In this document: piece after piece, positions 1-64,000 of the stretch
How positions within the stretch are numbered: position 1 is the stretch's first letter
How the letters are laid out: the number at the start of each line of letters is the position of its first letter
NCBI RefSeq assembly: GCF_041821065.1
Contig: NZ_JBGUAX010000010.1
Coordinates: forward strand, 1 to 64,000
Source: Egicoccus sp. AB-alg2
GTDB lineage: Bacteria > Actinomycetota > Nitriliruptoria > Nitriliruptorales > Nitriliruptoraceae
Length of the DNA: 64,000 bases
Direction of reading: 5' to 3'
Translations under genes and position numbers: made by a program
The notes under the pieces: generated by a model
What the model was told of the DNA's origin: nothing
Seen by the model: only the letters and a program-made list of their open reading frames with translations
Database searches by the model: none

Positions 1-16
1 GATCGCGTCCCGCGGG

Positions 17-1366
17 GTGGTGTAGGACCGTGCGTCTCGGTTGTCAGGTGCGGGGTGCTGCGGGCAGGGACGGTAGACGGTCTTTGTCGTCGAGGAGCGC
101 GGCGACGGATCCGGCCGCGATGTAGCGGCGGTCGGCGGCGATCATTTCGTCGTTGATCTCGACCAGCAGTGCGCCGACGAGGCGGATGACGGACTCGACG
201 TTGGGGAAGATCTGCACGACGTCGGTGCGGCGCTTGAGTTCACGGTTGAGCCGTTCGATCGGGTTGTTGGACCAGATCTTGGGCCAGTGCGAGGGCGGGA
301 AGCCGGTGTAGGCCAGCAGGTCGTCTTCCATTGCCTGCAGCCGCTCGGCCACGTTGGGGGCGATCCGTGTCAGCTGGTCGACGACCGAGCGCAGCTGGCC
401 GATTGCGGCGTCGCGGTCGGGTTGGGCGAAGATGGTGCGGATCAGTGCCGAGATCACCGCCCGCTGCTGGGAGCGGGCGACCGCGAGCAGGTTGCGCATC
501 GCATGTACCCGGCAGCGCTGCCAGCCAGAGCCTTGCAGGACCTTGCGGATGGCGGCCTTCAACCCCGCGTGCGCGTCGGAGATGACCAGCTTCACGCCGG
601 CCAAACCGCGCTCTTTGAGGTCGCGGAGGAACTCGGTCCAAAACGTCTCGTTCTCGCTGTCGCCGACATCCACGCCGAGGACTTCGCGGTGCCCGTCAGC
701 ACGCAGCCCGGTGGCGATCACGACCGCTTTGGACACGACCTGGCCGTGCTCACGCACATGCAGGTAGGTCGCGTCCAGCCACACGTACACGAACGGCTGA
801 TGATCCAGCCGACGGGTACGCAGCACGGTGACGTCGTCATCAATCAGCTTGCAGATCCGCGACACCGTGGACTTGGAGATGCCGGTGTCGCAGCCCAGCG
901 CCTTGACCAGGTCGTCGACCTTCCGGGTCGAGGTGCCCGTGATATAGGCGGTCATGATCACCGCCCACAGCGCCTTGTCGATCCGCCGGCGCGGCTCGAG
1001 CAGTTCCGGGAAGAAGCTGCCCTTGCGCAGCTTCGGGATGCCGACCTCGACATCCCCAGCCGGGGTCGACAGCAGCTTGGGCCGATGCCCGTTGCGCTGC
1101 GCCAACCGGGTCGGTGACCGCTCGCCCGGCTCGGCACCGATCCTGGCCGTGAGCTCGGCCTCGATCAGCTCCTGCATCGCCGCGGTGAGGATGTCGGACA
1201 GCGAGCTGGCCAGCGACGCGTCGGTGCCGGTCAGCTGCTGAGCAAGATCGGATAGGGCAGACTCGTAGTGGGCCATCGTGGCGAACCTCTTCGTGTGAGA
1301 GCTTGGAGATTCGCACGGTGGCCCGCCTACATCCCGGAAGACGTGGCGGGCCTGCTCCTACACCAC
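17..1366. mobile_element. IS256-family insertion sequence, apparently complete
   Basis: A single transposase gene lies between perfect 11-bp terminal inverted repeats: gtggtgtagga at 17-27 and its reverse complement tcctacaccac at 1356-1366. The size (about 1.35 kb), the one-gene layout and the transposase family fit IS256. The 8-9 bp flanks I compared (9-16 and 1367-1374) do not match as a target duplication, so the exact ends may be off by a few bases or the duplication has decayed. It borders the lower-GC polysaccharide block. Confidence 0.85.
44..1276 (-). CDS. IS256-family (mutator-type) transposase
   Basis: A 410-residue DDE transposase that cuts and joins the ends of its own element. 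Visible catalytic landmarks are Asp about 168 in WLDATYLHV, Asp about 234 in VISDAHAGLKAA, and the Glu-containing NNPIERLNRELKRR motif near residues 338-350, which is the signature of this family. The N-terminal part holds a helix-turn-helix-like stretch (TGISKSTVSRICKLI). The length is normal for the family and no frameshift is seen, so it may be active. The start is an ATG shortly inside the right inverted repeat. It is the only protein of the element. Confidence 0.93.
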   Translation of the reverse strand: MAHYESALSDLAQQLTGTDASLASSLSDILTAAMQELIEAELTARIGAEPGERSPTRLAQRNGHRPKLLSTPAGDVEVGIPKLRKGSFFPELLEPRRRIDKALWAVIMTAYITGTSTRKVDDLVKALGCDTGISKSTVSRICKLIDDDVTVLRTRRLDHQPFVYVWLDATYLHVREHGQVVSKAVVIATGLRADGHREVLGVDVGDSENETFWTEFLRDLKERGLAGVKLVISDAHAGLKAAIRKVLQGSGWQRCRVHAMRNLLAVARSQQRAVISALIRTIFAQPDRDAAIGQLRSVVDQLTRIAPNVAERLQAMEDDLLAYTGFPPSHWPKIWSNNPIERLNRELKRRTDVVQIFPNVESVIRLVGALLVEINDEMIAADRRYIAAGSVAALLDDKDRLPSLPAAPRT

Positions 1367-1472
1367 TAGGTGGGACTCACCCATCACGGACGTTGATATG
1401 AGCACGGAACAGAACGCCGAACGCATGTGCTCCGTCCCAATAGCATCGGCTCGTTGTCAGCTCCCGTCGAGC

Positions 1473-2681
1473 TCATTCAGGAATGCCGCCGGACCCGGCA
1501 GACGAATGCATCCTGAAGTGACGAAAACTCCACAGGCCCATGAGGCCGTAACTTGCGGTTGTAGCAGCGGCCGCTCCCCACATTCCCCAAACTGGAATTA
1601 GCGTTATAGACCCCACGAGCAATCCAGCGGCTCCAACGGCAGAAATGCGCGACGGCATACGGAAGTCCCCTCGATTCCACATCTGGTGACTCACGACGTG
1701 ATAGAGGCCGAGTAGCACCGAGGCGGGCAGGAGCAGCCAGAGAAGCGGAACTGCCGGCGCGTAGGCCGGACCGAAAAGAAGTGGAATGCCAATCGGGGCT
1801 GCGGCGCCGACCCCCGCCGCCATTATCGCGCTAACGGCAAAGCTCCTGCGCAAGAGGGTTCGAGGTTCAGTGAGGGACTCTTTTGAGAATCCATACTGCG
1901 CGAGCCCAACCGATACCGCCCACACGACCTCGGAAACTGCCACGGCAGCTGCGTACACACCGAGCTGCCTGGGCGTGCCGAGAACGCCGAGGATAAGCCG
2001 ATCAAGCCGAAGCGCCGCCGCCTGACCGAGCGTTGCTGGAGCCGCCCGCCAACCTGCCCTGTAGACGCGCCACATCTGAGAGATTCCAGGGCGACTATGT
2101 GAGCCCCCCCCCAATCTCCGTAGGGGGCTGGCAAGGGTTAGAGCCTCGATAGTGAAGACCGCGGACGCGGCAAGAAGAACGGCAGGAACCTCCCGAGTTG
2201 CGGCTGCGCTAAAGCCGACGACCGCGGCAAAGACTAGCGCAGCGGCACCGGTTTTCAGGGTCGCTACCGTGGCGCCCAGAGCTAGACTCGCGTCGCGCCA
2301 CTGACGCACGACGACCAGGGAAAAAGAATAAACCGAACAAGCTAATGCGGTCACCAACGAGGACGATTGCCCCGCAACGAGTTGGGCCGCGAATGCTACT
2401 GGGGGAGTCAAGACGAGGCAGGCGAGGCCCAGCAATAGAGCTAAGTATGCATTAAGCTGTAGCGCTAGGTGTAGGCCGCGCTGATCAGTGGAAGCGATCT
2501 CAAAGCGGCCGGCCACATTCGCCCCCGCCCCGATAATGAGCATAATAAACGAACAGATTGACGCGAGATAGGTGTAAACCCCATTGCCGCTCGGACCTAG
2601 CAACCGCGCGACAAGTAAAGCCGCAATGCCGTATCCGAGCTTATTCAGCAGACGGGCCGCTACTACAGCCGAGCCACGCAC
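1473..2681 (-). CDS. Polysaccharide flippase-like membrane protein (MATE/Wzx superfamily)
   Basis: A 402-residue polytopic membrane protein with about 12 hydrophobic segments. The N-terminus (LLNKLGYGIAALLVARLLGP) is typical of oligosaccharide flippases, which move lipid-linked polysaccharide repeat units across the cytoplasmic membrane. It is the last gene of the minus-strand polysaccharide block. Its GTG start overlaps the TAG stop of the upstream membrane-protein gene by one base (TAGTG), suggesting translational coupling. Base composition is clearly lower in GC than downstream genes, with TTA, ATA and AGA codons, which fits horizontal acquisition. The substrate cannot be read from the sequence. 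Confidence 0.8.
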   Translation of the reverse strand: MRGSAVVAARLLNKLGYGIAALLVARLLGPSGNGVYTYLASICSFIMLIIGAGANVAGRFEIASTDQRGLHLALQLNAYLALLLGLACLVLTPPVAFAAQLVAGQSSSLVTALACSVYSFSLVVVRQWRDASLALGATVATLKTGAAALVFAAVVGFSAAATREVPAVLLAASAVFTIEALTLASPLRRLGGGSHSRPGISQMWRVYRAGWRAAPATLGQAAALRLDRLILGVLGTPRQLGVYAAAVAVSEVVWAVSVGLAQYGFSKESLTEPRTLLRRSFAVSAIMAAGVGAAAPIGIPLLFGPAYAPAVPLLWLLLPASVLLGLYHVVSHQMWNRGDFRMPSRISAVGAAGLLVGSITLIPVWGMWGAAAATTASYGLMGLWSFRHFRMHSSAGSGGIPE

Positions 2682-3991
2682 TACGAACGACCGTCGGCGG
2701 CGGGGTCCTCACGGAGCTGTCCGCGAGCCCGTGCGATGACAACAAGGGCGAGCGGGAGCAGCGGGACTATTGCTTGTAAGCGCAGCCGCGCAAGTAGGCC
2801 GAAATTGGCCACGTCGATAACGGCTGCGGTCATAGTAACCCCCATGAGAAGCAAGAGGACCGCTGGCCACGGTTTCGCTGCATACGGTCGAACGATCAAC
2901 CGAGAAGCGATAGCCAGAATCACAAGGGCACCCAAGCTGTCAAGTCCTAGAACGATGCCCTCGAAAGTACTGGGCACCTCCCACGGAAGCGGTCGCGCAG
3001 CCGCTGACAAGAATGCAACCGGTAGCAAGGCCGGGTTAGCTCGCCAATCGGGTGGAGAGAAGGCCGTGGTGCCAAATTGAGTGCTGAGGCCAGCTCCGTC
3101 ACCAATACCGTTTACGCCACTGGCGCGGAGGAGAACTACGGCGGTAAGCAAGGTCAGTCCCAATAGCTGTAGTCCACGGAGTGACCTGGGTGAGACGTCT
3201 ATGTCCAACTTTAGGCAGCGTCTGGCGGCAGAAACGCCGACCATGACGACGCTGAGTACGAGACCAATTTCAGGTCGAGCGAGGTAAATAATTAGCAAGC
3301 CAAGAGCCCGAAGCAATGCCGCACTTGACGCACCTCTAAACATTTCCGTCGAGCCCCAGATGACCAGGCCCAAGCCGACCAGAATTACAGATTCCTTAGA
3401 AACGGCAGAGGGCCAATACACAAGTCCCGGAAAAAAGAGGACCGATGCAGAACCGAACGTGCGGTCGACCGGATAACCAAGGCAAAACAGACCGCGGAGT
3501 AGGAGGACGCATCCGAGTATTCCGGCACTCGCTGCGATGTAGTATGCGCCTGCCATCGTAAGGCCGGATATGCGTATGAGGGGTCCGAACGCCGACGAGA
3601 GCAGCGCGTTCCCGTCTAAAGGGGTATCGGCAATAGTCGCAATGAGGTTATGCGATCCGCGGAGACCGTCGCGGGCCCATACATATAACCGAACTGAATC
3701 CGGGGCAGTACTCAATCCGCGTGAATCCAAAGCGTCACGTGCAGCCGTATATCTACTATGGGAAACGATCGCTCGCAGTGCGATCGAGCCGGCGAGCAAA
3801 ACAACCAAACTGCGATTCGCCCGCACAAGAGGAGCTGCAAGTCGCATACTAAGTACGAGGGTTAGCAAGACTGCTGTGACTGGCACCATCGCCGGTTGAG
3901 TACGTGCGGAACCGGCTAATACGCCGACTAGACAACCCGTGCCCACTGCGAAAATAGTCGAACGAGTTCGCCAGACAAACTTCTCCTGCAC
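2681..3991 (-). CDS. Polytopic membrane protein, candidate polysaccharide polymerase (Wzy-like)
   Basis: A hydrophobic protein of about 436 residues with roughly ten membrane segments. The stretch FFPGLVYWPSAVSKESVILV resembles a motif found in Wzy-like or O-antigen-ligase-like membrane proteins of surface polysaccharide clusters. Such proteins are too divergent for a firm call, so the role rests on its position between a flippase and a glycosyltransferase. I prefer the GTG at 3991 because it follows the upstream stop (4000-4002) with an AGG nearby. A TTG at 4024 would overlap the upstream gene by 25 bases and has no Shine-Dalgarno. Codon use is AT-rich like its neighbours. Confidence 0.6.
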   Translation of the reverse strand: MQEKFVWRTRSTIFAVGTGCLVGVLAGSARTQPAMVPVTAVLLTLVLSMRLAAPLVRANRSLVVLLAGSIALRAIVSHSRYTAARDALDSRGLSTAPDSVRLYVWARDGLRGSHNLIATIADTPLDGNALLSSAFGPLIRISGLTMAGAYYIAASAGILGCVLLLRGLFCLGYPVDRTFGSASVLFFPGLVYWPSAVSKESVILVGLGLVIWGSTEMFRGASSAALLRALGLLIIYLARPEIGLVLSVVMVGVSAARRCLKLDIDVSPRSLRGLQLLGLTLLTAVVLLRASGVNGIGDGAGLSTQFGTTAFSPPDWRANPALLPVAFLSAAARPLPWEVPSTFEGIVLGLDSLGALVILAIASRLIVRPYAAKPWPAVLLLLMGVTMTAAVIDVANFGLLARLRLQAIVPLLPLALVVIARARGQLREDPAADGRS

Positions 3992-3999
3992 TGTATGAC

Positions 4000-5142
4000 C
4001 TAAAAAGATGAGGTGACGCGGCAAACTATTTGGCTATATGCAGATAGCGACTCGGTTATCGAGTACCTATTGATGAACGTGGCGGCCGGCAGAGGCGGGA
4101 GACTCGCCCGAGACCCCACGCGCTCTAGAAGTTGAGCCAATTCGGCTGTATCCCCTACATCGAATAGCCAGCCGTGTCCCTCGAGAAGCTCAGCAGTGCC
4201 CCTGGCTCGCGCCCCTATTATCGGTGTTCCCGAGGCAAGCGCCTCAAGGACGGATCGAGGAAGGCCTTCGCGCTCGCTCGGCATTAGAAGCACATCAATC
4301 ACGGAAAGAAGCTCGGGGACCCTGTCAGTCCGTCCTATAAAGCGAACCCAGGGTAGCAACCCCAAGTCGGAAGCCCTGCCTATACAGACATCATGTAGGC
4401 GACCGTCCCCTGCGAAGATGACAGTGGGCCGTCGTTCCTTGGATACCAAGTTCAGCGCCGTCAGGACGTCGAGCTGGCGCTTCCCCGGATCGAAGTTGCC
4501 TATTACCCCAACAAGGGAAGCGTCTTGGTTCACACTCAGACTGCGTGCGAAGGCACTGCTGCGATCGCGGGCTACGTTGCTGTAGTCAGCCACACTAATG
4601 CCGATGCCTGGCATGTAGTGCACGCGCTCTCGTGCGAATAGCCTCGAGGTTGTTGCTAAGTGATAGTCCTCTCGATTTATTGTTACGACAGCATCAGTAA
4701 ACCTTGACCAAGTGCCTTCAATTAGCTTGAATATCAGATTGGCGACCGGCCTACCGTTAGTGTGAAAGTGAAAACCGTGTGCGATGTAGATGACCTTCGG
4801 ACGTTCCCTAGCTGGGAGGCTGCGGACGGCCAGACGTAATAGCGCGGAGACGATTGGCGTGTGGGTGACGACCAAGTCGGCCGGCTTGGACACCCGCCGC
4901 AACTCACAAAATAGATGCATCCCGCCGCGCAGGGCCGACTTTGGCGACCTGTTCAGGTGGATGGGCAGGTGACTGTCCGATTCCAAAGCGCCCGGTGGTA
5001 TCAGCCCTGCGCCAGCCACCGTAGTCACGTAGTGCCCACGCCTGCGGTGCCACCGGATGTAAGGCAAGAGGAACGCCGCGATGGTATTTGCACTCGTAGC
5101 CGCGATGACTACATGCATTGACGGCATGTCTTTCTCAGGCAT
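4000..5142 (-). CDS. Glycosyltransferase family 4 (GT-B fold)
   Basis: A 380-residue cytoplasmic glycosyltransferase expected to add a sugar to a lipid-linked acceptor during surface polysaccharide assembly. The N-terminal acceptor domain contains VVTHTPIVSALLRL and VIYIAHGFHFHT. The donor-binding C-terminal domain contains GVIGNFDPGKRQLDVL, VIFAGDGRL and the E-x7-E motif in MPSEREGLPRSVLEALASG (about residues 300-320), all typical of the GT1/GT4 group. Its ATG overlaps the stop of the upstream pyruvyltransferase by 8 bases. The sugar and linkage cannot be predicted. Confidence 0.88.
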   Translation of the reverse strand: MPEKDMPSMHVVIAATSANTIAAFLLPYIRWHRRRGHYVTTVAGAGLIPPGALESDSHLPIHLNRSPKSALRGGMHLFCELRRVSKPADLVVTHTPIVSALLRLAVRSLPARERPKVIYIAHGFHFHTNGRPVANLIFKLIEGTWSRFTDAVVTINREDYHLATTSRLFARERVHYMPGIGISVADYSNVARDRSSAFARSLSVNQDASLVGVIGNFDPGKRQLDVLTALNLVSKERRPTVIFAGDGRLHDVCIGRASDLGLLPWVRFIGRTDRVPELLSVIDVLLMPSEREGLPRSVLEALASGTPIIGARARGTAELLEGHGWLFDVGDTAELAQLLERVGSRASLPPLPAATFINRYSITESLSAYSQIVCRVTSSF

Positions 5143-6466
5143 CTCGGAGCTTTCGCTCTAGCAGCGCAGCAACTTCGGCTCGCATCGCGCAGTGTTTATC
5201 CTGAGTCGTGCGCACCCATTCGGCGAGGGTGCGAGCCGCGTACGCTCGCTGCGAAATCAGGCGCTCGGTTCGTGCCACCAAATCAGCTGGGGTCACGGCG
5301 TCGGCGTCAACGCAGAACTCATCAAGCGACATATCCTTCATCGTCCCTCGGCCTTTGAAACCCCCGTAGGCAACGACGACGCTAGGTACCCCCGACGCAC
5401 TCGCGAAAATGGCCGAATGAAACCTCGTCGCCACTAGTATAGTTAGGCGCCCATAAACCGCCGCCAGTTCTTCGGCAGACAAGTCGGGGGAATTGATCCA
5501 CGGTACAGTTCTACCGTCGACGTTACACAATTTGCGAAGCACTTGCCTGTCGTCCTCGCTTCGTCTGGGCCCTGCGACATGGGTGATCAGGACCGGTTGG
5601 AGACCCTCGCTAACCCCCCATCGAATGACACCCTTTAGGCTTTCGAGGTAGCGCTCTTCGCTCCATTCGGCATCCGATACCTCAGAGGGGCGGATAGGTC
5701 GCGCAGTGATGCCCAGCAGTGCGTGCGCCTGCGTAAGGCCGGCATCTCTCATGACCCGCTCGACCCTCTCAGTAGGGTTCGGGCGGATGGCATAAGCCAT
5801 ATCGGCCACCACGCAAGCTTGAAGATTTGGGAAGTGCGCATGCAGGTACTCGCGAGACGTAGACTCCCTCAAGTAGATTGCAAGAGCCCCGCTCAGGACG
5901 TATCGCATGATTTGTTTGGCCAGAAATCCCTTGAATGGCCCCATAGAGTTTGGCAGGAAAATATACGGAACTTTGAGGCGCCTTGCGAGGATGGCCACAT
6001 GCACTAGATAGATGAGGGCGGCTATGTCCCGGGCCGGACCGTACGCATGGCAGTAACCGCCGCCCTTGAAGATCACGCAGGTGCTAGCCCTGATGTCTGA
6101 TATTGCTCTCCGCCTCTTCATTCCAAATGCAGGTAGCTGTGCGGATCTTGGTCCGGCCAGCCAGGCTATAGCCAGCGCTAGGATTTCCAGTACGAACCTC
6201 ACCGCTCCTAGGCGGTCCGTGCCGGTAGTTCGGGGTTCCGAGAAGGGGTGCTTCATGAACCCGTTCCTTGGTTCCACCTGTCGGCGTTGGGGCATATATG
6301 GCTTCGAAGTTGGCTCGTGAAGAACTGCTATGCGGTCGAAGCCCAGTCGGTAGGCAACGTCCACCGCTGCTTCTGTTAGCTGCTCGTCGCCCATGTTGGT
6401 GTTGGCCGAGTAGGGGGCGATCAGTACTTGATCGAGACGGGCCGGTATTTTTGTGTTGGAGGGCAT
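5135..6466 (-). CDS. Polysaccharide pyruvyl transferase family protein
   Basis: A 443-residue protein of the PF04230 family, which transfers pyruvate from phosphoenolpyruvate to sugars as ketals. Family landmarks are the N-terminal SANTNMGDEQLTEAAV, the glycine-rich VIFKGGGYCHAYG, IFLPNSMGPFKG, YLRESTSREYL, and the C-terminal VATRFHSAIFASASGVPS with the conserved Arg-Phe-His. CsaB, a member of this family, pyruvylates cell-wall polymers that anchor SLH-domain proteins, and two SLH genes lie 5 kb away. Whether this enzyme does the same is inference. A GGAG precedes the ATG. It appears to be the first gene of the minus-strand block after a 330-bp gap. Confidence 0.85.
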   Translation of the reverse strand: MPSNTKIPARLDQVLIAPYSANTNMGDEQLTEAAVDVAYRLGFDRIAVLHEPTSKPYMPQRRQVEPRNGFMKHPFSEPRTTGTDRLGAVRFVLEILALAIAWLAGPRSAQLPAFGMKRRRAISDIRASTCVIFKGGGYCHAYGPARDIAALIYLVHVAILARRLKVPYIFLPNSMGPFKGFLAKQIMRYVLSGALAIYLRESTSREYLHAHFPNLQACVVADMAYAIRPNPTERVERVMRDAGLTQAHALLGITARPIRPSEVSDAEWSEERYLESLKGVIRWGVSEGLQPVLITHVAGPRRSEDDRQVLRKLCNVDGRTVPWINSPDLSAEELAAVYGRLTILVATRFHSAIFASASGVPSVVVAYGGFKGRGTMKDMSLDEFCVDADAVTPADLVARTERLISQRAYAARTLAEWVRTTQDKHCAMRAEVAALLERKLRDA

Positions 6467-6798
6467 GAGCGCTCCGAGCGTTGCCGAGTCGTGGGGATCG
6501 AGATCGAGTTCGCACGCCTAAGTGGCGAAGTAGTCCTGGTATCGTGCCAACGGCCTTGCCGCGTACGCGCCTAAGGTCGAGACGGCTCAAAATAGACTTA
6601 AGGAGCTTAGCTTCGCCAGCTTGCTGTAGGAGTCCGGTGGCTCAGCGTGCGTTGGCGCTCTCACTGCACGTCCGCATCACGGAGATCGGCGGTGAGACAG
6701 CGAATTGTCAGCGTGTCCTGCTGGGGGCTCCTGTGTTTTCGCCTTTCGCCGTCGCACCGCAGGTCGAGGATTTGCCGGCGTCGGCCTTCCCGATGATT
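6467..6798. other. Non-coding gap upstream of the polysaccharide block
   Basis: This 332-bp stretch separates the pyruvyltransferase start from the stop of the capD-like gene on the same strand. I see no convincing gene: short reading frames here lack ribosome binding sites and family motifs. It contains two copies of cgcctaag (near 6518 and 6569) and an AT-rich patch (ctcaaaatagacttaagg, near 6587) unlike the surrounding sequence. It could hold a promoter for the block, but I cannot define one. Confidence 0.4.
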
Positions 6799-8709
6799 CT
6801 ATGAGCCAGGCCGAGAGCGAGACCCGTTGGCGAGCGGTGCAGACCCTTGCGCGAATTCTGGTATGAAGCTCTGCAAGAGATTTCTCGTTTTCCCGACATC
6901 GTTGGCTACAGCGGCGGCAGCCAAGTCACGCAGGGCAGCCTCGACTCCGAGCCAGGTCGGAGTTCGCGTGATGCCGGTTAGGATTTTCGGGTGGCGGGTC
7001 CGTTCGGCGCGCTCTTCGGTCAGTGAGAGTTCTTCGAAGAGCTTCTCGCCGGGGCGGAGACCGGTGAACTCGATCTGGATGTCGACACCTGGCTCGAAGC
7101 CGGAGAGGCGGATCATCGATTCGGCGAGGTCGGCGATCTTGATGGGTTCGCCCATGTCCAGGACCAGGACCTCGCCGCCGTGGCCCAGCGTGGCTGCCTG
7201 CAGCACCAGTTGCGACGCCTCAGGGATGGTCATGAAGTAGCGGCGCATGTCCGGGTGCGTCACCGTCACCGGACCGCCGTTGGCGATCTGCTCCTCGAAG
7301 ATCGGCACGACGCTGCCAACGGAGCCCAGCACGTTGCCGAACCGCACGCTCACGTAGGGGAGCCCGGTGCGGTGCGCGACGTGCTGGACGTAGCGCTCCG
7401 CCAGTCGCTTCGTTGCACCCATCACCGACGTCGGGTTGACGGCCTTGTCGGTCGAGATCTGCACCAGGTGGCGGACACCCAGATCGGCGGCCGCGTCGAC
7501 CAGCACCTTCGTGGCCAGCACGTTGTTCTTGATGGCCTCGCCTGGGTTCTCCTCCATCATCGGCACGTGCTTGTGGGCGGCCGCGTGCAGGATCAGTGCT
7601 GGACGGTGCTCCTGGATCAGCGACCGCATGCGCGGCTCGTCGCCGACGTCCGCCATCGCCGGTACCACGTCAAGCAGGGAGTGCTCCGCCACGAGTTCAC
7701 GGTGGATCGCCCACAGTGCCGGTTCCGACCGCTCCACCAGCACGATGCGCTTGGGTGCGAAGCTCGCCACCTGGCGGGCCAACTCGGAGCCGATCGAGCC
7801 GCCGGCACCGGTGACCAGCACCACCTCGCCGTGCAGCAGGTCGTCCAGCGCGGACAGGTCCAGCTCGATCGGGTCGCGACCGAGCAGGTCCTCCACCGCG
7901 ACGGGCCGGAAGCGGTTGAGGCTCACCTTTCCCCCGACGATCTCGTACAGGCCCGGGACGATCAGCGGGCGGCGGCCCGCCCGCTCGCACCGCTCGATCA
8001 GCTCGCGCATCACCGGCCCGGAGGCGGAAGCGATCGAGATCACGACGTCATCGATGCGGTAGCGCTCGACCAGGTCGGGCAGGTCCTCCGAGCCGCCCAG
8101 CACATCCAGCCCCACGATGCGGCGGCCACGCTTGAGTGGGTCGTCATCGACGAACCCCACGGCGATCCGTCCGACGTCCGGGCGCGACTGCAGGTCGCGC
8201 GCCACGGCCACTCCGGCGCGTCCGGCGCCGACCAGCAGCACGCGCCGCGGCGCCTCGTCCTGGGACACCGCGTCGGCCTCGGCCCGCTCCGCCAGCACGC
8301 GCCGCAGCACCCGGGCGCCGGCCAGCAGCGTGGTTGCCAGCAGCCCGTAGACGCCGATCGCCCCAAAGGGGATCAGCAGCCAGTCCAGCGTCGGCCACTC
8401 CGCGATGAGCCCGGGCGCCGTCGCGCGGATCCAGGCCAGCGCGAGCGCCGTGGCGCCGACCGCACTCACCAGCGGCAACAGGTCGTCGATGGTCGTGTAG
8501 CGCCAGGAGTGCCGGTTGGCGCCTGCCAGTTGGAGCGCGCCCAGCTGCACCAGGACGACCAGCGGCAGGCTGGCGGCCAGCTGCCCGACCCGCGGCGCCG
8601 GCACCAGCCCGTCGAAGCGGATGAGGAAGGCCACCACCCACGCGAAGGCAACGATCCCGATGACGAGCATCAGTCGCACATGCGAGCGCGCTGGTATGCG
8701 CGCCCGCAT
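6799..8709 (-). CDS. Membrane-anchored nucleotide-sugar 4,6-dehydratase/epimerase (CapD/PglF/WbpM type)
   Basis: About 636 residues. Four N-terminal membrane helices (residues 5-130) are followed by a CoA-binding-like nucleotide domain (VLLVGAGRAGVAVARDL) and a C-terminal extended short-chain dehydrogenase domain with the NAD-binding VVLVTGAGGSIGSEL, AAAHKHVPMMEENP, STDKAVNPTSVMGATKR and RPGEKLFEELSL motifs. In this family the catalytic Tyr is replaced by Met, as seen in the VMGATKR motif. Family members convert UDP-GlcNAc or a related sugar to a 4-keto-6-deoxy intermediate for polysaccharide or glycan synthesis. I prefer the ATG at 8709 because AGGAG lies 9 bases upstream; a GTG at 8733 lacks one. 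It is divergent from the tyrosine kinase gene. Confidence 0.9.
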   Translation of the reverse strand: MRARIPARSHVRLMLVIGIVAFAWVVAFLIRFDGLVPAPRVGQLAASLPLVVLVQLGALQLAGANRHSWRYTTIDDLLPLVSAVGATALALAWIRATAPGLIAEWPTLDWLLIPFGAIGVYGLLATTLLAGARVLRRVLAERAEADAVSQDEAPRRVLLVGAGRAGVAVARDLQSRPDVGRIAVGFVDDDPLKRGRRIVGLDVLGGSEDLPDLVERYRIDDVVISIASASGPVMRELIERCERAGRRPLIVPGLYEIVGGKVSLNRFRPVAVEDLLGRDPIELDLSALDDLLHGEVVLVTGAGGSIGSELARQVASFAPKRIVLVERSEPALWAIHRELVAEHSLLDVVPAMADVGDEPRMRSLIQEHRPALILHAAAHKHVPMMEENPGEAIKNNVLATKVLVDAAADLGVRHLVQISTDKAVNPTSVMGATKRLAERYVQHVAHRTGLPYVSVRFGNVLGSVGSVVPIFEEQIANGGPVTVTHPDMRRYFMTIPEASQLVLQAATLGHGGEVLVLDMGEPIKIADLAESMIRLSGFEPGVDIQIEFTGLRPGEKLFEELSLTEERAERTRHPKILTGITRTPTWLGVEAALRDLAAAAVANDVGKTRNLLQSFIPEFAQGSAPLANGSRSRPGS

Positions 8710-8919
8710 TGCCCCGTTCTCCTGTCTGCTCACTGCACCCCGTTGGTCGTCATGTCACCGCTTGGTCAGCGTCCGGACGAACAGTCGGGGAGGATAGTCC
8801 CTACGCTGCAGCGAAAACGTCCGCATGGACTACTTCGTCCCTGGCACTGACGGGCTGGTCCTCCTCCCGAAATCGACGAGTAGACTGCGCGGCCGCTGCA
8901 ACGGGCGTATGGAGCTGCT

Positions 8920-10698
8920 TTGGAACGCGACGACACGATCTCGTTGCAGGACTATCTCGTCGTCCTGCGACGGCAGCGATGGCTGATCCTGACCGTCGTG
9001 GTGCTGGTCGTGGTCGCGGCGCTGGCAGCGTCCTTCGCGCAGACGCCTGTCTACGAGGCCGAGGCCGAGGTCGCCGTGGAGCCGGTGCGCCGCAGCCAGG
9101 ACTTCGGGCTGGAGCAGCTGCTGCAGCCGCAGCGCGACCTCGTGCAGACCGAGCGCCTGGTCGTCACCTCGCGGCCCGTCGCGGAACGGGTCGTCGAGGA
9201 GCTGGGTCTGCCGGACACCTCGACCGCACTGGAGGACCTGCGCGTCGAGGCGGTCGGCGACACCCGGGTCGTGCGGATCGTGGCTGCGGACACCGACCCG
9301 GCCGCCGCCGTGGAGCGCGCCAACGCGTTCGCGGACGCCTACCTCGACTACCGCCGCGACGAGGCACTGGACAACCTGCTGGCCGCTCGTGCCAGCCTCG
9401 ACCAGCGCGCCAACGAACTTCGTGAGGAGATCGCCGCGCTGGAGGAGGAGGCCGGCGAGCTCGACGAGGTCCAGCGCGACGCGCTCCTCGCCCAACTCGC
9501 CCAGCTGGTCGGCCAGGGCGCCGAGGTCGGCGGCGGTGGCGCGGCCATCATCGGCGGCGGTTCCGTCCTCACGCCGGCGGAGCTGCCGGAAGGTCCCGTG
9601 TCGCCGCGACCGCTGCGCACCGGTGCGCTGGCGCTGGTGCTGGGCGTGCTGCTGGGCGTCGGGCTCGCGTTCCTGCGCGACCACATCGACGACGTCATCC
9701 GCGACGAGCCGGACTTCCGGCGGGCCACGGGCGGCCGGCCGATCCTGGGCCGCATCCCGAACTGGAACGACCCGGAAGGCGGCGACCGGCTCGCGACGAT
9801 GATCGAGCCCACGTCGTTCGCCAGCGAGGCCTACCGGGAACTGTCCGCCGGCGTGCGGTTCCTCCTGGTCGCCCACGAAGAGAAGGTCGCCTGCGAGGCC
9901 GCCGGCGACCAGCGCCCGCTGGGGCGGTCCATCATGCTCGCCTCCGCGACGGCCGGTGACGGCAAGACCTCCACCGCCGCCAACCTCGCCGTCGCCGCGG
10001 CCCGGGTCGGCCTGCGCACCGTGCTGGTCGACGCCGACCTGCGGCGCGCCACCGTTGGCCGCCGGTTCGGGCTGGGCAAGACCACCGGGCTCAGCGACGT
10101 GCTGCTCAGCGGCGGGCGGATCAAGGACCACGTCGTCGCCGTCGGCGTGGACAACCTGCGGGTCCTGCCGGCCGGCACCATCCCGCCCAACCCGACCGAG
10201 CTGCTGGCCTCACCCGCCATGCGTGCCCTGGAACACGAACTGCTCGGGCGCGCCGACCTGGTCATCTACGACACGCCGGCGGTGCTGGCGGTTCCCGACG
10301 CGCTCGAGCTGGGCCGCCACGTCGACCTGGCCATCCTGGTCGCTCGCGCCGGCACGACCGGACGGCGCCAGCTCACCGCCGCCATCGAACGTCTCGAGCA
10401 GGTCGGGACCGAGGTGGCCGGCAGCGTCCTCAACGGCATCGACAGCAAGTCGGACGGCTACTACTACAGCTACTACTACCGGGACGTGCCGGAACAGCCC
10501 GCCGAGACCAAGCGCGGCCCGCTGCTGCGGCGGGGCGACAAGACGCCGCCCCCGCCGGCGCGCCCGGCCGTTCGCCCGAGCAACGGCGACGCGGCCCCTA
10601 CGGCTTCCGCGCCGAGGCTCGACGACGTCGAAACCAGCCCGTTCGAGGAGCAGGATCCGTCGCTGGACGAGCCGCTGTTCCCGAGTCGTCGCGACTGA
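8920..10698 (+). CDS. Wzz/BY-kinase: polysaccharide co-polymerase fused to tyrosine autokinase
   Basis: A 592-residue membrane protein controlling chain length and export of surface polysaccharide. The N-terminal Wzz domain has one helix at about 20-42 and a second near 225-245, flanking an extracytoplasmic loop with a coiled coil. The cytoplasmic kinase domain carries Walker A (ATAGDGKTS, about 345), Walker A' (VLVDADLRRA) and Walker B (LVIYDTPAV). A C-terminal tyrosine cluster (YYYSYYY, about 515-521) is the expected autophosphorylation site. A proline-rich tail follows. The only well-placed start in this frame is a TTG. The 3' end overlaps the convergent phosphatase gene by about 100 bases. 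It lies head to head with the capD-like gene. Confidence 0.93.
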   Translation: MERDDTISLQDYLVVLRRQRWLILTVVVLVVVAALAASFAQTPVYEAEAEVAVEPVRRSQDFGLEQLLQPQRDLVQTERLVVTSRPVAERVVEELGLPDTSTALEDLRVEAVGDTRVVRIVAADTDPAAAVERANAFADAYLDYRRDEALDNLLAARASLDQRANELREEIAALEEEAGELDEVQRDALLAQLAQLVGQGAEVGGGGAAIIGGGSVLTPAELPEGPVSPRPLRTGALALVLGVLLGVGLAFLRDHIDDVIRDEPDFRRATGGRPILGRIPNWNDPEGGDRLATMIEPTSFASEAYRELSAGVRFLLVAHEEKVACEAAGDQRPLGRSIMLASATAGDGKTSTAANLAVAAARVGLRTVLVDADLRRATVGRRFGLGKTTGLSDVLLSGGRIKDHVVAVGVDNLRVLPAGTIPPNPTELLASPAMRALEHELLGRADLVIYDTPAVLAVPDALELGRHVDLAILVARAGTTGRRQLTAAIERLEQVGTEVAGSVLNGIDSKSDGYYYSYYYRDVPEQPAETKRGPLLRRGDKTPPPPARPAVRPSNGDAAPTASAPRLDDVETSPFEEQDPSLDEPLFPSRRD

Positions 10699-11293
10699 CC
10701 TCCGCACCGACCTCAGCGCGGACCGCCGCCTGCGGCTGCCACGCCGGCTCCGCGCCGGCCGCCCGCACCACGGTGGTCAACAGGTCGTCCAGCGTCGCGC
10801 CCATCACCGTCCATGCCGGCCACGGGTCGCGGATCGGGTCGTGGACGTCCTCCTTGCCGCGCGGCGGCGGGGCGACCGGCCGGGCGAGCTGCGCCTGCTC
10901 GACCAGCCACGGCAGCCGCTCGGCCACCGCGTCCGGCCCGTCGGCGACGTCCGCGGCCGTCAGCAGGCGCACCAGCTCCCGCACGGTGAAGGTGCGGCGG
11001 CCGGCGCCGGGCACCAGCGGACCGCACGCGTCGCGGTGCCGCTCGGACATCGTCAGCACCAGGTCCGCCGCCTGCACCAGGCGCTCCGTGACCGGGCGTG
11101 AACGGTGGCCGGTCAGGTCCAGGCCGCGTAGCCGCGCCAGTTCCTGGGAGGCCGAGGCCGCCGGGTGTCCGTCGCTGGCGCGGGTGCCGGCGCTGGAGAC
11201 GTCCACGCCGTGTGGTGCCAGCGAGGCGGCCAGCATCGCCTCCGCGAGCGGGCTGCGGGCGATGTTGGCGGTGCAGACGACCAGGACGTGCAC
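10598..11293 (-). CDS. Low-molecular-weight protein-tyrosine phosphatase (Wzb type) with extended tail
   Basis: About 231 residues. The active-site signature C-x5-R-S (CTANIARSPLAEA, Cys7-Arg13) sits at the very N-terminus as in all LMW-PTPs, which fixes the GTG start at 11293. The general-acid Asp-Pro is in EDVHDPIRDPW near residue 150. In capsule systems this enzyme removes phosphate from the BY-kinase tyrosine cluster, and the kinase is the convergent neighbour. The C-terminal tail of about 40 residues, rich in Ala, Pro and Arg, is unusual for the family and is encoded on the strand opposite the kinase's 3' end, so it may result from stop-codon read-on. Confidence 0.9.
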   Translation of the reverse strand: MHVLVVCTANIARSPLAEAMLAASLAPHGVDVSSAGTRASDGHPAASASQELARLRGLDLTGHRSRPVTERLVQAADLVLTMSERHRDACGPLVPGAGRRTFTVRELVRLLTAADVADGPDAVAERLPWLVEQAQLARPVAPPPRGKEDVHDPIRDPWPAWTVMGATLDDLLTTVVRAAGAEPAWQPQAAVRAEVGAEVSRDDSGTAARPATDPAPRTGWFRRRRASARKP

Positions 11294-11348
11294 GGGCGAC
11301 CTCTGACGGCGGGCGGCGCGAGCGTAGGAGGTTCCCAGGCATTGGAAG

Positions 11349-11381
11349 AGCCCCCGACAGACGGGGGGACCGCCGGGGGCT
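11349..11381. terminator. GC-rich inverted repeat upstream of the phosphatase
   Basis: Perfect 8-bp arms agcccccg (11349-11356) and cgggggct (11374-11381) enclose a 17-base loop. The repeat lies 150 bases beyond the stop of the minus-strand SLH gene and 55 bases before the phosphatase start. No T-run follows. It could end SLH transcription or act in the phosphatase leader. Confidence 0.4.
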
Positions 11382-11392
11382 CCACGCGGAAG

Positions 11393-11408
11393 GTGCGAAT
11401 GTTCGCAC
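11393..11408. promoter_or_regulatory. 16-bp palindrome, candidate operator
   Basis: gtgcgaatgttcgcac has perfect 7-bp arms around a 2-base centre and lies about 100 bases upstream of the phosphatase start. Symmetry of this size fits a dimeric repressor site. It does not match the actinobacterial LexA consensus (CGAAC-N4-GTTCG). The regulator is unknown. Confidence 0.4.
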
Positions 11409-11531
11409 GGCAACCGCGGCGCCTATGAAACCACGGCGGCGCTGATGTGGAAAGGGACGGCCTGACCATTTTGCTGCACTAGTCCGCGGCGACCGAACGG
11501 CCGGTCGGTGCCGGCGCACGGTGTAGCGCGC

Positions 11532-12929
11532 TCAGTCGCGGTACGGCTGGCCGTTGATCGCCGTGAGCCGGCCGCGGTCGTCGAAGCGGGCGTCGAGGTG
11601 CACCCACCCGTCAGCGAGCCGGTAGTAGAGGCGGTGCACGCCGGTCTGCGCGCCGACCCGCGTGCTGGTCCCGTCCGGGTTGCGGGAGAACCACGCATGC
11701 TCCGTGCCGGCCGGGCCCAGGTCGAACCGCTTGCCGTCGGGCCGCTCGAGCACGATGGCGGTGGCGTCGGACGGCAGGAAGCGAGTGCGGCTGGGGCCCT
11801 TGTACAGCGCCACCAGCCACCAGCGGCCGTCGGCGCTGACGCTCACGTCCCCGGGACGCGACGTCGTCACGATCGAGGTGTCGGGCGTCGCCCCCGGCTT
11901 GAACATCCGCAGGTCGAGCGTCGGCGCGGTGTCGCGTTCCACCGTGACGTTGCGCTGCAGGGCCAGGTATCCGTCGGCGGCGACGGTGATCCGGTACTCG
12001 CCGTGACGCAGCCACAGGGCGAAGCGCCCCTCGCTGTTGGTCCTGGCCACGGTCAGGACCGTGACGCCGGGCGTCAGCGACGGGTGCGTGATGGTGACCG
12101 TCGCGCCGCGGATCGGCTTGCCGACCTCGCCGGGGGCGGCGTCGGCGGCGTCGTGCACCACACCGCGTACGCGCACCGGGCGGGCTACCACGCCGGCGTC
12201 GACCAGCCCCCCGAGCGTGCGGGCCAGCATGCTGGCGCTCTGTCCGCGGGTCACCTTGTCGCCGGGCGCGAACGTCGTCGGCGTCGTGCCGGCGACGATG
12301 CCGGCGGCCGTCAGCCGTGCGATCGCGACCCGGTGCTCCTCGCCGCGGACGTCGACGAAGGGATGGTCGTCGACGGCCGGCAGACGCGCAGCGCCGGTCT
12401 GGCGCACCACCTCGTCGAGGGTGCGCGCCACGATGGTGGCGAACTGGTCGCGCCGGATCGCCCGTTTCGGCCGGAAGGTGCCGTCGTCGAAGCCGCGCAG
12501 GATCGGGGTCCGGACGGCCGCCAGCGTCTCGATGGCGGCGGCGTGCTCGCCGGTCGAGACGTCGCGGAACGCACCGCGTCGTGGCGCCGGCAGGCGCACG
12601 TCGTCCGCGGCGCGGAGCAGGCGCACCACGAACGAGGCCGCCTGGCCGCGCGTGATCGCCTTGCCGGGCACGAACGTCGTGGCCGTGACGCCTTCCGTCA
12701 GTCCGAACCAGCGCAGGCACTCGATCGCCGCCCGGTGCGCCCCGCGGATGTCGGTGAACCCGCTGGCGGGTACCACGTCGGCCGGACACGCCGCCGTCAC
12801 GGTGAAGGCCTCCGTGGCCGCCGCCGCGGCGGTTTCGGTCGCTGCCGCGGCCGGCGCGGTCATGGCGATGATCAGGCCGCCCCCGACCACCGCCCGCACG
12901 ACCCTGACCCGAAATCCAGACGTACGCAT
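11532..12929 (-). CDS. Secreted triple-SLH-domain protein with Cna-B-like domain
   Basis: About 465 residues. A signal peptide (VVGGGLIIAMTAPAAAATE) is followed by three SLH repeats ending near residue 245, each with the family pattern (FRDVSTGEHAAAIETL, FDDGTFRPKRAIRRDQF, TTFAPGDKVTRGQSASM). Then come a carboxypeptidase-regulatory/Cna-B-like beta domain (IRGATVTITHPS to HGEYRITVAADGY) and a C-terminal domain of about 130 residues ending in GVHRLYYRLADGWVHLDARF. SLH repeats attach proteins to the cell-wall polymer outside the cell. I chose the ATG at 12929, which follows a G-rich Shine-Dalgarno; a GTG two codons earlier sits too close to it. It is a tandem paralogue of the next gene. Confidence 0.85.
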   Translation of the reverse strand: MRTSGFRVRVVRAVVGGGLIIAMTAPAAAATETAAAAATEAFTVTAACPADVVPASGFTDIRGAHRAAIECLRWFGLTEGVTATTFVPGKAITRGQAASFVVRLLRAADDVRLPAPRRGAFRDVSTGEHAAAIETLAAVRTPILRGFDDGTFRPKRAIRRDQFATIVARTLDEVVRQTGAARLPAVDDHPFVDVRGEEHRVAIARLTAAGIVAGTTPTTFAPGDKVTRGQSASMLARTLGGLVDAGVVARPVRVRGVVHDAADAAPGEVGKPIRGATVTITHPSLTPGVTVLTVARTNSEGRFALWLRHGEYRITVAADGYLALQRNVTVERDTAPTLDLRMFKPGATPDTSIVTTSRPGDVSVSADGRWWLVALYKGPSRTRFLPSDATAIVLERPDGKRFDLGPAGTEHAWFSRNPDGTSTRVGAQTGVHRLYYRLADGWVHLDARFDDRGRLTAINGQPYRD

Positions 12930-13090
12930 GCGCACACCCCCGCCCGTCGCCCCTTGGCTAGCGAACGGCTCGATCGGGGTGCACCCGACTAGTCGGCTCG
13001 CCAGCGCCGATCGTCCGCGCGTCGAACAGCGCCGTCCGGGGCAGGTGTCCTATGTCTTCCGGACGCGCCGGCGCCGGGCGAGGACACGCG

Positions 13091-13120
13091 AAGGGGCCGC
13101 GCCGGGTGGCGCGGCCCCTT
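13091..13120 (-). terminator. Strong GC hairpin between the SLH paralogues
   Basis: Perfect 13-bp arms aaggggccgcgcc (13091-13103) and ggcgcggcccctt (13108-13120) with a 4-base loop. It lies 60 bases beyond the stop of the upstream SLH gene, as expected for a factor-independent terminator of the GC-rich type with little U-tail. Confidence 0.7.
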
Positions 13121-13181
13121 CGGGGTGGTGCGGTGTGAGCCGTCGGCCCTTCCGTCACGGACCCGACGGTGGCGGTCAGCC

Positions 13182-14549
13182 TCAGCCGTTGTAGGCCTGA
13201 CCGTTGACGTGCGTCAGCCGGCCCTGCGCGTCGAAGGTGGCGTCGAGGCGCACCCACTCGCCGTCCACGAGGTAGTAGACGCGGTGGACGCCGACCTGCG
13301 CGCCGACCCGCTCGCTGGTGCCGTCCGCGTTGCGCGAGAACCAGGCGTGGCTGGTCCCGGCGGCCCCCAGCGCCACCCGCACGCCGTCGGGGCGCACGAG
13401 CACGATCTCGCTGGCGTCGGTCGGCAGGAAACGGGTGCGCTCTGCCCCGCGGTACGGGGCGACGACCCAGAAGTTGCCGTCGGCGGAGACGGTCACGTCC
13501 TGCGCGCCCGACGTGGTCGGCGTGGCCTGCGCCGGCGCGGTCGCGGTGCGATAGACCCCGAAGTCGACCGTGACCGGAGTGGCGCGCACCACCTCGACGG
13601 CGCGGCGGAACGGGACGTGGCCGGACGGCGCGACCGTGATCTCGTACTGGCCGGGGCGCAGCCACACCTGGTAGCGGCCCTGGGTGTTGGTACGGGTGGT
13701 CAGGTCCGCGGTGCCGGTGATGGTGACGGTGGCGTTGGTCAGCGCGCGGCCGTAGGTGCCGGGCTGGACGTCGCTGGCGTCGTGGACGGTGCCGGAGACC
13801 AGCACCGGGCGGGCGCTCACGCCGGCGTCGACGAGCCCGCCGAGCGTGCGGGCCAGGACCGAGGCGGTCTGACCGCGCTGGATCGCGCTGGTCGGCGCGA
13901 ATGTGCCGGGCCGGGTGCCCTGCAGGATGTTGGCCTGGGCGAGCCGGTTGACGTTTTCCGCGTGGGGGCCGGTGCGCACGTCGGAGAACGGCCGGCGCGA
14001 GGTCGTCGGCAGCGGCGACACGGACGAGCTCTGGCGGGCGACCTCGTCCATCGCGCGGACGACGATCGAGGCGAACTGGTCGCGCTGGATCGGCTGGGTC
14101 GGGCGGAAGCCGCCGTCCTGGAACCCGCGCAGGACGGGGTTGCGCATCGCGGCCAGGATCTCGATGTTGGTCTTGTGCGGGCCGGAGCGGACGTCCCGGA
14201 ACGCGCCGTCCTTGGGCGCCGGCAGCTGGACGCCGTCGACCGAGCGCAGCAGGCGGACCAGGAACGAGGCCGCCTCGCCGCGGTTGACGGGACGGGTCTG
14301 GTCGAACGTCGTCTCCGTGACGCCGTTGGCGATCCGGAACCAGGCCAGGCAGTCGATGCCGCGGTCGTGCGGCTCGCTGATGTCGGTGAAGCCCGCGACC
14401 GGGACGGTGTTGGCCGGGCAGGCCCGGTCGATGTCGTAGCGCGGCTGCGCGGCCAGGGCGGCCGGTGTCGGCAGGGCGGCGGCCAGCAGGCCGGCCACGG
14501 CAAGCGCCACGGCCGGACGGCGCAGGCGCATGCGAGTAACAGCTGTCAT
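13182..14549 (-). CDS. Secreted triple-SLH-domain protein, paralogue of the adjacent gene
   Basis: About 455 residues with the same architecture as the downstream neighbour: signal peptide (AVAGLLAAALPTPAALA), three SLH repeats (FTDISEPHDRGIDCLAWF, FQDGGFRPTQPIQRDQF, TFAPTSAIQRGQTASVL), a Cna-B-like domain (LTNATVTITGTADL, WLRPGQYEITVAPSGH) and a C-terminal domain with HAWFSRNADGTSERVGAQ. The paralogues share this C-terminal domain closely, so it is functional rather than linker. The ATG at 14549 gives a proper signal peptide and has a GGGGG 9 bases upstream. The strong hairpin between the two genes suggests separate transcripts. Confidence 0.85.
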   Translation of the reverse strand: MTAVTRMRLRRPAVALAVAGLLAAALPTPAALAAQPRYDIDRACPANTVPVAGFTDISEPHDRGIDCLAWFRIANGVTETTFDQTRPVNRGEAASFLVRLLRSVDGVQLPAPKDGAFRDVRSGPHKTNIEILAAMRNPVLRGFQDGGFRPTQPIQRDQFASIVVRAMDEVARQSSSVSPLPTTSRRPFSDVRTGPHAENVNRLAQANILQGTRPGTFAPTSAIQRGQTASVLARTLGGLVDAGVSARPVLVSGTVHDASDVQPGTYGRALTNATVTITGTADLTTRTNTQGRYQVWLRPGQYEITVAPSGHVPFRRAVEVVRATPVTVDFGVYRTATAPAQATPTTSGAQDVTVSADGNFWVVAPYRGAERTRFLPTDASEIVLVRPDGVRVALGAAGTSHAWFSRNADGTSERVGAQVGVHRVYYLVDGEWVRLDATFDAQGRLTHVNGQAYNG

Positions 14550-14750
14550 CAGGAGATGCCCCCGAGATAGAAACGTGCGGGAAGATGGCGCGGCGAGAGA
14601 ACCCGGCCAGTGGCCGTTCTGCCAGCCCCGCGCACTTCTAGCACGATTCCAGGAAAGTGCTTCAGATTTGCCGGCGGTGGTTGAAGACCACCGGCTCACC
14701 GCCAGCGGCCGCCGCTCCTCGGCTAGCCCGTCGGTCGGCGCAGCGGTCGG

Positions 14751-15593
14751 CTACGGCAGTGCCGCCGCCACCGCCGCAGCCGTCCCGATGCCCATCCGCT
14801 CGCGCAGGGCCACGACGTCGCCCACCACGATCGTGGCGGGTGAGCCGATGCCGGACACCGCGACGTCGGCCGGCGCGTTGGCGAGGTCGCTGACCAGCTC
14901 CTGCTGCCGGTCGGTCGTGCCCCAGCGGACCACCCCCAGCGGCGTGGTGGCCGGCAGCCCGTGGGCCTGCAGCTGCGCGCAGATTGCCGGCAGCGTGGAC
15001 ACGCCCATCAGGAACACGAGCGTGCCGGGGAAGCGGGCCAGCGCCGCCCAGTCGAGCTGGCTGCCGGGCTTGGTCGGGTCCTCGTGGCCGGTCACGAACG
15101 CCACGGCCGGGGCGACGCCGCGGTGGGTGACCGGGATGCCGGCCGCGCCGGGGGCGGCCACGGCGCTGGTCACGCCGGCCACCACCTCGACGGGCACGCC
15201 GGCCTCGTGGCAGCGGATGGCCTCCTCGCCGCCGCGGCCGAACACGAACGGGTCGCCGCCCTTCAGGCGCACGACCGCCCGGCCCTCCTGGGCGGCCAGC
15301 ACCAGCAGCGTGGAGATCTCGTCCTGCCGCCAGCCCTGGCGGCAGCGTTCGCCGGCGACGCCGTCGCGGGCGCCCAGCTCGGCCGGGTCGGCCTTGCCGA
15401 CCGCGATCCGCTCCGCGCCCGGCGGGACCAGCGCCAGCGCCTCCGGCGGCGCCAACCGGTCGTAGGCGACCAGGTCGCAGGTCTGCAGCAGCCGCACCGC
15501 CCGCAGCGTCAGCAGGCCGGGATCGCCGGGGCCGGCCCCGACCAGGTGCACCGTGCCCGGCGTGGCGGCCGGCAGCTCGAACGGCAGCGTCAT
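14751..15593 (-). CDS. cobA: Uroporphyrinogen-III C-methyltransferase (SUMT)
   Basis: 280 residues. It methylates uroporphyrinogen III at C2 and C7 with two SAM to give precorrin-2, the branch to siroheme and cobalamin. Family landmarks are VHLVGAGPGDPGLLTLRA near residue 15, VRLKGGDPFVFGRGGEE, VEVVAGVTSAVAAPG, GIPVTHRG and VFLMGVSTLPAI. The ATG start overlaps the stop of the upstream siroheme synthase gene (ATGA). It is the last gene of the sir-cysH-siroheme operon, whose product provides the siroheme needed by the sulfite reductase. The window's methionine synthase needs cobalamin, so precorrin-2 could also feed that branch. Confidence 0.93.
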   Translation of the reverse strand: MTLPFELPAATPGTVHLVGAGPGDPGLLTLRAVRLLQTCDLVAYDRLAPPEALALVPPGAERIAVGKADPAELGARDGVAGERCRQGWRQDEISTLLVLAAQEGRAVVRLKGGDPFVFGRGGEEAIRCHEAGVPVEVVAGVTSAVAAPGAAGIPVTHRGVAPAVAFVTGHEDPTKPGSQLDWAALARFPGTLVFLMGVSTLPAICAQLQAHGLPATTPLGVVRWGTTDRQQELVSDLANAPADVAVSGIGSPATIVVGDVVALRERMGIGTAAAVAAALP

Positions 15594-16234
15594 CGCCCAC
15601 CCTTCCCGACCGCGGCCACGACCTTGTCGCGGGCCTCCTCGACGTGGCCGTCGGCGACCAGCCGGGCCAGCCCGTCCAGGTCCGCCAGCGCCTGCGACCA
15701 CTTCGCCGCCCACTCGGCGAACGGCACCTCGCGGGGCAGCACCTGGGCTCGCGCCTCGTCGAGCACGTCGACCAGCGTCGCGTACTCCTCGCCGAGTTCT
15801 GCCTCGAGGTGCTGGCGCAGCCGCTTGGCCAGCGCGGGGGCGCGGCCGGCGGTCGCGATCGTGACGGCGAGGTCGCCGCGGCGCACGATCGCCGGGGTGG
15901 CGAAGTCGCAGCGCGGCTTGTCGTCCAGCGTGGACAGCAGCACGTGCTGCTCGCGCGACTCGGCCCAGATCTGCGCGACCGGGGTGTCGTCCTCGCGGGT
16001 GTTGTAGGCCACGAACGCGCCGGCCAGGTCGCCGCCCCGCCAGCCACGCCGTTCGAGGGAGACGCGCCCGTCGGCGGCGGCCGCCTCGATCGCGGGCGAC
16101 GGGGTCGGGGTGATCACGACCACCTCGGCGCCCGCGTGCAGCAGTGCCTCGACGCGGGCGTCGGCCTCCGGGCCGCCGCCGACGACCACGCACCGGCGGC
16201 CGGTGACGTCGAGGGAGATGGTGAGGTCGAACAC
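15590..16234 (-). CDS. Precorrin-2 dehydrogenase / sirohydrochlorin ferrochelatase (CysG-N / Met8 type)
   Basis: 214 residues. The N-terminal Rossmann domain carries CVVVGGGPEADARVEALL. The body resembles the N-terminal half of CysG and Met8, with SPAIEAAAADGRVSLERRGW, CDFATPAIVRRGDLAVTIAT and GRAPALAKRLRQHLE. It oxidises precorrin-2 with NAD and probably inserts iron to make siroheme. The methyltransferase part, fused in enterobacterial CysG, is a separate gene here, joined by an ATGA overlap. It starts 10 bases after the cysH stop, so the genes are likely co-transcribed. Confidence 0.9.
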   Translation of the reverse strand: MFDLTISLDVTGRRCVVVGGGPEADARVEALLHAGAEVVVITPTPSPAIEAAAADGRVSLERRGWRGGDLAGAFVAYNTREDDTPVAQIWAESREQHVLLSTLDDKPRCDFATPAIVRRGDLAVTIATAGRAPALAKRLRQHLEAELGEEYATLVDVLDEARAQVLPREVPFAEWAAKWSQALADLDGLARLVADGHVEEARDKVVAAVGKGGR

Positions 16235-16244
16235 GTCTCGCTCC

Positions 16245-17099
16245 TCAGCCCGGCGTGGTGGTGGTGCGCACGACGCTGCCGTCGTCGGCGAGGTGGATGC
16301 CGCACTCGGTCTTGCCGTCGAACGCCGACCAGCGCCCCGCCCGCGGGTCCTGGCCGGGCGCGACCCGGGCGGTGCACGGCGCGCAGCCGACCGACGGGTA
16401 GCCGTCGGCGACCATCGGGTGGCGCGGCAGGTCGTGGGCGCGCAGGTAGGCGTCCACGTCGGCGTCGGTCCAGCGCGCCAGCGGGGCGACCTTCACCAGC
16501 CACCGCTCGTCGTGCTGGCGGGCCTCGACGATCGGGGTGGCGGCCCGCTCGGGGGTCTGGACCCGGCGCACGCCGGTCGCCCAGCCGTCGAACGAGCGCA
16601 GCGCCGTGCGCAGCGGGGTGGTCTTGCGCAGCGCGCAGCAGGCGTCGGGGTCACGTGCCCACAGCTCGTCGCCGTAGCGGGTGGCCTGCTGGGCGACCGA
16701 CAGCTCCGGGCGCAGGTCGACCACCGACAGGCCCAGGTCGCGGGCCAGTTGGCGGCGGAACGCGATGGTGGCGTCGAAGTGCAGGCCGGTGTCGAGGAAC
16801 AGCACCGGCACCTCGGGCGCGACCTGGGCCAGCAGGTGCAGCAGCACCGCCGACTCGGCCCCGAACGACGAGGTCACCACGAACCGGGGCAGCACGCCCG
16901 CCGCCCACGCGAGGATCCGGTCGGCCGGCTTGTCCTCGAGCTTGTCGGCGGCCTCGACGGCCAGCAGCCGGATGAACGCCGAGTCGTCGTCGGGACCGAT
17001 CGCGCGGAAGCGGTCGTCGGGCCGGGGCAGATCGCCGTCGAGCGCCGTGGCGACCGACGCACCGACCGCGGCCCGATCGTCGGGTCGCAGGGCCGTCAT
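16245..17099 (-). CDS. cysH: Phosphoadenylyl/adenylyl-sulfate reductase
   Basis: 284 residues of the PAPS/APS reductase family (PP-loop fold): VVTSSFGAESAVLLHLL near residue 60, FLDTGLHF, the RYGDELW stretch and the C-terminal ECGIH catalytic motif. It also has the paired cysteines DACCALRK and GCAPCTARV, which bind a [4Fe-4S] cluster in the APS-reducing bacterial type. It therefore probably reduces APS directly to sulfite with thioredoxin. Its ATG overlaps the sulfite reductase stop (ATGA), so the two steps are translationally linked. An APS kinase elsewhere in the window (26134-27495) would make PAPS for other uses such as sulfotransferases. Confidence 0.93.
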   Translation of the reverse strand: MTALRPDDRAAVGASVATALDGDLPRPDDRFRAIGPDDDSAFIRLLAVEAADKLEDKPADRILAWAAGVLPRFVVTSSFGAESAVLLHLLAQVAPEVPVLFLDTGLHFDATIAFRRQLARDLGLSVVDLRPELSVAQQATRYGDELWARDPDACCALRKTTPLRTALRSFDGWATGVRRVQTPERAATPIVEARQHDERWLVKVAPLARWTDADVDAYLRAHDLPRHPMVADGYPSVGCAPCTARVAPGQDPRAGRWSAFDGKTECGIHLADDGSVVRTTTTPG

Positions 17100-18937
17100 G
17101 GCGACGCCGCCTCCCCGCCGGCGCGGGCACCGGCGCTGGCGCGGGCTCCGGTGCCGGCGCTGTTGCGGGAGCCGGCGCTGTTGCCGGTGCCGGCGCTGGC
17201 GCCGGCCCGCGCGCCCGCCAGCCGCTGGTGCTCGAACGCGGCCGCGTCGAAGCGGGCCCGCAGCGCGTCGACACCCAGCCGGTCGGCCCAGTCGCCGAAC
17301 GTCTCGCCGTCGTGGCGCTCGTCGCGCCAGGCCGCCAGCGCCGGCTCGAGCAGGTCCACGACCCCCTCGAGGCTGACCCGGTCGGCGAACACCTCGTTGA
17401 GCCGGGTGCCGGCGTCATCGCCGCCGAGGTGGACCGTGTAGTGGTCCTTGCCGCGCCCGACCACGCCGATCTCGGTCGAGTACGGCCGCGCGCAGCCATT
17501 CGGGCAGCCGGTCACCCGCAGCTGTGGTGCCTCGCCGTCGATGCCGAGTTCCGACAACCGTGCCTCGAAGCCGGCGAGGAAGTCGGGCATGGCCCGCTCC
17601 GCCTCCGCCAGCGCCAGCCCGCAGGTGGGCAGCGCGGGGCAGGCCAGCGCCTTGCGGGTCAGCGTCGGCAGGTCGCCGGGCAGCGTCACGCCGTGGTCGC
17701 GCAGGGTCGCGGCCACCTCGTCGCGGACGGCCGGGTCGACGTCGGTCAGCAGCAGGTTCTGCGCCGGGGTGAAGCGCACGCCGAGGTGGTGGCGCTCCAC
17801 GAGCGTGCGCAGCGCCGTGCGCAGCCGGACCTCCTCGGTGTCCTGGATGCGGCCGGACAACACGTGCACGCCGAGGAACCAGCGGCCGTCGCCCTGCTCG
17901 TGCCAGCCGAGATGGTCGGAGGTGTCCTCCCAGGTTTGCGGGCTGGCGGGCGCGAACGTGAAGTCGAGCCGGTCCTCGACCGCGGCCCGGAACTTGTCCA
18001 CGCCCCACTCGTGCACGAGGTACTTCATGCGGGCGTGCTTGCGGTCCGCACGGTCGCCGTGGTCGCGCTGGACCGCGATGATCGCCTTCACCGCGTCGAC
18101 CAGCCGGTCCGACGCGACGTCGCCGAGCGGGTCGGCCAGCCGCGGGAAGGTGGCCGGCTTGTTGTGGGTCATGCCCAGCCCGCCGCCGACCAGCAGCGTG
18201 AACGCCACGATCGTGCCCGTGGCGTCGCGGACCGGGACGATGCCGACGTCGTTGGTGTAGGCGTCGACGCAGTTGTCGCCGGTGTGGGCGAAGCCGATCT
18301 TGAACTTGCGCGGCAGGTAGGTCGGCCCGTACAGCGGGTCGAGGTCACCGTCCTCGGCCTCGGCCGGGTCGACGGCCTCCTCGACCAGCGACGCGGAGCG
18401 TTCCCCGTCCAGCCACAGGTCCCAGTACGACTGCGTGCGCGGCCGCACCGCGCGGGCCAGCTCGCGGGCGTAGGGCGCGAGGTCGTCACGGCCCGGCAGC
18501 GGCGCCGGGCAGGCCATCACGTTGCGGCTGACGTCACCGCACGCCGCGATGGTGGTCAGCTCGGAGGCGTTGAGGGTCTGGATGAGCTGGCGGACGTCGA
18601 GCTTGCCGACCTTGTGCCACTGCAGCCCCTGCCGGGTGGTGATCCGCAGCGTGCCGTCGGCGACCTCGTCGGCCAGCCGGTCGCAGGCGAGGTACTGCTC
18701 GGCGGTGGTGACCCCGCCGGGGATCGACGCGCGCACCATCATGGTGATGGCCTTGCCCAGGCCGGCCTGCAGTCGCTCGCGACGCACGTCGCGGTCGTCT
18801 TGCTGGTACATGCCGTGGAACTTGATCAGCTGCGTCGAGTCCTTGGACACCCCGGGCGTCGAGGTGTCGGCGAGTTCGGCGGCGAGGTCGCCGGCGAGCC
18901 AGTCGCTGGTCGCCTTGATGCGTTCGACGTCGGCCAC
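17096..18937 (-). CDS. Ferredoxin-type sulfite reductase (NirA/Sir), siroheme and [4Fe-4S] enzyme
   Basis: About 613 residues. It reduces sulfite to sulfide with six electrons from ferredoxin. The cluster-siroheme ligands are visible as C-x5-C (ACPALPTCGLALAE) and C-x3-C (TGCPNGCARPYS) in the C-terminal half. Other landmarks are LIKFHGMYQQDDRD, LRITTRQGLQWHKVG, CGDVSRNVMACPAPL and GLGMTHNKPATFPRLA. The GTG at 18937 follows a GGAG. Longer reading would run into the upstream repeat array and is rejected. The C-terminus ends in about 40 residues of Ala/Gly/Ser repeats encoded by a GC-rich simple repeat, absent from typical family members. It is the first gene of the sulfite operon. Confidence 0.92.
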   Translation of the reverse strand: MADVERIKATSDWLAGDLAAELADTSTPGVSKDSTQLIKFHGMYQQDDRDVRRERLQAGLGKAITMMVRASIPGGVTTAEQYLACDRLADEVADGTLRITTRQGLQWHKVGKLDVRQLIQTLNASELTTIAACGDVSRNVMACPAPLPGRDDLAPYARELARAVRPRTQSYWDLWLDGERSASLVEEAVDPAEAEDGDLDPLYGPTYLPRKFKIGFAHTGDNCVDAYTNDVGIVPVRDATGTIVAFTLLVGGGLGMTHNKPATFPRLADPLGDVASDRLVDAVKAIIAVQRDHGDRADRKHARMKYLVHEWGVDKFRAAVEDRLDFTFAPASPQTWEDTSDHLGWHEQGDGRWFLGVHVLSGRIQDTEEVRLRTALRTLVERHHLGVRFTPAQNLLLTDVDPAVRDEVAATLRDHGVTLPGDLPTLTRKALACPALPTCGLALAEAERAMPDFLAGFEARLSELGIDGEAPQLRVTGCPNGCARPYSTEIGVVGRGKDHYTVHLGGDDAGTRLNEVFADRVSLEGVVDLLEPALAAWRDERHDGETFGDWADRLGVDALRARFDAAAFEHQRLAGARAGASAGTGNSAGSRNSAGTGARASAGARAGGEAASP

Positions 18938-19118
18938 GGGTGGCTCCGGACGGGGTGGGGAACGGGAGTCGGACGGCCTGCAGGTTCGGCGGGCGGCGCG
19001 CAGACCGCGATCCCGGGCGGTGCCAACCGTGAGAACGCAACGGTCGAGAAGTACGGACAAATCGTGGTTCTGTGGCCGAATCCGGGGATCAGTTGGTGCC
19101 CTGTCCGCCGCGTCGGGT

Positions 19119-20152
19119 GAGCGGCGCACGGTCGACGGAGCGGCGCGGTGTCGGGTGAGCGGCGCAACGTCGAGGCAGCCGCGCACGGTCGAGCTGACGG
19201 CGCATCGGTGCGTCACTGGGCCGACCATGCGTCGCTACCTCGACATCGCTGGTCGCCTGGACCCCGTTCCGGCGCCGTGTCGGGTGAGTGGCGCACGGTC
19301 GACGGAGCGGCGCGGTGTCGGGTGAGCGACGCAACGTCGAGGCAGCCGCGCACGGTCGAGCTGACGGCGCATCGGTGCGTCACTGGGCCGACCATGCGTC
19401 GCTACCTCGACATCGCTGGCCGCGGCGGCCGCGCCCGGTGGGCGATGTCGAAGCAGCGCGCGACGCACGGTCGACGGAGCGGCGCGACGTCGAGCCAGCA
19501 GCGCACGGTTGAGCTGACGGCGCACCGGTGCGTCACTGGGCCGACCATGCGTCGCTACCTCGACATCCCTGGCCACCTAGACCCCGTTCCGGCGCCGTGT
19601 CGGGTGAGCGACGCAACGTCGAGGCAGCGGCGCGGTGTCGGGTGAGCGACGCAACGTCGAGGCAGCCGCGCACGGTCGAGCTGATGGCGCATCTGTGCGT
19701 CACTGGGCCGACCGTGCGTCGCTACCTCGACATCCCTGGCCACCTAGACCCCGTTCCGGCGCCGTCGGGTGAGCGTCGAGGCACCGCGCGGAGTCGGGTG
19801 AGCGACGCAACGTCGAGGCAGCCGCGCAGGGTCGGGTGAGCGGCGCAACGTCGAGGCAGCCGCGCACGGTCGAGCCGACGGCGCACCGGTGCGTCACTGG
19901 GCCGACCATGCGTCGCTACCTCGACATCCCTGGCCGCGGCGGCCGCGCCCGGTAGGGCGACGTCGAAGCAGCGCGCGACGCACGGTCGACGGAGCGGCGC
20001 GACGTCGAGCCAGCAGCGCAACGTCGAGGCAGCCGCGCACGGTCGAGCTGACGGCGCACCGGTGCGTCACTGGGCCGACCATGCGTCGTTACCTCGACAT
20101 CCCGGGCGGCGGCGGCCGCGCCCGGTAGGGCGATGTCGAAGCAGCGCGCGAC
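19119..20152. repeat. Intergenic repeat array A: 19-nt period with six higher-order copies
   Basis: The 1.4-kb gap between sir and the diguanylate cyclase gene is filled by head-to-tail 19-base blocks such as cggcgcacggtcgacggag, cggcgcaacgtcgaggcag, ccgcgcacggtcgagctga and tgggccgaccatgcgtcgc. These assemble into a larger unit seen six times: gtgcgtcactgggccgacc (or near-identical) starts at 19208, 19375, 19528, 19695, 19889 and 20062. No credible gene is inside; the period is not a multiple of three and open frames drift. Related arrays lie at 21586, 36622, 38064 and 50500. Confidence 0.85.
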
Positions 20153-20365
20153 GCCGAAGAACTGCCCAAGGACGAGGCAGCGGCGCAGGGCGTCGAACCG
20201 GCGAGGGTCTCGGACGGCTGACCGGCGGGGAAACGCGCGGTGGCTGCGCCATCGGCTGCGCGCCGGCGACCCGAGTCGCGTTCCCGGCTCGCGTGTCGCA
20301 GCCGCTTCCTAGGCTCTGGTGTGCCGCCGGGGAGGGGACGTCCCCGGGGGACCTGAAGGACTGTC

Positions 20366-21493
20366 GTGGACGTGGTTCTGCGGCGGCAGGACGAGGTCAA
20401 GCGGCGGGTCTATCTCGCCATGCTCGGCCTGTCCCTGCCGCTCATCCCCGGGGTCGCCGTCCTCCGCTGGCAACTCGAGCCGGCGGTGCGGTTGGCCTAC
20501 CCGGCGTTGTTCGTCGTGCTGGTCGCGCTCGGGCTGGGGCTGGCGACCCGGCGCCTGGCCGTCGCCCGTGCGGAGTCGCTGGTGCTGGTGGCCGTGGGCG
20601 GGCTGTGGCTCGCGCGTCTGGGCGCCGCGCTCTACGGCAGCGGCGACCGGGTGGAGTCGCTCACCCGCGCCCGCGACGTGGTCACGGAGTCGATCGGTCC
20701 GGGGCTCACCGTGCTGGTGCTGCTGCTCTACCTGGCCTCGCCGGTGCGGGTCGGGATGCGGCGCTCCGTCCTGCTCGTCGGCGCGTTCGTGCTGGTGTGC
20801 CTGCCCGCGCTGATCGGGGCGCTGCTGGCGGACGCGGACGCAGCGCTGCCGGCCGCGACGGCGGTGGTGCGCCAGTGGGTGTACGTCACCTGCACGGCCG
20901 CACTCGCCTACGGGCTTGCGCATCTCAAGGAGCAGGTCGCCGAGCAGATGGCCCGCAACCGGGCGCTGGAGGAGCTGGCCCACACCGATCCGCTGACCGG
21001 GGCGGCCAACCGCCGACGCGTGCAGGCCGTGCTGGGCGAGGAGCTGGCCCGCTGCCGCCGCTACGAGCGGCCCCTGTCCGTCGCGATGATCGACCTGGAC
21101 GCGTTCAAGGAACGCAACGACCACCACGGGCACGCGGCCGGCGACGACGCGCTGTGCATCATCGTCGCGGGCCTGGGCGCCGAGCTGCGCGACACCGACA
21201 CCGTCGGGCGCTGGGGCGGCGACGAGCTGCTGATCGTGCTGCCGGAGACGACCCTGACGGCGGCCGCCACCATCGCGGAACGGATTCGCGCACGCCTGTC
21301 GGCGCTGGCGCTGGCCGCTGGCCCGGAGCGGTTCGTCACCGGCTCGATCGGGGTGGCCGCGGCCGAGCCGGCCGACACGGCCGACAGCCTCCTGCTGCGT
21401 GCCGACCGCAGCATGTACGCCGCCAAGGCAGCCGGCGGCGACCGGGTCGTCACCACCGACGTCGACGGCCAGACCCTCCTCACCGGCGTCTGA
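20366..21493 (+). CDS. Membrane-bound diguanylate cyclase (GGDEF domain)
   Basis: 375 residues: six predicted membrane helices (about 15-190), a coiled-coil linker (LKEQVAEQMARNRALEELAH) and a GGDEF domain (TDPLTGAANRRR to the C-terminus). The active-site loop reads RWGGDELLIVLPET, so the usual Phe is Leu, a common and tolerated variant. The metal-binding Asp in MIDLDAFKERND and the downstream DRSMYAAKAAGGDR are present, so it should make cyclic di-GMP. No accessory sensor domain is recognisable beyond the membrane part. The GTG start is preceded by gaagga. c-di-GMP often controls exopolysaccharide, which fits the surface genes at the left end. Confidence 0.88.
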   Translation: MDVVLRRQDEVKRRVYLAMLGLSLPLIPGVAVLRWQLEPAVRLAYPALFVVLVALGLGLATRRLAVARAESLVLVAVGGLWLARLGAALYGSGDRVESLTRARDVVTESIGPGLTVLVLLLYLASPVRVGMRRSVLLVGAFVLVCLPALIGALLADADAALPAATAVVRQWVYVTCTAALAYGLAHLKEQVAEQMARNRALEELAHTDPLTGAANRRRVQAVLGEELARCRRYERPLSVAMIDLDAFKERNDHHGHAAGDDALCIIVAGLGAELRDTDTVGRWGGDELLIVLPETTLTAAATIAERIRARLSALALAAGPERFVTGSIGVAAAEPADTADSLLLRADRSMYAAKAAGGDRVVTTDVDGQTLLTGV

Positions 21494-21585
21494 CCCCCCG
21501 CGCCGCGGTCGCGGCGGGCGTCGCGTCAGCCCTGCGCCCGGACGCGGCCGGGGGCGACGGGCGGCCGTGATGTCGGAGTACCGCC

Positions 21586-21795
21586 GCACGGTCGGCCCAG
21601 TGACGCACGGTCGGCCAGAAAGCGCACCGGTGCGTCATCGGCTCGACCGCGCGCCGCTGCATCGACGTTGCGCTGCTGCCTCGACTCGGGGCCGCGGACG
21701 GGCGTCATGTCGAGCGAGCGATGCATGGTCGGCCCAGTGACGCACCGGTGCGCCGTCGCCTCGACCGTGCGCCGCTACCTCGACGTCGAGGTACG
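21586..21795. repeat. Intergenic repeat array B: 19-nt period
   Basis: The gap between the convergent diguanylate cyclase and VOC genes contains consecutive 19-base blocks: cgcacggtcggcccagtga, cgcacggtcggccagaaag, cgcaccggtgcgtcatcgg, ctcgaccgcgcgccgctgc, atcgacgttgcgctgctgc and ctcgactcggggccgcgga. A second run at 21721-21790 repeats ggtcggcccagtgacgcacc. It is a shorter relative of array A. Confidence 0.8.
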
Positions 21796-21807
21796 CCGAC
21801 GATGTTT

Positions 21808-22236
21808 TTACGAGGCCGACTTCGACCGCTCAGGCGGTGTTGCCGGCGATCTGGCCGCACGCTCGGCGTCGCTGCGAACGATGCAGAAGCGGTTCCCGGC
21901 CGGATCCTCGAGGACGGCCCATCCCGACCCGTCGGGCCGGCGGCGATCGGCGACCATGCGCGCACCCAGAGCGAGGACGCGTTCGATCTCCTCGTCCCGA
22001 GTCAGGTCCGTGGGGGCGAGGTCGAGGTGCACCCGGCCGACCGGATCCTGGAGTTCGGCGACCTCGATGAAGAGCAGACGATGGCCCGTTCGAGGGTCCA
22101 CGATCATGCACTCCGGGTCACCGGGCAAGTTGGGATCACCAGGGACGTCGGTGTAGTCGAGGAGGCGCTTCCACCACTCCGAAACCTCGTAGGCGTCGAG
22201 GCAGTTGATCGTGGTGTGCGAGACGCGCGCCGCCAT
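21808..22236 (-). CDS. VOC-superfamily (glyoxalase-like) protein
   Basis: 142 residues with the beta-alpha-beta-beta-beta fold of the vicinal oxygen chelate family: VSHTTINCLDAYEVSEWWKR at the N-terminus, HLDLAPTDLTRDEEIERV and GWAVLEDPAGNRFCIVRSD at the C-terminus. This subgroup usually acts as uncharacterised enzymes or binding proteins, and the substrate cannot be inferred. The ATG is preceded by GGGAG. The last 15 residues are unstructured and charged. Confidence 0.85.
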   Translation of the reverse strand: MAARVSHTTINCLDAYEVSEWWKRLLDYTDVPGDPNLPGDPECMIVDPRTGHRLLFIEVAELQDPVGRVHLDLAPTDLTRDEEIERVLALGARMVADRRRPDGSGWAVLEDPAGNRFCIVRSDAERAARSPATPPERSKSAS

Positions 22237-22310
22237 GCCGGACTCCCGTTCTTCGACGAATGGAGGGAGGAGAGCTACCAGAGCGGACCGGTCCGAGCGT
22301 CATGCCCTCG

Positions 22311-22735
22311 TCAGGTGGTCGGTGACTCCTCGGTGACGCTCGCATCGAGCAGCCGATCGAGTTCCTGCCGGCGGTCGACGAAGAACCAGCGCTCCGTCAG
22401 CTGACCGTCCCGGTGGTGGTAGACCTCGACCGTCTTGATCCGCACCTCGTCATCTCGTCGTGGAACGCGAGCTCGCCCAGCGCGACGACGTGCTCGCCGT
22501 TGTCGAGGACGTCGTGGATCTCCATCTGCCTGGGCGCATCCCACTGTGGGTCGAAGAACGTCTCCCAGATCTCGTCGCGGCCGCGCACGGTGCCGGCCAT
22601 TGCGGAGTCACCGAAGACGTGCCACTGCGCATCCTCGGTGATCAAACTCAGGAGCGCGTCCCGGTCTCGCTCCTCGAAAGCACGCTGGTAGGCGCGATGG
22701 AGCGCGGAACCGCTGCGCTCGCTGGATGGTGTCAT
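22311..22735 (-). pseudogene. SnoaL/NTF2-like protein, broken by an 8-bp tandem duplication
   Basis: The first 80 codons encode an NTF2-like fold (FEERDRDALLSLITEDAQWH, GRDEIWETFFDPQWD, EHVVALGELAFHDE). The rest of the domain (VRIKTVEVYHHRDGQLTERW, FVDRRQELDRLL) continues in another frame. The junction is a duplicated ctcgtc...ctcgtc at 22446-22459; deleting one 8-base copy would restore FHDEVRIKTVEVYHH in a single frame. The break is therefore recent, or a sequencing error. Family members are small polyketide cyclase-like or limonene epoxide hydrolase-like proteins of unknown substrate. It lies beside the VOC gene on the same strand. Confidence 0.8.
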
Positions 22736-22864
22736 CGCGAGGACCGATCAGTACCGACGTCGTGAGTCTCCGGTGCGCTGCGTCGCTGTCAACGCCGCAG
22801 TGCGTGGGGTGCCGGGGGCGGGTCCGCCTCCACGACGGCACTGGCACCTGCCGGTCCGGTCCCG

Positions 22865-22893
22865 TACTGTGTGTACAGGATGACGTACAGGAG
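22865..22893 (+). promoter_or_regulatory. Promoter/operator of the toxin-antitoxin operon
   Basis: A possible -10 element (tactgt, 22865-22870) overlaps a direct repeat of gtacagga at 22873-22880 and 22885-22892, spaced 12 bases start to start. The second copy runs into the AGGAG ribosome binding site of the antitoxin. Type II antitoxins usually repress their own promoter through such repeats; autoregulation here is inferred. Confidence 0.45.
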
Positions 22894-22898
22894 TCGCG

Positions 22899-23174
22899 AT
22901 GCCTGAGACCATCAGCGAAGCTCGCACGCGCCTGCCCGCGCACGTACGTCGATTTCGCGAGCAGGGGCTGGACGCCGAGCCGGTCATCCTGGGTGACCGG
23001 CGTCATCCAGACGCCGCTCTCCTGCCCTACGAGACCTTCCGACTGCTGCTCGATGTCGCCGAGGACGTCGCGATCGCGCAGCGCATCCGAGAGCGTGACG
23101 CCACGGACGACGGCAACCGGACCTCGCTCGGGGAGGCGGCCGCGGAGTTCGGTATCGATCTCGAAGCCCTGTGA
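22899..23174 (+). CDS. Type II antitoxin (Phd/YefM-like or prevent-host-death type)
   Basis: 91 residues. The N-terminal half (ISEARTRLPAHVRRFREQG followed by PVILGDRRHPDAALLPYETF) has the pattern of Phd/YefM antitoxins, where the first helix and strand pair form the DNA-binding dimer and the Leu-rich region follows. The acidic C-terminus (LGEAAAEFGIDLEAL) would wrap the toxin. ATG with AGGAG six bases upstream. It overlaps the toxin gene by four bases (GTGA), the classic layout of these operons. Confidence 0.75.
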   Translation: MPETISEARTRLPAHVRRFREQGLDAEPVILGDRRHPDAALLPYETFRLLLDVAEDVAIAQRIRERDATDDGNRTSLGEAAAEFGIDLEAL

Positions 23175-23578
23175 CCCTGCGGTTCGCGCGCGTCAGCTTC
23201 CGCGACGATGCGATGCAAGACCTCCGTCGCCTCGCCGAACGATCCCGAGCCATCCTCATCGAGGTCTTCCGCCTTCTCAAGGCGCTCGACGCCGGCGAGC
23301 TCGTGCCGACGCCCCTGCACGACTACGCCAAGACCGGAGACCTGACGGACTGCGGCAAGATCGTGGTCGCCATCGATGGTGAGGCCGAGCATCGGATCGT
23401 GGTCCGGGATCTCGGCGGGGGAGCGTTCGAGATCTGTGAGGTCATCGCCGTCGAAGACCGCACCGACGACCTCCCGTACTTGTTGGCCGGTCTCCGCTTG
23501 GGCCGGCTCGAGGACCCGGTCCGTAGGTCCGATGCGCAACGGCGCGTTGCCCGTATCCGGCAGCTGCGTGGCCGCTGA
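23171..23578 (+). CDS. RelE/ParE-superfamily toxin
   Basis: 135 residues. The body shows the RelE/ParE pattern: a helical hairpin (AMQDLRRLAERSRAILIEVF), then beta strands with DLTDCGKIVVAI, HRIVVRDLGGGAFEICEVIA and a final helical stretch. The GTG start overlaps the antitoxin stop. At 135 residues it is longer than most RelE/ParE proteins (90-100), with an extra Arg-rich C-terminus. Whether it cuts mRNA on the ribosome or blocks gyrase cannot be told. Confidence 0.75.
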   Translation: MTLRFARVSFRDDAMQDLRRLAERSRAILIEVFRLLKALDAGELVPTPLHDYAKTGDLTDCGKIVVAIDGEAEHRIVVRDLGGGAFEICEVIAVEDRTDDLPYLLAGLRLGRLEDPVRRSDAQRRVARIRQLRGR

Positions 23579-23621
23579 CCCTGCATGACGGGGGGTCACG
23601 GTCCGGTCGTGGTCGTCGAGG

Positions 23622-24446
23622 TCAGCCCTCCCACCTCGGCAGGCGGGCGAGTTCGGCGTCGACGTTGTCGGCGGTGAGCCCGTCGGCCCGCTCTGCGGGG
23701 TCGCGCGCCGTCGTGAACCACAGCTTCCACACGTACTCGGCGTGCTCGGGGTCCTCGCGGGCGCTGCGGGCGGCAGTCGTCCAGCCGAGCAGCAGGTGGC
23801 TGAACAGGACCGCGTCCATCCCCGTCCGTTCCAGGACGGCCTCGCCGGGCCAACGACTACGCCAGGCATGCCACGCGCCGATCCCGACGAACCCAACGGC
23901 GAGAAGCCCCGCCACCGTGGCGCCGGTCCACCACCCGTCGACGCCGGCGAGCACGGCGACCCCGGCCCACAGCACCGTCGGTGTCGTGACGCCGCGGTCA
24001 GCCGTCCGCGCCGTCAGCGCCAACGCCGCCAGCCTTCGCGGGTCGAGATCGGCGACCACGGGCGCGAGCAGCACACGCGATCCGACCCGCAGCCGCAGAT
24101 CGTCCGACTCCGCGCCGCCCTCGCTGACCGTGCCCGTCGCCACCCCGAGGCAGCGGACGACCGTCCCGTCGAGGAGCGCCTGCGTCGCCGCCGGCAACTC
24201 GAGATCCTGCGACGGGTTCGCCCACCGCAGCAGCGCCGGGCGTGCGAGGGCGTGGAGGCTCGCGGCGGCAGCCGTGACCGGAACGATCACCCCGAGGAGC
24301 GCAGACAGCTCGTCCGGACCCCACATCGCGCCCACCAGGGCCAGGATCCCGATCACCGCGAACCATCCCGCTACGTCGAGGACGCGGTGGCGGCGCCGGA
24401 GCTCGGCAGGCACCCGTGGCAACGGCGGCACACCCGTCACGCGCAA
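23622..24446 (-). CDS. Membrane protein of unknown function
   Basis: 274 residues. A pair of membrane helices near 27-70 (VAGWFAVIGILALVGAMW and LLGVIVPVTAAAASLHALA) is followed by a soluble segment (DLELPAATQALLDGTVVRC onward) with beta-strand character and a second pair of helices near 165-205. A cytoplasmic C-terminal tail contains FSHLLLGWTTAARSAREDP. I do not recognise a family. It is isolated between the toxin gene and the YCII gene, with the toxin gene convergent. Confidence 0.6.
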   Translation of the reverse strand: MRVTGVPPLPRVPAELRRRHRVLDVAGWFAVIGILALVGAMWGPDELSALLGVIVPVTAAAASLHALARPALLRWANPSQDLELPAATQALLDGTVVRCLGVATGTVSEGGAESDDLRLRVGSRVLLAPVVADLDPRRLAALALTARTADRGVTTPTVLWAGVAVLAGVDGWWTGATVAGLLAVGFVGIGAWHAWRSRWPGEAVLERTGMDAVLFSHLLLGWTTAARSAREDPEHAEYVWKLWFTTARDPAERADGLTADNVDAELARLPRWEG

Positions 24447-24655
24447 ACTGCCCCCTCCGATGGCAGCGACCCTACCCGCGGGGAGAGTCCGGCCAGCTGC
24501 AGTTCCGCGGGGTGGAAGACGTCGCGCTCGCGCTCGACCGGGCCGGTGAAGCCTCCGCGAACGGCCAGACCGATGAGGAACCGCCTCCGCCGTCGTCAGC
24601 CTCGTCAGAGTGCGAGGCTGCCCGTGAGCGGTGGCTGTGACCCAGGGGGTCTTGG

Positions 24656-24994
24656 ATGGCGCGGTACCTGATCTCGTTCGACGACGGCGCGATGGAGCAC
24701 CTCCACGACGAGCTGGCCGAAGTGGGCGAGGCCGCCCACGCGGTGGTGGAAGCGGCCCAGAAGGCCGGCGTGTGGATCTTCGGCGGCGGCGTGGAACGGC
24801 AGCGCGCGAGCCTGGTGGCCACCGACGGGACGATCACCGACGGCCCGTATCCGGAGACCAAGGCGGTCATCGGCGGCTTCGTGGTCGTCGACGTGCCCTC
24901 GCGCAAGGAGGCGCTCGAATGGGCCGCCAGGTTCGCCGAGGCCTGCCGCTGCACCCAGGAGGTCCGCGAGATCATGTACGACCCGCTCGTCTGA
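24656..24994 (+). CDS. YCII-related (DGPF-domain) protein
   Basis: 112 residues with the ferredoxin-like fold of the YCII family: RYLISFDDGAMEHL at the N-terminus, the conserved TDGPYPETKAVIGGFVVV motif (the DGPF signature) near residues 60-80, and ASRFAEAC-type helix AARFAEACRCTQEV before the C-terminal strand. Members bind or act on unknown small molecules and often sit near sigma factors; none is seen here. The ATG follows a run of G residues. Confidence 0.85.
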   Translation: MARYLISFDDGAMEHLHDELAEVGEAAHAVVEAAQKAGVWIFGGGVERQRASLVATDGTITDGPYPETKAVIGGFVVVDVPSRKEALEWAARFAEACRCTQEVREIMYDPLV

Positions 24995-25059
24995 TCGCCG
25001 CGGGTCCCGCGCGGCGCGCCCGTCCTGGCACCGCCGGCGGCGGGACGACGAACGTCGCC

Positions 25060-25065
25060 TACGGT
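25060..25065 (+). promoter_or_regulatory. -10 element for a leaderless GNAT transcript
   Basis: tacggt ends six bases before the ATG of the GNAT gene, and no Shine-Dalgarno is present. Transcription from this -10 hexamer would begin at or next to the start codon, as is common for leaderless mRNAs in actinobacteria. Confidence 0.5.
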
Positions 25066-25071
25066 GCCCGT

Positions 25072-25623
25072 ATGTCGAAGATCCCGGAACTCCTCTCCGA
25101 GCGGCTGCGGCTACGTGGCTGGAGGCCGAGCGACGTCGAGGCGCTCCGCCGGATCTACGGCGATCCGCAGACGATGCGCTTCATCGGGGACGGCTCCACG
25201 ATGCCGCCCGACCGCGCCTGGCACGCCGTGGCGGCGCTGCTCGGGCACTGGGAGCTGCGGGGCTACGGCATGTGGGCCGTCACCGAGCGCTCGACCGGCG
25301 AGGTGCTCGGACGGGTCGGCCTCTACCACCCGGAAGGGTGGCCGGGCATCGAGCTCGGGTGGCTGCTCGACCGATCCCGGTGGGGCGAGGGCCTGGCGAC
25401 GGAGGCGGCCCGTCTGGCCGCCGCGTGGGCGTGGGAGACGCTGGAGCTCGATCGGCTGATCCACCTGATCCAGCCCGACAACCTCGCCTCGGTCCGGATC
25501 GCGCAGAAGCTCGGTGCCTCGCTCGACCACCGCCTGAACCTCGACGGTGTGGACGTCGACGTGTACGCGCTGGCTCGCCCGACCGCCAGCCCAGCCGCTA
25601 CGAAGCGGGGTCCATCGCGGTGA
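25072..25623 (+). CDS. GNAT N-acetyltransferase (RimJ/RimL type)
   Basis: 183 residues of the RimJ/RimL-like GNAT group. It has the N-terminal ERLRLRGWRPSDVEALRRIY, the beta-strand WAVTERSTGEVLGRVGLY, GIELGWLLDRSRWGEGLATE (the acetyl-CoA loop) and NLASVRIAQKLGASLDHRL, as in ribosomal-protein Nalpha-acetyltransferases and related enzymes. The actual substrate is unknown. The ATG lacks a Shine-Dalgarno and follows a -10-like tacggt, so it is probably leaderless. Its 3' end overlaps the convergent lipoprotein gene by 26 bases. Confidence 0.9.
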   Translation: MSKIPELLSERLRLRGWRPSDVEALRRIYGDPQTMRFIGDGSTMPPDRAWHAVAALLGHWELRGYGMWAVTERSTGEVLGRVGLYHPEGWPGIELGWLLDRSRWGEGLATEAARLAAAWAWETLELDRLIHLIQPDNLASVRIAQKLGASLDHRLNLDGVDVDVYALARPTASPAATKRGPSR

Positions 25624-26077
25624 GCGCGAACTCGCCATCGTCGCGAGGTTCCACGGCGAAGACGGCCTCGGCCGGTTCGTAGACGCCCGCGGGAGGCGGC
25701 ACCGCGATGCGCCCGCGACCGAGCACGGACCAGGCGACCAGCTCGCCGTCGTCGACGAACGCGAGGAACACGTCGCTGTCCGCGTTCATCTGCCGTTCGG
25801 CGGCCGCCGGCATCTGCACACCGAGCTGCCGCTCGACCTCGTCGGCGGACGTGTAGGGCGGGAACACCCCCAGCTGGTCCCAGTCGAAGCCGGTGGCGTC
25901 GTGCAGGTCCAGGCGCCCATCGCCAGCGGCGGCGGCCTCTGCGGCGTCGGCCAGCTCGTCGTCCAGCGACGCGCGCTCCTGTGGCCCGCTCCCACAGGCC
26001 GCCAGCACGACCGTGGCGGCCACCATCACGCCGGTACGCCGCCACCGCGACGTACGACCCCGGTGCCCCATGTCCAT
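25598..26077 (-). CDS. Putative lipoprotein of unknown function
   Basis: About 159 residues. An Arg-rich N-terminus and hydrophobic stretch end in a lipobox (VVLAACGSG), so the protein should be lipid-anchored on the outer face of the membrane. The mature part begins with an acidic Ala-rich helix and contains DWDQLGVFPPYTSADEVERQ and FVDDGELVAWSVLGRGRIAV, with no family I recognise. A longer reading upstream would extend into the APS kinase end and lacks a signal. It faces the GNAT gene tail to tail. Confidence 0.75.
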   Translation of the reverse strand: MDMGHRGRTSRWRRTGVMVAATVVLAACGSGPQERASLDDELADAAEAAAAGDGRLDLHDATGFDWDQLGVFPPYTSADEVERQLGVQMPAAAERQMNADSDVFLAFVDDGELVAWSVLGRGRIAVPPPAGVYEPAEAVFAVEPRDDGEFALTAMDPAS

Positions 26078-26133
26078 TCCGATCTCGCACGAGCGGTCGC
26101 GACCGCCGCGGCCCGCCTCCCCGCGGAGGGCCG

Positions 26134-27495
26134 TCAGCGGTCGGCGGTCAGCCAGCCCTCGTCGACGAGGTGGTCGAGCACCTGCTTCGCGCAGCTCTGC
26201 ACGTCGGCGCTGGTCGTGTCCAGCCGCACGTCCGGTGACGTGGGCTCGTCGTAGGGGTCGTCGATCCCGGTGAAGCCCTTGACCAGTCCGGCGCGCGCCT
26301 TGGCGTACAGGCCCTTGCGGTCGCGGGCCTCGCACACCTCCAGCGGCGTGGCGACGTGCACCAGCACGAACCCGGCCCCTGCCTCGCGCACCATGGCGGC
26401 GACGTCGTCGCGGACGCCCGCCTCCGGGGCGATCGGCGCGCAGATCGCGACGCCACCGTGCCGGGCGATCTCCGCCGCCACGAACCCGATCCGGCGCACG
26501 TTGGTGGCCCGGTCGTCGCGGGAGAACCCGAGCCCCTTCGACAGGTGCTTGCGGACCAGGTCGCCGTCCAGCAGCGTCACCCGGTGATCGCCGCGCTCGA
26601 GCAACCGGCCGCGCAGCGCGTTGGCGACCGTGGACTTGCCGGAGCCGGACAGGCCGGTGAACAGCACGACCAGGCCGCGGTCGTGGCGGGGCGGGTGCGC
26701 GGCACGCAGCTGCGCCTCCACCGCCGGGTAGGTCGCGTCGGTGGCGACCGTGTCGCCGGCACGGATGGCGGCGTCGACGTCGGCGCCCAGACGGCCGAGC
26801 CGGATCCGCTGGTGGGCCCCCAGCGCCCGGGCCACCGCGTCCAGGCGCTCCTCCATGTCGTCGGCGTGCAGACGCGGCGAGGACGGCAGCAACGCCAGCG
26901 TGGTCGGTACCCGCAGCTCGGGCAGGACCGCCCCCAGCGCGCGGGTGACCGCGGCAGTCGCGTCGGCGCCCAGCTCGCTGCGCTCCAGCTGCACGAGCAG
27001 CAGGTGGGCGCGGTTGCTGCCCACCTCGGCGCGCAGGTGCTCGACGTCGTCGAGGTGCAGGGCCCGGTCGGTCACGACAGCCAGCACCGTGTCGTGGACG
27101 GCCAGCTGCTCGCGCAGGTCGGCCGGGGTCGGACGCAGGTCACGGAACGTCCACCGCTGCGGACGGGCGACCCCTTCGAGGTGCCCGTCGACACGCACCG
27201 CACCCGCGGCGCCCGGGGCGACCGCCGTGACCTCCAGTGCGGCGACCATGGTGCCTTCCGGGTCGCGCAGGGCGACCCGGTCGCCCGGCTCCCAGCCGTC
27301 GGCGACGTCCGTGGGGACTTCGATGACGTGGGGATCGAGGAGGCCGTCGAGCACCAGCTCCAGGTCGTCGACCTGTGTCGCCGCGAGGTCGTACGAGGGC
27401 CACGACGTCGAGGCCGCGCGCAACGCCTGCACGCGGTCCGCGTCGGACCAGCCCGAGCCTGACGTGCGGCCGGCCTCGAGATGGGTGTCGCTCAC
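26134..27495 (-). CDS. APS kinase with degenerate ATP-sulfurylase-like N-terminus
   Basis: About 453 residues. The C-terminal 180 residues are a full APS kinase: P-loop TGLSGSGKSTVANAL, LDGDLVRKHLSKGLGFS, NVRRIGFVAAEIARHG and the KGLYAKARAG lid, making PAPS from APS. The first 270 residues resemble a PUA-like and sulfurylase body in layout (HVIEVPTDVADGWEPGDRVA, VAALEVTAVAPG), but the QxRN and HxxH catalytic motifs of ATP sulfurylase are not seen, so this half is probably not catalytic. The GTG start follows GGAGG. PAPS could feed the sulfotransferase at 56.5 kb. Confidence 0.85.
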   Translation of the reverse strand: MSDTHLEAGRTSGSGWSDADRVQALRAASTSWPSYDLAATQVDDLELVLDGLLDPHVIEVPTDVADGWEPGDRVALRDPEGTMVAALEVTAVAPGAAGAVRVDGHLEGVARPQRWTFRDLRPTPADLREQLAVHDTVLAVVTDRALHLDDVEHLRAEVGSNRAHLLLVQLERSELGADATAAVTRALGAVLPELRVPTTLALLPSSPRLHADDMEERLDAVARALGAHQRIRLGRLGADVDAAIRAGDTVATDATYPAVEAQLRAAHPPRHDRGLVVLFTGLSGSGKSTVANALRGRLLERGDHRVTLLDGDLVRKHLSKGLGFSRDDRATNVRRIGFVAAEIARHGGVAICAPIAPEAGVRDDVAAMVREAGAGFVLVHVATPLEVCEARDRKGLYAKARAGLVKGFTGIDDPYDEPTSPDVRLDTTSADVQSCAKQVLDHLVDEGWLTADR

Positions 27496-27694
27496 GTGTC
27501 CTCCGTCGTCGGCGGCAGGGTTGCCCGCGGCGGCGGGTGGGCCTGCCGGGCGTGGCGTCGTCCGCGATCGCATACGGACGCCGGCCGCGAAGGCAGCGGG
27601 GGAGCGTACTGTCCGCAGGGACGTCTCCGGCCCGGCCGATCCGGCCCGGACGACCAGTTAGCGTGGCATCCGGTCGGTAGGAGGGGGTCCTGCG

Positions 27695-28648
27695 GTGCAC
27701 TTCGACTCGCTGTCAGGCCGGCACGTCGTCGTCACCGGCGGTGCGGGCTTCCTCGGCTCCCACCTGTGCGCGGCCCTGCTCGACGTTGGAGCGCGGGTCA
27801 CCGCGGTCGACAACCTGGTGACCGGCCGGCTCGACAACGTCGACGACCTGTTCGGCCGGCCCGGGTTCACGTTCGTCAACTACGACGTCACCAACTACCT
27901 GCACGTGCCGGGCCCGGTCGACGCGATCCTGCACTTCGCCTCGCCCGCGTCGCCGGTCGACTACCTGCAGCTGCCGATCCAGACCCTGAAGGTCGGCTCG
28001 TTGGGCACCCACAACGCGCTGGGCATGGCGAAGGAGAAGGGCGCGAGGTTCCTGCTCGCCTCGACCTCGGAGGTGTACGGCGACCCGCAGATCCATCCGC
28101 AGCCGGAGACGTACTGGGGACACGTCAACCCGATCGGGCCGCGGGGCGTCTACGACGAGGCCAAGCGCTTCGCCGAGGCGATGACCTACGCCTACCACCG
28201 CACCCACGAGGTCGACGTGCGGGTCGTGCGGATCTTCAACACCTATGGCGAACGCCTGCGGATGGCCGACGGCCGGGCGGTCCCCACGTTCATCGGCCAG
28301 GCGCTGCGCGGCGAGCCGATCACGCTGCACGGCGGCGGCGCCCAGACCCGGTCGCTGGTCTACGTCGACGACCTCATCGACGGGATCCTGCGCCTGCTGG
28401 TGGCCGACTACTCCGAGCCCGTCAACATCGGCAACCCGCACGAGGTGTCGATCCGCGAGTTGGCCGAGCTCATCCTCGACATCGTCGGCGGTGGCAGCGA
28501 GCTGGTCGACACCGAACGGCCCGTCGACGACCCCGAGGTGCGCCGGCCCGACATCACCGTCGCCCGCCGCGAGCTCGGTTGGGAGCCCAAAGTCGATCTG
28601 CGCGAGGGGCTGCAGCGCACCATCGCCTGGTTCCGCGACCAACTCTGA
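27695..28648 (+). CDS. NAD-dependent sugar epimerase, probable UDP-glucuronate decarboxylase
   Basis: 317 residues of the extended short-chain dehydrogenase family: [15 protein letters not shown] binds [23 protein letters not shown] and STSEVYGDP frame the active site, and [16 protein letters not shown] holds Tyr-x3-Lys. The DEAKR form with [10 protein letters not shown] is typical of UDP-xylose synthases, which oxidise and decarboxylate UDP-glucuronate. Product UDP-xylose would serve surface glycans. GTG start with taggagg upstream. The short gap to the divergent APS kinase gene must hold both promoters. Confidence 0.87.
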
Positions 28649-28738
28649 GCCGACCAGCCGGGTTCGGCGGGGGCGGGGACGTCGACCGGTCGCGGTGGGA
28701 CACTGCGGCTGACGCCCTCATCGAGACTGGAGACCGCC

Positions 28739-30199
28739 GTGCACGTTTCCGACTGGGACGCGGTCCTGGACGCGGTCCTGCCCACCGCGCGGGACTACCT
28801 CGCCTCGCTGCCCGACCGCCGGGTGTATCCCGACACCTCGCCCGACGAGATCCGTGCCGTCGTCGACCGGCCGCTGCCCGAGACCGGCGCACCCGCCGAG
28901 CAGGTCGTCGGCGACCTCGCCCGCGACCTGTCGCCGTTCGTGGCCGCCCACGGCTCGGGCCGCTACTTCGGGTTCGTGATCGGCGGGCTCCACCCGGCCG
29001 CCTACGGCGCCGAACTGCTGGTCGCCACCTGGGACCAGAACGCCGGACTGTACGCCCCGACCCCGGGCGCGGCCGTCGTCGAGGAGGTGGCGACCCGCTG
29101 GCTGGTGGAGCTGCTGGGGCTGCCGGCCGACTGCTCCGTCGGGCTGGTCACCGGCGGGCAGATGGCCAACTTCACCGCCCTGGCCGCGGCCCGCGACCAG
29201 GTCCTGCGCGAGGTCGGCTGGGACGTCGAGGCCGACGGCCTGCCCGGCGCGCCCCGGATCCACGTGGTCGTCAAGGAGGGCCGGCACGTCACGATCGGAC
29301 GGTCCCTGCGCTACCTCGGGCTGGGCGAGCGCAACGTCGTCGAGGTGGCCTGCGACGACCAGGACCGCTACCTCCTCGACGAGCTGCGCGCCACCCTGGC
29401 CCGACTGGAGGGCCCGACCATCGTCTGCGCCGAGGCGGGCAACGTGAACACCGGCGCGTTCGACCGCTTCACCGTGCTCGCCGACCTGGCCGACGACCAC
29501 CGCGGTCGCAGCAACCCGACCTGGGTCCACGTCGACGGGGCGGTCGGGCTGCTGGCGGCCGCCTCACCGGCGCACGCCCACCTCACCGAGGGCCTCGCGC
29601 GGCTGGACTCGTGGTCGACCGACGGGCACAAGCTGCTCAACGTCGCCTACGACTGCGGCGTCACCATCTGCCGACACCCGGCCGCGCACCGGGCGGCGAT
29701 GAGCGTGCGGGCCAGCTACCTGGTGCAGGGCGACGGCGAGGTCCGCGAGGCGATGGACTGGAACCCGGAGTTCTCGCGGCGGGCCCGCGGCATGGGCGTG
29801 TACGCGACCCTGCGCTCGCTCGGGCGCAGCGGCGTGGCGGCGATGGTCGAGCGCACGTGCGAGCTGGCCCGCCGCTTCGCCGCCGAGCTGGCCGGCAGCG
29901 GCCGCGCCGAGGTCGTCAACGACGTGGTCTTCAACCAGGTGCTCGTGCGCTGGCTGCCGCCGGCCGACCACGACCCCGACGCCTACAACGACGCCGTGAT
30001 CGCGGCCGTGCAGCGCGAGGGGGTCGCCTACGTCACCGGCACCACCTGGCGCGGCCGGCGGCTGATGCGGATCTCGGTCTCCAACTGGGCCACCGACCGC
30101 CACGACGTGGACCGCACGGTCGCGTCGATGCTGCGAGCCGCCATCGCCGTGGCCGAGCCGGCCGCGACCGCCGCGAGCGAGCCGACCACGGCCGGCTGA
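28739..30199 (+). CDS. PLP-dependent decarboxylase-family protein (group II)
   Basis: 486 residues of the aromatic/glutamate decarboxylase family. PLP sites are visible in LVTGGQMANFTALAAAR, WVHVDGAVGLLAAAS (the Asp that pairs with the pyridine nitrogen) and WSTDGHKLLNVAYDCG with the Schiff-base Lys. The enzyme would decarboxylate or otherwise act on an amino acid, with the substrate not predictable. GTG start with a GGAG a few bases upstream. It follows the epimerase by 90 bases on the same strand and could share its transcript, but a functional link is not evident. Confidence 0.87.
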   Translation: MHVSDWDAVLDAVLPTARDYLASLPDRRVYPDTSPDEIRAVVDRPLPETGAPAEQVVGDLARDLSPFVAAHGSGRYFGFVIGGLHPAAYGAELLVATWDQNAGLYAPTPGAAVVEEVATRWLVELLGLPADCSVGLVTGGQMANFTALAAARDQVLREVGWDVEADGLPGAPRIHVVVKEGRHVTIGRSLRYLGLGERNVVEVACDDQDRYLLDELRATLARLEGPTIVCAEAGNVNTGAFDRFTVLADLADDHRGRSNPTWVHVDGAVGLLAAASPAHAHLTEGLARLDSWSTDGHKLLNVAYDCGVTICRHPAAHRAAMSVRASYLVQGDGEVREAMDWNPEFSRRARGMGVYATLRSLGRSGVAAMVERTCELARRFAAELAGSGRAEVVNDVVFNQVLVRWLPPADHDPDAYNDAVIAAVQREGVAYVTGTTWRGRRLMRISVSNWATDRHDVDRTVASMLRAAIAVAEPAATAASEPTTAG

Positions 30200-30263
30200 T
30201 CGCGCCCATCACGGCACGCCGCCCGCCGCCCGCCGCCCGTCGACCACCGCACGCGGACGCCGG

Positions 30264-31130
30264 TCAGGCGAGGGCGGGCAGGCCGAGGTTGGCGTAGATC
30301 TCGCGCGTCGCCGTGGAGCTGTTGAGCGTGTAGAAGTGCAGGCCCGGCGCGCCGGCGTCCAGCAGCCGCTGGCACAGCTCGGTGGCCACCTCGACACCGA
30401 TGCGCCGCACCTCGTCGGGCCGGTCCTCCACGGCGTGCAGCCGGTCGGCCAGCGCGACGGGGAACGCGGCGCCCGACAGCTGCGCGAACCGTTCGATCTG
30501 GCGGACGTTGGTGACCGGCATCACGCCGGGCACGATCGGCGTGTCGCACCCGTGCGCCGCGACCTCCTCGACCATCGCGAGGTAGGACTCCACCGCGAAG
30601 AAGAACTGGGTCACCCCGAAGTCGGCGACGCGCAGCTTCGCGGCGAGGTGGCGGCGGTCCATAGCAAGGTCGGGTGAGAGCGGATGGCCCTCCGGATGCG
30701 CGGCCACCCCGACCGCGAAGGACCCGCCGCCGACCTCGCGGGCGAGTTCGACCAGGTCGACCGCGCGCTCGAGCTCCCAGAACGGGTGCACGTCCTGGGG
30801 CGCGTCCCCACGCAGGGCGAGGATGTTCTGCACGCCGGCGTCCCGGTAGCGGGCCAGGATCGCGGCCAGCTCGTCGCGGGTGTGGCAGACCGCGGTCAGG
30901 TGCGCCATGGGCGTCATCGTGGTGCGCTCGAGCATGTCCACGACGATCCGGTGGGTGCGCTCGCGCGTGGAACCGCCCGCGCCGTAGGTCACCGACACGA
31001 ACGACGGCCCCAGCGGCTCGAGCTCGTTCAGCGTGTTGCGCAGCTTGCGTTCGCCGGCGTCCGTCTGCGGCGGGAAGAACTCGAACGAGTAGGTCGTGCC
31101 GGCGGCGAGCAGCTGATCGATCCGTGGCAC
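30264..31130 (-). CDS. metF: Methylenetetrahydrofolate reductase
   Basis: About 288 residues of the MetF TIM-barrel family. Landmarks are the N-terminal YSFEFFPPQTDAGERKL with the catalytic Glu, FVSVTYGAGGSTRER, HLTAVCHTRDE, NILALRGDAPQDV and QFFFAVESYLAMVEEV. It reduces 5,10-methylene-THF to 5-methyl-THF using FAD, supplying the methyl group for methionine synthase MetH (38589-42248). The GTG at 31130 follows GGGAG and fits family length; an upstream ATG adds about 37 Pro/Arg-rich residues. It is convergent with the decarboxylase gene. Confidence 0.93.
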   Translation of the reverse strand: MPRIDQLLAAGTTYSFEFFPPQTDAGERKLRNTLNELEPLGPSFVSVTYGAGGSTRERTHRIVVDMLERTTMTPMAHLTAVCHTRDELAAILARYRDAGVQNILALRGDAPQDVHPFWELERAVDLVELAREVGGGSFAVGVAAHPEGHPLSPDLAMDRRHLAAKLRVADFGVTQFFFAVESYLAMVEEVAAHGCDTPIVPGVMPVTNVRQIERFAQLSGAAFPVALADRLHAVEDRPDEVRRIGVEVATELCQRLLDAGAPGLHFYTLNSSTATREIYANLGLPALA

Positions 31131-31254
31131 ACGCGAACTCCCAGGGGCGGCGGGGTGGTCTGGCCGGGACGGCGGCGGTCGAGGATACGACCGGCCGCGC
31201 GGCCCCTGGCGCGCGACAGGGGAAACCGGGTGACGAAACACCCCGCCGGTGCGA

Positions 31255-33936
31255 TCAGGTGCGGGCGAGCTTCATCCGCACGTCGACCGCGACCACGCCC
31301 TGCCCGTCGGGGCGGACGAACACCGGGTTGAGGTCCAGCTCGGCAACCTCGGGCAGGTCCTCGACCATGGCGTTGATCCGGTACAGCAGGTCCTGGAGCG
31401 CCGCGACGTCGGCCGGCGGGGCGCCGCGGTAGCCGGTCAGCAGCGGCGCCATGCGCAGGTCGGCCAGCATGTCCTCGACGTCCTGGTCGGTCAGCGGGGT
31501 GATGCGCACGCTGACGTCGCGCAGCAACTCGACGAGCGTGCCGCCCATCCCGGCCATCACGATCGGACCGAACGACGGGTCGTGGGTGACCCCGACCACC
31601 ATCTCCAGCCCGTCGCCGACCATCTCCTGGACCAGGAACGCGTCGGCGTGCTCGGCCAGGTCGGCGTCGATCAGTGCCTGCCGGATCCGCTCGATCGCCT
31701 CGGCGACGGCCTCAGGCGTGTCCAGCCCCAGCTCGATGCCGCCGACGTCGGTCTTGTGGATCGGCGCCGCGACCTTGACCGCCACGGGCGTGTCGAACTC
31801 CGCCTGGGTCCGCGCCCCTTCCTCGGCGCTGTCGACGACCCGGGCGCGGGCCAGCGGCACGCCGTAAGCGCGCAGCAGGTCCTCGGCGCGGGTGGACTCC
31901 AGCCACGTCGAGCCGTCCTCGGACGCGCCGGCCAGCGCCTCCTCGACGATCCGTCGGGCGGCGTCACGGTCGAGCCCGTCGGGTTCGACGAAGTCACCGA
32001 GCGGGCGTCGGCGCCAGCCCGCGTAGGTCGCCACCCGGCCCATGGCCCGCGCGGCCGCCTCGGGGAAGGTGAACGCCGGGATGCGGGCGTCGGCGAGCTT
32101 GGCGGGCAGGTCCTCGGCTCCCATGATCACGCTGACGACGGGCACGTCCTCGGGCAGCTCGGCCTTGGCCGCCACGACCGCGTCGGCCACGTCGGTGGTG
32201 GCCGTGGTCCCGGTCGGGATGAAGATGACGAAGACCATGTCGATCTCGTCGGCGTTGCCCAGCACCTGCATCGCGCGCCGGTAGGCCTCCGGCGAGGCGG
32301 AGGCGATCATGTCGACCGGATTGCCGACGCCGGCCTCGGCGGGCAGGAACTCCCGCAGCTGCTGGATGGTGCGGTCGGACAGCGGCGGGACCTCCAGGCC
32401 GTTGGCCTCCAGCGCGTCGGCGGCGAGGATGCCGGGGCCGCCCGCGTTGGTGAGGATCGCGACCTTGTTGCCGCTGGGCAGCCCCTGGCTGGTCAGCAGC
32501 GTGGCGACGTCGAACAGCTCCTCCAGCGTGTCCGTGCGGATCACCCCGGTCTGGCGGAACAGCGCCTCCACGGCCGTGTCGCCGGACGAGATGGCGGCCG
32601 TGTGGCTCGACGCGGCCCGCACGCCGGCCGAGGTGCGGCCCGACTTCACCGCCACGATCGGCTTGCGGCGCGACACCCGCCGGGCGACGCGCGAGAACTT
32701 GCGCGGGTTCCCGAACGACTCCAGGTACATCAGGATCACGTCGGTGTCCGGGTCCTGCTCCCAGTACAGCAGCAGGTCGTTGCCGGAGATGTCGGCCTTG
32801 TTGCCGACCGACACGAACGTGGAGATGCCCAGACCGAGGTTGTGGACGTGCTCGAGCACGGCCAGCCCCAGCGCACCCGACTGCGACGACATCGACACCC
32901 GCCCGGGGGCCGGGAAGATCTGCGAGAAGGTGCCGTTGAGGCGGATGTCGGGGTTGCCGTTGAGCAGCCCCATGCAGTTGGGCCCGACGATGCGCAGGCC
33001 GTGGCCGCGGGCGCGGTCCATCAGGTCGGCCTGCAGTGCCTCGCCTTCCTCGCCGACCTCGGAGAAGCCGGCCGAGACGACGCAGACGGCCTTGACGCCC
33101 AGCTCGCCGGCCTCGTCGACGATGTCGTTGACGAACCGCGACGGGACGCACACGAAGACCAGGTCGGGGGTCTCCGGGCAGTCCGCCAGGCTGGGGTAGG
33201 CCGCGACGCCCTGCACGTAGGGGGCGTTGGGGTTGACCGGGTAGACGACGCCGGTGAAGTGGCCCTGCAGGATGTTGTCGAAGACCAGCCCGCCGATCGA
33301 CTGCTTGTTGCGCGACGCCCCGACGACCGCGACCTTCTCCGGCCGGAAGAACCGGCGCAGCCCGGCCGCGGCGGCCTCGCGCTCGGACTCGTCGACGACG
33401 CCGAGGAACCGCTCCGAGATGGCCACCTCGAGGTCGCTGCGCACCACGCCGCCGAAGTCGCGGTCGGAGCGGTACTCCAGCCCGAGCTCGCGGACCAGGT
33501 TCAGCATCCGGGTGTTGTCGGAGAGGATGTCGCCCGACAGGTGCGTGATGCCGGCGTCCGCGGCGGCCAGCGCCAGCTCGCGGACCAGCGCCGTGCCCAC
33601 GCCGCGGCCCTGGTGGGCATCCTCGACCAGCGCGGCGAACTCGGCCGAGTCCATGCGGTCGGGGTCGCGCTCGTAGCGGGCCACGCCGATCATCTGCTCG
33701 TTGCCGCGCCGGCCCCGCGTGGCGACCAGCGCGAACTGCATCTTCGGGTCCAGGTCCGTGAACCGGGCCACGTTGGACTCGTCGAGGTTGAAGGGACCGA
33801 GGAACCGCAGGCGCCGCGACTCGGCCGACGTGCGCGCCCACATACCGAGCAGCAGCCCCTTGTCGTCCGGGTTGATGGGCCGGATCCGGACGGTGGTGCC
33901 GTCGGGCAGGACGTGGTCGCGGTCGTGGGACTCCAT
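31255..33936 (-). CDS. GNAT acetyltransferase fused to ADP-forming acyl-CoA synthetase-like domains
   Basis: 893 residues. An N-terminal GNAT domain (about 13-170; HQGRGVGTALVRELALAA binds acetyl-CoA) is followed by a CoA-binding domain (VAVVGASRNKQSIGGLVFDN), two succinyl-CoA-ligase-like domains (RIVGPNCMGLLNG, SMSSQSGALGLAVLEH, and catalytic-type His in AASSHTAAISSG near residue 443) and a C-terminal ATP-grasp domain (VAVKVAAPIHKTDVGG). Relatives with the GNAT at the C-terminus (Pat/YfiQ) acetylate lysines of acetyl-CoA synthetase. Here the GNAT is N-terminal, so it may be an acetylase or an active acyl-CoA synthetase. ATG with GAGG upstream. Confidence 0.88.
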   Translation of the reverse strand: MESHDRDHVLPDGTTVRIRPINPDDKGLLLGMWARTSAESRRLRFLGPFNLDESNVARFTDLDPKMQFALVATRGRRGNEQMIGVARYERDPDRMDSAEFAALVEDAHQGRGVGTALVRELALAAADAGITHLSGDILSDNTRMLNLVRELGLEYRSDRDFGGVVRSDLEVAISERFLGVVDESEREAAAAGLRRFFRPEKVAVVGASRNKQSIGGLVFDNILQGHFTGVVYPVNPNAPYVQGVAAYPSLADCPETPDLVFVCVPSRFVNDIVDEAGELGVKAVCVVSAGFSEVGEEGEALQADLMDRARGHGLRIVGPNCMGLLNGNPDIRLNGTFSQIFPAPGRVSMSSQSGALGLAVLEHVHNLGLGISTFVSVGNKADISGNDLLLYWEQDPDTDVILMYLESFGNPRKFSRVARRVSRRKPIVAVKSGRTSAGVRAASSHTAAISSGDTAVEALFRQTGVIRTDTLEELFDVATLLTSQGLPSGNKVAILTNAGGPGILAADALEANGLEVPPLSDRTIQQLREFLPAEAGVGNPVDMIASASPEAYRRAMQVLGNADEIDMVFVIFIPTGTTATTDVADAVVAAKAELPEDVPVVSVIMGAEDLPAKLADARIPAFTFPEAAARAMGRVATYAGWRRRPLGDFVEPDGLDRDAARRIVEEALAGASEDGSTWLESTRAEDLLRAYGVPLARARVVDSAEEGARTQAEFDTPVAVKVAAPIHKTDVGGIELGLDTPEAVAEAIERIRQALIDADLAEHADAFLVQEMVGDGLEMVVGVTHDPSFGPIVMAGMGGTLVELLRDVSVRITPLTDQDVEDMLADLRMAPLLTGYRGAPPADVAALQDLLYRINAMVEDLPEVAELDLNPVFVRPDGQGVVAVDVRMKLART

Positions 33937-34157
33937 CGGTGACCTCGCTGGAAGGATGCGGTCGTCGGGCAGTTCGTCGGTTGGCGAGTCTGGTCCGCCG
34001 TGCGCCGGCCACCACCGGGCGACGGTCCCGCACGGCGGGGGCCGTTGGGCCCTTAGCCAAGCGGGCCGAGCGGTGGCCGTCGAGCCGTCCGTCGGTTCGG
34101 GCGGGCACCGACGCCGGAACAGCCGGCCCCTTGTGGGAACGGCCGCGGAGCGGCAGC

Positions 34158-34793
34158 ATGCGGGTGAACGCCGATTGGAAGGCAGGGTTCGTGTCCGACC
34201 TCGACCGCCTGGCGGCTGGAGCCGAGGCTCAGCTCGACCGGATCGACGGCACCGACGACGGCGCCGAACCGGCCGCCGACGAACGCGGCGGCGTCGCGGG
34301 GGACGAGTACGGGTTCCACGTCGAGGAGCCCGACGCGGAGCTGTACGAGGACGAGCTCGAGGTCGGCGTCCGCGACGACGACGTGGTGGACGCCCTGGAG
34401 GGCATCGCCGAGGCGTTCAACGCCCGCGACCTCGACGCGCTGCTGGAGGTGGTCGCCCGCGACGGGGAGGCGCCCGGGCTGCTCGGCGGCGACCGCGAGA
34501 ACCTCGCGGGCGCCATCGAGGACCTGTGGACACGACGTCCGAGCTCGTGCCTGACGCGCGGGCAGGTCGCGGCGGACGACGTCGGGGTGTTGTGGGAGCA
34601 CGACGGCAGCCGCTGGTGGCGGGTGGCCGTGGTCCACGTCGCCGACGTCCGCAACGACCGCGTCGGAGTACTGGAGTTCAGCGACGACACCGCCCTGCTG
34701 GAGCAGGTGACGTGCGAGCCGCCCGACGACGACCTCGAGGAAGGCGCCCGCTGGGCCGAGTGGGACGAGGGCGCCGACGGCGAGGAGGCCTGA
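34158..34793 (+). CDS. Unknown protein with NTF2/SnoaL-like C-terminal domain
   Basis: About 211 residues. An acidic, probably disordered N-terminus (residues 25-75, rich in Asp and Glu) precedes a compact domain: VDALEGIAEAFNARDLDALL, APGLLGGDRENLAGAIEDLW, VLWEHDGSRWWRVAVVHV and RVGVLEFSDDTALLEQVTCE. The helix-then-sheet order is that of NTF2-like folds, which bind or convert small molecules. No catalytic residues can be assigned. The ATG at 34158 is the most upstream reasonable start; an in-frame GTG about 10 codons later is possible. Confidence 0.6.
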   Translation: MRVNADWKAGFVSDLDRLAAGAEAQLDRIDGTDDGAEPAADERGGVAGDEYGFHVEEPDAELYEDELEVGVRDDDVVDALEGIAEAFNARDLDALLEVVARDGEAPGLLGGDRENLAGAIEDLWTRRPSSCLTRGQVAADDVGVLWEHDGSRWWRVAVVHVADVRNDRVGVLEFSDDTALLEQVTCEPPDDDLEEGARWAEWDEGADGEEA

Positions 34794-34812
34794 CGGACCC
34801 GGGCGGCGGCGG

Positions 34813-35484
34813 TCAGCGGCGGGGGATGGCCTCGCCCGGGGCGGTGCCCCGTACGTCGGCCCACCGTGGCCGCGGTAGCTGGAACACCTCGCCCAACGTC
34901 GCGTAGCGGGTGCCCGCGAGCCGGCACACGGGGTCGAGCAGGACCGGGTCGATCCGCCCGTCGCGCCAGGCCGACGGGTCGACGTGGAGGTGCACGACCT
35001 CGCCGACCACGAGGTGGCCGTTGCCGGCGCGCACCTCCTCGACCAGCCGGCACTCGAGGTGGGCGCGGGCCTCGCCGACACGTGGCGCGTCCACGGCCAT
35101 GGCCGGCGTCTCCGTCAGCTGCGCCCAGTCGAACTCGTCCTCGTCGGGCGGGAAGTCGGTCGCCGTGAAGTTCATGGCCTCCACGACGTCCATCGTCACG
35201 ATGTTGACCACGAACGCGCCGCGTTCGCGGACGTTGCGCAGCGTGTCCTTCTGCCCCGAGGAGGAGAACACCACGTGCGGCGGGTCGTGGGCGACCACGT
35301 TGAAGTAGCTGTGCGGCGCGACGTTGCGCACGCCGTCGGGCCCGTACGTCGACACCCACGCGATCGGGCGCGGGACCACCAGCCCCGTCATGAGGAAGTA
35401 GACCTGACGCGGCTCCCAGTCGGCCGGGTCCACCTCCAGCGGGCCGTCGAGGTGGTCGGGCGGTCCGGGATGCGAACTGCTCAC
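34813..35484 (-). CDS. Flavin reductase family protein (FMN-binding split barrel)
   Basis: About 223 residues. The body matches the flavin reductase-like domain: TGLVVPRPIAWVSTYGPDG, NVAPHSYFNVVAHDPPHVVF, KDTLRNVRERGAFVVNIV and EARAHLECRLVEEV, followed by the beta strand with HLVVGEVVHLHVD. Such proteins bind FMN and reduce it or support a partner oxygenase; no partner is adjacent. The GTG at 35484 gives family length; an ATG 14 codons earlier adds residues without a ribosome site. It is convergent with the NTF2-like gene. Confidence 0.87.
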   Translation of the reverse strand: MSSSHPGPPDHLDGPLEVDPADWEPRQVYFLMTGLVVPRPIAWVSTYGPDGVRNVAPHSYFNVVAHDPPHVVFSSSGQKDTLRNVRERGAFVVNIVTMDVVEAMNFTATDFPPDEDEFDWAQLTETPAMAVDAPRVGEARAHLECRLVEEVRAGNGHLVVGEVVHLHVDPSAWRDGRIDPVLLDPVCRLAGTRYATLGEVFQLPRPRWADVRGTAPGEAIPRR

Positions 35485-35786
35485 GCGCGGCTCTTCGTCG
35501 GGGGCTCTGGCGCCGCATGCTGCCACGGATCCCGTGTCGAGGTACGGATGGCCGGCGTCCGGAGGTGCTCACCCGGGTGTCCGTCCGGGACGGTCGACCA
35601 GCCAATACCACCCCATTGGACGGACTCAGACCGTGGGCGCGCCATCCCGGCTGCGCTTCGATCGAAGGGTCATCAGCCGGGCGTCCACGGGGGGCGGTCC
35701 GCTTCCCGGTGGGGGCTGCGGAAGCGGGCCGAGCCCGGCTGATGCCCCCTCCCCGCGACCGACCAGCGCCGACAAGGAGACAGGCC
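35485..35786. other. Non-coding gap between divergent genes
   Basis: About 300 bases between the flavin reductase start and the CsbD gene. No gene or clear repeat is seen. It must contain the promoters of both divergent genes, but no confident -35/-10 pair can be chosen. Confidence 0.35.
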
Positions 35787-35993
35787 GTGAGCGACTCGAT
35801 GGGCGACAAGATCAAGGGTGTGGCCAAGGAGACCGCCGGCCGCGCCATCGGCGACGAGGACCTCGAACGCGAGGGCGAGGCCGCCCAGGAGAGCGCCCAG
35901 AAGGAGCGCGAGGCCGAGCGTCTCGAGCAGGAGGCCGCGGAGAAGCGCGCCGACTCGGCCGACGCGAAGGCCGACGAGATGCGCCGCTCCTGA
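35787..35993 (+). CDS. CsbD-family stress protein
   Basis: 68 residues, highly charged: MGDKIKGVAKETAGRAIGDE matches the CsbD core, then a helical Glu/Ala/Arg repeat (EGEAAQESAQKEREAERLEQ). CsbD-like proteins are general-stress proteins of unknown mechanism, often sigma-B controlled; in mycobacteria relatives are called microaggregate-binding proteins. GTG start with aaggaga upstream. A strong terminator follows 12 bases after the stop, so it is monocistronic. Confidence 0.88.
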   Translation: MSDSMGDKIKGVAKETAGRAIGDEDLEREGEAAQESAQKEREAERLEQEAAEKRADSADAKADEMRRS

Positions 35994-36004
35994 CCGACCT
36001 GGAA

Positions 36005-36043
36005 CACGACGACGGGCCACCCACCGGGTGGCCCGTCGTCGTG
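36005..36043 (+). terminator. Strong terminator hairpin after the CsbD gene
   Basis: Perfect 18-bp arms cacgacgacgggccaccc (36005-36022) and gggtggcccgtcgtcgtg (36026-36043) with the 3-base loop acc. No T-run follows. The apex (accc-acc-gggt) is the same as in the hairpin at 60141-60171. Confidence 0.85.
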
Positions 36044-36110
36044 TGCTGGGATGCCTGGGGCTGCCGACCGCCGATGGCCCTTGGCCCGGGCCGGCGGCCG
36101 ACCGGCTTGG

Positions 36111-36323
36111 TCAGGCCGCGCCGCGCTGGCGCTGGTCGATCGGCTCGCCGGCGCCCGCACGCATCTCCTCGATGGCGTGCTTCAGTTCGTCGCGGCCGGT
36201 GATGGCGAAGTAGATACCGACGCCGGCAGCCACCAGCATGAGCGGCATGCGCAGCGGCGGCGGCAGCATGCGCCAGGCGCGGCGCAGCCACGGGATCGCG
36301 CTGATGATCATCCTGGGGTCCAT
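36111..36323 (-). CDS. Small membrane protein of unknown function
   Basis: 70 residues with one predicted membrane helix in the middle (MPLMLVAAGVGIYFAI, about 27-42) and a charged C-terminus (EEMRAGAGEPIDQRQRG). The ATG at 36323 has a strong GAGGAGG upstream. No family recognised. The reading upstream of this start runs into non-coding sequence and is rejected. Confidence 0.65.
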   Translation of the reverse strand: MDPRMIISAIPWLRRAWRMLPPPLRMPLMLVAAGVGIYFAITGRDELKHAIEEMRAGAGEPIDQRQRGAA

Positions 36324-37074
36324 GCGCCCTCCTCGGCGTCGTCGTCCCTGAACGTAGCGCGGGCGCGGGCCGGTCCTGGGCGGCCGACCGAACGGGTCCG
36401 CCCCGCACACGCCGCAGCGGGGCCCGCGTGATCGCGTCGAGGGAGGCCACCGCGTGCGGGTGCAACCTCATCGGTGTCGCCCAGACCGCGTGAGGCTTCG
36501 GCGGAGCGTTGCGGGCCGTTCCGCAACGCCAAACCCGTGCATGCACGGGGAGTTGATCGGCGAGCGGTCCGATCCGGCGGGCGGCCACCACCGGCGGCAG
36601 ATGAGACGGACGTGTCGCATGGTGACGTCAACGCGCCGGTGCGACGCCAGACCAGCACCGGTGCAGGGCTGGCGTCACCGAGCGAGGCGCGCGTCACACG
36701 GCCCCATCGAGCGGCCGAGCAACCTCGATGTCGAGGCAGTGGCGCTTGGTCGAGCCAGCGACGCACCGGTGCGACGCTGGGCCGACCGTGCGGCACTCGT
36801 TCGTCCTCGCGCCCGGGTTCGGACACGCCGAGCCCTCGTCGGCCCCGAACGCCGGTCCCGAACGCCGTCGGCCGCGCCAGTGCCACCGTGGCTCGCCGGT
36901 GCGAAGCCGACAGGGCCGCCGGCGACGTGGCGCGACCGCGGCTGTGTTCGGCGCTCGGTGGCATGGCCAGCGGTGGTGCCCGTCCGCCGAGGTCCCTGCG
37001 CATCTCAGGGAGGAGCTCCCGTACGGTGGGTCCCTCGCCTGTGCGCCCGTCAGGAGGCAGGAACGGAGGACCAG
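36324..37074. other. Long non-coding gap between divergent small-protein genes
   Basis: About 750 bases. It contains repeat copy C (36622-36870) and otherwise no gene I can support: the open frames here are shadows with Arg/Pro-rich composition and no ribosome sites. The last 60 bases carry the ribosome site of the 40-residue membrane peptide. Confidence 0.5.
36622..36870. repeat. Intergenic repeat C, paired with D, containing a nested hairpin
   Basis: About 245 bp that aligns with 38064-38305 at a constant offset near 1444. It begins with a hairpin module: gacgccag (36643-36650) pairs with ctggcgtc (36669-36676), and between them lies the palindrome gcaccggtgc (36655-36664). Then follow cgcgtcacacggcccc and the 19-nt-type blocks gcgcttggtcgagccagcg, acgcaccggtgcgacgctg, ggccgaccgtgcggcac, which link it to the other arrays. 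Confidence 0.8.
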
Positions 37075-37197
37075 ATGAGGTTCGGCAACGTCGAGGTGAG
37101 GCCGCTTGGCGGTGGCGCCGGGTGCCTGGGGATGATCCTGATCTCGATCCTCGCCTCCGTCGTCCTGACGGTGCTCCTCAATCTGCTGCTTCGCTGA
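37075..37197 (+). CDS. Single-pass membrane peptide, 40 residues
   Basis: The peptide starts MRFGNVEVRPLGGGAGCLGM and continues with one strongly hydrophobic helix (ILISILASVVLTVLLNLLL). An excellent ribosome site (ggaacggaggacc) precedes the ATG by 4-8 bases, and the frame is closed by TGA. It is too short for routine gene finding. Function unknown; the Gly/Cys-containing hinge before the helix is distinctive. Confidence 0.75.
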   Translation: MRFGNVEVRPLGGGAGCLGMILISILASVVLTVLLNLLLR

Positions 37198-37312
37198 GCG
37201 GTCGAGCCCGCTGATCACCGAGCGTGATGGGCCCAGGAGGCGCGCGGCAACGGGCGTAGTGGCGGTTCAAGGGTCCGGTTTCCGTGCTGCAGTTCGAGCT
37301 GCACCGCGTGGC

Positions 37313-37608
37313 ATGGACACTTTGAGCCGCAAGACCATCAACTTCGACCACGCCGACACGCTGGTGGTCGCGCCGTCCTGGATAAGGGTTCGGCGGAGCA
37401 TGCGGCGCTCGAGCGGATCATGGGTGAACGCCTCGCATCTGACTCTGCCGAACTCCGCGCGCTCGTGCTGCTCGGGGTGGGACGCGTCCGCAAGGCGTTG
37501 CTGGAGGACGCGTACAACGAGGCCGTGGACGCTGGCGACTTCGACGACACCCGCACGTGGGTCGAGCCGACCACCAGCGCCCGCCGACGTCGGCGCGCCT
37601 CCGCGTGA
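37313..37608 (+). pseudogene. Decayed antitoxin gene, probable MazE partner
   Basis: The N-terminal part (DTLSRKTINFDHADTLVVA) reads in one frame and the main body (LDKGSAEHAALERIMGERLA, RALVLLGVGRVRKALLEDAY) in another, so one frameshift near 37375 splits it. The acidic C-terminus (AVDAGDFDDTRTWVEP) fits an antitoxin tail that blocks its toxin. Its stop overlaps the toxin's GTG (GTGA at 37605-37608), the usual toxin-antitoxin layout. Whether the shorter second part (ATG 37420) is still made is open. Confidence 0.55.
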
Positions 37609-37945
37609 GCGCCACGAACGAACTGCTGCGGGCGGCGTGTGGTCGTCCGCTACCTCGACGATGACGGACCCAAGCCGGTCGTCATCGTCTCCAACGATGG
37701 GCGGAACCGGTCACGGTTCGAGTGGGTCCACGTGGTACGCATCACGACGCGACCGAAACGGCCCTTGCCGACGATCGTGGAGCTCGGCGACCGCGACCGG
37801 GACGCTCCGCACACGCGCCGGGGCGATGACCGACGAGCTGGAGCTGGTCCACGAGGTCGATCTCGGAGAGCGCCGCGGCATGTTCAGCCCGAGCACGATG
37901 GCCGCGATCGACAACGCCCTCCGGGACGTGCTCGCGCTGCACTGA
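37605..37945 (+). pseudogene. Decayed MazF/PemK-type toxin gene with two frameshifts
   Basis: Fragments of a MazF/PemK RNase occur in three different frames: a start overlapping the antitoxin, then VVRYLDDDGPKPVVIVSNDG and VVRITTRPKRPLPTIVELGD (the conserved core strands), then TDELELVHEVDLGERRGMFS and MAAIDNALRDVLAL (the C-terminal helix). Two shifts, near 37640 and 37800, are needed to join them. The gene is therefore inactive, or the assembly has small errors here. Intact MazF cleaves mRNA at short motifs. Confidence 0.7.
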
Positions 37946-38063
37946 CCTGGCCCGCTGTGCAGCGACACCTCGCACGGCGCTTCCGCGGAAGCGCCGATGG
38001 GAGCGGTTCTCGATCCTGGCACGAACCGCCGCAGGCGGTATGGCGATTCCGGGCGTGTCGAGC

Positions 38064-38305
38064 AGGTGACGCCAACGCGTCGGTGTGACGCCAGATTCGC
38101 ATCGATGCGTGGCTGGCGTCACCGAGCGAGGCTCGCGTCACACGGCCCTCGGGGAGCGGCGGAGCAACCTCGATGTCGCTGCAGTGCGCTTGGTCGAGCC
38201 AGCGACGCACCGGTGCGCCGCTGGGCCGACCGTGCGGCACCTGTTCGACATCCGGCCCGGGTTCCGGCACGCCGAGCCCTCGTCGGGACCGAACGCCGTC
38301 GCTCC
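38064..38305. repeat. Intergenic repeat D, paired with C, nested hairpin conserved
   Basis: Same module as C. Here the outer stem is longer: gtgacgccag (38085-38094) pairs with ctggcgtcac (38113-38122), and the inner palindrome is cgcatcgatgcg (38098-38109), with three bases on each side. Compared with C, one inner pair changed from C-G to T-A on both sides, keeping the pairing. The 19-nt blocks (gcgcttggtcgagccagcg and acgcaccggtgcgccgctg) follow at 38186-38224. It lies between the decayed toxin gene and metH. Confidence 0.8.
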
Positions 38306-38450
38306 TGCCTGCGCGTGTGCATCCGGGCGCGTTCTTGCGGGTCACGTACACGGACGCGTGACCGACGGGGCGGCAATCGCCGTGTCGCCACGAGTGGCGG
38401 CGTGTTGCCCACACCTCCGCACGGGGCAGCGGGCGTTGGCATACCGGAAT

Positions 38451-38629
38451 CCGGGTGGTGCACGATCCGATGACGCCGCCCACCCTCCAGGGCGTACTTC
38501 AAAGCCCTAGCGGGCGTTGAAGTACTTGGCTTCCGGGTGGTGCACGATCCGATGACGCCGCCCACCCTCCAGGGCGTACTTCAAAGCCCTAGCGGGCGTT
38601 GAAGTACTTGGCTTCCGGGTGGTGCACGA
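38451..38629. repeat. 82-bp tandem duplication of the metH 3' end
   Basis: Two identical 82-base copies (38451-38532 and 38533-38614) are followed by 15 bases of a third (38615-38629). The second copy contains the last metH codons (encoding EAKYFNAR), its TAG stop and the hairpin; the first is a non-coding duplicate downstream. Upstream of copy one, gcgggcgttggcataccgg is a diverged remnant of yet another copy. The identity suggests a recent event. Confidence 0.9.
38494..38525. terminator. Inverted repeat in the duplicated metH end
   Basis: gtacttcaa (38494-38502) and ttgaagtac (38517-38525) form perfect 9-bp arms. The same structure occurs 82 bases on (38576-38607), where it spans the metH stop codon. 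A smaller stem agggc/gccct overlaps it. Likely part of the metH transcript end, but there is no T-run. Confidence 0.45.
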
Positions 38630-41600
38630 TGATCGCGGAGGTGGACTGCTCGGGGTGGAGCATGAACTCCTCGGTGAGCTCGACGTCGATCAGGCCTGGG
38701 TCGATGAGCTGGAACAGCGTGGCCTGGTCCTCCAGGTCCGGACAGGCCGCGTAGCCGAACGAGTAGCGCGACCCGCGGTAGCCCTGCCGGAACCAGTCCT
38801 CCTTGGTGGGCCCGTCCTCGCCGGCGATGCCCAGCTCCTCGCGCACACGGCGGTGCCACCGCTCCGCCAGGGCTTCGGCCATCTCCACGCCGAAACCGTG
38901 GGCGAACAGGTAGTCCTGGTAGCGGTCGGCCGCGAACAGCTGCTGCGCCACCTCGCTGATGCGGCGTCCCATCGTGACCACCTGGACCGGCAGCACGTCG
39001 ACCTCGCCGCTGTCGAGCGGGCGGAAGAAGTCGGCGATGCACAGGAACCGGCCGCGGGTCTGGCGGGGGAAGGTGAAGCGCACGAGTTCGCGCTCCAGGG
39101 GCGCCGCAGGGTCCCACACCACGAGGTCGTCACCGTCGCCGTTGGCGGGGTAGTAGCCGTAGACCACCTCGGGGGTGACGACCTTCTCCGCCTTCGCTCG
39201 GGCCAGCCACTCGCGCACGACCGGTCGTGCCTTGGTGTCCAGCAACTGCTGGTACTCGTCGGGTGACAGCTCGCCGGGGGTGAAACCCCACTGGTTGCGG
39301 AACAGCGCCACCTCGTTCAGCAGCGGCCACACGTCGTCCACGCCGATGCCGCGCACGGCCCGCTGGCCCCAGAACGGCGGCGTCGGTACCTCGACGTCGG
39401 TGGCGACCGCCGAGCGGGGCCGCCCCCGTGCGTCGACGACGGGCGGGGCCTCTTCGGCGCGGGTCTTCTTCGGCGTGCGCCGTTCCCGGCGGGCGGTCAG
39501 CTCCTCGGGTGCCTCCACGCCCTGCCGGCGGGCCGTCAGCACCGCGTCCAGCACGCGCAGCCCCTCGAAGGCGTCCTTGCAGTAGAAGACGTTGCCCTCG
39601 TACAGGTCGCGCAGGTCGTCCTCGACGTAGCCGCGGGTCAGCGCCGCGCCGCCGAGCAGCACCGGCAGGTGTGCCACGCCGCGGACGTTCATCTCCTCGA
39701 GGTTGTCGCGCATCACGACCGTCGACTTCACCAGCAGCCCGGACATGCCGATCGCGTCGACGCCGCGTTCCTCCGCGGCCGACAGGATGGCGTCGATGGG
39801 CTGCTTGATCCCGAGGTTGTGCACCTCGTAGCCGTTGTTGCGCAGGATGATGTCGACGAGGTTCTTGCCGATGTCGTGCACGTCGCCGCGCACGGTGGCC
39901 AGCACGATCGAGCCCTTGGACGACGATCCGCCGCCGGCCGCCTCGATGTGCGGCTCGAGGTAGGCCACCGCGGTCTTCATGGCCTCGGCCGACTGCAGCA
40001 CGAACGGCAGCTGCATCTGGCCGGAACCGAACAGCTCGCCGACGGTCTTCATGCCGGCGAGCAGGAACTCGTTGATGATGGTCAGCGGCGGGTGCGCCGC
40101 CAGGGCCTCCTCGAGGTCGGCCTCGAGCCCGTCGCGGTCGCCGTCGACGATGCGCCGCTCCAGGCGCTGCTCGACCGGCAGGGACGCGAGCTCCTCGGCC
40201 GACGCCCGCGTCTCCGTCGCACCCTCGAAGAGCGCCATGAAGCGGTGCAACGGGTCGTAGTCGGCGGGGGCGGTGCCGCCCAGGCCGGCCGCGCCACGCC
40301 GGTCGTGGATCAGGTCCAGCGCGACCTGCACCTGTTCCTCGGGGATGCGGTGCAGCGGCAGGATCTTGCCGGGGTGCACGATCGCGGAGTCCAGGCCCCG
40401 GTCCATCGCCGCCTTCAGGAAGACGGAGTTGAGGACCTGCCGTGCCGCCGGGGACAGCCCGAACGAGACGTTGGACACGCCCAGCGTCGTGAAGCAGCCG
40501 GGCACCGCCTGCTTGACCCGCTCGATCGCCTCGATCGTCTCCAGCGCGTCCCGGCGCAGGTCCTCCTGGCCGGAGCCCAGCGGGAACGTCAGACAGTCGA
40601 AGATCAGGTCGTGCGGCTCCAGGCCGAACTCCTCGATGGCGAGGCGGGCCACCCGCTCGCACACCTCGACCTTCCAGTCCGCGGTCCGCGCCTGGCCCTG
40701 CTCGTCGATGGCGAGCACGACCACCGCGGCGCCGTAGCGCTTGGCCAGTGGCAGCAGCCGATCGGCCTTCCTGCGCCCGTCCTCGAGGTTCACCGAGTTG
40801 ATGACGGCGCGCCCGCCCAGGCGCACCAGGGCGGTCTCGATGACCTCGACCTCGGTCGAGTCGATCACCAGCGGGAGCGTCGACTGCGTCGCGTAGCGGT
40901 CGACGATCTCGATCACGTCGGGCACGCCGTCGCGCCCGACGTAGTCGACGCACACGTCCAGGACGTGGGCGCCCTCGCGGGTCTGCGACTTGGCGAGCTG
41001 CACCGCCGCGTCCCAGTCCTGGGCGAGCAGGAGTTGGCGGAACGCCTTGGAGCCGTTGGCGTTGGCGCGCTCGCCGATCGCCAGGAACGCGTTGTCCTGC
41101 TCCAGCGGCGCCGGCGTGTAGAGCGACGCGAGGGCCGGCCGGAACTCGACGTTCAGCGGGGTCGCCATCCCGAGTTCCTGGTCGGTTCCCGGGTCGGTGA
41201 CGCGGCCGGCGGCGCCGGCGCGGACGTAGTTCGGGCGGTCCAGCACGCGCCGCCGGGGGCGCAGGCCGCCGACCGCCTCGACCACCGCCGCGAGGTGGGC
41301 CGGCGTGGTGCCGCAACAGCCGCCGACGACGTTGACCCCGAAGTCGGTGACGAACTCGCGCTGCGCCTCCGCCAGCCCCGCGGGGCCAAGCGGGTAGACC
41401 GTGTGGCCGTCCTCCAGATGGGGGATCCCGGCGTTCGGGATCACGCTGATCGGCAGCCGCGACTGGCGCGCGAGCGTGCGCACGTGCTCGCGCATGTCCT
41501 CCGGACCGGTGGCGCAGTTCATGCCCAGCACGTCGATGGGCAGCGGATCGAGCGCCGCGATGGCCGCCAGGGGCTCGGTCCCCAGCAGCATCGTGTTGAT

Positions 41601-42248
41601 GTCCTTCTCGACCGTGAACTGCACCATGAGCGGGACGCGGGCGCCGCGCTCGACGAACACGTCGTTGCAGGCGGCCACCGCCGCCTTGATCTGCAGCAGG
41701 TCGAACGACGTCTCGATCAGCAGCACGTCGCAGCCGCCGTCGAGGAGGCCGCGCACCTGGCGCCGGTAGCCGTCCTCCATCGTGGCGACGTCGATGAAGT
41801 CCTTGGTCGTCGCCGGGTCCTTGCCCAGCGACAGCGTCGGTGCGCGGGTACCGGGACCGATCGAACCGACCACCCAGGCCGGGCGGTCGGAGGTCGCGTA
41901 CGCGTCGGCGGTCTCGCGGGCGATCTCGGCGGCGCGGCGGTTGAGCGCTTCTGCCTCGTCGCCGAGGCCGTACTCGTCGAGGACCCACGGGGCCCCACCG
42001 AAGGTGTTGGTCTGGACCGCGTCGACGCCCACCTCGAGGAAGGCGCGGTGGATACCGGCGACCACGTCGGGGCGGCTGCGGACCAGTACCTCGTTGCAGC
42101 CCTCGAGGTCGTCGCCGCCGAAGTCGTCGGCCGTCAACCCGGCGTCCTGGAGCATGGTGCCCATGGCGCCGTCGAAGACGACGACGCGCTCACGCAGCGC
42201 GTCGAGGAAGGGATGCTTGGACAGGGGCGGGAGCGGCACGGCAGTCAT
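38589..42248 (-). CDS. metH: Cobalamin-dependent methionine synthase
   Basis: 1219 residues, full MetH. The homocysteine domain (1-320) has zinc ligands in MNCATGPEDM (about 242) and GGCCGTTPAHL (about 306). The pterin domain (about 355-640) contains NANGSKAFRQLLLAQDWD. The cobalamin modules include the base-off His in VRGDVHDIGKNLVDIIL (about 789). The C-terminal activation domain (about 930-1219) ends in FGYAACPDLEDQ and HHPEAKYFNAR, where SAM and flavodoxin reactivate the enzyme. It methylates homocysteine with 5-methyl-THF from MetF. ATG start. The 3' end is tandemly duplicated and the leader carries a 12-bp inverted repeat. Confidence 0.97.
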   Translation of the reverse strand: MTAVPLPPLSKHPFLDALRERVVVFDGAMGTMLQDAGLTADDFGGDDLEGCNEVLVRSRPDVVAGIHRAFLEVGVDAVQTNTFGGAPWVLDEYGLGDEAEALNRRAAEIARETADAYATSDRPAWVVGSIGPGTRAPTLSLGKDPATTKDFIDVATMEDGYRRQVRGLLDGGCDVLLIETSFDLLQIKAAVAACNDVFVERGARVPLMVQFTVEKDINTMLLGTEPLAAIAALDPLPIDVLGMNCATGPEDMREHVRTLARQSRLPISVIPNAGIPHLEDGHTVYPLGPAGLAEAQREFVTDFGVNVVGGCCGTTPAHLAAVVEAVGGLRPRRRVLDRPNYVRAGAAGRVTDPGTDQELGMATPLNVEFRPALASLYTPAPLEQDNAFLAIGERANANGSKAFRQLLLAQDWDAAVQLAKSQTREGAHVLDVCVDYVGRDGVPDVIEIVDRYATQSTLPLVIDSTEVEVIETALVRLGGRAVINSVNLEDGRRKADRLLPLAKRYGAAVVVLAIDEQGQARTADWKVEVCERVARLAIEEFGLEPHDLIFDCLTFPLGSGQEDLRRDALETIEAIERVKQAVPGCFTTLGVSNVSFGLSPAARQVLNSVFLKAAMDRGLDSAIVHPGKILPLHRIPEEQVQVALDLIHDRRGAAGLGGTAPADYDPLHRFMALFEGATETRASAEELASLPVEQRLERRIVDGDRDGLEADLEEALAAHPPLTIINEFLLAGMKTVGELFGSGQMQLPFVLQSAEAMKTAVAYLEPHIEAAGGGSSSKGSIVLATVRGDVHDIGKNLVDIILRNNGYEVHNLGIKQPIDAILSAAEERGVDAIGMSGLLVKSTVVMRDNLEEMNVRGVAHLPVLLGGAALTRGYVEDDLRDLYEGNVFYCKDAFEGLRVLDAVLTARRQGVEAPEELTARRERRTPKKTRAEEAPPVVDARGRPRSAVATDVEVPTPPFWGQRAVRGIGVDDVWPLLNEVALFRNQWGFTPGELSPDEYQQLLDTKARPVVREWLARAKAEKVVTPEVVYGYYPANGDGDDLVVWDPAAPLERELVRFTFPRQTRGRFLCIADFFRPLDSGEVDVLPVQVVTMGRRISEVAQQLFAADRYQDYLFAHGFGVEMAEALAERWHRRVREELGIAGEDGPTKEDWFRQGYRGSRYSFGYAACPDLEDQATLFQLIDPGLIDVELTEEFMLHPEQSTSAIIVHHPEAKYFNAR

Positions 42249-42311
42249 GGCACGCCAGCGTACGCTCGTCGTCGCCCGGTTCCGACCCCACCAATGCCAA
42301 CGGTGCAGAGC

Positions 42312-42366
42312 CGGTTGCTTCCTTCACCCGCCGGCGGCGGAACCGATCCAGTGCAGGAAGCAACCG
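42312..42366 (-). promoter_or_regulatory. 12-bp inverted repeat in the metH leader
   Basis: cggttgcttcct (42312-42323) and aggaagcaaccg (42355-42366) are perfect complements with a 31-base loop, 64-118 bases upstream of the metH start. It could form an attenuator or a regulator site. I looked for a cobalamin box and SAM or SAH riboswitch cores here and found none. Confidence 0.45.
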
Positions 42367-42476
42367 CTCCCGGTGCGGAAGGGCCCTCGAAGCGCAGGGC
42401 CTGCGGCCCGTCCGCGGCCTGTCCGCGGCCCGTCCGCGGCCCGGGTCGCCGCGGGGAGCGGGTAGCGTTCCGCGCC

Positions 42477-42896
42477 ATGTTCCGACGCAAGCCCGACCTG
42501 CCCGAGTCCCACCGCGACGCGTGGTGGGCGTTCCTCGACTGCGCGGACGTGATCGAGGGCGGCCGCCGCGTGCTGCTGGGCACCCTGCCGACGGGCCGGG
42601 TGGAGCCGGCACCGATCGCGGTCGGCACCGACGCGGTACGCCAGGCCATCGCGGATGCGCGCACCTGGATGCCGGCCTGGCGGGTCGCGGAGGTCGAGCC
42701 GGAGTGGCAGGACTGCGCCCGCGCCCTCGACGAGGCCGTCGAGGGCGCCGACGAAGTGGACGAGGTGGCGGCCTCCACGCGCGAGCTCGAGGAGTTGCTC
42801 GAGGCCTGCCAGTCGGTCATCGACCCGCTCGACAGCTTCGCCGACGCCGAACGCGCCTTCCGGCGGCAGTGGCGCCTGCCCCGCGAGCGCGTCTGA
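42477..42896 (+). CDS. Hypothetical protein
   Basis: 139 residues, mostly helical and acidic: SHRDAWWAFLDCADVIEGGR near the N-terminus, VAEVEPEWQDCARALDEAVE and a coiled-coil-like STRELEELLEACQSVIDPLD. No family recognised. The ATG has no Shine-Dalgarno; a -10-like tagcgt (42463-42468) ends eight bases before it, so the mRNA is probably leaderless. It is divergent from metH, with three gtccgcggcc repeats just upstream (42411-42441). Confidence 0.65.
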   Translation: MFRRKPDLPESHRDAWWAFLDCADVIEGGRRVLLGTLPTGRVEPAPIAVGTDAVRQAIADARTWMPAWRVAEVEPEWQDCARALDEAVEGADEVDEVAASTRELEELLEACQSVIDPLDSFADAERAFRRQWRLPRERV

Positions 42897-43100
42897 GCGT
42901 GCTCGCGCGCGGCTGAGCGTCCCCGATCGCCGCTGAGCGCGGCGGAGCACGCCCGATCACGACGAGTCGGCCGGAGGGTCGTGGTCCTCCCCGAGGCGGC
43001 CGCTGCCGGGTTCGCCGGCGCGGTGGGACCTCGGCTTCCGCCCGGGGGCCGGGCGTGCGAGGATGCGGGCGACGACGCCGCTCATCGCGAGGCCGCCACG

Positions 43101-44141
43101 ATGCCCGGACCGGAGCCCATCTCCTACGCCGACGCCGGTGTGAACCTCGATGCCGCGGACCGCAGCGTCGAGTTGATCGGTGACGCGGTCCGCCGTACCC
43201 ACCGCCCCGAGGTGCTCAGCGGGATCGGCGGGTTCGGGGGCCTGTTCGCCTTCGACCCCTCGCGCTACCGCGAGCCGGTGCTGGTGTCCGGGACCGACGG
43301 CGTCGGGACGAAGATCGACTTCGCCCGGCGACTGGACCGCCTCGACACGATCGGGCAGGACCTGGTCGCGATGGTCGTCGACGACCTCGTCGTGCCGGGC
43401 GCCGAGCCGTTGTTCTTCAACGACTACATCTCCGTCGGCGAGCTCCATCCCGACCGCGTCGCCGCGATCGTGCGCGGCATCGCCGACGGCTGCAGCCTCG
43501 CGAACTGCGCGCTCGTCGGCGGCGAGACCGCCGAGCATCCCGGGCTGCTGGGCGAGGACGAGTTCGACCTCGCCGGCTTCGGCGTCGGCGTCGTCGAACG
43601 CGACCAACTGCTCGGCCCCGAGCGTGTCCGGCCCGGCGACCGGCTGATCGCGATGGCCTCGTCGGGCCTGCACAGCAACGGCTACAGCCTCGTACGGCGC
43701 ATCGTCGGGGGCCGCAACCTGACCGCGAACCACGGCCTGTCGCGCCCGCTGGGCGAGGAGCTGCTGGAGCCGACGCGCATCTACGCGCTGGACTGCCTCG
43801 CCCTGCGCGACGCCGTCGAGGTGCACGCCTTCTGCCACGTCACCGGCGGCGGGCTGCCGGGCAACCTCCCGCGCGTGCTGCCGGACACGCTCGGCGCCAC
43901 CGTCGACACCGCGACCTGGCAGTGGCCCGAGATCTTCCGCTGGCTGCGCGACGAGGGGCCGGTCGCCGACGAGGAGATGTGGCGGGCGTTCAACTGCGGG
44001 GTCGGCATGGTGGCCGCCGTCCCGCCGGACGCCGCCGACGACGCGCTCGCCGTGCTGGAGGAGCGCGCCGTCGAGGCGTGGGTCATGGGCGTCGTCGAGG
44101 AGACGGCCGGTGGCGCGACGCGCGTGACGCTCGCGGGGTGA
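43101..44141 (+). CDS. purM: Phosphoribosylformylglycinamidine cyclo-ligase (AIR synthetase)
   Basis: 346 residues. It closes the imidazole ring of purines: FGAM plus ATP gives AIR. Landmarks are ISYADAGVNLDAADRSVELI, LVSGTDGVGTKIDFARRL (ATP loop), DDLVVPGAEPLFFNDYISVG, LVGGETAEHPGLL, ASSGLHSNGYSLVRRI and HVTGGGLPGNLPRVLPD. ATG start with a moderate upstream region. purF, often just upstream, is not here. It is convergent with the amino-acid dehydrogenase gene. Confidence 0.96.
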   Translation: MPGPEPISYADAGVNLDAADRSVELIGDAVRRTHRPEVLSGIGGFGGLFAFDPSRYREPVLVSGTDGVGTKIDFARRLDRLDTIGQDLVAMVVDDLVVPGAEPLFFNDYISVGELHPDRVAAIVRGIADGCSLANCALVGGETAEHPGLLGEDEFDLAGFGVGVVERDQLLGPERVRPGDRLIAMASSGLHSNGYSLVRRIVGGRNLTANHGLSRPLGEELLEPTRIYALDCLALRDAVEVHAFCHVTGGGLPGNLPRVLPDTLGATVDTATWQWPEIFRWLRDEGPVADEEMWRAFNCGVGMVAAVPPDAADDALAVLEERAVEAWVMGVVEETAGGATRVTLAG

Positions 44142-44163
44142 CGCCGGAGCGCCGCGCCGTCGG

Positions 44164-45234
44164 TCAGGGCAGCCAGAAGCGGCGCAGGCCGCCGACCGCG
44201 GCGATGCGCCGCTCGGCGACCGTGACCGCGGCGTGCTCGGTCGACACCCGCTGCTCGCGCGACTCGGCGATGATCTCCAGCAGCGTGCGCGGGATGGCGT
44301 CGGCGCGCTGGTGGGCGCGGGCCTCGGAGTAGCCGCCGGGCTCGAGCTCGTCGGAGACGTTGATCAGCCCGCCGGCGTTCACGACGAAGTCGGGGGCGTA
44401 GAAGATGCCGCGCTCCTGGAGCCGGTCGCCGTCCTCCTCGGTGCACAGCTGGTTGTTGGCGCCGCCGCAGACGACCTTGGCCTGCAGTTGGGCGATGGTG
44501 TCGGCGTCCAGCACGCCACCGAGGGCGTTGGGCGAGACGATGTCGGCGTCGACGAGCAGCACGTCCTCGACGTCGACGATCTCCACGCCGGGCAGCGACG
44601 CGACCCGCTCCGTGGCCGCGGGGGCGACGTCGGCGGCCGTGACCTTGGCGCCTTCGTCGACGAGGTGGCCGACCAGCCGGGCGCCGACCTTGCCGAGCCC
44701 CTGCACGGCGACGTGACGGCCGCCCAACGCGTCGGTGCCGAACGCGGCCCGCGCGGCGGCCTTCATGCCGAGGTAGACCCCGTAGGCGGTCAACACGCCG
44801 GAGTCGCCGGAGCCGCCGTGGACCTCGTCGGCGCCGGTCGCCCAGCGGGTCTCGCGGCGCACGATGGCCATGTCGGCCGGGGTGGTGCCGACGTCGCAGG
44901 CGGTGACGTAGCGCCCGCCGAGCGACTCGATGAGCCGGCCGTAGGCGCGCAGCAGCGCCTCGGAGCGCAGCTGCGCCGGGTCACCGATGATGACGGCCTT
45001 GCCACCGCCGAGGTCGAGCCCGGCGCACGCGGCCTTGTAGGACATGGCGCGTGACAGGCGCAGCACGTCGGTGAGGGCCTCGTCCTCGGTCGCGTAGGGG
45101 TAGAAGCGGGTACCGCCCAGCGCCGGGCCGAGCCGGGTCGAGTGCAGGGCGATGATGCACCGCAGCCCGGTCTCGTCGTCGCTGCCGAAGACGACCTGTT
45201 CGTGGCCCATGAAACGGGCGAAGGGTCCCTCCAC
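44164..45234 (-). CDS. Glu/Leu/Phe/Val dehydrogenase (branched-chain type)
   Basis: 356 residues of the small amino-acid dehydrogenase group typical of leucine and valine dehydrogenases: ALGGTRFYPYATEDEALTDV, AMSYKAACAGLDLGGGKAV with the catalytic Lys, VTACDVGTTPADMAIV, the NAD loop VAVQGLGKVGARLVGHL and VVCGGANNQL. It deaminates an amino acid to the 2-oxo acid with NAD, feeding branched-chain catabolism or fatty-acid primers. GTG start with agaggag upstream. Confidence 0.9.
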   Translation of the reverse strand: MEGPFARFMGHEQVVFGSDDETGLRCIIALHSTRLGPALGGTRFYPYATEDEALTDVLRLSRAMSYKAACAGLDLGGGKAVIIGDPAQLRSEALLRAYGRLIESLGGRYVTACDVGTTPADMAIVRRETRWATGADEVHGGSGDSGVLTAYGVYLGMKAAARAAFGTDALGGRHVAVQGLGKVGARLVGHLVDEGAKVTAADVAPAATERVASLPGVEIVDVEDVLLVDADIVSPNALGGVLDADTIAQLQAKVVCGGANNQLCTEEDGDRLQERGIFYAPDFVVNAGGLINVSDELEPGGYSEARAHQRADAIPRTLLEIIAESREQRVSTEHAAVTVAERRIAAVGGLRRFWLP

Positions 45235-45473
45235 CGCGTGCTCCTCTCACGTCGTGCGCCCGCGGCCGCCGGGACGGTCGGTCCCGGTCCGGTGCCGCTG
45301 TCCGGACGCGCTCCCTATCGAAGGTCGGCAGGCACGGGTCGCGCGCTCCGCCGACTGCCAGCCTAACGGGGTCCGCCCCCGGAGCGTGCTGCGTCGCGGC
45401 GATCACGGGCGCCGGCACCCGCCGGAGACGACGCCACCTAGGGTGGCGACCCGGGGCCGACCAGCGAGGCGAC

Positions 45474-46580
45474 GTGGACGATCCGGCGGCCATGTCCGTC
45501 CACGCGCGGCGGTCGGCCGTGCACGCGAGCGTCGCGACCGCGCTCACCGCCCTGACCGACGGGCAACTGCGGCAGCTGGTGTCGGCGTCGCAGGTGGTCG
45601 GGTCCGGCATCGGCGGTCACGCACGGCGGCTGACGGTGGCGGACGCGCCCGTGTTCGTGAAGCAGGTGCCGGTCAACGCGCGCGAGTCGCGTGCGGACCT
45701 ACGCCGTGCGACGGGCAACCCCTACGGCCTGCCGGCGTTCTGCCACTACGGCGTCGGCTCGCCCGGGCTCAACGTCTGGCGGGAGCTGGCCGTGCACGAG
45801 CGCGCCAACGCCTGGGTCCTGACCGACACCTGTGCCGGCTTCCCGCTGCTCCACCACTGGCGCTTCCTCGCCGAGGCACCGACCGTCGGGCCGCCCGCGC
45901 GCGACCGGGTGGCACGCGAGGACATCGACGGGCTGGTCGCCTTCTGGCACGGCTCGGCCGCGGTCCGGGCCCGCCTGGAGGCGAACGCCGACGCCACCGG
46001 GTGTCTGCTGCTGTTCCTGGAGTACGTGCCGGACACCCTGCACGACTGGCTGACGGCGCGTGCCGACGCGGACCCCGACGGCGCGGACGCGGCGTTCACC
46101 GGCCTGGGCGGCGACCTGCTGGACGCCGTCGCACACATGAACCGAGCCGGGGTGTGGCACTTCGACAGCCACCTGCAGAACGTTCTCACCGACGGTGCGC
46201 GGATCCACCTCGCCGACTTCGGTCTGGCCCTGGCGAGCGACTTCGACCTGACCGACGCCGAGGTGGCGTTCCTCGCCCGCAACCGTGCCCACGACGTCGC
46301 CTACACCGTCGCACAACTCGTGAACTGGGCGGTCCGGACCTACACGGGGGTCCGCAGCCCCGCGGACCGCAACGCGATCGTGCGCCGCGCGGCAGCCGGT
46401 GACGCACCGGGGGTGTTGCCGCCTGCGACCCGGCGGTTCGTGCAGCGCCACGCCGAGGTGGCCACGGTCGTCAACGACTTCTACTGGATCCTCCACGGCG
46501 AGCACCGGGACCTGCCGTTCCCGCGTGACGTCGTCGAGGCGGCACTCGGACGGGTGGGCCTGCCCGTGGCCCCGGTGTGA
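45474..46580 (+). CDS. Kinase-like protein of the protein-kinase fold
   Basis: 368 residues. Kinase landmarks are VGSGIGGHARRLTVADAPVF with VFVKQVPV (nucleotide-binding Lys), WHFDSHLQNVLTDGARIHLA (H-x-D-x4-N catalytic loop) and LADFGLALASD (metal-binding DFG). The kinase core thus looks active, but the fold is closer to small-molecule or antibiotic-type kinases than to classical Ser/Thr kinases (no obvious HRD). Substrate unknown. GTG with GAGG upstream. It is followed 95 bases later by the next gene. Confidence 0.75.
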   Translation: MDDPAAMSVHARRSAVHASVATALTALTDGQLRQLVSASQVVGSGIGGHARRLTVADAPVFVKQVPVNARESRADLRRATGNPYGLPAFCHYGVGSPGLNVWRELAVHERANAWVLTDTCAGFPLLHHWRFLAEAPTVGPPARDRVAREDIDGLVAFWHGSAAVRARLEANADATGCLLLFLEYVPDTLHDWLTARADADPDGADAAFTGLGGDLLDAVAHMNRAGVWHFDSHLQNVLTDGARIHLADFGLALASDFDLTDAEVAFLARNRAHDVAYTVAQLVNWAVRTYTGVRSPADRNAIVRRAAAGDAPGVLPPATRRFVQRHAEVATVVNDFYWILHGEHRDLPFPRDVVEAALGRVGLPVAPV

Positions 46581-46674
46581 CCGCCCCGGTCCGACCGTGC
46601 CCCGTCCGACGGCCACGCCGGTCGGGGGCCGCGTCGGCCTCGCGGAGGTCGTGTCGTCCGCTACGGTCGCGCCC

Positions 46675-47499
46675 ATGGTCCCGGTCGCACAACTACGGGT
46701 GTTCACGCCGCTGGAGGCGTTCCCCCCGCGGGAACGCGAGCGGTGGTCGGCCTACGTCGCCGCCGGCCACGGACTCAACCGGCGCCAGGTCGCCGACGCC
46801 GAGGCAGGCGCGACGGCCGCCCGGCTGCTGACGGGCCGTTCCACGCTGACCGGGGCGGCCGCCCTGGGCGACGACGCGGCACTGGTCCGGCGGGCCGGCA
46901 ACCGCATCCTGCTGTGCCCGTTGCAGCTCGACCTGCGGGCCGCCATGGCCATGGCCGCCTTCCGCCGCACGGTGCCGGACCTGCTCATCGACGCGTTCGT
47001 CCCCGACCACCGTGCTCTGGACCGGCTCGACGACCTGTCAGCCTCGGGTCGGGTGCCGCACATCCTCGACGAGCCGTGGGCGGTGCCGCTGCACTGGTTC
47101 GTGTGCTTCGACCCCAAGGAGCGACGGTTCACCGACCCGCCGGAGGGCGCCGGCCCACGGGTGACCTACCTCACGACCTGCGACCAGGCCGCCCAGCGGC
47201 TCGAGCGCGCGATCGAGGTCGTCGAGGCCACGGTCGAGGACGGCGACGACGTGCTCGGGGCGCTGGCCAGCGTGGCGGCCTGGGTCGACGCCTTCGATCC
47301 GGGGTCGCTGCTCGAGCTCGACTACGGCGGGGTGTCGCGGCTGCTGAGTCGCGACGAGCTGCATGCGGACCAGACCTGCGCCGAGTTGTGGCAGGCCGTG
47401 GACGCGTTGAGCTCGGGGGACCTGCTCGGCGCCGCCGCCTACTACGGTGTGGCGCGATCACGGTGGACGCACCGTCGCGCCAAGCAGCACGCGAGCTGA
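46675..47499 (+). CDS. Conserved hypothetical protein
   Basis: 274 residues, soluble, with a well-ordered look: QLRVFTPLEAFPPRERERWS at the start, RILLCPLQLDLRAAMAMAAF, LHWFVCFDPKERRFTDPPEG, TYLTTCDQAAQRLERAIEVV and ELDYGGVSRLLSRDELHADQ. I do not recognise the family. The ATG has no Shine-Dalgarno; tacggt (46662-46667) ends seven bases before it, so it is probably leaderless. It lies between the kinase-like gene and the BldC-like gene. Confidence 0.7.
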   Translation: MVPVAQLRVFTPLEAFPPRERERWSAYVAAGHGLNRRQVADAEAGATAARLLTGRSTLTGAAALGDDAALVRRAGNRILLCPLQLDLRAAMAMAAFRRTVPDLLIDAFVPDHRALDRLDDLSASGRVPHILDEPWAVPLHWFVCFDPKERRFTDPPEGAGPRVTYLTTCDQAAQRLERAIEVVEATVEDGDDVLGALASVAAWVDAFDPGSLLELDYGGVSRLLSRDELHADQTCAELWQAVDALSSGDLLGAAAYYGVARSRWTHRRAKQHAS

Positions 47500-47642
47500 C
47501 GGCGTCGCCGGCGCGGTGTGACGATCCCGGTCGAAACACGCTCCGTGACGCTGCGTGCACGCCGAGCGGGCACGCGACGCGGTCACCTACTAGCGTCGTA
47601 CTGGACAAGGTCATGACGACGGGGTGGGGAAGGACGAGCAAC

Positions 47643-47846
47643 GTGGAGGGGCAAGGCGCCGACAACCAGGACGCCTGGCTGACACCCGGGGAGGTCGCAC
47701 GCCTGTTCGGGGTCGACCCGAAGACGGTCACGCGCTGGGCATCGGCGGGCAAGCTGACGCCGCAGCGGACCCTGGGCGGCCACCGGCGCTACCGCGCCGA
47801 CGAGGTGCACGCGCTGCTGCGCGAGTTCGGCCCTCAGCCGGCCTGA
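47643..47846 (+). CDS. BldC-type MerR-like DNA-binding protein
   Basis: About 67 residues, almost all a winged helix-turn-helix: LTPGEVARLFGVDPKTVTRW, ASAGKLTPQRTLGGHRRYRA. It matches BldC of Streptomyces in length and motif order. BldC binds head-to-tail direct repeats and controls development. I prefer the GTG at 47643, with aaggac upstream; an in-frame ATG at 47613 adds ten residues. A terminator hairpin follows the stop by about 60 bases. Confidence 0.87.
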   Translation: MEGQGADNQDAWLTPGEVARLFGVDPKTVTRWASAGKLTPQRTLGGHRRYRADEVHALLREFGPQPA

Positions 47847-47902
47847 CGCGCGGGTCCTCGTGCGCGCCTGAGCAACCGCAGCCGCGTCCCGGTCACCCGT
47901 CC

Positions 47903-47933
47903 ACGGACCCTCGCCGAGCACGCGGGGGTCCGT
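47903..47933 (+). terminator. Terminator after the BldC-like gene
   Basis: acggaccc (47903-47910) and gggtccgt (47926-47933) form 8-bp arms around a 15-base loop, followed by ttcgcc. It separates the regulator from the SLH-LVIVD gene. Confidence 0.6.
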
Positions 47934-48126
47934 TTCGCCGTGCCCGCCCGGCGCCGTGCGCGCGCCAGAGATCGCCGGAGCGGCGGAAACGGCCGAGTGG
48001 CCGGCCGCATCACGTCTCCCGCACGACGCCATGGACGAACGTCCTTTGTTCGGACGGTCATGCTCTAGCGTTCGACGACCGTCGACCAGGGAGGCTCGAC
48101 GGCTTCGTGAAGGGGAGCAGAATCCT

Positions 48127-50409
48127 GTGACAGTCCATGACCACGTGCGGCCTCGCCGAGGCCGCGTCGCACGACGGACCCGGGTGGTGGCGCTGCTGTC
48201 CGCCGCGAGTCTCGTGACGACGACCGTCGGGGCGGCCGCCGCCCCGATCTTCGACGACGTCGACTACGACGACTCGCCGCACGCCGAGGCCATCACGGCC
48301 CTCGCCGAGCAGAAGATCATCGAGGGGCGCGTCGACGGCAGCTTCGACCCGTCCGGCCGGCTGACCCGCGCCCAGTTCGCGTCGATCGTCGCGCGCGCCG
48401 CCGGCCTGGAGTCGTCCGACGCCACGCCGTTCCCGGACGTGACCGGCGGGCCGCACGCGAAGAACATCGCCGCCGCCGCCGACGCGGGCATCATCCTCGG
48501 CTACAAGGACGGCAAGTTCCGGCCGGGCGCGACCATCCAGCGCGACCAGGTCGCCGCGATGCTGTACCGGTGGCTACGCCCCCCCGCGGCCGACCGCGCC
48601 GCGTTCTCGGACCTGCACCTGACCACGCACGCCGCCGCGATCAACGCCCTGGCCGAGGTCGACGTCGTGTACGGCAAGAACGACCGCACCTTCGACCCGG
48701 CCGCCAAGGTGCGACGCGACCAGAGTGCGTCGATGGTCTTCCGTGGCCTGCGCTACCTGAAGTCGCTCGAGCCGACCGGCCCCAACCCGTGGGACGAGAT
48801 CGGCCGCGACGCGCTGCGCACCGAGATGCCGGAGGGTGACATCTCCGGTGTCAGCTACCACGGCACGATCGTGCACCCCGACCACGGCGCCCCGAACCCG
48901 GAGAACCCCGACGCGACGCTCAACCTCGCCGGTGGCACCTCGGGGGTGAACCCGGTCCGCTACGAGCACGGCGAGGCGCTGGTCACCAGCGGTTCGTTCG
49001 GGCTGCGGATCTACGACGTGCGCGACCCGTACGCGCCGAAGCTGCTGGGCGAACTGCCCCGCGCGGAGCTGGCGCTGCCGGGCGACGACCCGACCCGCAA
49101 CTACCACTCGTCCGAGTCGATGAACATCGACAAGCAGCGGATGCTCGCGTTCCTCTCGCGTGACCCGCGTGCCTTCTCGAACCCGCAGACCTCCGGGCCG
49201 TCGGGCTTCTACATCATCGACATCGCCGACCCCACCGCCCCCGAGGTCCTGCACTTCCAGCAGGTCGGGGCCGGCCACACGACCACCTGCGTCAACAGCT
49301 GCCAGCAGCTGTGGAGTGGTGGGCCGTCGCGCGCGACGACCGACCCCGAGGACTGGATCGCGCGGCCGATCTTCGTCAGCGACGTCTCGGGCGTCGAGCG
49401 CGTCGACGGCGAGATCGTCGGGCTGGAGAGCGTCTTCACCTACAAGGACCCGGTCGACATCGGCCGCTACCGCGGGATCACCGACTACGCCCACGACGTC
49501 CAGGTCGACCAGCAGGGTGTCGCCTGGGTCTCCGGGCGCGGCGGCATCCGCGGCTACTGGACCGAGGGACGCCACTTCGACCCGCTCCTGGGCCGCGAGC
49601 GCACCGCCTTCGCCCACAACCCGGTGCCCTACGCCGGCGGCGAGGTCGGCGAGTACACCGGCCTGCCGGCAGGCGACGCGCGCCGCATGAACGGTGCGAT
49701 CCACAACCTGGAGCGGCCGGTCGACGGTCCCGACGGCGACTCGGCCTGGCTGGACTCGGAGCGTCCGCGTCGGCCCGGCGCCGGCGACGGCGCCACCCCC
49801 GGTGGCGACTACGCACCGGGCGAGCTGGTCTACGTCGTCGACGAGAACTTCACGGCGCCGTGCACCGACTCGGGCAAGTTCTACATCGCCTCGCTCAAGG
49901 GCGCCGACCAGGGTCAGGCCTGGCGCACCGCGGACGAGGTGGCCGAGGAGGGGCCGTTCGAGCTCGACGAGATCGGCCGGTGGAGCGTCGCGGGCAAGGA
50001 GGGGACCAACAATCCCAACTCGAGCTGCTCGGCGCACTACTTCAACATGAAGGACGGGATCGTCGCCGGCGGTTGGTACGGCCAGGGCTTCCGCTTCCTG
50101 GACGTCACCGACCCGACCGACCCGATCCAGATCGCCTACTACCGCCCGAACCAGGGCAGCGGCTGGTCGGTCCACTGGATCGGCGAGGTGATCTACGCCA
50201 ACGACACGCGTCACGGGATCCACATCCTGACGCTGGACGGGGACGCGGCCCACGCCGCCTCGACCCGCACCGAGGTGCTGGCTCCGCCGATGACCGCGCA
50301 GCAGGCGGCCTTCGAGGAGGACCTCGTCGCGGACCCGGTCTTCGGCTGGTCCTGCGCGCTGCCGGCCAGCGACCTGGCCGACGAGGACGTGCCGTCCGGC
50401 GACGCGTGA
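48127..50409 (+). CDS. Secreted SLH-domain protein with LVIVD-repeat body
   Basis: About 760 residues. A signal peptide (VVALLSAASLVTTTVGAAAA) is followed by three SLH repeats (FDDVDYDDSPHAEAITAL, YKDGKFRPGATIQRDQV, YGKNDRTFDPAAKVRRDQ) and, from about residue 235, a beta-propeller-like LVIVD region with repeats such as FGLRIYDVRDPYAPKLLGEL, FYIIDIADPTAPEVLHF and FRFLDVTDPTDPIQIAYY. A Cys-containing HTTTCVNSCQQLWSGGPS segment is shared with its paralogue at 58583. GTG start with aaggggag upstream; tagcgt at 48066-48071 may be its -10. SLH repeats would hold the propeller at the cell wall. A strong terminator follows. Confidence 0.88.
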   Translation: MTVHDHVRPRRGRVARRTRVVALLSAASLVTTTVGAAAAPIFDDVDYDDSPHAEAITALAEQKIIEGRVDGSFDPSGRLTRAQFASIVARAAGLESSDATPFPDVTGGPHAKNIAAAADAGIILGYKDGKFRPGATIQRDQVAAMLYRWLRPPAADRAAFSDLHLTTHAAAINALAEVDVVYGKNDRTFDPAAKVRRDQSASMVFRGLRYLKSLEPTGPNPWDEIGRDALRTEMPEGDISGVSYHGTIVHPDHGAPNPENPDATLNLAGGTSGVNPVRYEHGEALVTSGSFGLRIYDVRDPYAPKLLGELPRAELALPGDDPTRNYHSSESMNIDKQRMLAFLSRDPRAFSNPQTSGPSGFYIIDIADPTAPEVLHFQQVGAGHTTTCVNSCQQLWSGGPSRATTDPEDWIARPIFVSDVSGVERVDGEIVGLESVFTYKDPVDIGRYRGITDYAHDVQVDQQGVAWVSGRGGIRGYWTEGRHFDPLLGRERTAFAHNPVPYAGGEVGEYTGLPAGDARRMNGAIHNLERPVDGPDGDSAWLDSERPRRPGAGDGATPGGDYAPGELVYVVDENFTAPCTDSGKFYIASLKGADQGQAWRTADEVAEEGPFELDEIGRWSVAGKEGTNNPNSSCSAHYFNMKDGIVAGGWYGQGFRFLDVTDPTDPIQIAYYRPNQGSGWSVHWIGEVIYANDTRHGIHILTLDGDAAHAASTRTEVLAPPMTAQQAAFEEDLVADPVFGWSCALPASDLADEDVPSGDA

Positions 50410-50450
50410 GCGTCGTGACCGGCTGATCGGCGCGCGGATGCGACGCCACG

Positions 50451-50480
50451 TGGCCCCGACCGCACCCGCGGTCGGGGCCA
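50451..50480 (+). terminator. Terminator after the SLH-LVIVD gene
   Basis: tggccccgaccgc (50451-50463) and gcggtcggggcca (50468-50480) form perfect 13-bp arms with a 4-base loop, 42 bases after the stop. Confidence 0.8.
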
Positions 50481-50499
50481 CACCTCGTTCCCGGCCCGA

Positions 50500-50946
50500 T
50501 GAGCGCTTGGTCGAGCCTGCGACGCTTGGTCGAGGCGGTGGCGCTTGGTCGGGTCTGCGGCGCAGGGTCGAGGCGGAGGCGCTTGGTCGAGCCTGCGACG
50601 CACGGTCGAGGCACTGATGCTCGGTCGAGCCTGCGACGCATCGGTGCGGCGCTGGACCGACCGTGCGTCACTCGGCCGACCTCGTGCGCGATGGATCGGT
50701 CACCGCGGTGCGACGTGCCGGGCGGGGCGAGGGTCGGGCCGGCGCTTGGTCGAGCCAGTGACGCTTGGTCGAGGCGGTGGCGCTTGGTCGAGCCGGCGCC
50801 GCTTGGTCGAGGCGGTGGCGCTTGGTCGAGCCAGTGACGCATGGGTGCGGCGCTGGGCCGACCGTGCGTCACCCGGCCGACCTCGCGCTCGACAGGCCCC
50901 GGTCACCGCGGTGCGGCGAGGCCGGGCGGGTCGAGGGTCGGACCGG
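50500..50946. repeat. Intergenic repeat array E: 19-nt period, two higher-order copies
   Basis: The clearest form of the repeat. From about 50746, five consecutive 19-base blocks run cttggtcgagccagtgacg, cttggtcgaggcggtggcg, cttggtcgagccggcgccg, cttggtcgaggcggtggcg, cttggtcgagccagtgacg, then catgggtgcggcgctgggc. A similar run starts at 50503. Each run ends in gaccgtgcgtcac..cggccgacctcg and caccgcggtgcg. It fills the gap between two convergent genes. Confidence 0.87.
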
Positions 50947-50949
50947 CGC

Positions 50950-51927
50950 TCAGGCCAGGGCGCGGGCCAGCACCTCGGGGGTGACGTTGCCTCCGGACAG
51001 CAGCACCCCGACCCGCGCGCCCCGCAGGTCCGGGAAGCGTCCGGCCAGCAGGGCGCCCAGGGCGCTGGCGCCGGACGGCTCGACGACCTGCTTCATGCGG
51101 GTGGCCAGCAGCCGCATGGCCGCGAGCGCCTCGTCGTCGTCGACCCCCTCGACCCGGTCGACGTGCGCGCGGAGGAGCGCGAGGTTGCGGACGCCGACCT
51201 CGGGGGTCTGCTGGCCGTCGAGGAGGGTGCGCCCGACGGGGACCTGGACGACCTCGCCGCGCTGCATGGCGTCCCGGGCGGCGCGACGGCCCGCAGGTTC
51301 CACGCCGAGCACCGTCGCCTCGGGCCGCACGGCGCGCATGGACACGGCGCTGCCGGCGAGTAGCCCACCACCACCGATCGGCACGACCAGCGCGTCGAGG
51401 TCGGGCACGTCCTCCAGCAGTTCGAGGGCGGCCGTGCCCTGCCCGGCGATGACGTCGGGATGGTCGTAGGGCGGGACGACGGTGGCGCCGCGTTCGGTGG
51501 CGATGGCCTCGCCGATGGCGCGCCGGTCCTCGGTGTAGCGGTCGTAGGTGACGACCTCGGCGCCGTAGTCGCGAGTGGCGGCCACCTTGACGGGCGGGGC
51601 GTCCAGCGGCATGACGATCGTGGCCGGCACCGCCAGCAGGCGGGCGGCCAGCGCCACCGCCTGGGCGTGGTTGCCCGACGAGAACGCGACCACGCCGCGG
51701 GCGCGCTCGTGCGGGTCGAGGGCGGCGAGCGCGTTGTACGCGCCGCGGAACTTGAACGCGCCGATGCGCTGTAGGTGCTCGGCCTTGCAGAACACCGTGG
51801 CGCCCGTGGCCGCGTCCAGCGTCCGAGAGGTCAGCACCGGCGTCCGGTGGGCCACGCCGGCCAGCCGCTCGGCCGCCCGCCGCACGTCCTCGAACACGAC
51901 GGGCAGGGCGTCGGTGGCCGTGCTCAC
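50950..51927 (-). CDS. Threonine/serine dehydratase-like PLP enzyme
   Basis: 325 residues of the fold-type II PLP family: the Schiff-base Lys in GAFKFRGAYNAL, the substrate loop AFSSGNHAQAVALAA, and the phosphate-binding PIGGGGLLAGSAVSMRA. The final GVLLSGGNVTPEVLARAL is typical of catabolic threonine dehydratases and serine racemases, with no ACT regulatory domain at this length. It would make 2-oxobutanoate from threonine or act on serine. The GTG start overlaps the upstream stop (GTGA). Confidence 0.9.
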   Translation of the reverse strand: MSTATDALPVVFEDVRRAAERLAGVAHRTPVLTSRTLDAATGATVFCKAEHLQRIGAFKFRGAYNALAALDPHERARGVVAFSSGNHAQAVALAARLLAVPATIVMPLDAPPVKVAATRDYGAEVVTYDRYTEDRRAIGEAIATERGATVVPPYDHPDVIAGQGTAALELLEDVPDLDALVVPIGGGGLLAGSAVSMRAVRPEATVLGVEPAGRRAARDAMQRGEVVQVPVGRTLLDGQQTPEVGVRNLALLRAHVDRVEGVDDDEALAAMRLLATRMKQVVEPSGASALGALLAGRFPDLRGARVGVLLSGGNVTPEVLARALA

Positions 51928-52391
51928 GACAGGAAGGCGAGCTCGTCGCGGATCTGGTCGGCGACCGTCCGGTTGGTCGCGTTCTGGACGGTGCGCAGGC
52001 GGTGGCGGCGCTCGTGTTCCTCGCCGGCCCGTACCCACTCCATCGCCTCGGCCCGCAGTTGGCGGTCGGCGAACTCGACCACGTCCGGCCGCTCGACGTA
52101 GCGGGCGAGGTCGCGCAGGTCGCCCAGGGTGCGCAGCCGCTCCTCCGGGTCCGTGTCGGTCGCGTAGGCGTCGATCAGCATCGTCGGCGCATCCGGGTCC
52201 TCGGCGAGGCAGAGGTTGGCCGCGTGCATGGCGAGGTTGAGCTGTCGCTCCACGTGGGCGGCGCGCACGAACGTCGCGAGCCGTGCCGCGCGATCCGGGC
52301 CCGCCTCCTCCCGCTCGAGCAGCGTGAGTTCCTTGGTCAGGTCACGTGCGCGTTGGTCGGGTGCGACCGGTTTGTACTGCGTGTTGACCAT
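51924..52391 (-). CDS. Hypothetical helical protein
   Basis: 155 residues, almost entirely helical: RDLTKELTLLEREEAGPDRA, AHVERQLNLAMHAANLCLAE, RLRTLGDLRDLARYVERPDV. No family recognised. ATG at 52391 with gggagg upstream. It overlaps the dehydratase start by four bases, so the two are made together. Confidence 0.65.
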   Translation of the reverse strand: MVNTQYKPVAPDQRARDLTKELTLLEREEAGPDRAARLATFVRAAHVERQLNLAMHAANLCLAEDPDAPTMLIDAYATDTDPEERLRTLGDLRDLARYVERPDVVEFADRQLRAEAMEWVRAGEEHERRHRLRTVQNATNRTVADQIRDELAFLS

Positions 52392-52450
52392 GACCGACCT
52401 CCCGCCGGGGACGTGCCCCACGTCCGTGTCGTCCGCTTCTTCCGACGAGC

Positions 52451-53026
52451 CTAGCCCCGTCGGGGCGGGACGACGCCCAGGGCCAGCCGTCGGCAGGCGG
52501 CCACGTAGCCGTCGCCGACCAGCGACAACAGGGCATCACCGACTGGGCCGGCCAGCCGCAGGGCGAGGGTGTCGGGGCGGGCGAACGCCACCAGCCGGAA
52601 GCGGACGTCGCCGTCCACCTCGTGGCGCACCTCGAAGCCGGCCTCGCCCGCCTCCACGTGTCCCGGCAGGCTGCCGTAGACGAAGCCGCGGCGGTCGGAC
52701 TCGTCGGTGACGGCGATGACCCGGCACGGCACCGTGACGCCGTACCCGGCCGGCCCGAGCGTCAGCAGCACGTCCTGCCCCGGCACGACCCGCGGACCGA
52801 CAGTGTCGACGTGCAGGCCGGTCCGACGGTGCAGGTCCCAGGTCAGCAGCCCTTCGCCGGCACGTTCGAACGCGGCCCGTCCACGCCCAACCCGCACGTC
52901 ACGATGCAGGTGGCGGTAGCCGTCCGGCAGGCGTCCGCCGGTCGCGCCCACGTCCGGGTAGTTGAACGTCGCCGATCCCAGCCGCCGCAGCCAGCCCTGA
53001 CGTCGGCGCGGGGTCGTGAGACGCAC
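52451..53026 (-). CDS. DUF1990-family protein
   Basis: 191 residues. The N-terminal FNYPDVGATGGRLPDGYRHL and AAFERAGEGLLTWDLHRRTG match DUF1990, followed by VLLTLGPAGYGVTVPCRVIA and EAGFEVRHEVDGDVRFRLVA. Function unknown; the family is common in actinobacteria and plants. GTG start, six bases after the stop of the lipoprotein gene, so co-transcribed with it. Confidence 0.85.
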   Translation of the reverse strand: MRLTTPRRRQGWLRRLGSATFNYPDVGATGGRLPDGYRHLHRDVRVGRGRAAFERAGEGLLTWDLHRRTGLHVDTVGPRVVPGQDVLLTLGPAGYGVTVPCRVIAVTDESDRRGFVYGSLPGHVEAGEAGFEVRHEVDGDVRFRLVAFARPDTLALRLAGPVGDALLSLVGDGYVAACRRLALGVVPPRRG

Positions 53027-53032
53027 GGTGGC

Positions 53033-53404
53033 TCAGCCCGTCGGATCGCACATCGCGCGGGTGTCGTCGCGCAGACGCTCCGCCGCCGCGACCACCTCGG
53101 GATCCTGCAGCACGCTGCGGTCCCCGGCCCGGACGGCCTCTGCGGCGTCGGCGAGTCGGCGGGCGTCGCCGCGCAGGTCCTCCGGCGCCTGCGCGAGCGC
53201 CTCCTGGGCGGCGTCGGCGGCGGTCTCGTAGTTGCCGCCCTCCAGGGCGTTGGCGGCGCGCGCCACGCTGAGGCAGAAGCGGCCCCGCTCGGTCAGGTCC
53301 TGGGCCCCGGACCGGACGTCGTCGACGCGTTCCTGCAGACTCGAACAGGCCCCGCTCATGACGAGCAGGGCCAGCAGGGTGGCTGAAAGACGACGCCGCA
53401 ACAC
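53033..53404 (-). CDS. Small putative lipoprotein
   Basis: 123 residues. The N-terminus [20 protein letters not shown] has an Arg-rich start, a hydrophobic stretch and a lipobox (VMSGAC). The mature part is helical with tetratricopeptide-like spacing ([32 protein letters not shown]) and two further cysteines. Function unknown. GTG start; first gene of a four-gene minus-strand run. Confidence 0.75.
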
Positions 53405-53678
53405 ACCCGGACTCTATCGAGGTGAACCGGCCAGGTTCACGACCGTTGGTGACCGTGCGGAGGTGGTCGCCACCGCGGGCAGGACGTCGTCGGACGGCCC
53501 GGAGGCGGGCCGGGCAGGGCAGGACGTGGCCCGAGCCATTACCGTGTTGACAGCAGCGTCGGGTCCGCCCGCCGGCAGGTGTGCCTGTCGCCTCCCAGTC
53601 CGACGGTCCGGTCCGACACCGACGGGCCGGCCCCCGACGCCGGTTCGTCCCCGACCCTCTTTCGCGGGAGCCCACGTC

Positions 53679-56453
<2,775 letters not shown>

Positions 56454-56475
56454 CGGGTGCGACGGTGAACCCCGC

Positions 56476-56507
56476 GCCCGGCACCGCCTAGGCTGGCGGT
56501 GCCGGGC
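56476..56507 (+). terminator. Terminator after aceE
   Basis: gcccggcaccgcc (56476-56488) and ggcggtgccgggc (56495-56507), perfect 13-bp arms, 6-base loop taggct. Confidence 0.8.
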
Positions 56508-56562
56508 CATGCCGGGGGTCACCGGCACGGTGCGCATCCGATCTCCCGGCGTGGAAGGTGGC

Positions 56563-57867
56563 GTGGTGGGCATGTCGGAGCGAGACCGGATCGCGGCGCT
56601 CGAGCGCCAGAACGCGCGCCTGCAGCGCAAGCTCGATGCCCTGCGATCCAGCACGGCACTGCGGGTCGGCGAGACGATCGTCGGCACGGCGCAGCGTGTG
56701 CTGCCGACCTCGGTGGTGGACCGCATCCGGGCGCGCCGTCCAGGTGGCGCGGATCCCGCCGCGGGCCCCGCGGGCGCCGCGGTGCCGGCCGGCACGGCGG
56801 GCGCACCGGAGCCTTCCACCGCAGCGGTGCCGGCTGCCCGTGGCGTCGCCGAGCTGCCCACCTTCGAGGTGACCGAGCGACCGAGTTTCCCGGCCCCGGG
56901 CGAGCAGGCGGTCAGCCGCCGGCGCCCACAGATCACCCCCACCGACCACGGCGACGTCGGCGCCGTGCCGGACGGGCCCATCTTCGTCGGGGGGACCGGG
57001 CGGAGCGGCACGTGGGTCATCGGCCGGCTGCTCCACGCCCACCCGGCCTGGGTGACGATCCACACCGAGCTGCGCTACCAGGCGGACGGGCCCGGGATCG
57101 TCGACGTCCTCGCCGGCCGGGAGACCCCGGAGGCGTTCGCGGAGCGGGTGAGCGCGACGTTCCTCGACGTCATCGGGCCGTCCGGCAAGCCGAAGGGGCT
57201 GCAGGTCGTCGCGGGCGGCGGCGAGGTACGGCGTGCGCTGCAGCGGTTCGTGCAGCGGGCGGAGTCGGACGTCGCCGACGCGCTCGGGCAACTGCTGCTC
57301 GAGGTCGTGGAGCCGTTCGTGCGCGGCCGTGAGGGCCTGGGCTGGTCGGAGACCACGCCCGGCAACGTCCGGGTCGCGGATGCGCTGCTGACGGTGCTGC
57401 CGAAGGCGAAGCTGATCCACACGATCCGCGATGGCCGCGACGTGGCGGCCTCTGTGGCCAAGATGCCGTGGGGGCCGAACTCGATCGAGCGGGCCCTCGA
57501 CTGGTGGGCCGGCCGGGTCTGGGCCGGGCACCTCGGCACCGTGGGCGCCGACCAGTCGCGCCTGCTGCGGGTGCGGCTGGAGGAGCTCGTCCACCTCGAC
57601 CGCGACCGGCAGCTCGAGCGGCTGGTGTCCTTCACCGGCTTCGAGGACGACAAGCCGATGCGGGCCTACTTCGAGAAGCACATCAACGCGACCCGCGGCA
57701 ACGTCGGCCGGTGGCGCAACCAGGTCGACGCCGCCGAGCGCGACCGGGTCGACCGCCGCTACCGCGACCTGCTGGGTCGTCTCGAGGCGGCCGGGGTCAC
57801 CCACCTGCCGACCCCGCCGGACGCGGTCGACGAGCTGGCCGCCCCGCAGGGTGTCCCCACGGCCTGA
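56563..57867 (+). CDS. Sulfotransferase-family protein with N-terminal coiled coil
   Basis: About 434 residues. A short coiled coil (ERDRIAALERQNARLQRKLD) and Ala/Pro-rich linker lead to a PAPS-dependent sulfotransferase domain: FVGGTGRSGTWVIGRLLHAH is the 5'-phosphosulfate loop, and LIHTIRDGRDVAASVAKM the 3'-phosphate-binding motif. GRWRNQVDAAERDRVDRRYR near the C-terminus is typical. It would sulfate a glycan, lipid or peptide; the APS kinase at 26 kb could supply PAPS. GTG at 56563 has GGAAGG upstream; an ATG three codons later is possible. Confidence 0.87.
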   Translation: MVGMSERDRIAALERQNARLQRKLDALRSSTALRVGETIVGTAQRVLPTSVVDRIRARRPGGADPAAGPAGAAVPAGTAGAPEPSTAAVPAARGVAELPTFEVTERPSFPAPGEQAVSRRRPQITPTDHGDVGAVPDGPIFVGGTGRSGTWVIGRLLHAHPAWVTIHTELRYQADGPGIVDVLAGRETPEAFAERVSATFLDVIGPSGKPKGLQVVAGGGEVRRALQRFVQRAESDVADALGQLLLEVVEPFVRGREGLGWSETTPGNVRVADALLTVLPKAKLIHTIRDGRDVAASVAKMPWGPNSIERALDWWAGRVWAGHLGTVGADQSRLLRVRLEELVHLDRDRQLERLVSFTGFEDDKPMRAYFEKHINATRGNVGRWRNQVDAAERDRVDRRYRDLLGRLEAAGVTHLPTPPDAVDELAAPQGVPTA

Positions 57868-57938
57868 CCGATGCCGGGCGCGCCGGCGCGGGCGCACCTA
57901 ACGTCGGTCCGCGTCGACAGCGACCAAGGAGACCGGCA

Positions 57939-58379
<441 letters not shown>

Positions 58380-58398
58380 CCCGCCGCTCGGGCGCACG

Positions 58399-58426
58399 CG
58401 ACGGCCGGGCGGGTGCCCGGCCGTCG
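58399..58426 (+). terminator. Terminator after the OsmC gene
   Basis: cgacggccgggc (58399-58410) and gcccggccgtcg (58415-58426), perfect 12-bp arms around gggt. Confidence 0.8.
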
Positions 58427-58582
58427 GTGTGTCTCCCCGGGCCCCTCGTCGGCGGCCGATCGGCGCAGGTGTTGCGCCCTGCGGCCACCGCCGCGGTCCG
58501 CCCTGGACAAGCCCGAACTAGCTCACAAGGATGCCCACCGACTCGTCGCCCGAGGGAGACGACGGGTCCGGAGAGGGAGTCC

Positions 58583-60112
58583 ATGACAAGACGCAGGAGG
58601 TGGGCCAACGCGGTGCTCGTGCCCGCGCTGGTGCTCACGTTGGGGGCGACACCCGCCCAGGACGGACTGCCGATGCCGCCCGGCGACGCCCACGGCGTCG
58701 ACTACTGGGGGACGGTGGAGCTGTCGGGCCTGACCTCGATGAACGTGGTGCAGTACGGCAACCGGGACGTGCTGTTCGCCGTCGGCCGCTTCGGGCTGCG
58801 CTCGTACGACATCAGCAACCCGAAGGCGCCGCAGGAACTCGGCCGGCTCGAGTCCGACGCCCTGAAGTTGCCCGGCGACGTGGCGGGGACCTTCTGGCAG
58901 AGCGAGTCGACCAACTTCGACCAGAAGCGCAAGCTCGCATTCCTGTCTCGTGACCCGCGCGCGTTCAACCAGCCGCAGAACCAGGGCATCGCGGGCGTGT
59001 ACATCATCGACATCAGGGATCCGGCGGCGCCCGCGCTGATCACCTTCCACGAGGTCCCGGCGGGCCACACGACCACGTGCATCAACGACTGCCAGTACCT
59101 GTGGAGCGGTGGGCCGGCGCCTCGCGTCGACCAGCCCGCCGACTGGATCGGTCGTCCGATCTTCGTGACCGACGTCCGCAACCCGAAGAAGCCGTTCACT
59201 CATCCCGACCCGATCGACACCGGGCGCTGGCGGGGACGGACCGACTACAGCCACGACGTGCAGGTCGACAACGAGGGCATCGCCTGGGTGTCGGGCCGCG
59301 GCGGCGTGCGTGGCTACCGCACCGAGGGCCGCCACTGGGACCCGGTCCAGGAGCGCTACCGCGTGGCGACCGCCTGGGACCCGATTCCGTACGGCGGTGG
59401 CGAGATGGAGGCGCCCTACACAATGTTGGGTGCCATCCACAACAGCGAGCGGCCCGTCGACGGCCCGCCGGGACAGCGCAACGGCGTCGGTGTCCGCGAC
59501 AGCGAGCGGCCGTTCCGCCCCGGGGCGAACGACGGCGCCGACCTGTCGCTCGGCTACGAGGCGGGCGAACTGATCTACGTGACCGACGAGGCGTTCCTGC
59601 CCTGCGCGGACGCCGGCAAGTTCTGGATCGCGTCGATCAAGGGCTCCACGGACGGTCAGGCCTGGCGCTCGACCGACGAGAACCCCTACCAGTTGGAGAC
59701 GGTGGGTGTCTGGTCGCCATACCAGAAGGAAGGTTCGACCGATGCGGGCACCTGCTCGGCCCACTACTTCAAGATGAAGGACGGCATCGTCGCCGGCGCC
59801 TGGTACTCGCAGGGCTTCCGGTTCCTCGACGTGACCGACCCCACCGACCCGATCCAGGTGGCGTACTTCCGTCCCGACGGCGGCAGCGGCTTCGTGCCGG
59901 TCTGGCACGGCGACGTGATCTACGCCGGCGACAGCAGCCTTGGTATCCACGTGCTCACGCTGGACGCGGACGCCGCGACGGCGTCGGCCGCACGAGCCGA
60001 GGTGCTGGCGCCGAAGATGAACGCGCGTCAGGCGGCGCTGGCCCGCGAGTGGGCGGCCAGCATGCGGCCGGACCCGGCCTACGGCTGGTCCTGTCCGATC
60101 CCAGCCGCCTGA
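58583..60112 (+). CDS. Secreted LVIVD-repeat protein, paralogue without SLH domains
   Basis: 509 residues. A signal peptide (NAVLVPALVLTLGATPAQ) leads directly to the LVIVD propeller region: FGLRSYDISNPKAPQELGRL, VYIIDIRDPAAPALITFHEV, DWIGRPIFVTDVRNPKKPF, FRFLDVTDPTDPIQVAYFRP. It aligns across its length with the body of the SLH protein at 48127, including HTTTCINDCQYLWSGGPA. It lacks the SLH repeats, so it would be released or held in another way. ATG with gagaggga upstream. Its last 34 bases overlap the convergent larC. Confidence 0.87.
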   Translation: MTRRRRWANAVLVPALVLTLGATPAQDGLPMPPGDAHGVDYWGTVELSGLTSMNVVQYGNRDVLFAVGRFGLRSYDISNPKAPQELGRLESDALKLPGDVAGTFWQSESTNFDQKRKLAFLSRDPRAFNQPQNQGIAGVYIIDIRDPAAPALITFHEVPAGHTTTCINDCQYLWSGGPAPRVDQPADWIGRPIFVTDVRNPKKPFTHPDPIDTGRWRGRTDYSHDVQVDNEGIAWVSGRGGVRGYRTEGRHWDPVQERYRVATAWDPIPYGGGEMEAPYTMLGAIHNSERPVDGPPGQRNGVGVRDSERPFRPGANDGADLSLGYEAGELIYVTDEAFLPCADAGKFWIASIKGSTDGQAWRSTDENPYQLETVGVWSPYQKEGSTDAGTCSAHYFKMKDGIVAGAWYSQGFRFLDVTDPTDPIQVAYFRPDGGSGFVPVWHGDVIYAGDSSLGIHVLTLDADAATASAARAEVLAPKMNARQAALAREWAASMRPDPAYGWSCPIPAA

Positions 60113-60942
60113 TCGGTCGGCGTCCCGACGAGCACGGTGAGCAGCCGGTCACCCACCGGGTGACCGGCTGCCGCCGTCCCGGCCGCCGTTCCGGCGGCGC
60201 CGCCCGCCGCGGTCCCGGCCGCCGTTCCGGCGGCGCCGCCCGCCGCGGTTCCGGCCGCGGTGCCGGCCGGCGCCCGCAGCGCCCCGCGGCCGTACCGCTC
60301 CAGCAGCATCGCCGGGATCCGCGGGGCCGGCCGGGCCAGGGCGGCCAGCACGGCCGCTCCGGACGGCGTGGTCAGTTCCACCTCGCGGTCGTCGCCGCGG
60401 ACCGGGAACCCCTGCAGCAGCGGCAGGACCACCGGTGGCGGCACCGGGAAGCGGCCGTGCGCGATGTCGATCACGCCGCCGCCCAGCGCCACCAAGGACG
60501 TCGTGACGTCCTCCACGTCCAGCTCCTCCAGGGCGGTCACGCCGGCGAGGATGCGGGCGACGGCGCGCGGCCGGCCGAGCTCGTGCAGGTGCACGTCGTC
60601 CACCGGGACGCCGTGCACGGCGGCCTCGGCATGGACCAGGGCGTCGACGAGGTCGTGGGCACGCTCGTCGGCGCGGGGCGGCAGCTTCGCACCGTCGACG
60701 GCACCGTGCATCGCCGCGGCGGTGGAGAGCCGGTCACGGGAATCGTGCCCGCGGTCGTCGACGACGACCTCGACGGCCGTGACCTCGCGGGCACAGACGG
60801 GGGTCGCCACGATGCGGGCGGCGACGCCGGCACGCGCCACGACGTCCTGGAGCGCCGCCACCTCCGCGCCGGCGTGCACGAGCGCCCCGAGCCACAGCTC
60901 GGCCGTGATGCCGTCGTCGCACAGCAGGTGGGCGATCCTCAT
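60079..60942 (-). CDS. larC: LarC-like nickel-insertion protein, short form
   Basis: 287 residues. The N-terminal domain is LarC-like: MRIAHLLCDDGITAELWLGA, VHAEAAVHGVPVDDVHLHEL, HLHELGRPRAVARILAG, LVALGGGVIDIAHGRFPVPP and TTPSGAAVLAALARPAPRI. LarC inserts nickel into the pincer cofactor of lactate racemase. The C-terminal CTP-binding domain (LarC2) is missing; after residue about 205 the protein runs into Ala/Gly repeats and a short tail. In some bacteria LarC is split or frameshifted, so a partial form is not unprecedented. ATG start overlaps the larB stop (ATGA). Confidence 0.82.
   Translation of the reverse strand: MRIAHLLCDDGITAELWLGALVHAGAEVAALQDVVARAGVAARIVATPVCAREVTAVEVVVDDRGHDSRDRLSTAAAMHGAVDGAKLPPRADERAHDLVDALVHAEAAVHGVPVDDVHLHELGRPRAVARILAGVTALEELDVEDVTTSLVALGGGVIDIAHGRFPVPPPVVLPLLQGFPVRGDDREVELTTPSGAAVLAALARPAPRIPAMLLERYGRGALRAPAGTAAGTAAGGAAGTAAGTAAGGAAGTAAGTAAAGHPVGDRLLTVLVGTPTDQAAGIGQDQP
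60141..60171 (+). terminator. Terminator hairpin inside the larC coding end
   Basis: gcagccggtcaccc (60141-60154) and gggtgaccggctgc (60158-60171) form perfect 14-bp arms with the 3-base loop acc, 29 bases after the LVIVD gene stop. On the other strand the same bases encode the end of LarC (around AAGHPVGDRLLTVL). Confidence 0.8.
60176..60247. repeat. 36-bp tandem repeat in the larC 3' end
   Basis: Two exact 36-base copies (60176-60211 and 60212-60247), then a diverged partial copy. On the minus strand they encode the Ala/Gly/Thr repeats GTAAGTAAGGAA near the LarC C-terminus. Confidence 0.85.
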
Positions 60943-61646
60943 TCCCACCCGCCGTGTCGCCGGTCCCCGGCACGGACGATGCGCCGCGCGAGCAGGGCCG
61001 CGCCCAGGCCGTTGTCGACGTTGACGACCGCGATGCCGGGCGTACAGGCCGACAGCAGCCCGTGCAGCGCGGTCATGCCGTCCTGCGCGGCGCCGTAGCC
61101 CACGCTGGTCGGCACCGCCACCACCGGGGCGGCCACCAGCCCGGCGACGACCGGTCCCAGGGCGGCCTCCATCCCGGCGACCACGACCACCACGTCGGCC
61201 GCCGCGAGCGTGTCCCGCACGTCCAGCACGCGGTGCAGTCCGGCCACACCGACGTCGGCCAGCACGGTCGGTCGTTCCCCCAGTGCCTCCAGCGTCACGG
61301 CACATTCCGTGGCGACGGTGAGGTCGCTGGTGCCCGCGGTCACGACCACGACGCGGCCCGCCAGCCGGTCGTCGAGCGGTGCCAGCGGGGCGAGCACGAG
61401 CATCCCTGCCTCGGCGTGCACGGCCGCCTGCGGATACGCGTCGGCCACGACCGCGAGGTGTTCCGCCTCGGCGCGGGTCACCAGCACCGGCGCGACGCCG
61501 CCTTCGAGCAGCGCCCGCACCGCCGTGAGCGTCTGGGCCGGCGTCTTGCCGGCCGCGTACACCACCTCCGGCTCGCCGGTGCGGGCGCCGCGTGCGACGT
61601 CGGCACGCACCGTCGGCCCGTCCAGGCCACGCAGGTCGGCGCTCAC
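60939..61646 (-). CDS. larB: Nickel-pincer cofactor biosynthesis protein LarB (PurE-like domain)
   Basis: 235 residues. The C-terminal PurE-like part has VVVVTAGTSDLTVATECAV, VVVVVAGMEAALGPVVAGLV and PTSVGYGAAQDGMTALHGLL. LarB carboxylates and hydrolyses nicotinic acid adenine dinucleotide, the first step of pincer cofactor synthesis. GTG at 61646 with gggagg upstream; overlaps the larE stop (GTGA). Confidence 0.93.
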   Translation of the reverse strand: MSADLRGLDGPTVRADVARGARTGEPEVVYAAGKTPAQTLTAVRALLEGGVAPVLVTRAEAEHLAVVADAYPQAAVHAEAGMLVLAPLAPLDDRLAGRVVVVTAGTSDLTVATECAVTLEALGERPTVLADVGVAGLHRVLDVRDTLAAADVVVVVAGMEAALGPVVAGLVAAPVVAVPTSVGYGAAQDGMTALHGLLSACTPGIAVVNVDNGLGAALLARRIVRAGDRRHGGWE

Positions 61647-62524
61647 GACACACCTCCCACGATCGGCAGCCGTGCGAGGCCGGGACGCGGCCCGCCCGCC
61701 GCCCGCACGTCCGGCAGCGGTGGTGGGGCGGCGTCCGCGCGCAGACCGGCGAGGTCGAGCGTGACGTAGACGTAGCCGGCCTCGCGCAGCCCGGCGACGA
61801 TGGCGTCGCGCCGGGCGACCGCGCGCGGGAGCTCGTCGGCGGGCACCTCGACGCGGGCGAGCTCGTCGTGGTGGCGCACGCGGAAGGCGCGGAAGCCCAG
61901 GTCGAACAGGTGCTGCTCGGCACGTTCGATGCGGGCCAGCTTCTCCGGCGTGACGGCCTCGCCGGTGGGGATGCGCGAGGCGAGGCACGCGAAGGCGGGC
62001 TTGTCCCAGACCGGGAGTGCGAGACGGTGCGCCAGGTCGCGCACGGCGGCCTTGTCGAGGCCGGCCTCGCGCAGCGGCGCCCGCACGCCCCAGGCCTGGG
62101 CGGCGGCGCGGCCGGGCCGGTGGTCGTCGAGGTCGTCGACGACCTCGCCGTGGGCGATGGTGCGCAGCCCGCGCCGGTCCGCCACCGCCCGCAGGGCCGC
62201 GAACTGGTGGTCCTTGCAGAACCGGCAGCGGTTGCGCGGGTTGGCGGCGTAGCGGGCGTCGGCGACCTCGTCGGTGTCGACCACCTCGACGTCGATGCCC
62301 AGCGCGTCCGCCAGCGCCACCGCCGCGTCGAGCTCACGCCGCGGCAGCGACGGCGAGCGCGCCACGACCGCCACCGCCCCCGCGCCCAGCACACGGTGCG
62401 ACACGGCCGACAGCAGGCTGGAGTCGACGCCGCCGGACAGGCCGACGGCGACGCTCTCCAGCTCGGCGACGACGGCCTCCAGCCGGGCGAGAGGGTCCTC
62501 TTCCCGTGCGGCTGCCGGGCTCAT
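61643..62524 (-). CDS. larE: Sulfur transferase LarE (ATP-pyrophosphatase), three-cysteine type
   Basis: 293 residues. The PP-loop is VAVGLSGGVDSSLLSAVSH. Cysteines are in NRCRFCKDHQF (about 112 and 115) and KPAFACLASRIPTGE (about 180). LarE adds sulfur to the pyridine ring of the cofactor. Single-cysteine forms give up their own Cys sulfur, whereas forms with three such cysteines bind a [4Fe-4S] cluster, so this one is probably of the cluster type. ATG overlaps the acyltransferase stop (ATGA). Confidence 0.92.
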   Translation of the reverse strand: MSPAAAREEDPLARLEAVVAELESVAVGLSGGVDSSLLSAVSHRVLGAGAVAVVARSPSLPRRELDAAVALADALGIDVEVVDTDEVADARYAANPRNRCRFCKDHQFAALRAVADRRGLRTIAHGEVVDDLDDHRPGRAAAQAWGVRAPLREAGLDKAAVRDLAHRLALPVWDKPAFACLASRIPTGEAVTPEKLARIERAEQHLFDLGFRAFRVRHHDELARVEVPADELPRAVARRDAIVAGLREAGYVYVTLDLAGLRADAAPPPLPDVRAAGGPRPGLARLPIVGGVS

Positions 62525-63432
62525 GCGCCACCTCCCCGTGCCGGCCACACCCGACGGCGGGCGTCGCGGTCGTCGGGTTCCAGCAGCTCCCAGCGCCGCC
62601 GCCAGTCGGCCACCTGGGGCCCGCGGGCGCTGGGCGTCTCGCCCTTCTGACGGTTGCGCATGGCGGTCCACCAGTCGGTGCGGTGCTCGTCGAGCAGCAC
62701 GGCGATGCTGTCCTCCAGGCGGCCGGTGAGTGCGGTGACCGGCTCGTCGGCGCGGGCCCGCAGCGGCGCGCCGAACCGCACCCGGACCCTGGGCCGGCCG
62801 GAGACGGGCCAGGCCGCGCCACGCGGCATCGCCCGCCACGAACCCTCGATCGCGACCGGTACGATCGCGACACCGGCCGTCTTGGCGAGGTGGGCGGCGC
62901 CGTGGCGGAACCGCCCGGCCCACCCGTCCTTGGAGCGGGTGCCCTCGGGGAACAGCAGCAGGTGGTTGCCGGCGGCGAGCAGGTCGTCGGGCAGTTCGCT
63001 GCGGCTGCGCTGCGTGCGGTCGATCGGCACCGCGTTGAACACCAGCGCGGTGGCGGCCGCCCGCCACCAGGCGTCGAAGAAGTAGTCGGAGGCGGCGACG
63101 GTCACGGTCTTGCGACGGACCTCGGGCGGCAGCGCGGTCAGCACGAGCGGGGCGTCGAGGTGGCTGGAGTGGTTGGGGGCGAGCACGACCGGTGCCCGGG
63201 CCGCCTCCAGGACCCGTTCGCGGTCCTCGACCGTGATGTCCAGCTGCGAGGCCAGCAGCGGCGCCAGCACGCCCGCCTGCAGGCCGGTGCGGGCCACGCG
63301 GGCCGGTCGCGTCCGCGACCAGCCGGTCGGGAACGGTCGCGGCCCGGGCGCCTGCACGGTGTCCACGACCGTGCCGGGCGGCAGCGGCCGCCGGCCCCAG
63401 CGCCAGTCGCGCGCCGCCTCGCGCAGTCGCAT
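62521..63432 (-). CDS. 1-acylglycerol-3-phosphate acyltransferase-like (PlsC) protein inside the lar operon
   Basis: 303 residues. PlsC motifs are APNHSSHLDAPLVLTALPPE (NHxxxxD), PIDRTQRSRSELP, LFPEGTRSKDG and IVPVAIEGSWRAMPRG. It would acylate a glycerol phosphate or another hydroxyl acceptor at the membrane. Its ATG overlaps the stop of the larA-like gene by one base (TGATG) and its stop overlaps larE (ATGA), so it is embedded in a lar operon where an acyltransferase has no known role. Confidence 0.9.
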   Translation of the reverse strand: MRLREAARDWRWGRRPLPPGTVVDTVQAPGPRPFPTGWSRTRPARVARTGLQAGVLAPLLASQLDITVEDRERVLEAARAPVVLAPNHSSHLDAPLVLTALPPEVRRKTVTVAASDYFFDAWWRAAATALVFNAVPIDRTQRSRSELPDDLLAAGNHLLLFPEGTRSKDGWAGRFRHGAAHLAKTAGVAIVPVAIEGSWRAMPRGAAWPVSGRPRVRVRFGAPLRARADEPVTALTGRLEDSIAVLLDEHRTDWWTAMRNRQKGETPSARGPQVADWRRRWELLEPDDRDARRRVWPARGGGA

Positions 63433-64000
63433 CAGCGCACCTCCGCGAGCGTCAGCGGTGGGGCGTGCAGGTAGGTGATCGACGGGTCGCGACCGACCGT
63501 GTCGCTGGCCATCTCCAGCGCGTCGGTGAGCGTGCCGGCGGCACGGAAGCCCATGCGCCGGGCGACGGCCGGGTCGGCCCCGACCCAGATCACGTCGCCG
63601 AGGTGGTCCATGCCGTGGGCGCCCCAGTACCACATGTAGAACGGGTGCACGCCGTGGTAGGCGTGCGACTCGCGGTAGAGGTGCACGTACCACGGGTCGG
63701 CGGCGTAGGCCTGCTCGTACTTGCTCTCGATCAGCGCCGGGTCGGTGGTGTCGGCCAGCACCTGGTCGAAGAAGTCGATGTAGGACGGGTGGTGGACCTG
63801 GTGGAACTCGCGCCGCAGCGGGTGGAACAGGATCATCACGCCGCCGTGGCGGACCAGCGGGCGGCCCCGGTACATGTTGAAGAAGTACCCGAGGCCCATG
63901 CACATGGCCAGGATCGGGTTCATGATCGAGTTGACGTTGTAGGGCCCGACGTAGGGGATGCCGGTCACCAGCACGTCGGTCTGCCCGTCGACCTCGACCA
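63432..64000 (-). CDS. LarA-like protein (lactate racemase domain family), C-terminal part, cut by window edge
   Basis: The last 189 residues of a protein that continues beyond the window. ILVTGIPYVGPYNV-like sequence LVTGIPYVGPYNVNSIMNPI, then MYRGRPLVRHGGVMILFHP, and FYMWYWGAHGMDHLGDVIW are typical of the C-terminal half of LarA homologues. LarA uses the nickel-pincer cofactor to racemise or epimerise 2-hydroxy acids; homologues have varied substrates. The coupling with larE, larB and larC supports the call. The N-terminal half, which binds the cofactor, is not visible. Confidence 0.75.
   Translation of the reverse strand, partial: VEVDGQTDVLVTGIPYVGPYNVNSIMNPILAMCMGLGYFFNMYRGRPLVRHGGVMILFHPLRREFHQVHHPSYIDFFDQVLADTTDPALIESKYEQAYAADPWYVHLYRESHAYHGVHPFYMWYWGAHGMDHLGDVIWVGADPAVARRMGFRAAGTLTDALEMASDTVGRDPSITYLHAPPLTLAEVR

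Follow-up and report, generated by a model that had tools for sequence, protein, structure and literature searches.

To our knowledge, all reactions ascribed to the nickel-pincer cofactor are isomerisations of 2-hydroxy acids. In the lactate racemase operon of Lactiplantibacillus plantarum, the genes larB, larC and larE stand beside that of a LarA-fold protein. The substrates of the characterised LarA homologues are 2-hydroxy acids (PMC11770544, PMC7583248), and in these proteins Arg75 contacts the phosphate of the cofactor as well as the carboxylate of the substrate (PMC12611868). The literature treats one family, LarAH14/15/16 (NCBIfam NF052592.1; NCBI name 'NPN-dependent hydroxyacid isomerase'), as an orphan: LarAH14 of Frankia sp. 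was inactive in seven 2-hydroxy-acid assays, with lactate, hydroxyisovalerate, hydroxyisocaproate, malate, hydroxyglutarate, phenyllactate and gluconate as substrates, and another hydride-mediated reaction was suggested for homologues lacking His174 (Desguin et al. 2020, PMC7583248). The single-histidine homologues LarA_Sp and LarA_Bw (PDB 9q3k, 9q3j), found in a context of carbohydrate metabolism, likewise lack His174 (PMC12611868). Concerning lipid genes, the ether-lipid operon elb of Myxococcus xanthus (ElbD, ElbB, ElbE) encodes a fatty-acyl reductase (FAR), an AGPAT-like acyltransferase and a HAD phosphohydrolase (PMC9131029). The locus described here places a LarAH14/15/16 protein in a conserved context of lipid genes.

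The window, i.e., the whole stretch of 64,000 nucleotides that was analysed, covers positions 1-64000 of contig C10 of a 4.8-Mb actinobacterial genome, which is 98% complete. Its minus strand carries, in the order of transcription and with stop codons included in the gene spans, a LarA-like gene (525 aa; 63432-65009, in the window 63432-64000); a gene for a PlsC-like 1-acylglycerol-3-phosphate acyltransferase (303 aa; 62521-63432; PF01553, E 5e-22); larE for the sacrificial sulfur transferase (293 aa; 61643-62524; TIGR00268, 297.7 bits, cut-off 150); larB for nickel-pincer cofactor biosynthesis (235 aa, GTG start; 60939-61646; NF033503, 230.5 bits, cut-off 175); and larC, represented by its LarC1 part only (287 aa; 60079-60942; TIGR00299, 127.7 bits, cut-off 90). 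The window edge at 64000 cuts larA, and the operon reaches at least contig position 68590. Beyond the window, family searches assigned on the same minus strand a Zn-dependent MDR dehydrogenase (ADH, 402 aa; contig 65037-66245), which is related to polyol dehydrogenases, and a fusion of a fatty-acyl reductase with a HAD-IB phosphatase (FARHAD, 781 aa; contig 66245-68590); the active-site motifs of both are conserved. FARHAD and ADH overlap by 1 nt, and ADH ends 27 nt upstream of larA. The preliminary description had larA, plsC, larE, larB and larC joined by overlaps of 1-4 nt, and this proved correct: larA/plsC overlap by 1 nt (TGATG), and plsC/larE, larE/larB and larB/larC by 4 nt each. Its further view that the five genes are translated as one unit may be read from these overlaps, and the operon is longer than was noted. 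An Rfam scan of the window gave no match. A plus-strand gene at 58427-60112 was considered as a member of the cassette and rejected, as it does not adjoin the cassette in genome G051.

The LarA-like protein scored 903.6 bits against NF052592.1 (cut-off 740) and contains the Lar_N domain PF09861 (E 1e-38); cassette LarAs of Parafrankia and of the Rubrobacter family also exceed the NF052592 cut-off. The locus differs from the L. plantarum operon in that its LarA reaches only 68.2 bits with the lactate racemase model NF033504, below the cut-off of 460, and in that LarC2 is absent; the model score and the residues given below rule out an ordinary lactate-racemase operon. In an AlphaFold (AF2) model with a pLDDT of 92, the best Foldseek match was the single-histidine homologue 9q3k (TMq 0.78). 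LarA_Sp and LarA_Bw are the closest structures, sharing about 20% identity with the LarA of the locus, but they keep Lys at the Arg75 position and belong to a carbohydrate context, whereas the cassette proteins have Leu, Ile, Cys or Val there and are accompanied by lipid genes.

Among 117 LarA sequences, D82, H124, K199 and H215, which align with Asp72, His108, Lys184 and His200 of LarA, are invariant. The Lys tether, the Ni-ligand His, the catalytic His and the Asp have been kept in 117/117, including the proteins of two genomes, G263 and G294, that carry none of the cofactor genes, and the LarA-like enzyme is predicted on these residues to use the nickel-pincer cofactor. The His174 equivalent, on the other hand, has been lost in all 117, the region reading N188-[VIL]-[NTS] (positions 189/190), and the Arg75 equivalent at position 85 is hydrophobic (L/I/C/V) in every sequence. 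The missing inverting His is consistent with a hydride that would be removed from one face and given back to that face, and the missing Arg75 with a substrate that has no free carboxylate.

LarA orthologues (53-90% identity) were found in 91 of 396 genomes sampled across the phylum. We compared 40 neighbourhoods from the sampled genomes (36 of them with close LarA orthologues) and those of 80 named loci, which belong to Frankia, Parafrankia, Actinomadura, Actinoallomurus, Nocardioides, Kribbella, Actinopolymorpha, Phytohabitans, Streptomyces aculeolatus, Pseudonocardiales, and Acidimicrobiales and Nitriliruptorales MAGs; the named loci are the 80 best matches and over-represent close families, whereas the phylum sample was drawn evenly. 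The order FARHAD-ADH-LarA-PlsC on one strand is kept in 87 of the 88 non-Rubrobacter loci with enough flank, the single exception being without the dehydrogenase, and PlsC directly follows LarA in 88/88 of them; the gaps ADH-LarA and LarA-PlsC have a median of about 30 nt each. The PlsC motifs NHxSHxD and PEGxR are conserved (101 sequences). When neighbours at 116 loci were clustered without supervision, leaving out clusters of antisense frames, LarA (116), FARHAD (108), ADH (108) and PlsC (99) were followed by larE (27), larB (27), larC (25) and then a family with 14 occurrences; at these loci we recognised no conserved neighbour from a family characteristic of 2-hydroxy-acid utilisation. LarA and FARHAD occur together in 83 of the 96 genomes having either (LarA alone 8, FARHAD alone 5, neither 300; Fisher p 3e-69, uncorrected for relatedness). 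Furthermore, genome G009 of the same genus is without the cassette and its flanks (58008-58375 and 68738-69745 here) are collinear and 119 bp apart, which indicates a block of about 10.4 kb that a genome either has or lacks. The conservation of the cassette is far above chance, the 87/88 conserved loci ruling out a chance adjacency or a local plsC insertion, and FARHAD-ADH-LarA-PlsC, not larEBC, is the ancient unit. The preliminary description had tied the acyltransferase to LarA and named its absence from the operon in all relatives as the refuting case; the tie stands, such an absence is not the case, and two further lipid-type genes share the operon. We found no literature report of an actinobacterial FAR-HAD/LarA/PlsC cluster, and the FARHAD-ADH-PlsC context of LarAH14/15/16 is undescribed in the article texts consulted. 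Since the family has already been named, what is new is a functional setting for an orphan family, not a new kind of protein.

The cofactor genes follow another pattern. At 27 of the 116 loci they lie close to the cassette, arranged in about ten different ways, which suggests repeated linkage; with so few linked loci and such varied arrangements, we rejected the idea that larEBC belongs to the ancient core. Conservation of the plsC-larE coupling across genomes, which the preliminary description had named as a check, was not borne out: a larE directly behind plsC is confined to the nearest kin (L043-L045), and in L046 larE is inverted. The conserved link is that of LarA with the lipid genes, and the cofactor genes have been attached separately. 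In terms of gene presence, LarE was above cut-off in 63 and LarB in 62 of 70 LarA-positive genomes, LarC was found in 80/91 LarA-positive versus 167/305 LarA-negative genomes, and within the bacterial family of this genome LarC was found in 4/4 LarA-positive and 2/15 LarA-negative genomes. Seven of 70 LarA-positive genomes have none of larB, larC and larE, whereas about 3.6 were expected from incompleteness; they include G106 and G160 (one genus), G263 (98% complete) and G294 (96%), and the absence is possibly real in some lineages. The LarC of the locus lacks the LarC2 half, its PF01969 match extending only to position 219 of 375, and its tail is of low complexity and rich in Ala, Gly and Thr. 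LarC2 had no match in the genomes G000, G051, G215 and G317 of the same family; a frameshift hiding LarC2 downstream was rejected, as no LarC2 reading was present in any frame of the larC tail or in these four genomes.

A variant of the cassette was found in the family f15, which includes Rubrobacter radiotolerans, as the first 20 kb of a contig of 149,806 bases are identical to NZ_CP007516.1; R. radiotolerans carries the cassette. In f15, a PlsY glycerol-3-phosphate acyltransferase (PF02660) lies directly upstream of FARHAD, PlsC is missing behind LarA, and a few genes may separate LarA from the rest. The occurrence of PlsY in Rubrobacter and of PlsC elsewhere, in the same setting, argues for a glycerol-phosphate lipid.

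On balance, and by a modest preference, we explain these data by an ancient actinobacterial lipid cassette whose nickel-pincer LarA would move a hydride at a lipid hydroxyl, with larE, larB and larC joined to it in this genus. This explanation is built on gene content, conservation, co-occurrence, loss of the inversion residues and retention of the cofactor residues, and from these we infer the use of the cofactor, the substrate, the chemistry and the product. The most likely target of LarAH14 would be a hydroxyl in a lipid intermediate linked to glycerol or to an acyl group; a free 2-hydroxy acid would not be its substrate. The preliminary description suggested a lipid or a glycerol-linked hydroxy acid as substrate or product; the lipid-linked part agrees with the conserved lipid genes, but the hydroxy-acid part disagrees with the loss of Arg75 and His174 in 117/117 and with the inactivity of the Frankia LarAH14, and the substrate is more likely a lipid that offers a hydroxyl but no free carboxylate than a lipid hydroxy acid. 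We counted against the best explanation that 7/70 carriers are without larB/C/E, that Arg75 has been lost, and that LarC in this family has no LarC2.

The leading specific model for the cassette, which we regard as possible but tentative, is synthesis of alkyl-ether glycerolipids. The Ger/PlsA (glycerol ester reductase) route yields bacterial ether lipids, and PF09989, which we take to be the marker domain of Ger/PlsA, was found in 0/62 cassette-carrier genomes. The model leads because this ester-reductase marker is absent from the carriers, because the elb operon likewise groups a FAR, an AGPAT-like acyltransferase and a HAD protein in one operon (PMC9131029), and because Rubrobacterales are reportedly dominated by mixed ether/ester lipids, according to a title cited in PMC11150832. 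The elb operon differs from the cassette in that no LarA is reported from it and in that ElbD has acyl-CoA ligase and ACP domains; in Pfam searches, neither domain was found in the operon proteins of the locus, and this difference was counted against the ether model. A further point against the model is that no lipid data were found for the carriers outside Rubrobacterales, ether lipids being undocumented here for Frankia, Nocardioides, Kribbella and Actinomadura.

In the ether-lipid model, the reductase would supply a fatty alcohol (the gene content allows a fatty alcohol or aldehyde), the HAD part would serve for dephosphorylation, the MDR dehydrogenase for secondary-alcohol redox, and LarA for a hidden hydride transfer. 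LarAH14, with its one catalytic His, would transiently oxidise the C2 hydroxyl of 1-acyl-glycerol-3-phosphate and give the hydride back to the same face; the ketone stage could allow acyl-to-alkyl exchange, or the intermediate could pass to the dehydrogenase. PlsC would then acylate sn-2, PlsC and PlsY being responsible for acylation of the glycerolipid. Taken as a single proposal, the full sequence is rather doubtful: a non-racemising LarAH14 would transiently oxidise a lysophosphatidic-acid-like lipid at its C2 hydroxyl, a fatty alcohol would take the place of the neighbouring acyl group, and the hydride would be returned with retention.

The main rival, which we consider unlikely, is a hydroxyacyl or diol lipid route, in which the substrate of LarAH14 would be a hydroxyacyl thioester of CoA or ACP, from which the reductase would then produce a long-chain diol for acylation by PlsC. 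A thioester suits the loss of the carboxylate-binding Arg, and FAR enzymes use acyl thioesters; in addition, in L079 and L080 the gene of a sister subfamily (44-45% identical, with the same residues lost) immediately follows a gene of CoA-transferase family III, and a diverged acyl-CoA-ligase-like gene lies nearby. This CoA transferase, however, is outside the cassette under study, the presence of PlsY in Rubrobacter and of PlsC in the other taxa speaks for glycerol phosphate, and no diol-lipid report was found for the carrier taxa. Quite improbable is racemisation of a lipid-linked or free 2-hydroxy acid by the LarA-like protein, by a single-His and possibly one-way chemistry: the aforementioned substrates of characterised homologues (PMC11770544, PMC7583248) and the NCBI family name speak for it, but the universal loss of both the Arg75 and His174 equivalents, the seven negative assays of the Frankia protein (PMC7583248) and the lack of any recognised 2-hydroxy-acid-type family among the conserved neighbours speak against it. 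In the last alternative, LarAH14 would have given up the nickel-pincer cofactor and would serve the lipid cassette in some other way, with a different cofactor or as a structural protein. This accords with the seven LarA-positive genomes that have none of the three cofactor genes, the missing Arg75 and the reduction of LarC to LarC1 in this family, but is very improbable in view of the cofactor residues invariant in 117/117, even in G263 and G294, and of the strong co-occurrence and repeated linkage of LarA with larB/C/E.

For the LarAH14/15/16 family, the conserved lipid cassette suggests a concrete candidate substrate class for an orphan, and the context of LarA points to a job in lipid synthesis, not in small-acid metabolism. 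In Rubrobacter, where the ester-reductase marker was not found, the cassette is a candidate for ether-bond formation. If the mechanism with retention is true, aerobic actinobacteria would have a redox-neutral way of making ether lipids.

In all four own-family carriers of the LarA cassette, LarC has been reduced to its N-terminal half, LarC1 (60079-60942; also in the closest relatives, L043, L044 and L045), and no match to the C-terminal half, LarC2, was found elsewhere in these four genomes, whereas full-length LarC is present in the next family (G279). The LarC tail (60160-60300) is a low-complexity Ala/Gly/Thr stretch built from near-identical, GC-rich tandem repeats. Convergent with larC and overlapping its end lies a plus-strand ORF of 561 aa (58427-60112), which has no match in Pfam and probably encodes a secreted protein; in the own-family carrier G051 it does not adjoin the cassette.

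Neither larB, larC nor larE was detectable in the cassette-bearing genomes G263, G294, G106, G160, G181, G084 and G213, and G263 additionally lacks the dehydrogenase gene. In Rubrobacter-family loci L071, L072 and L077, inserted protoglobin, MOSC and other genes separate the dehydrogenase gene from larA.

At L079:9499-12295 and L080:7792-10702, a CoA-transferase family III gene directly precedes the gene for a LarA of a sister subfamily, and a diverged acyl-CoA-ligase-like gene lies nearby. This subfamily shares about 45% identity with the cassette LarA, scores below the LarAH14 cut-off and has lost the same residues (equivalents of His174 and Arg75).
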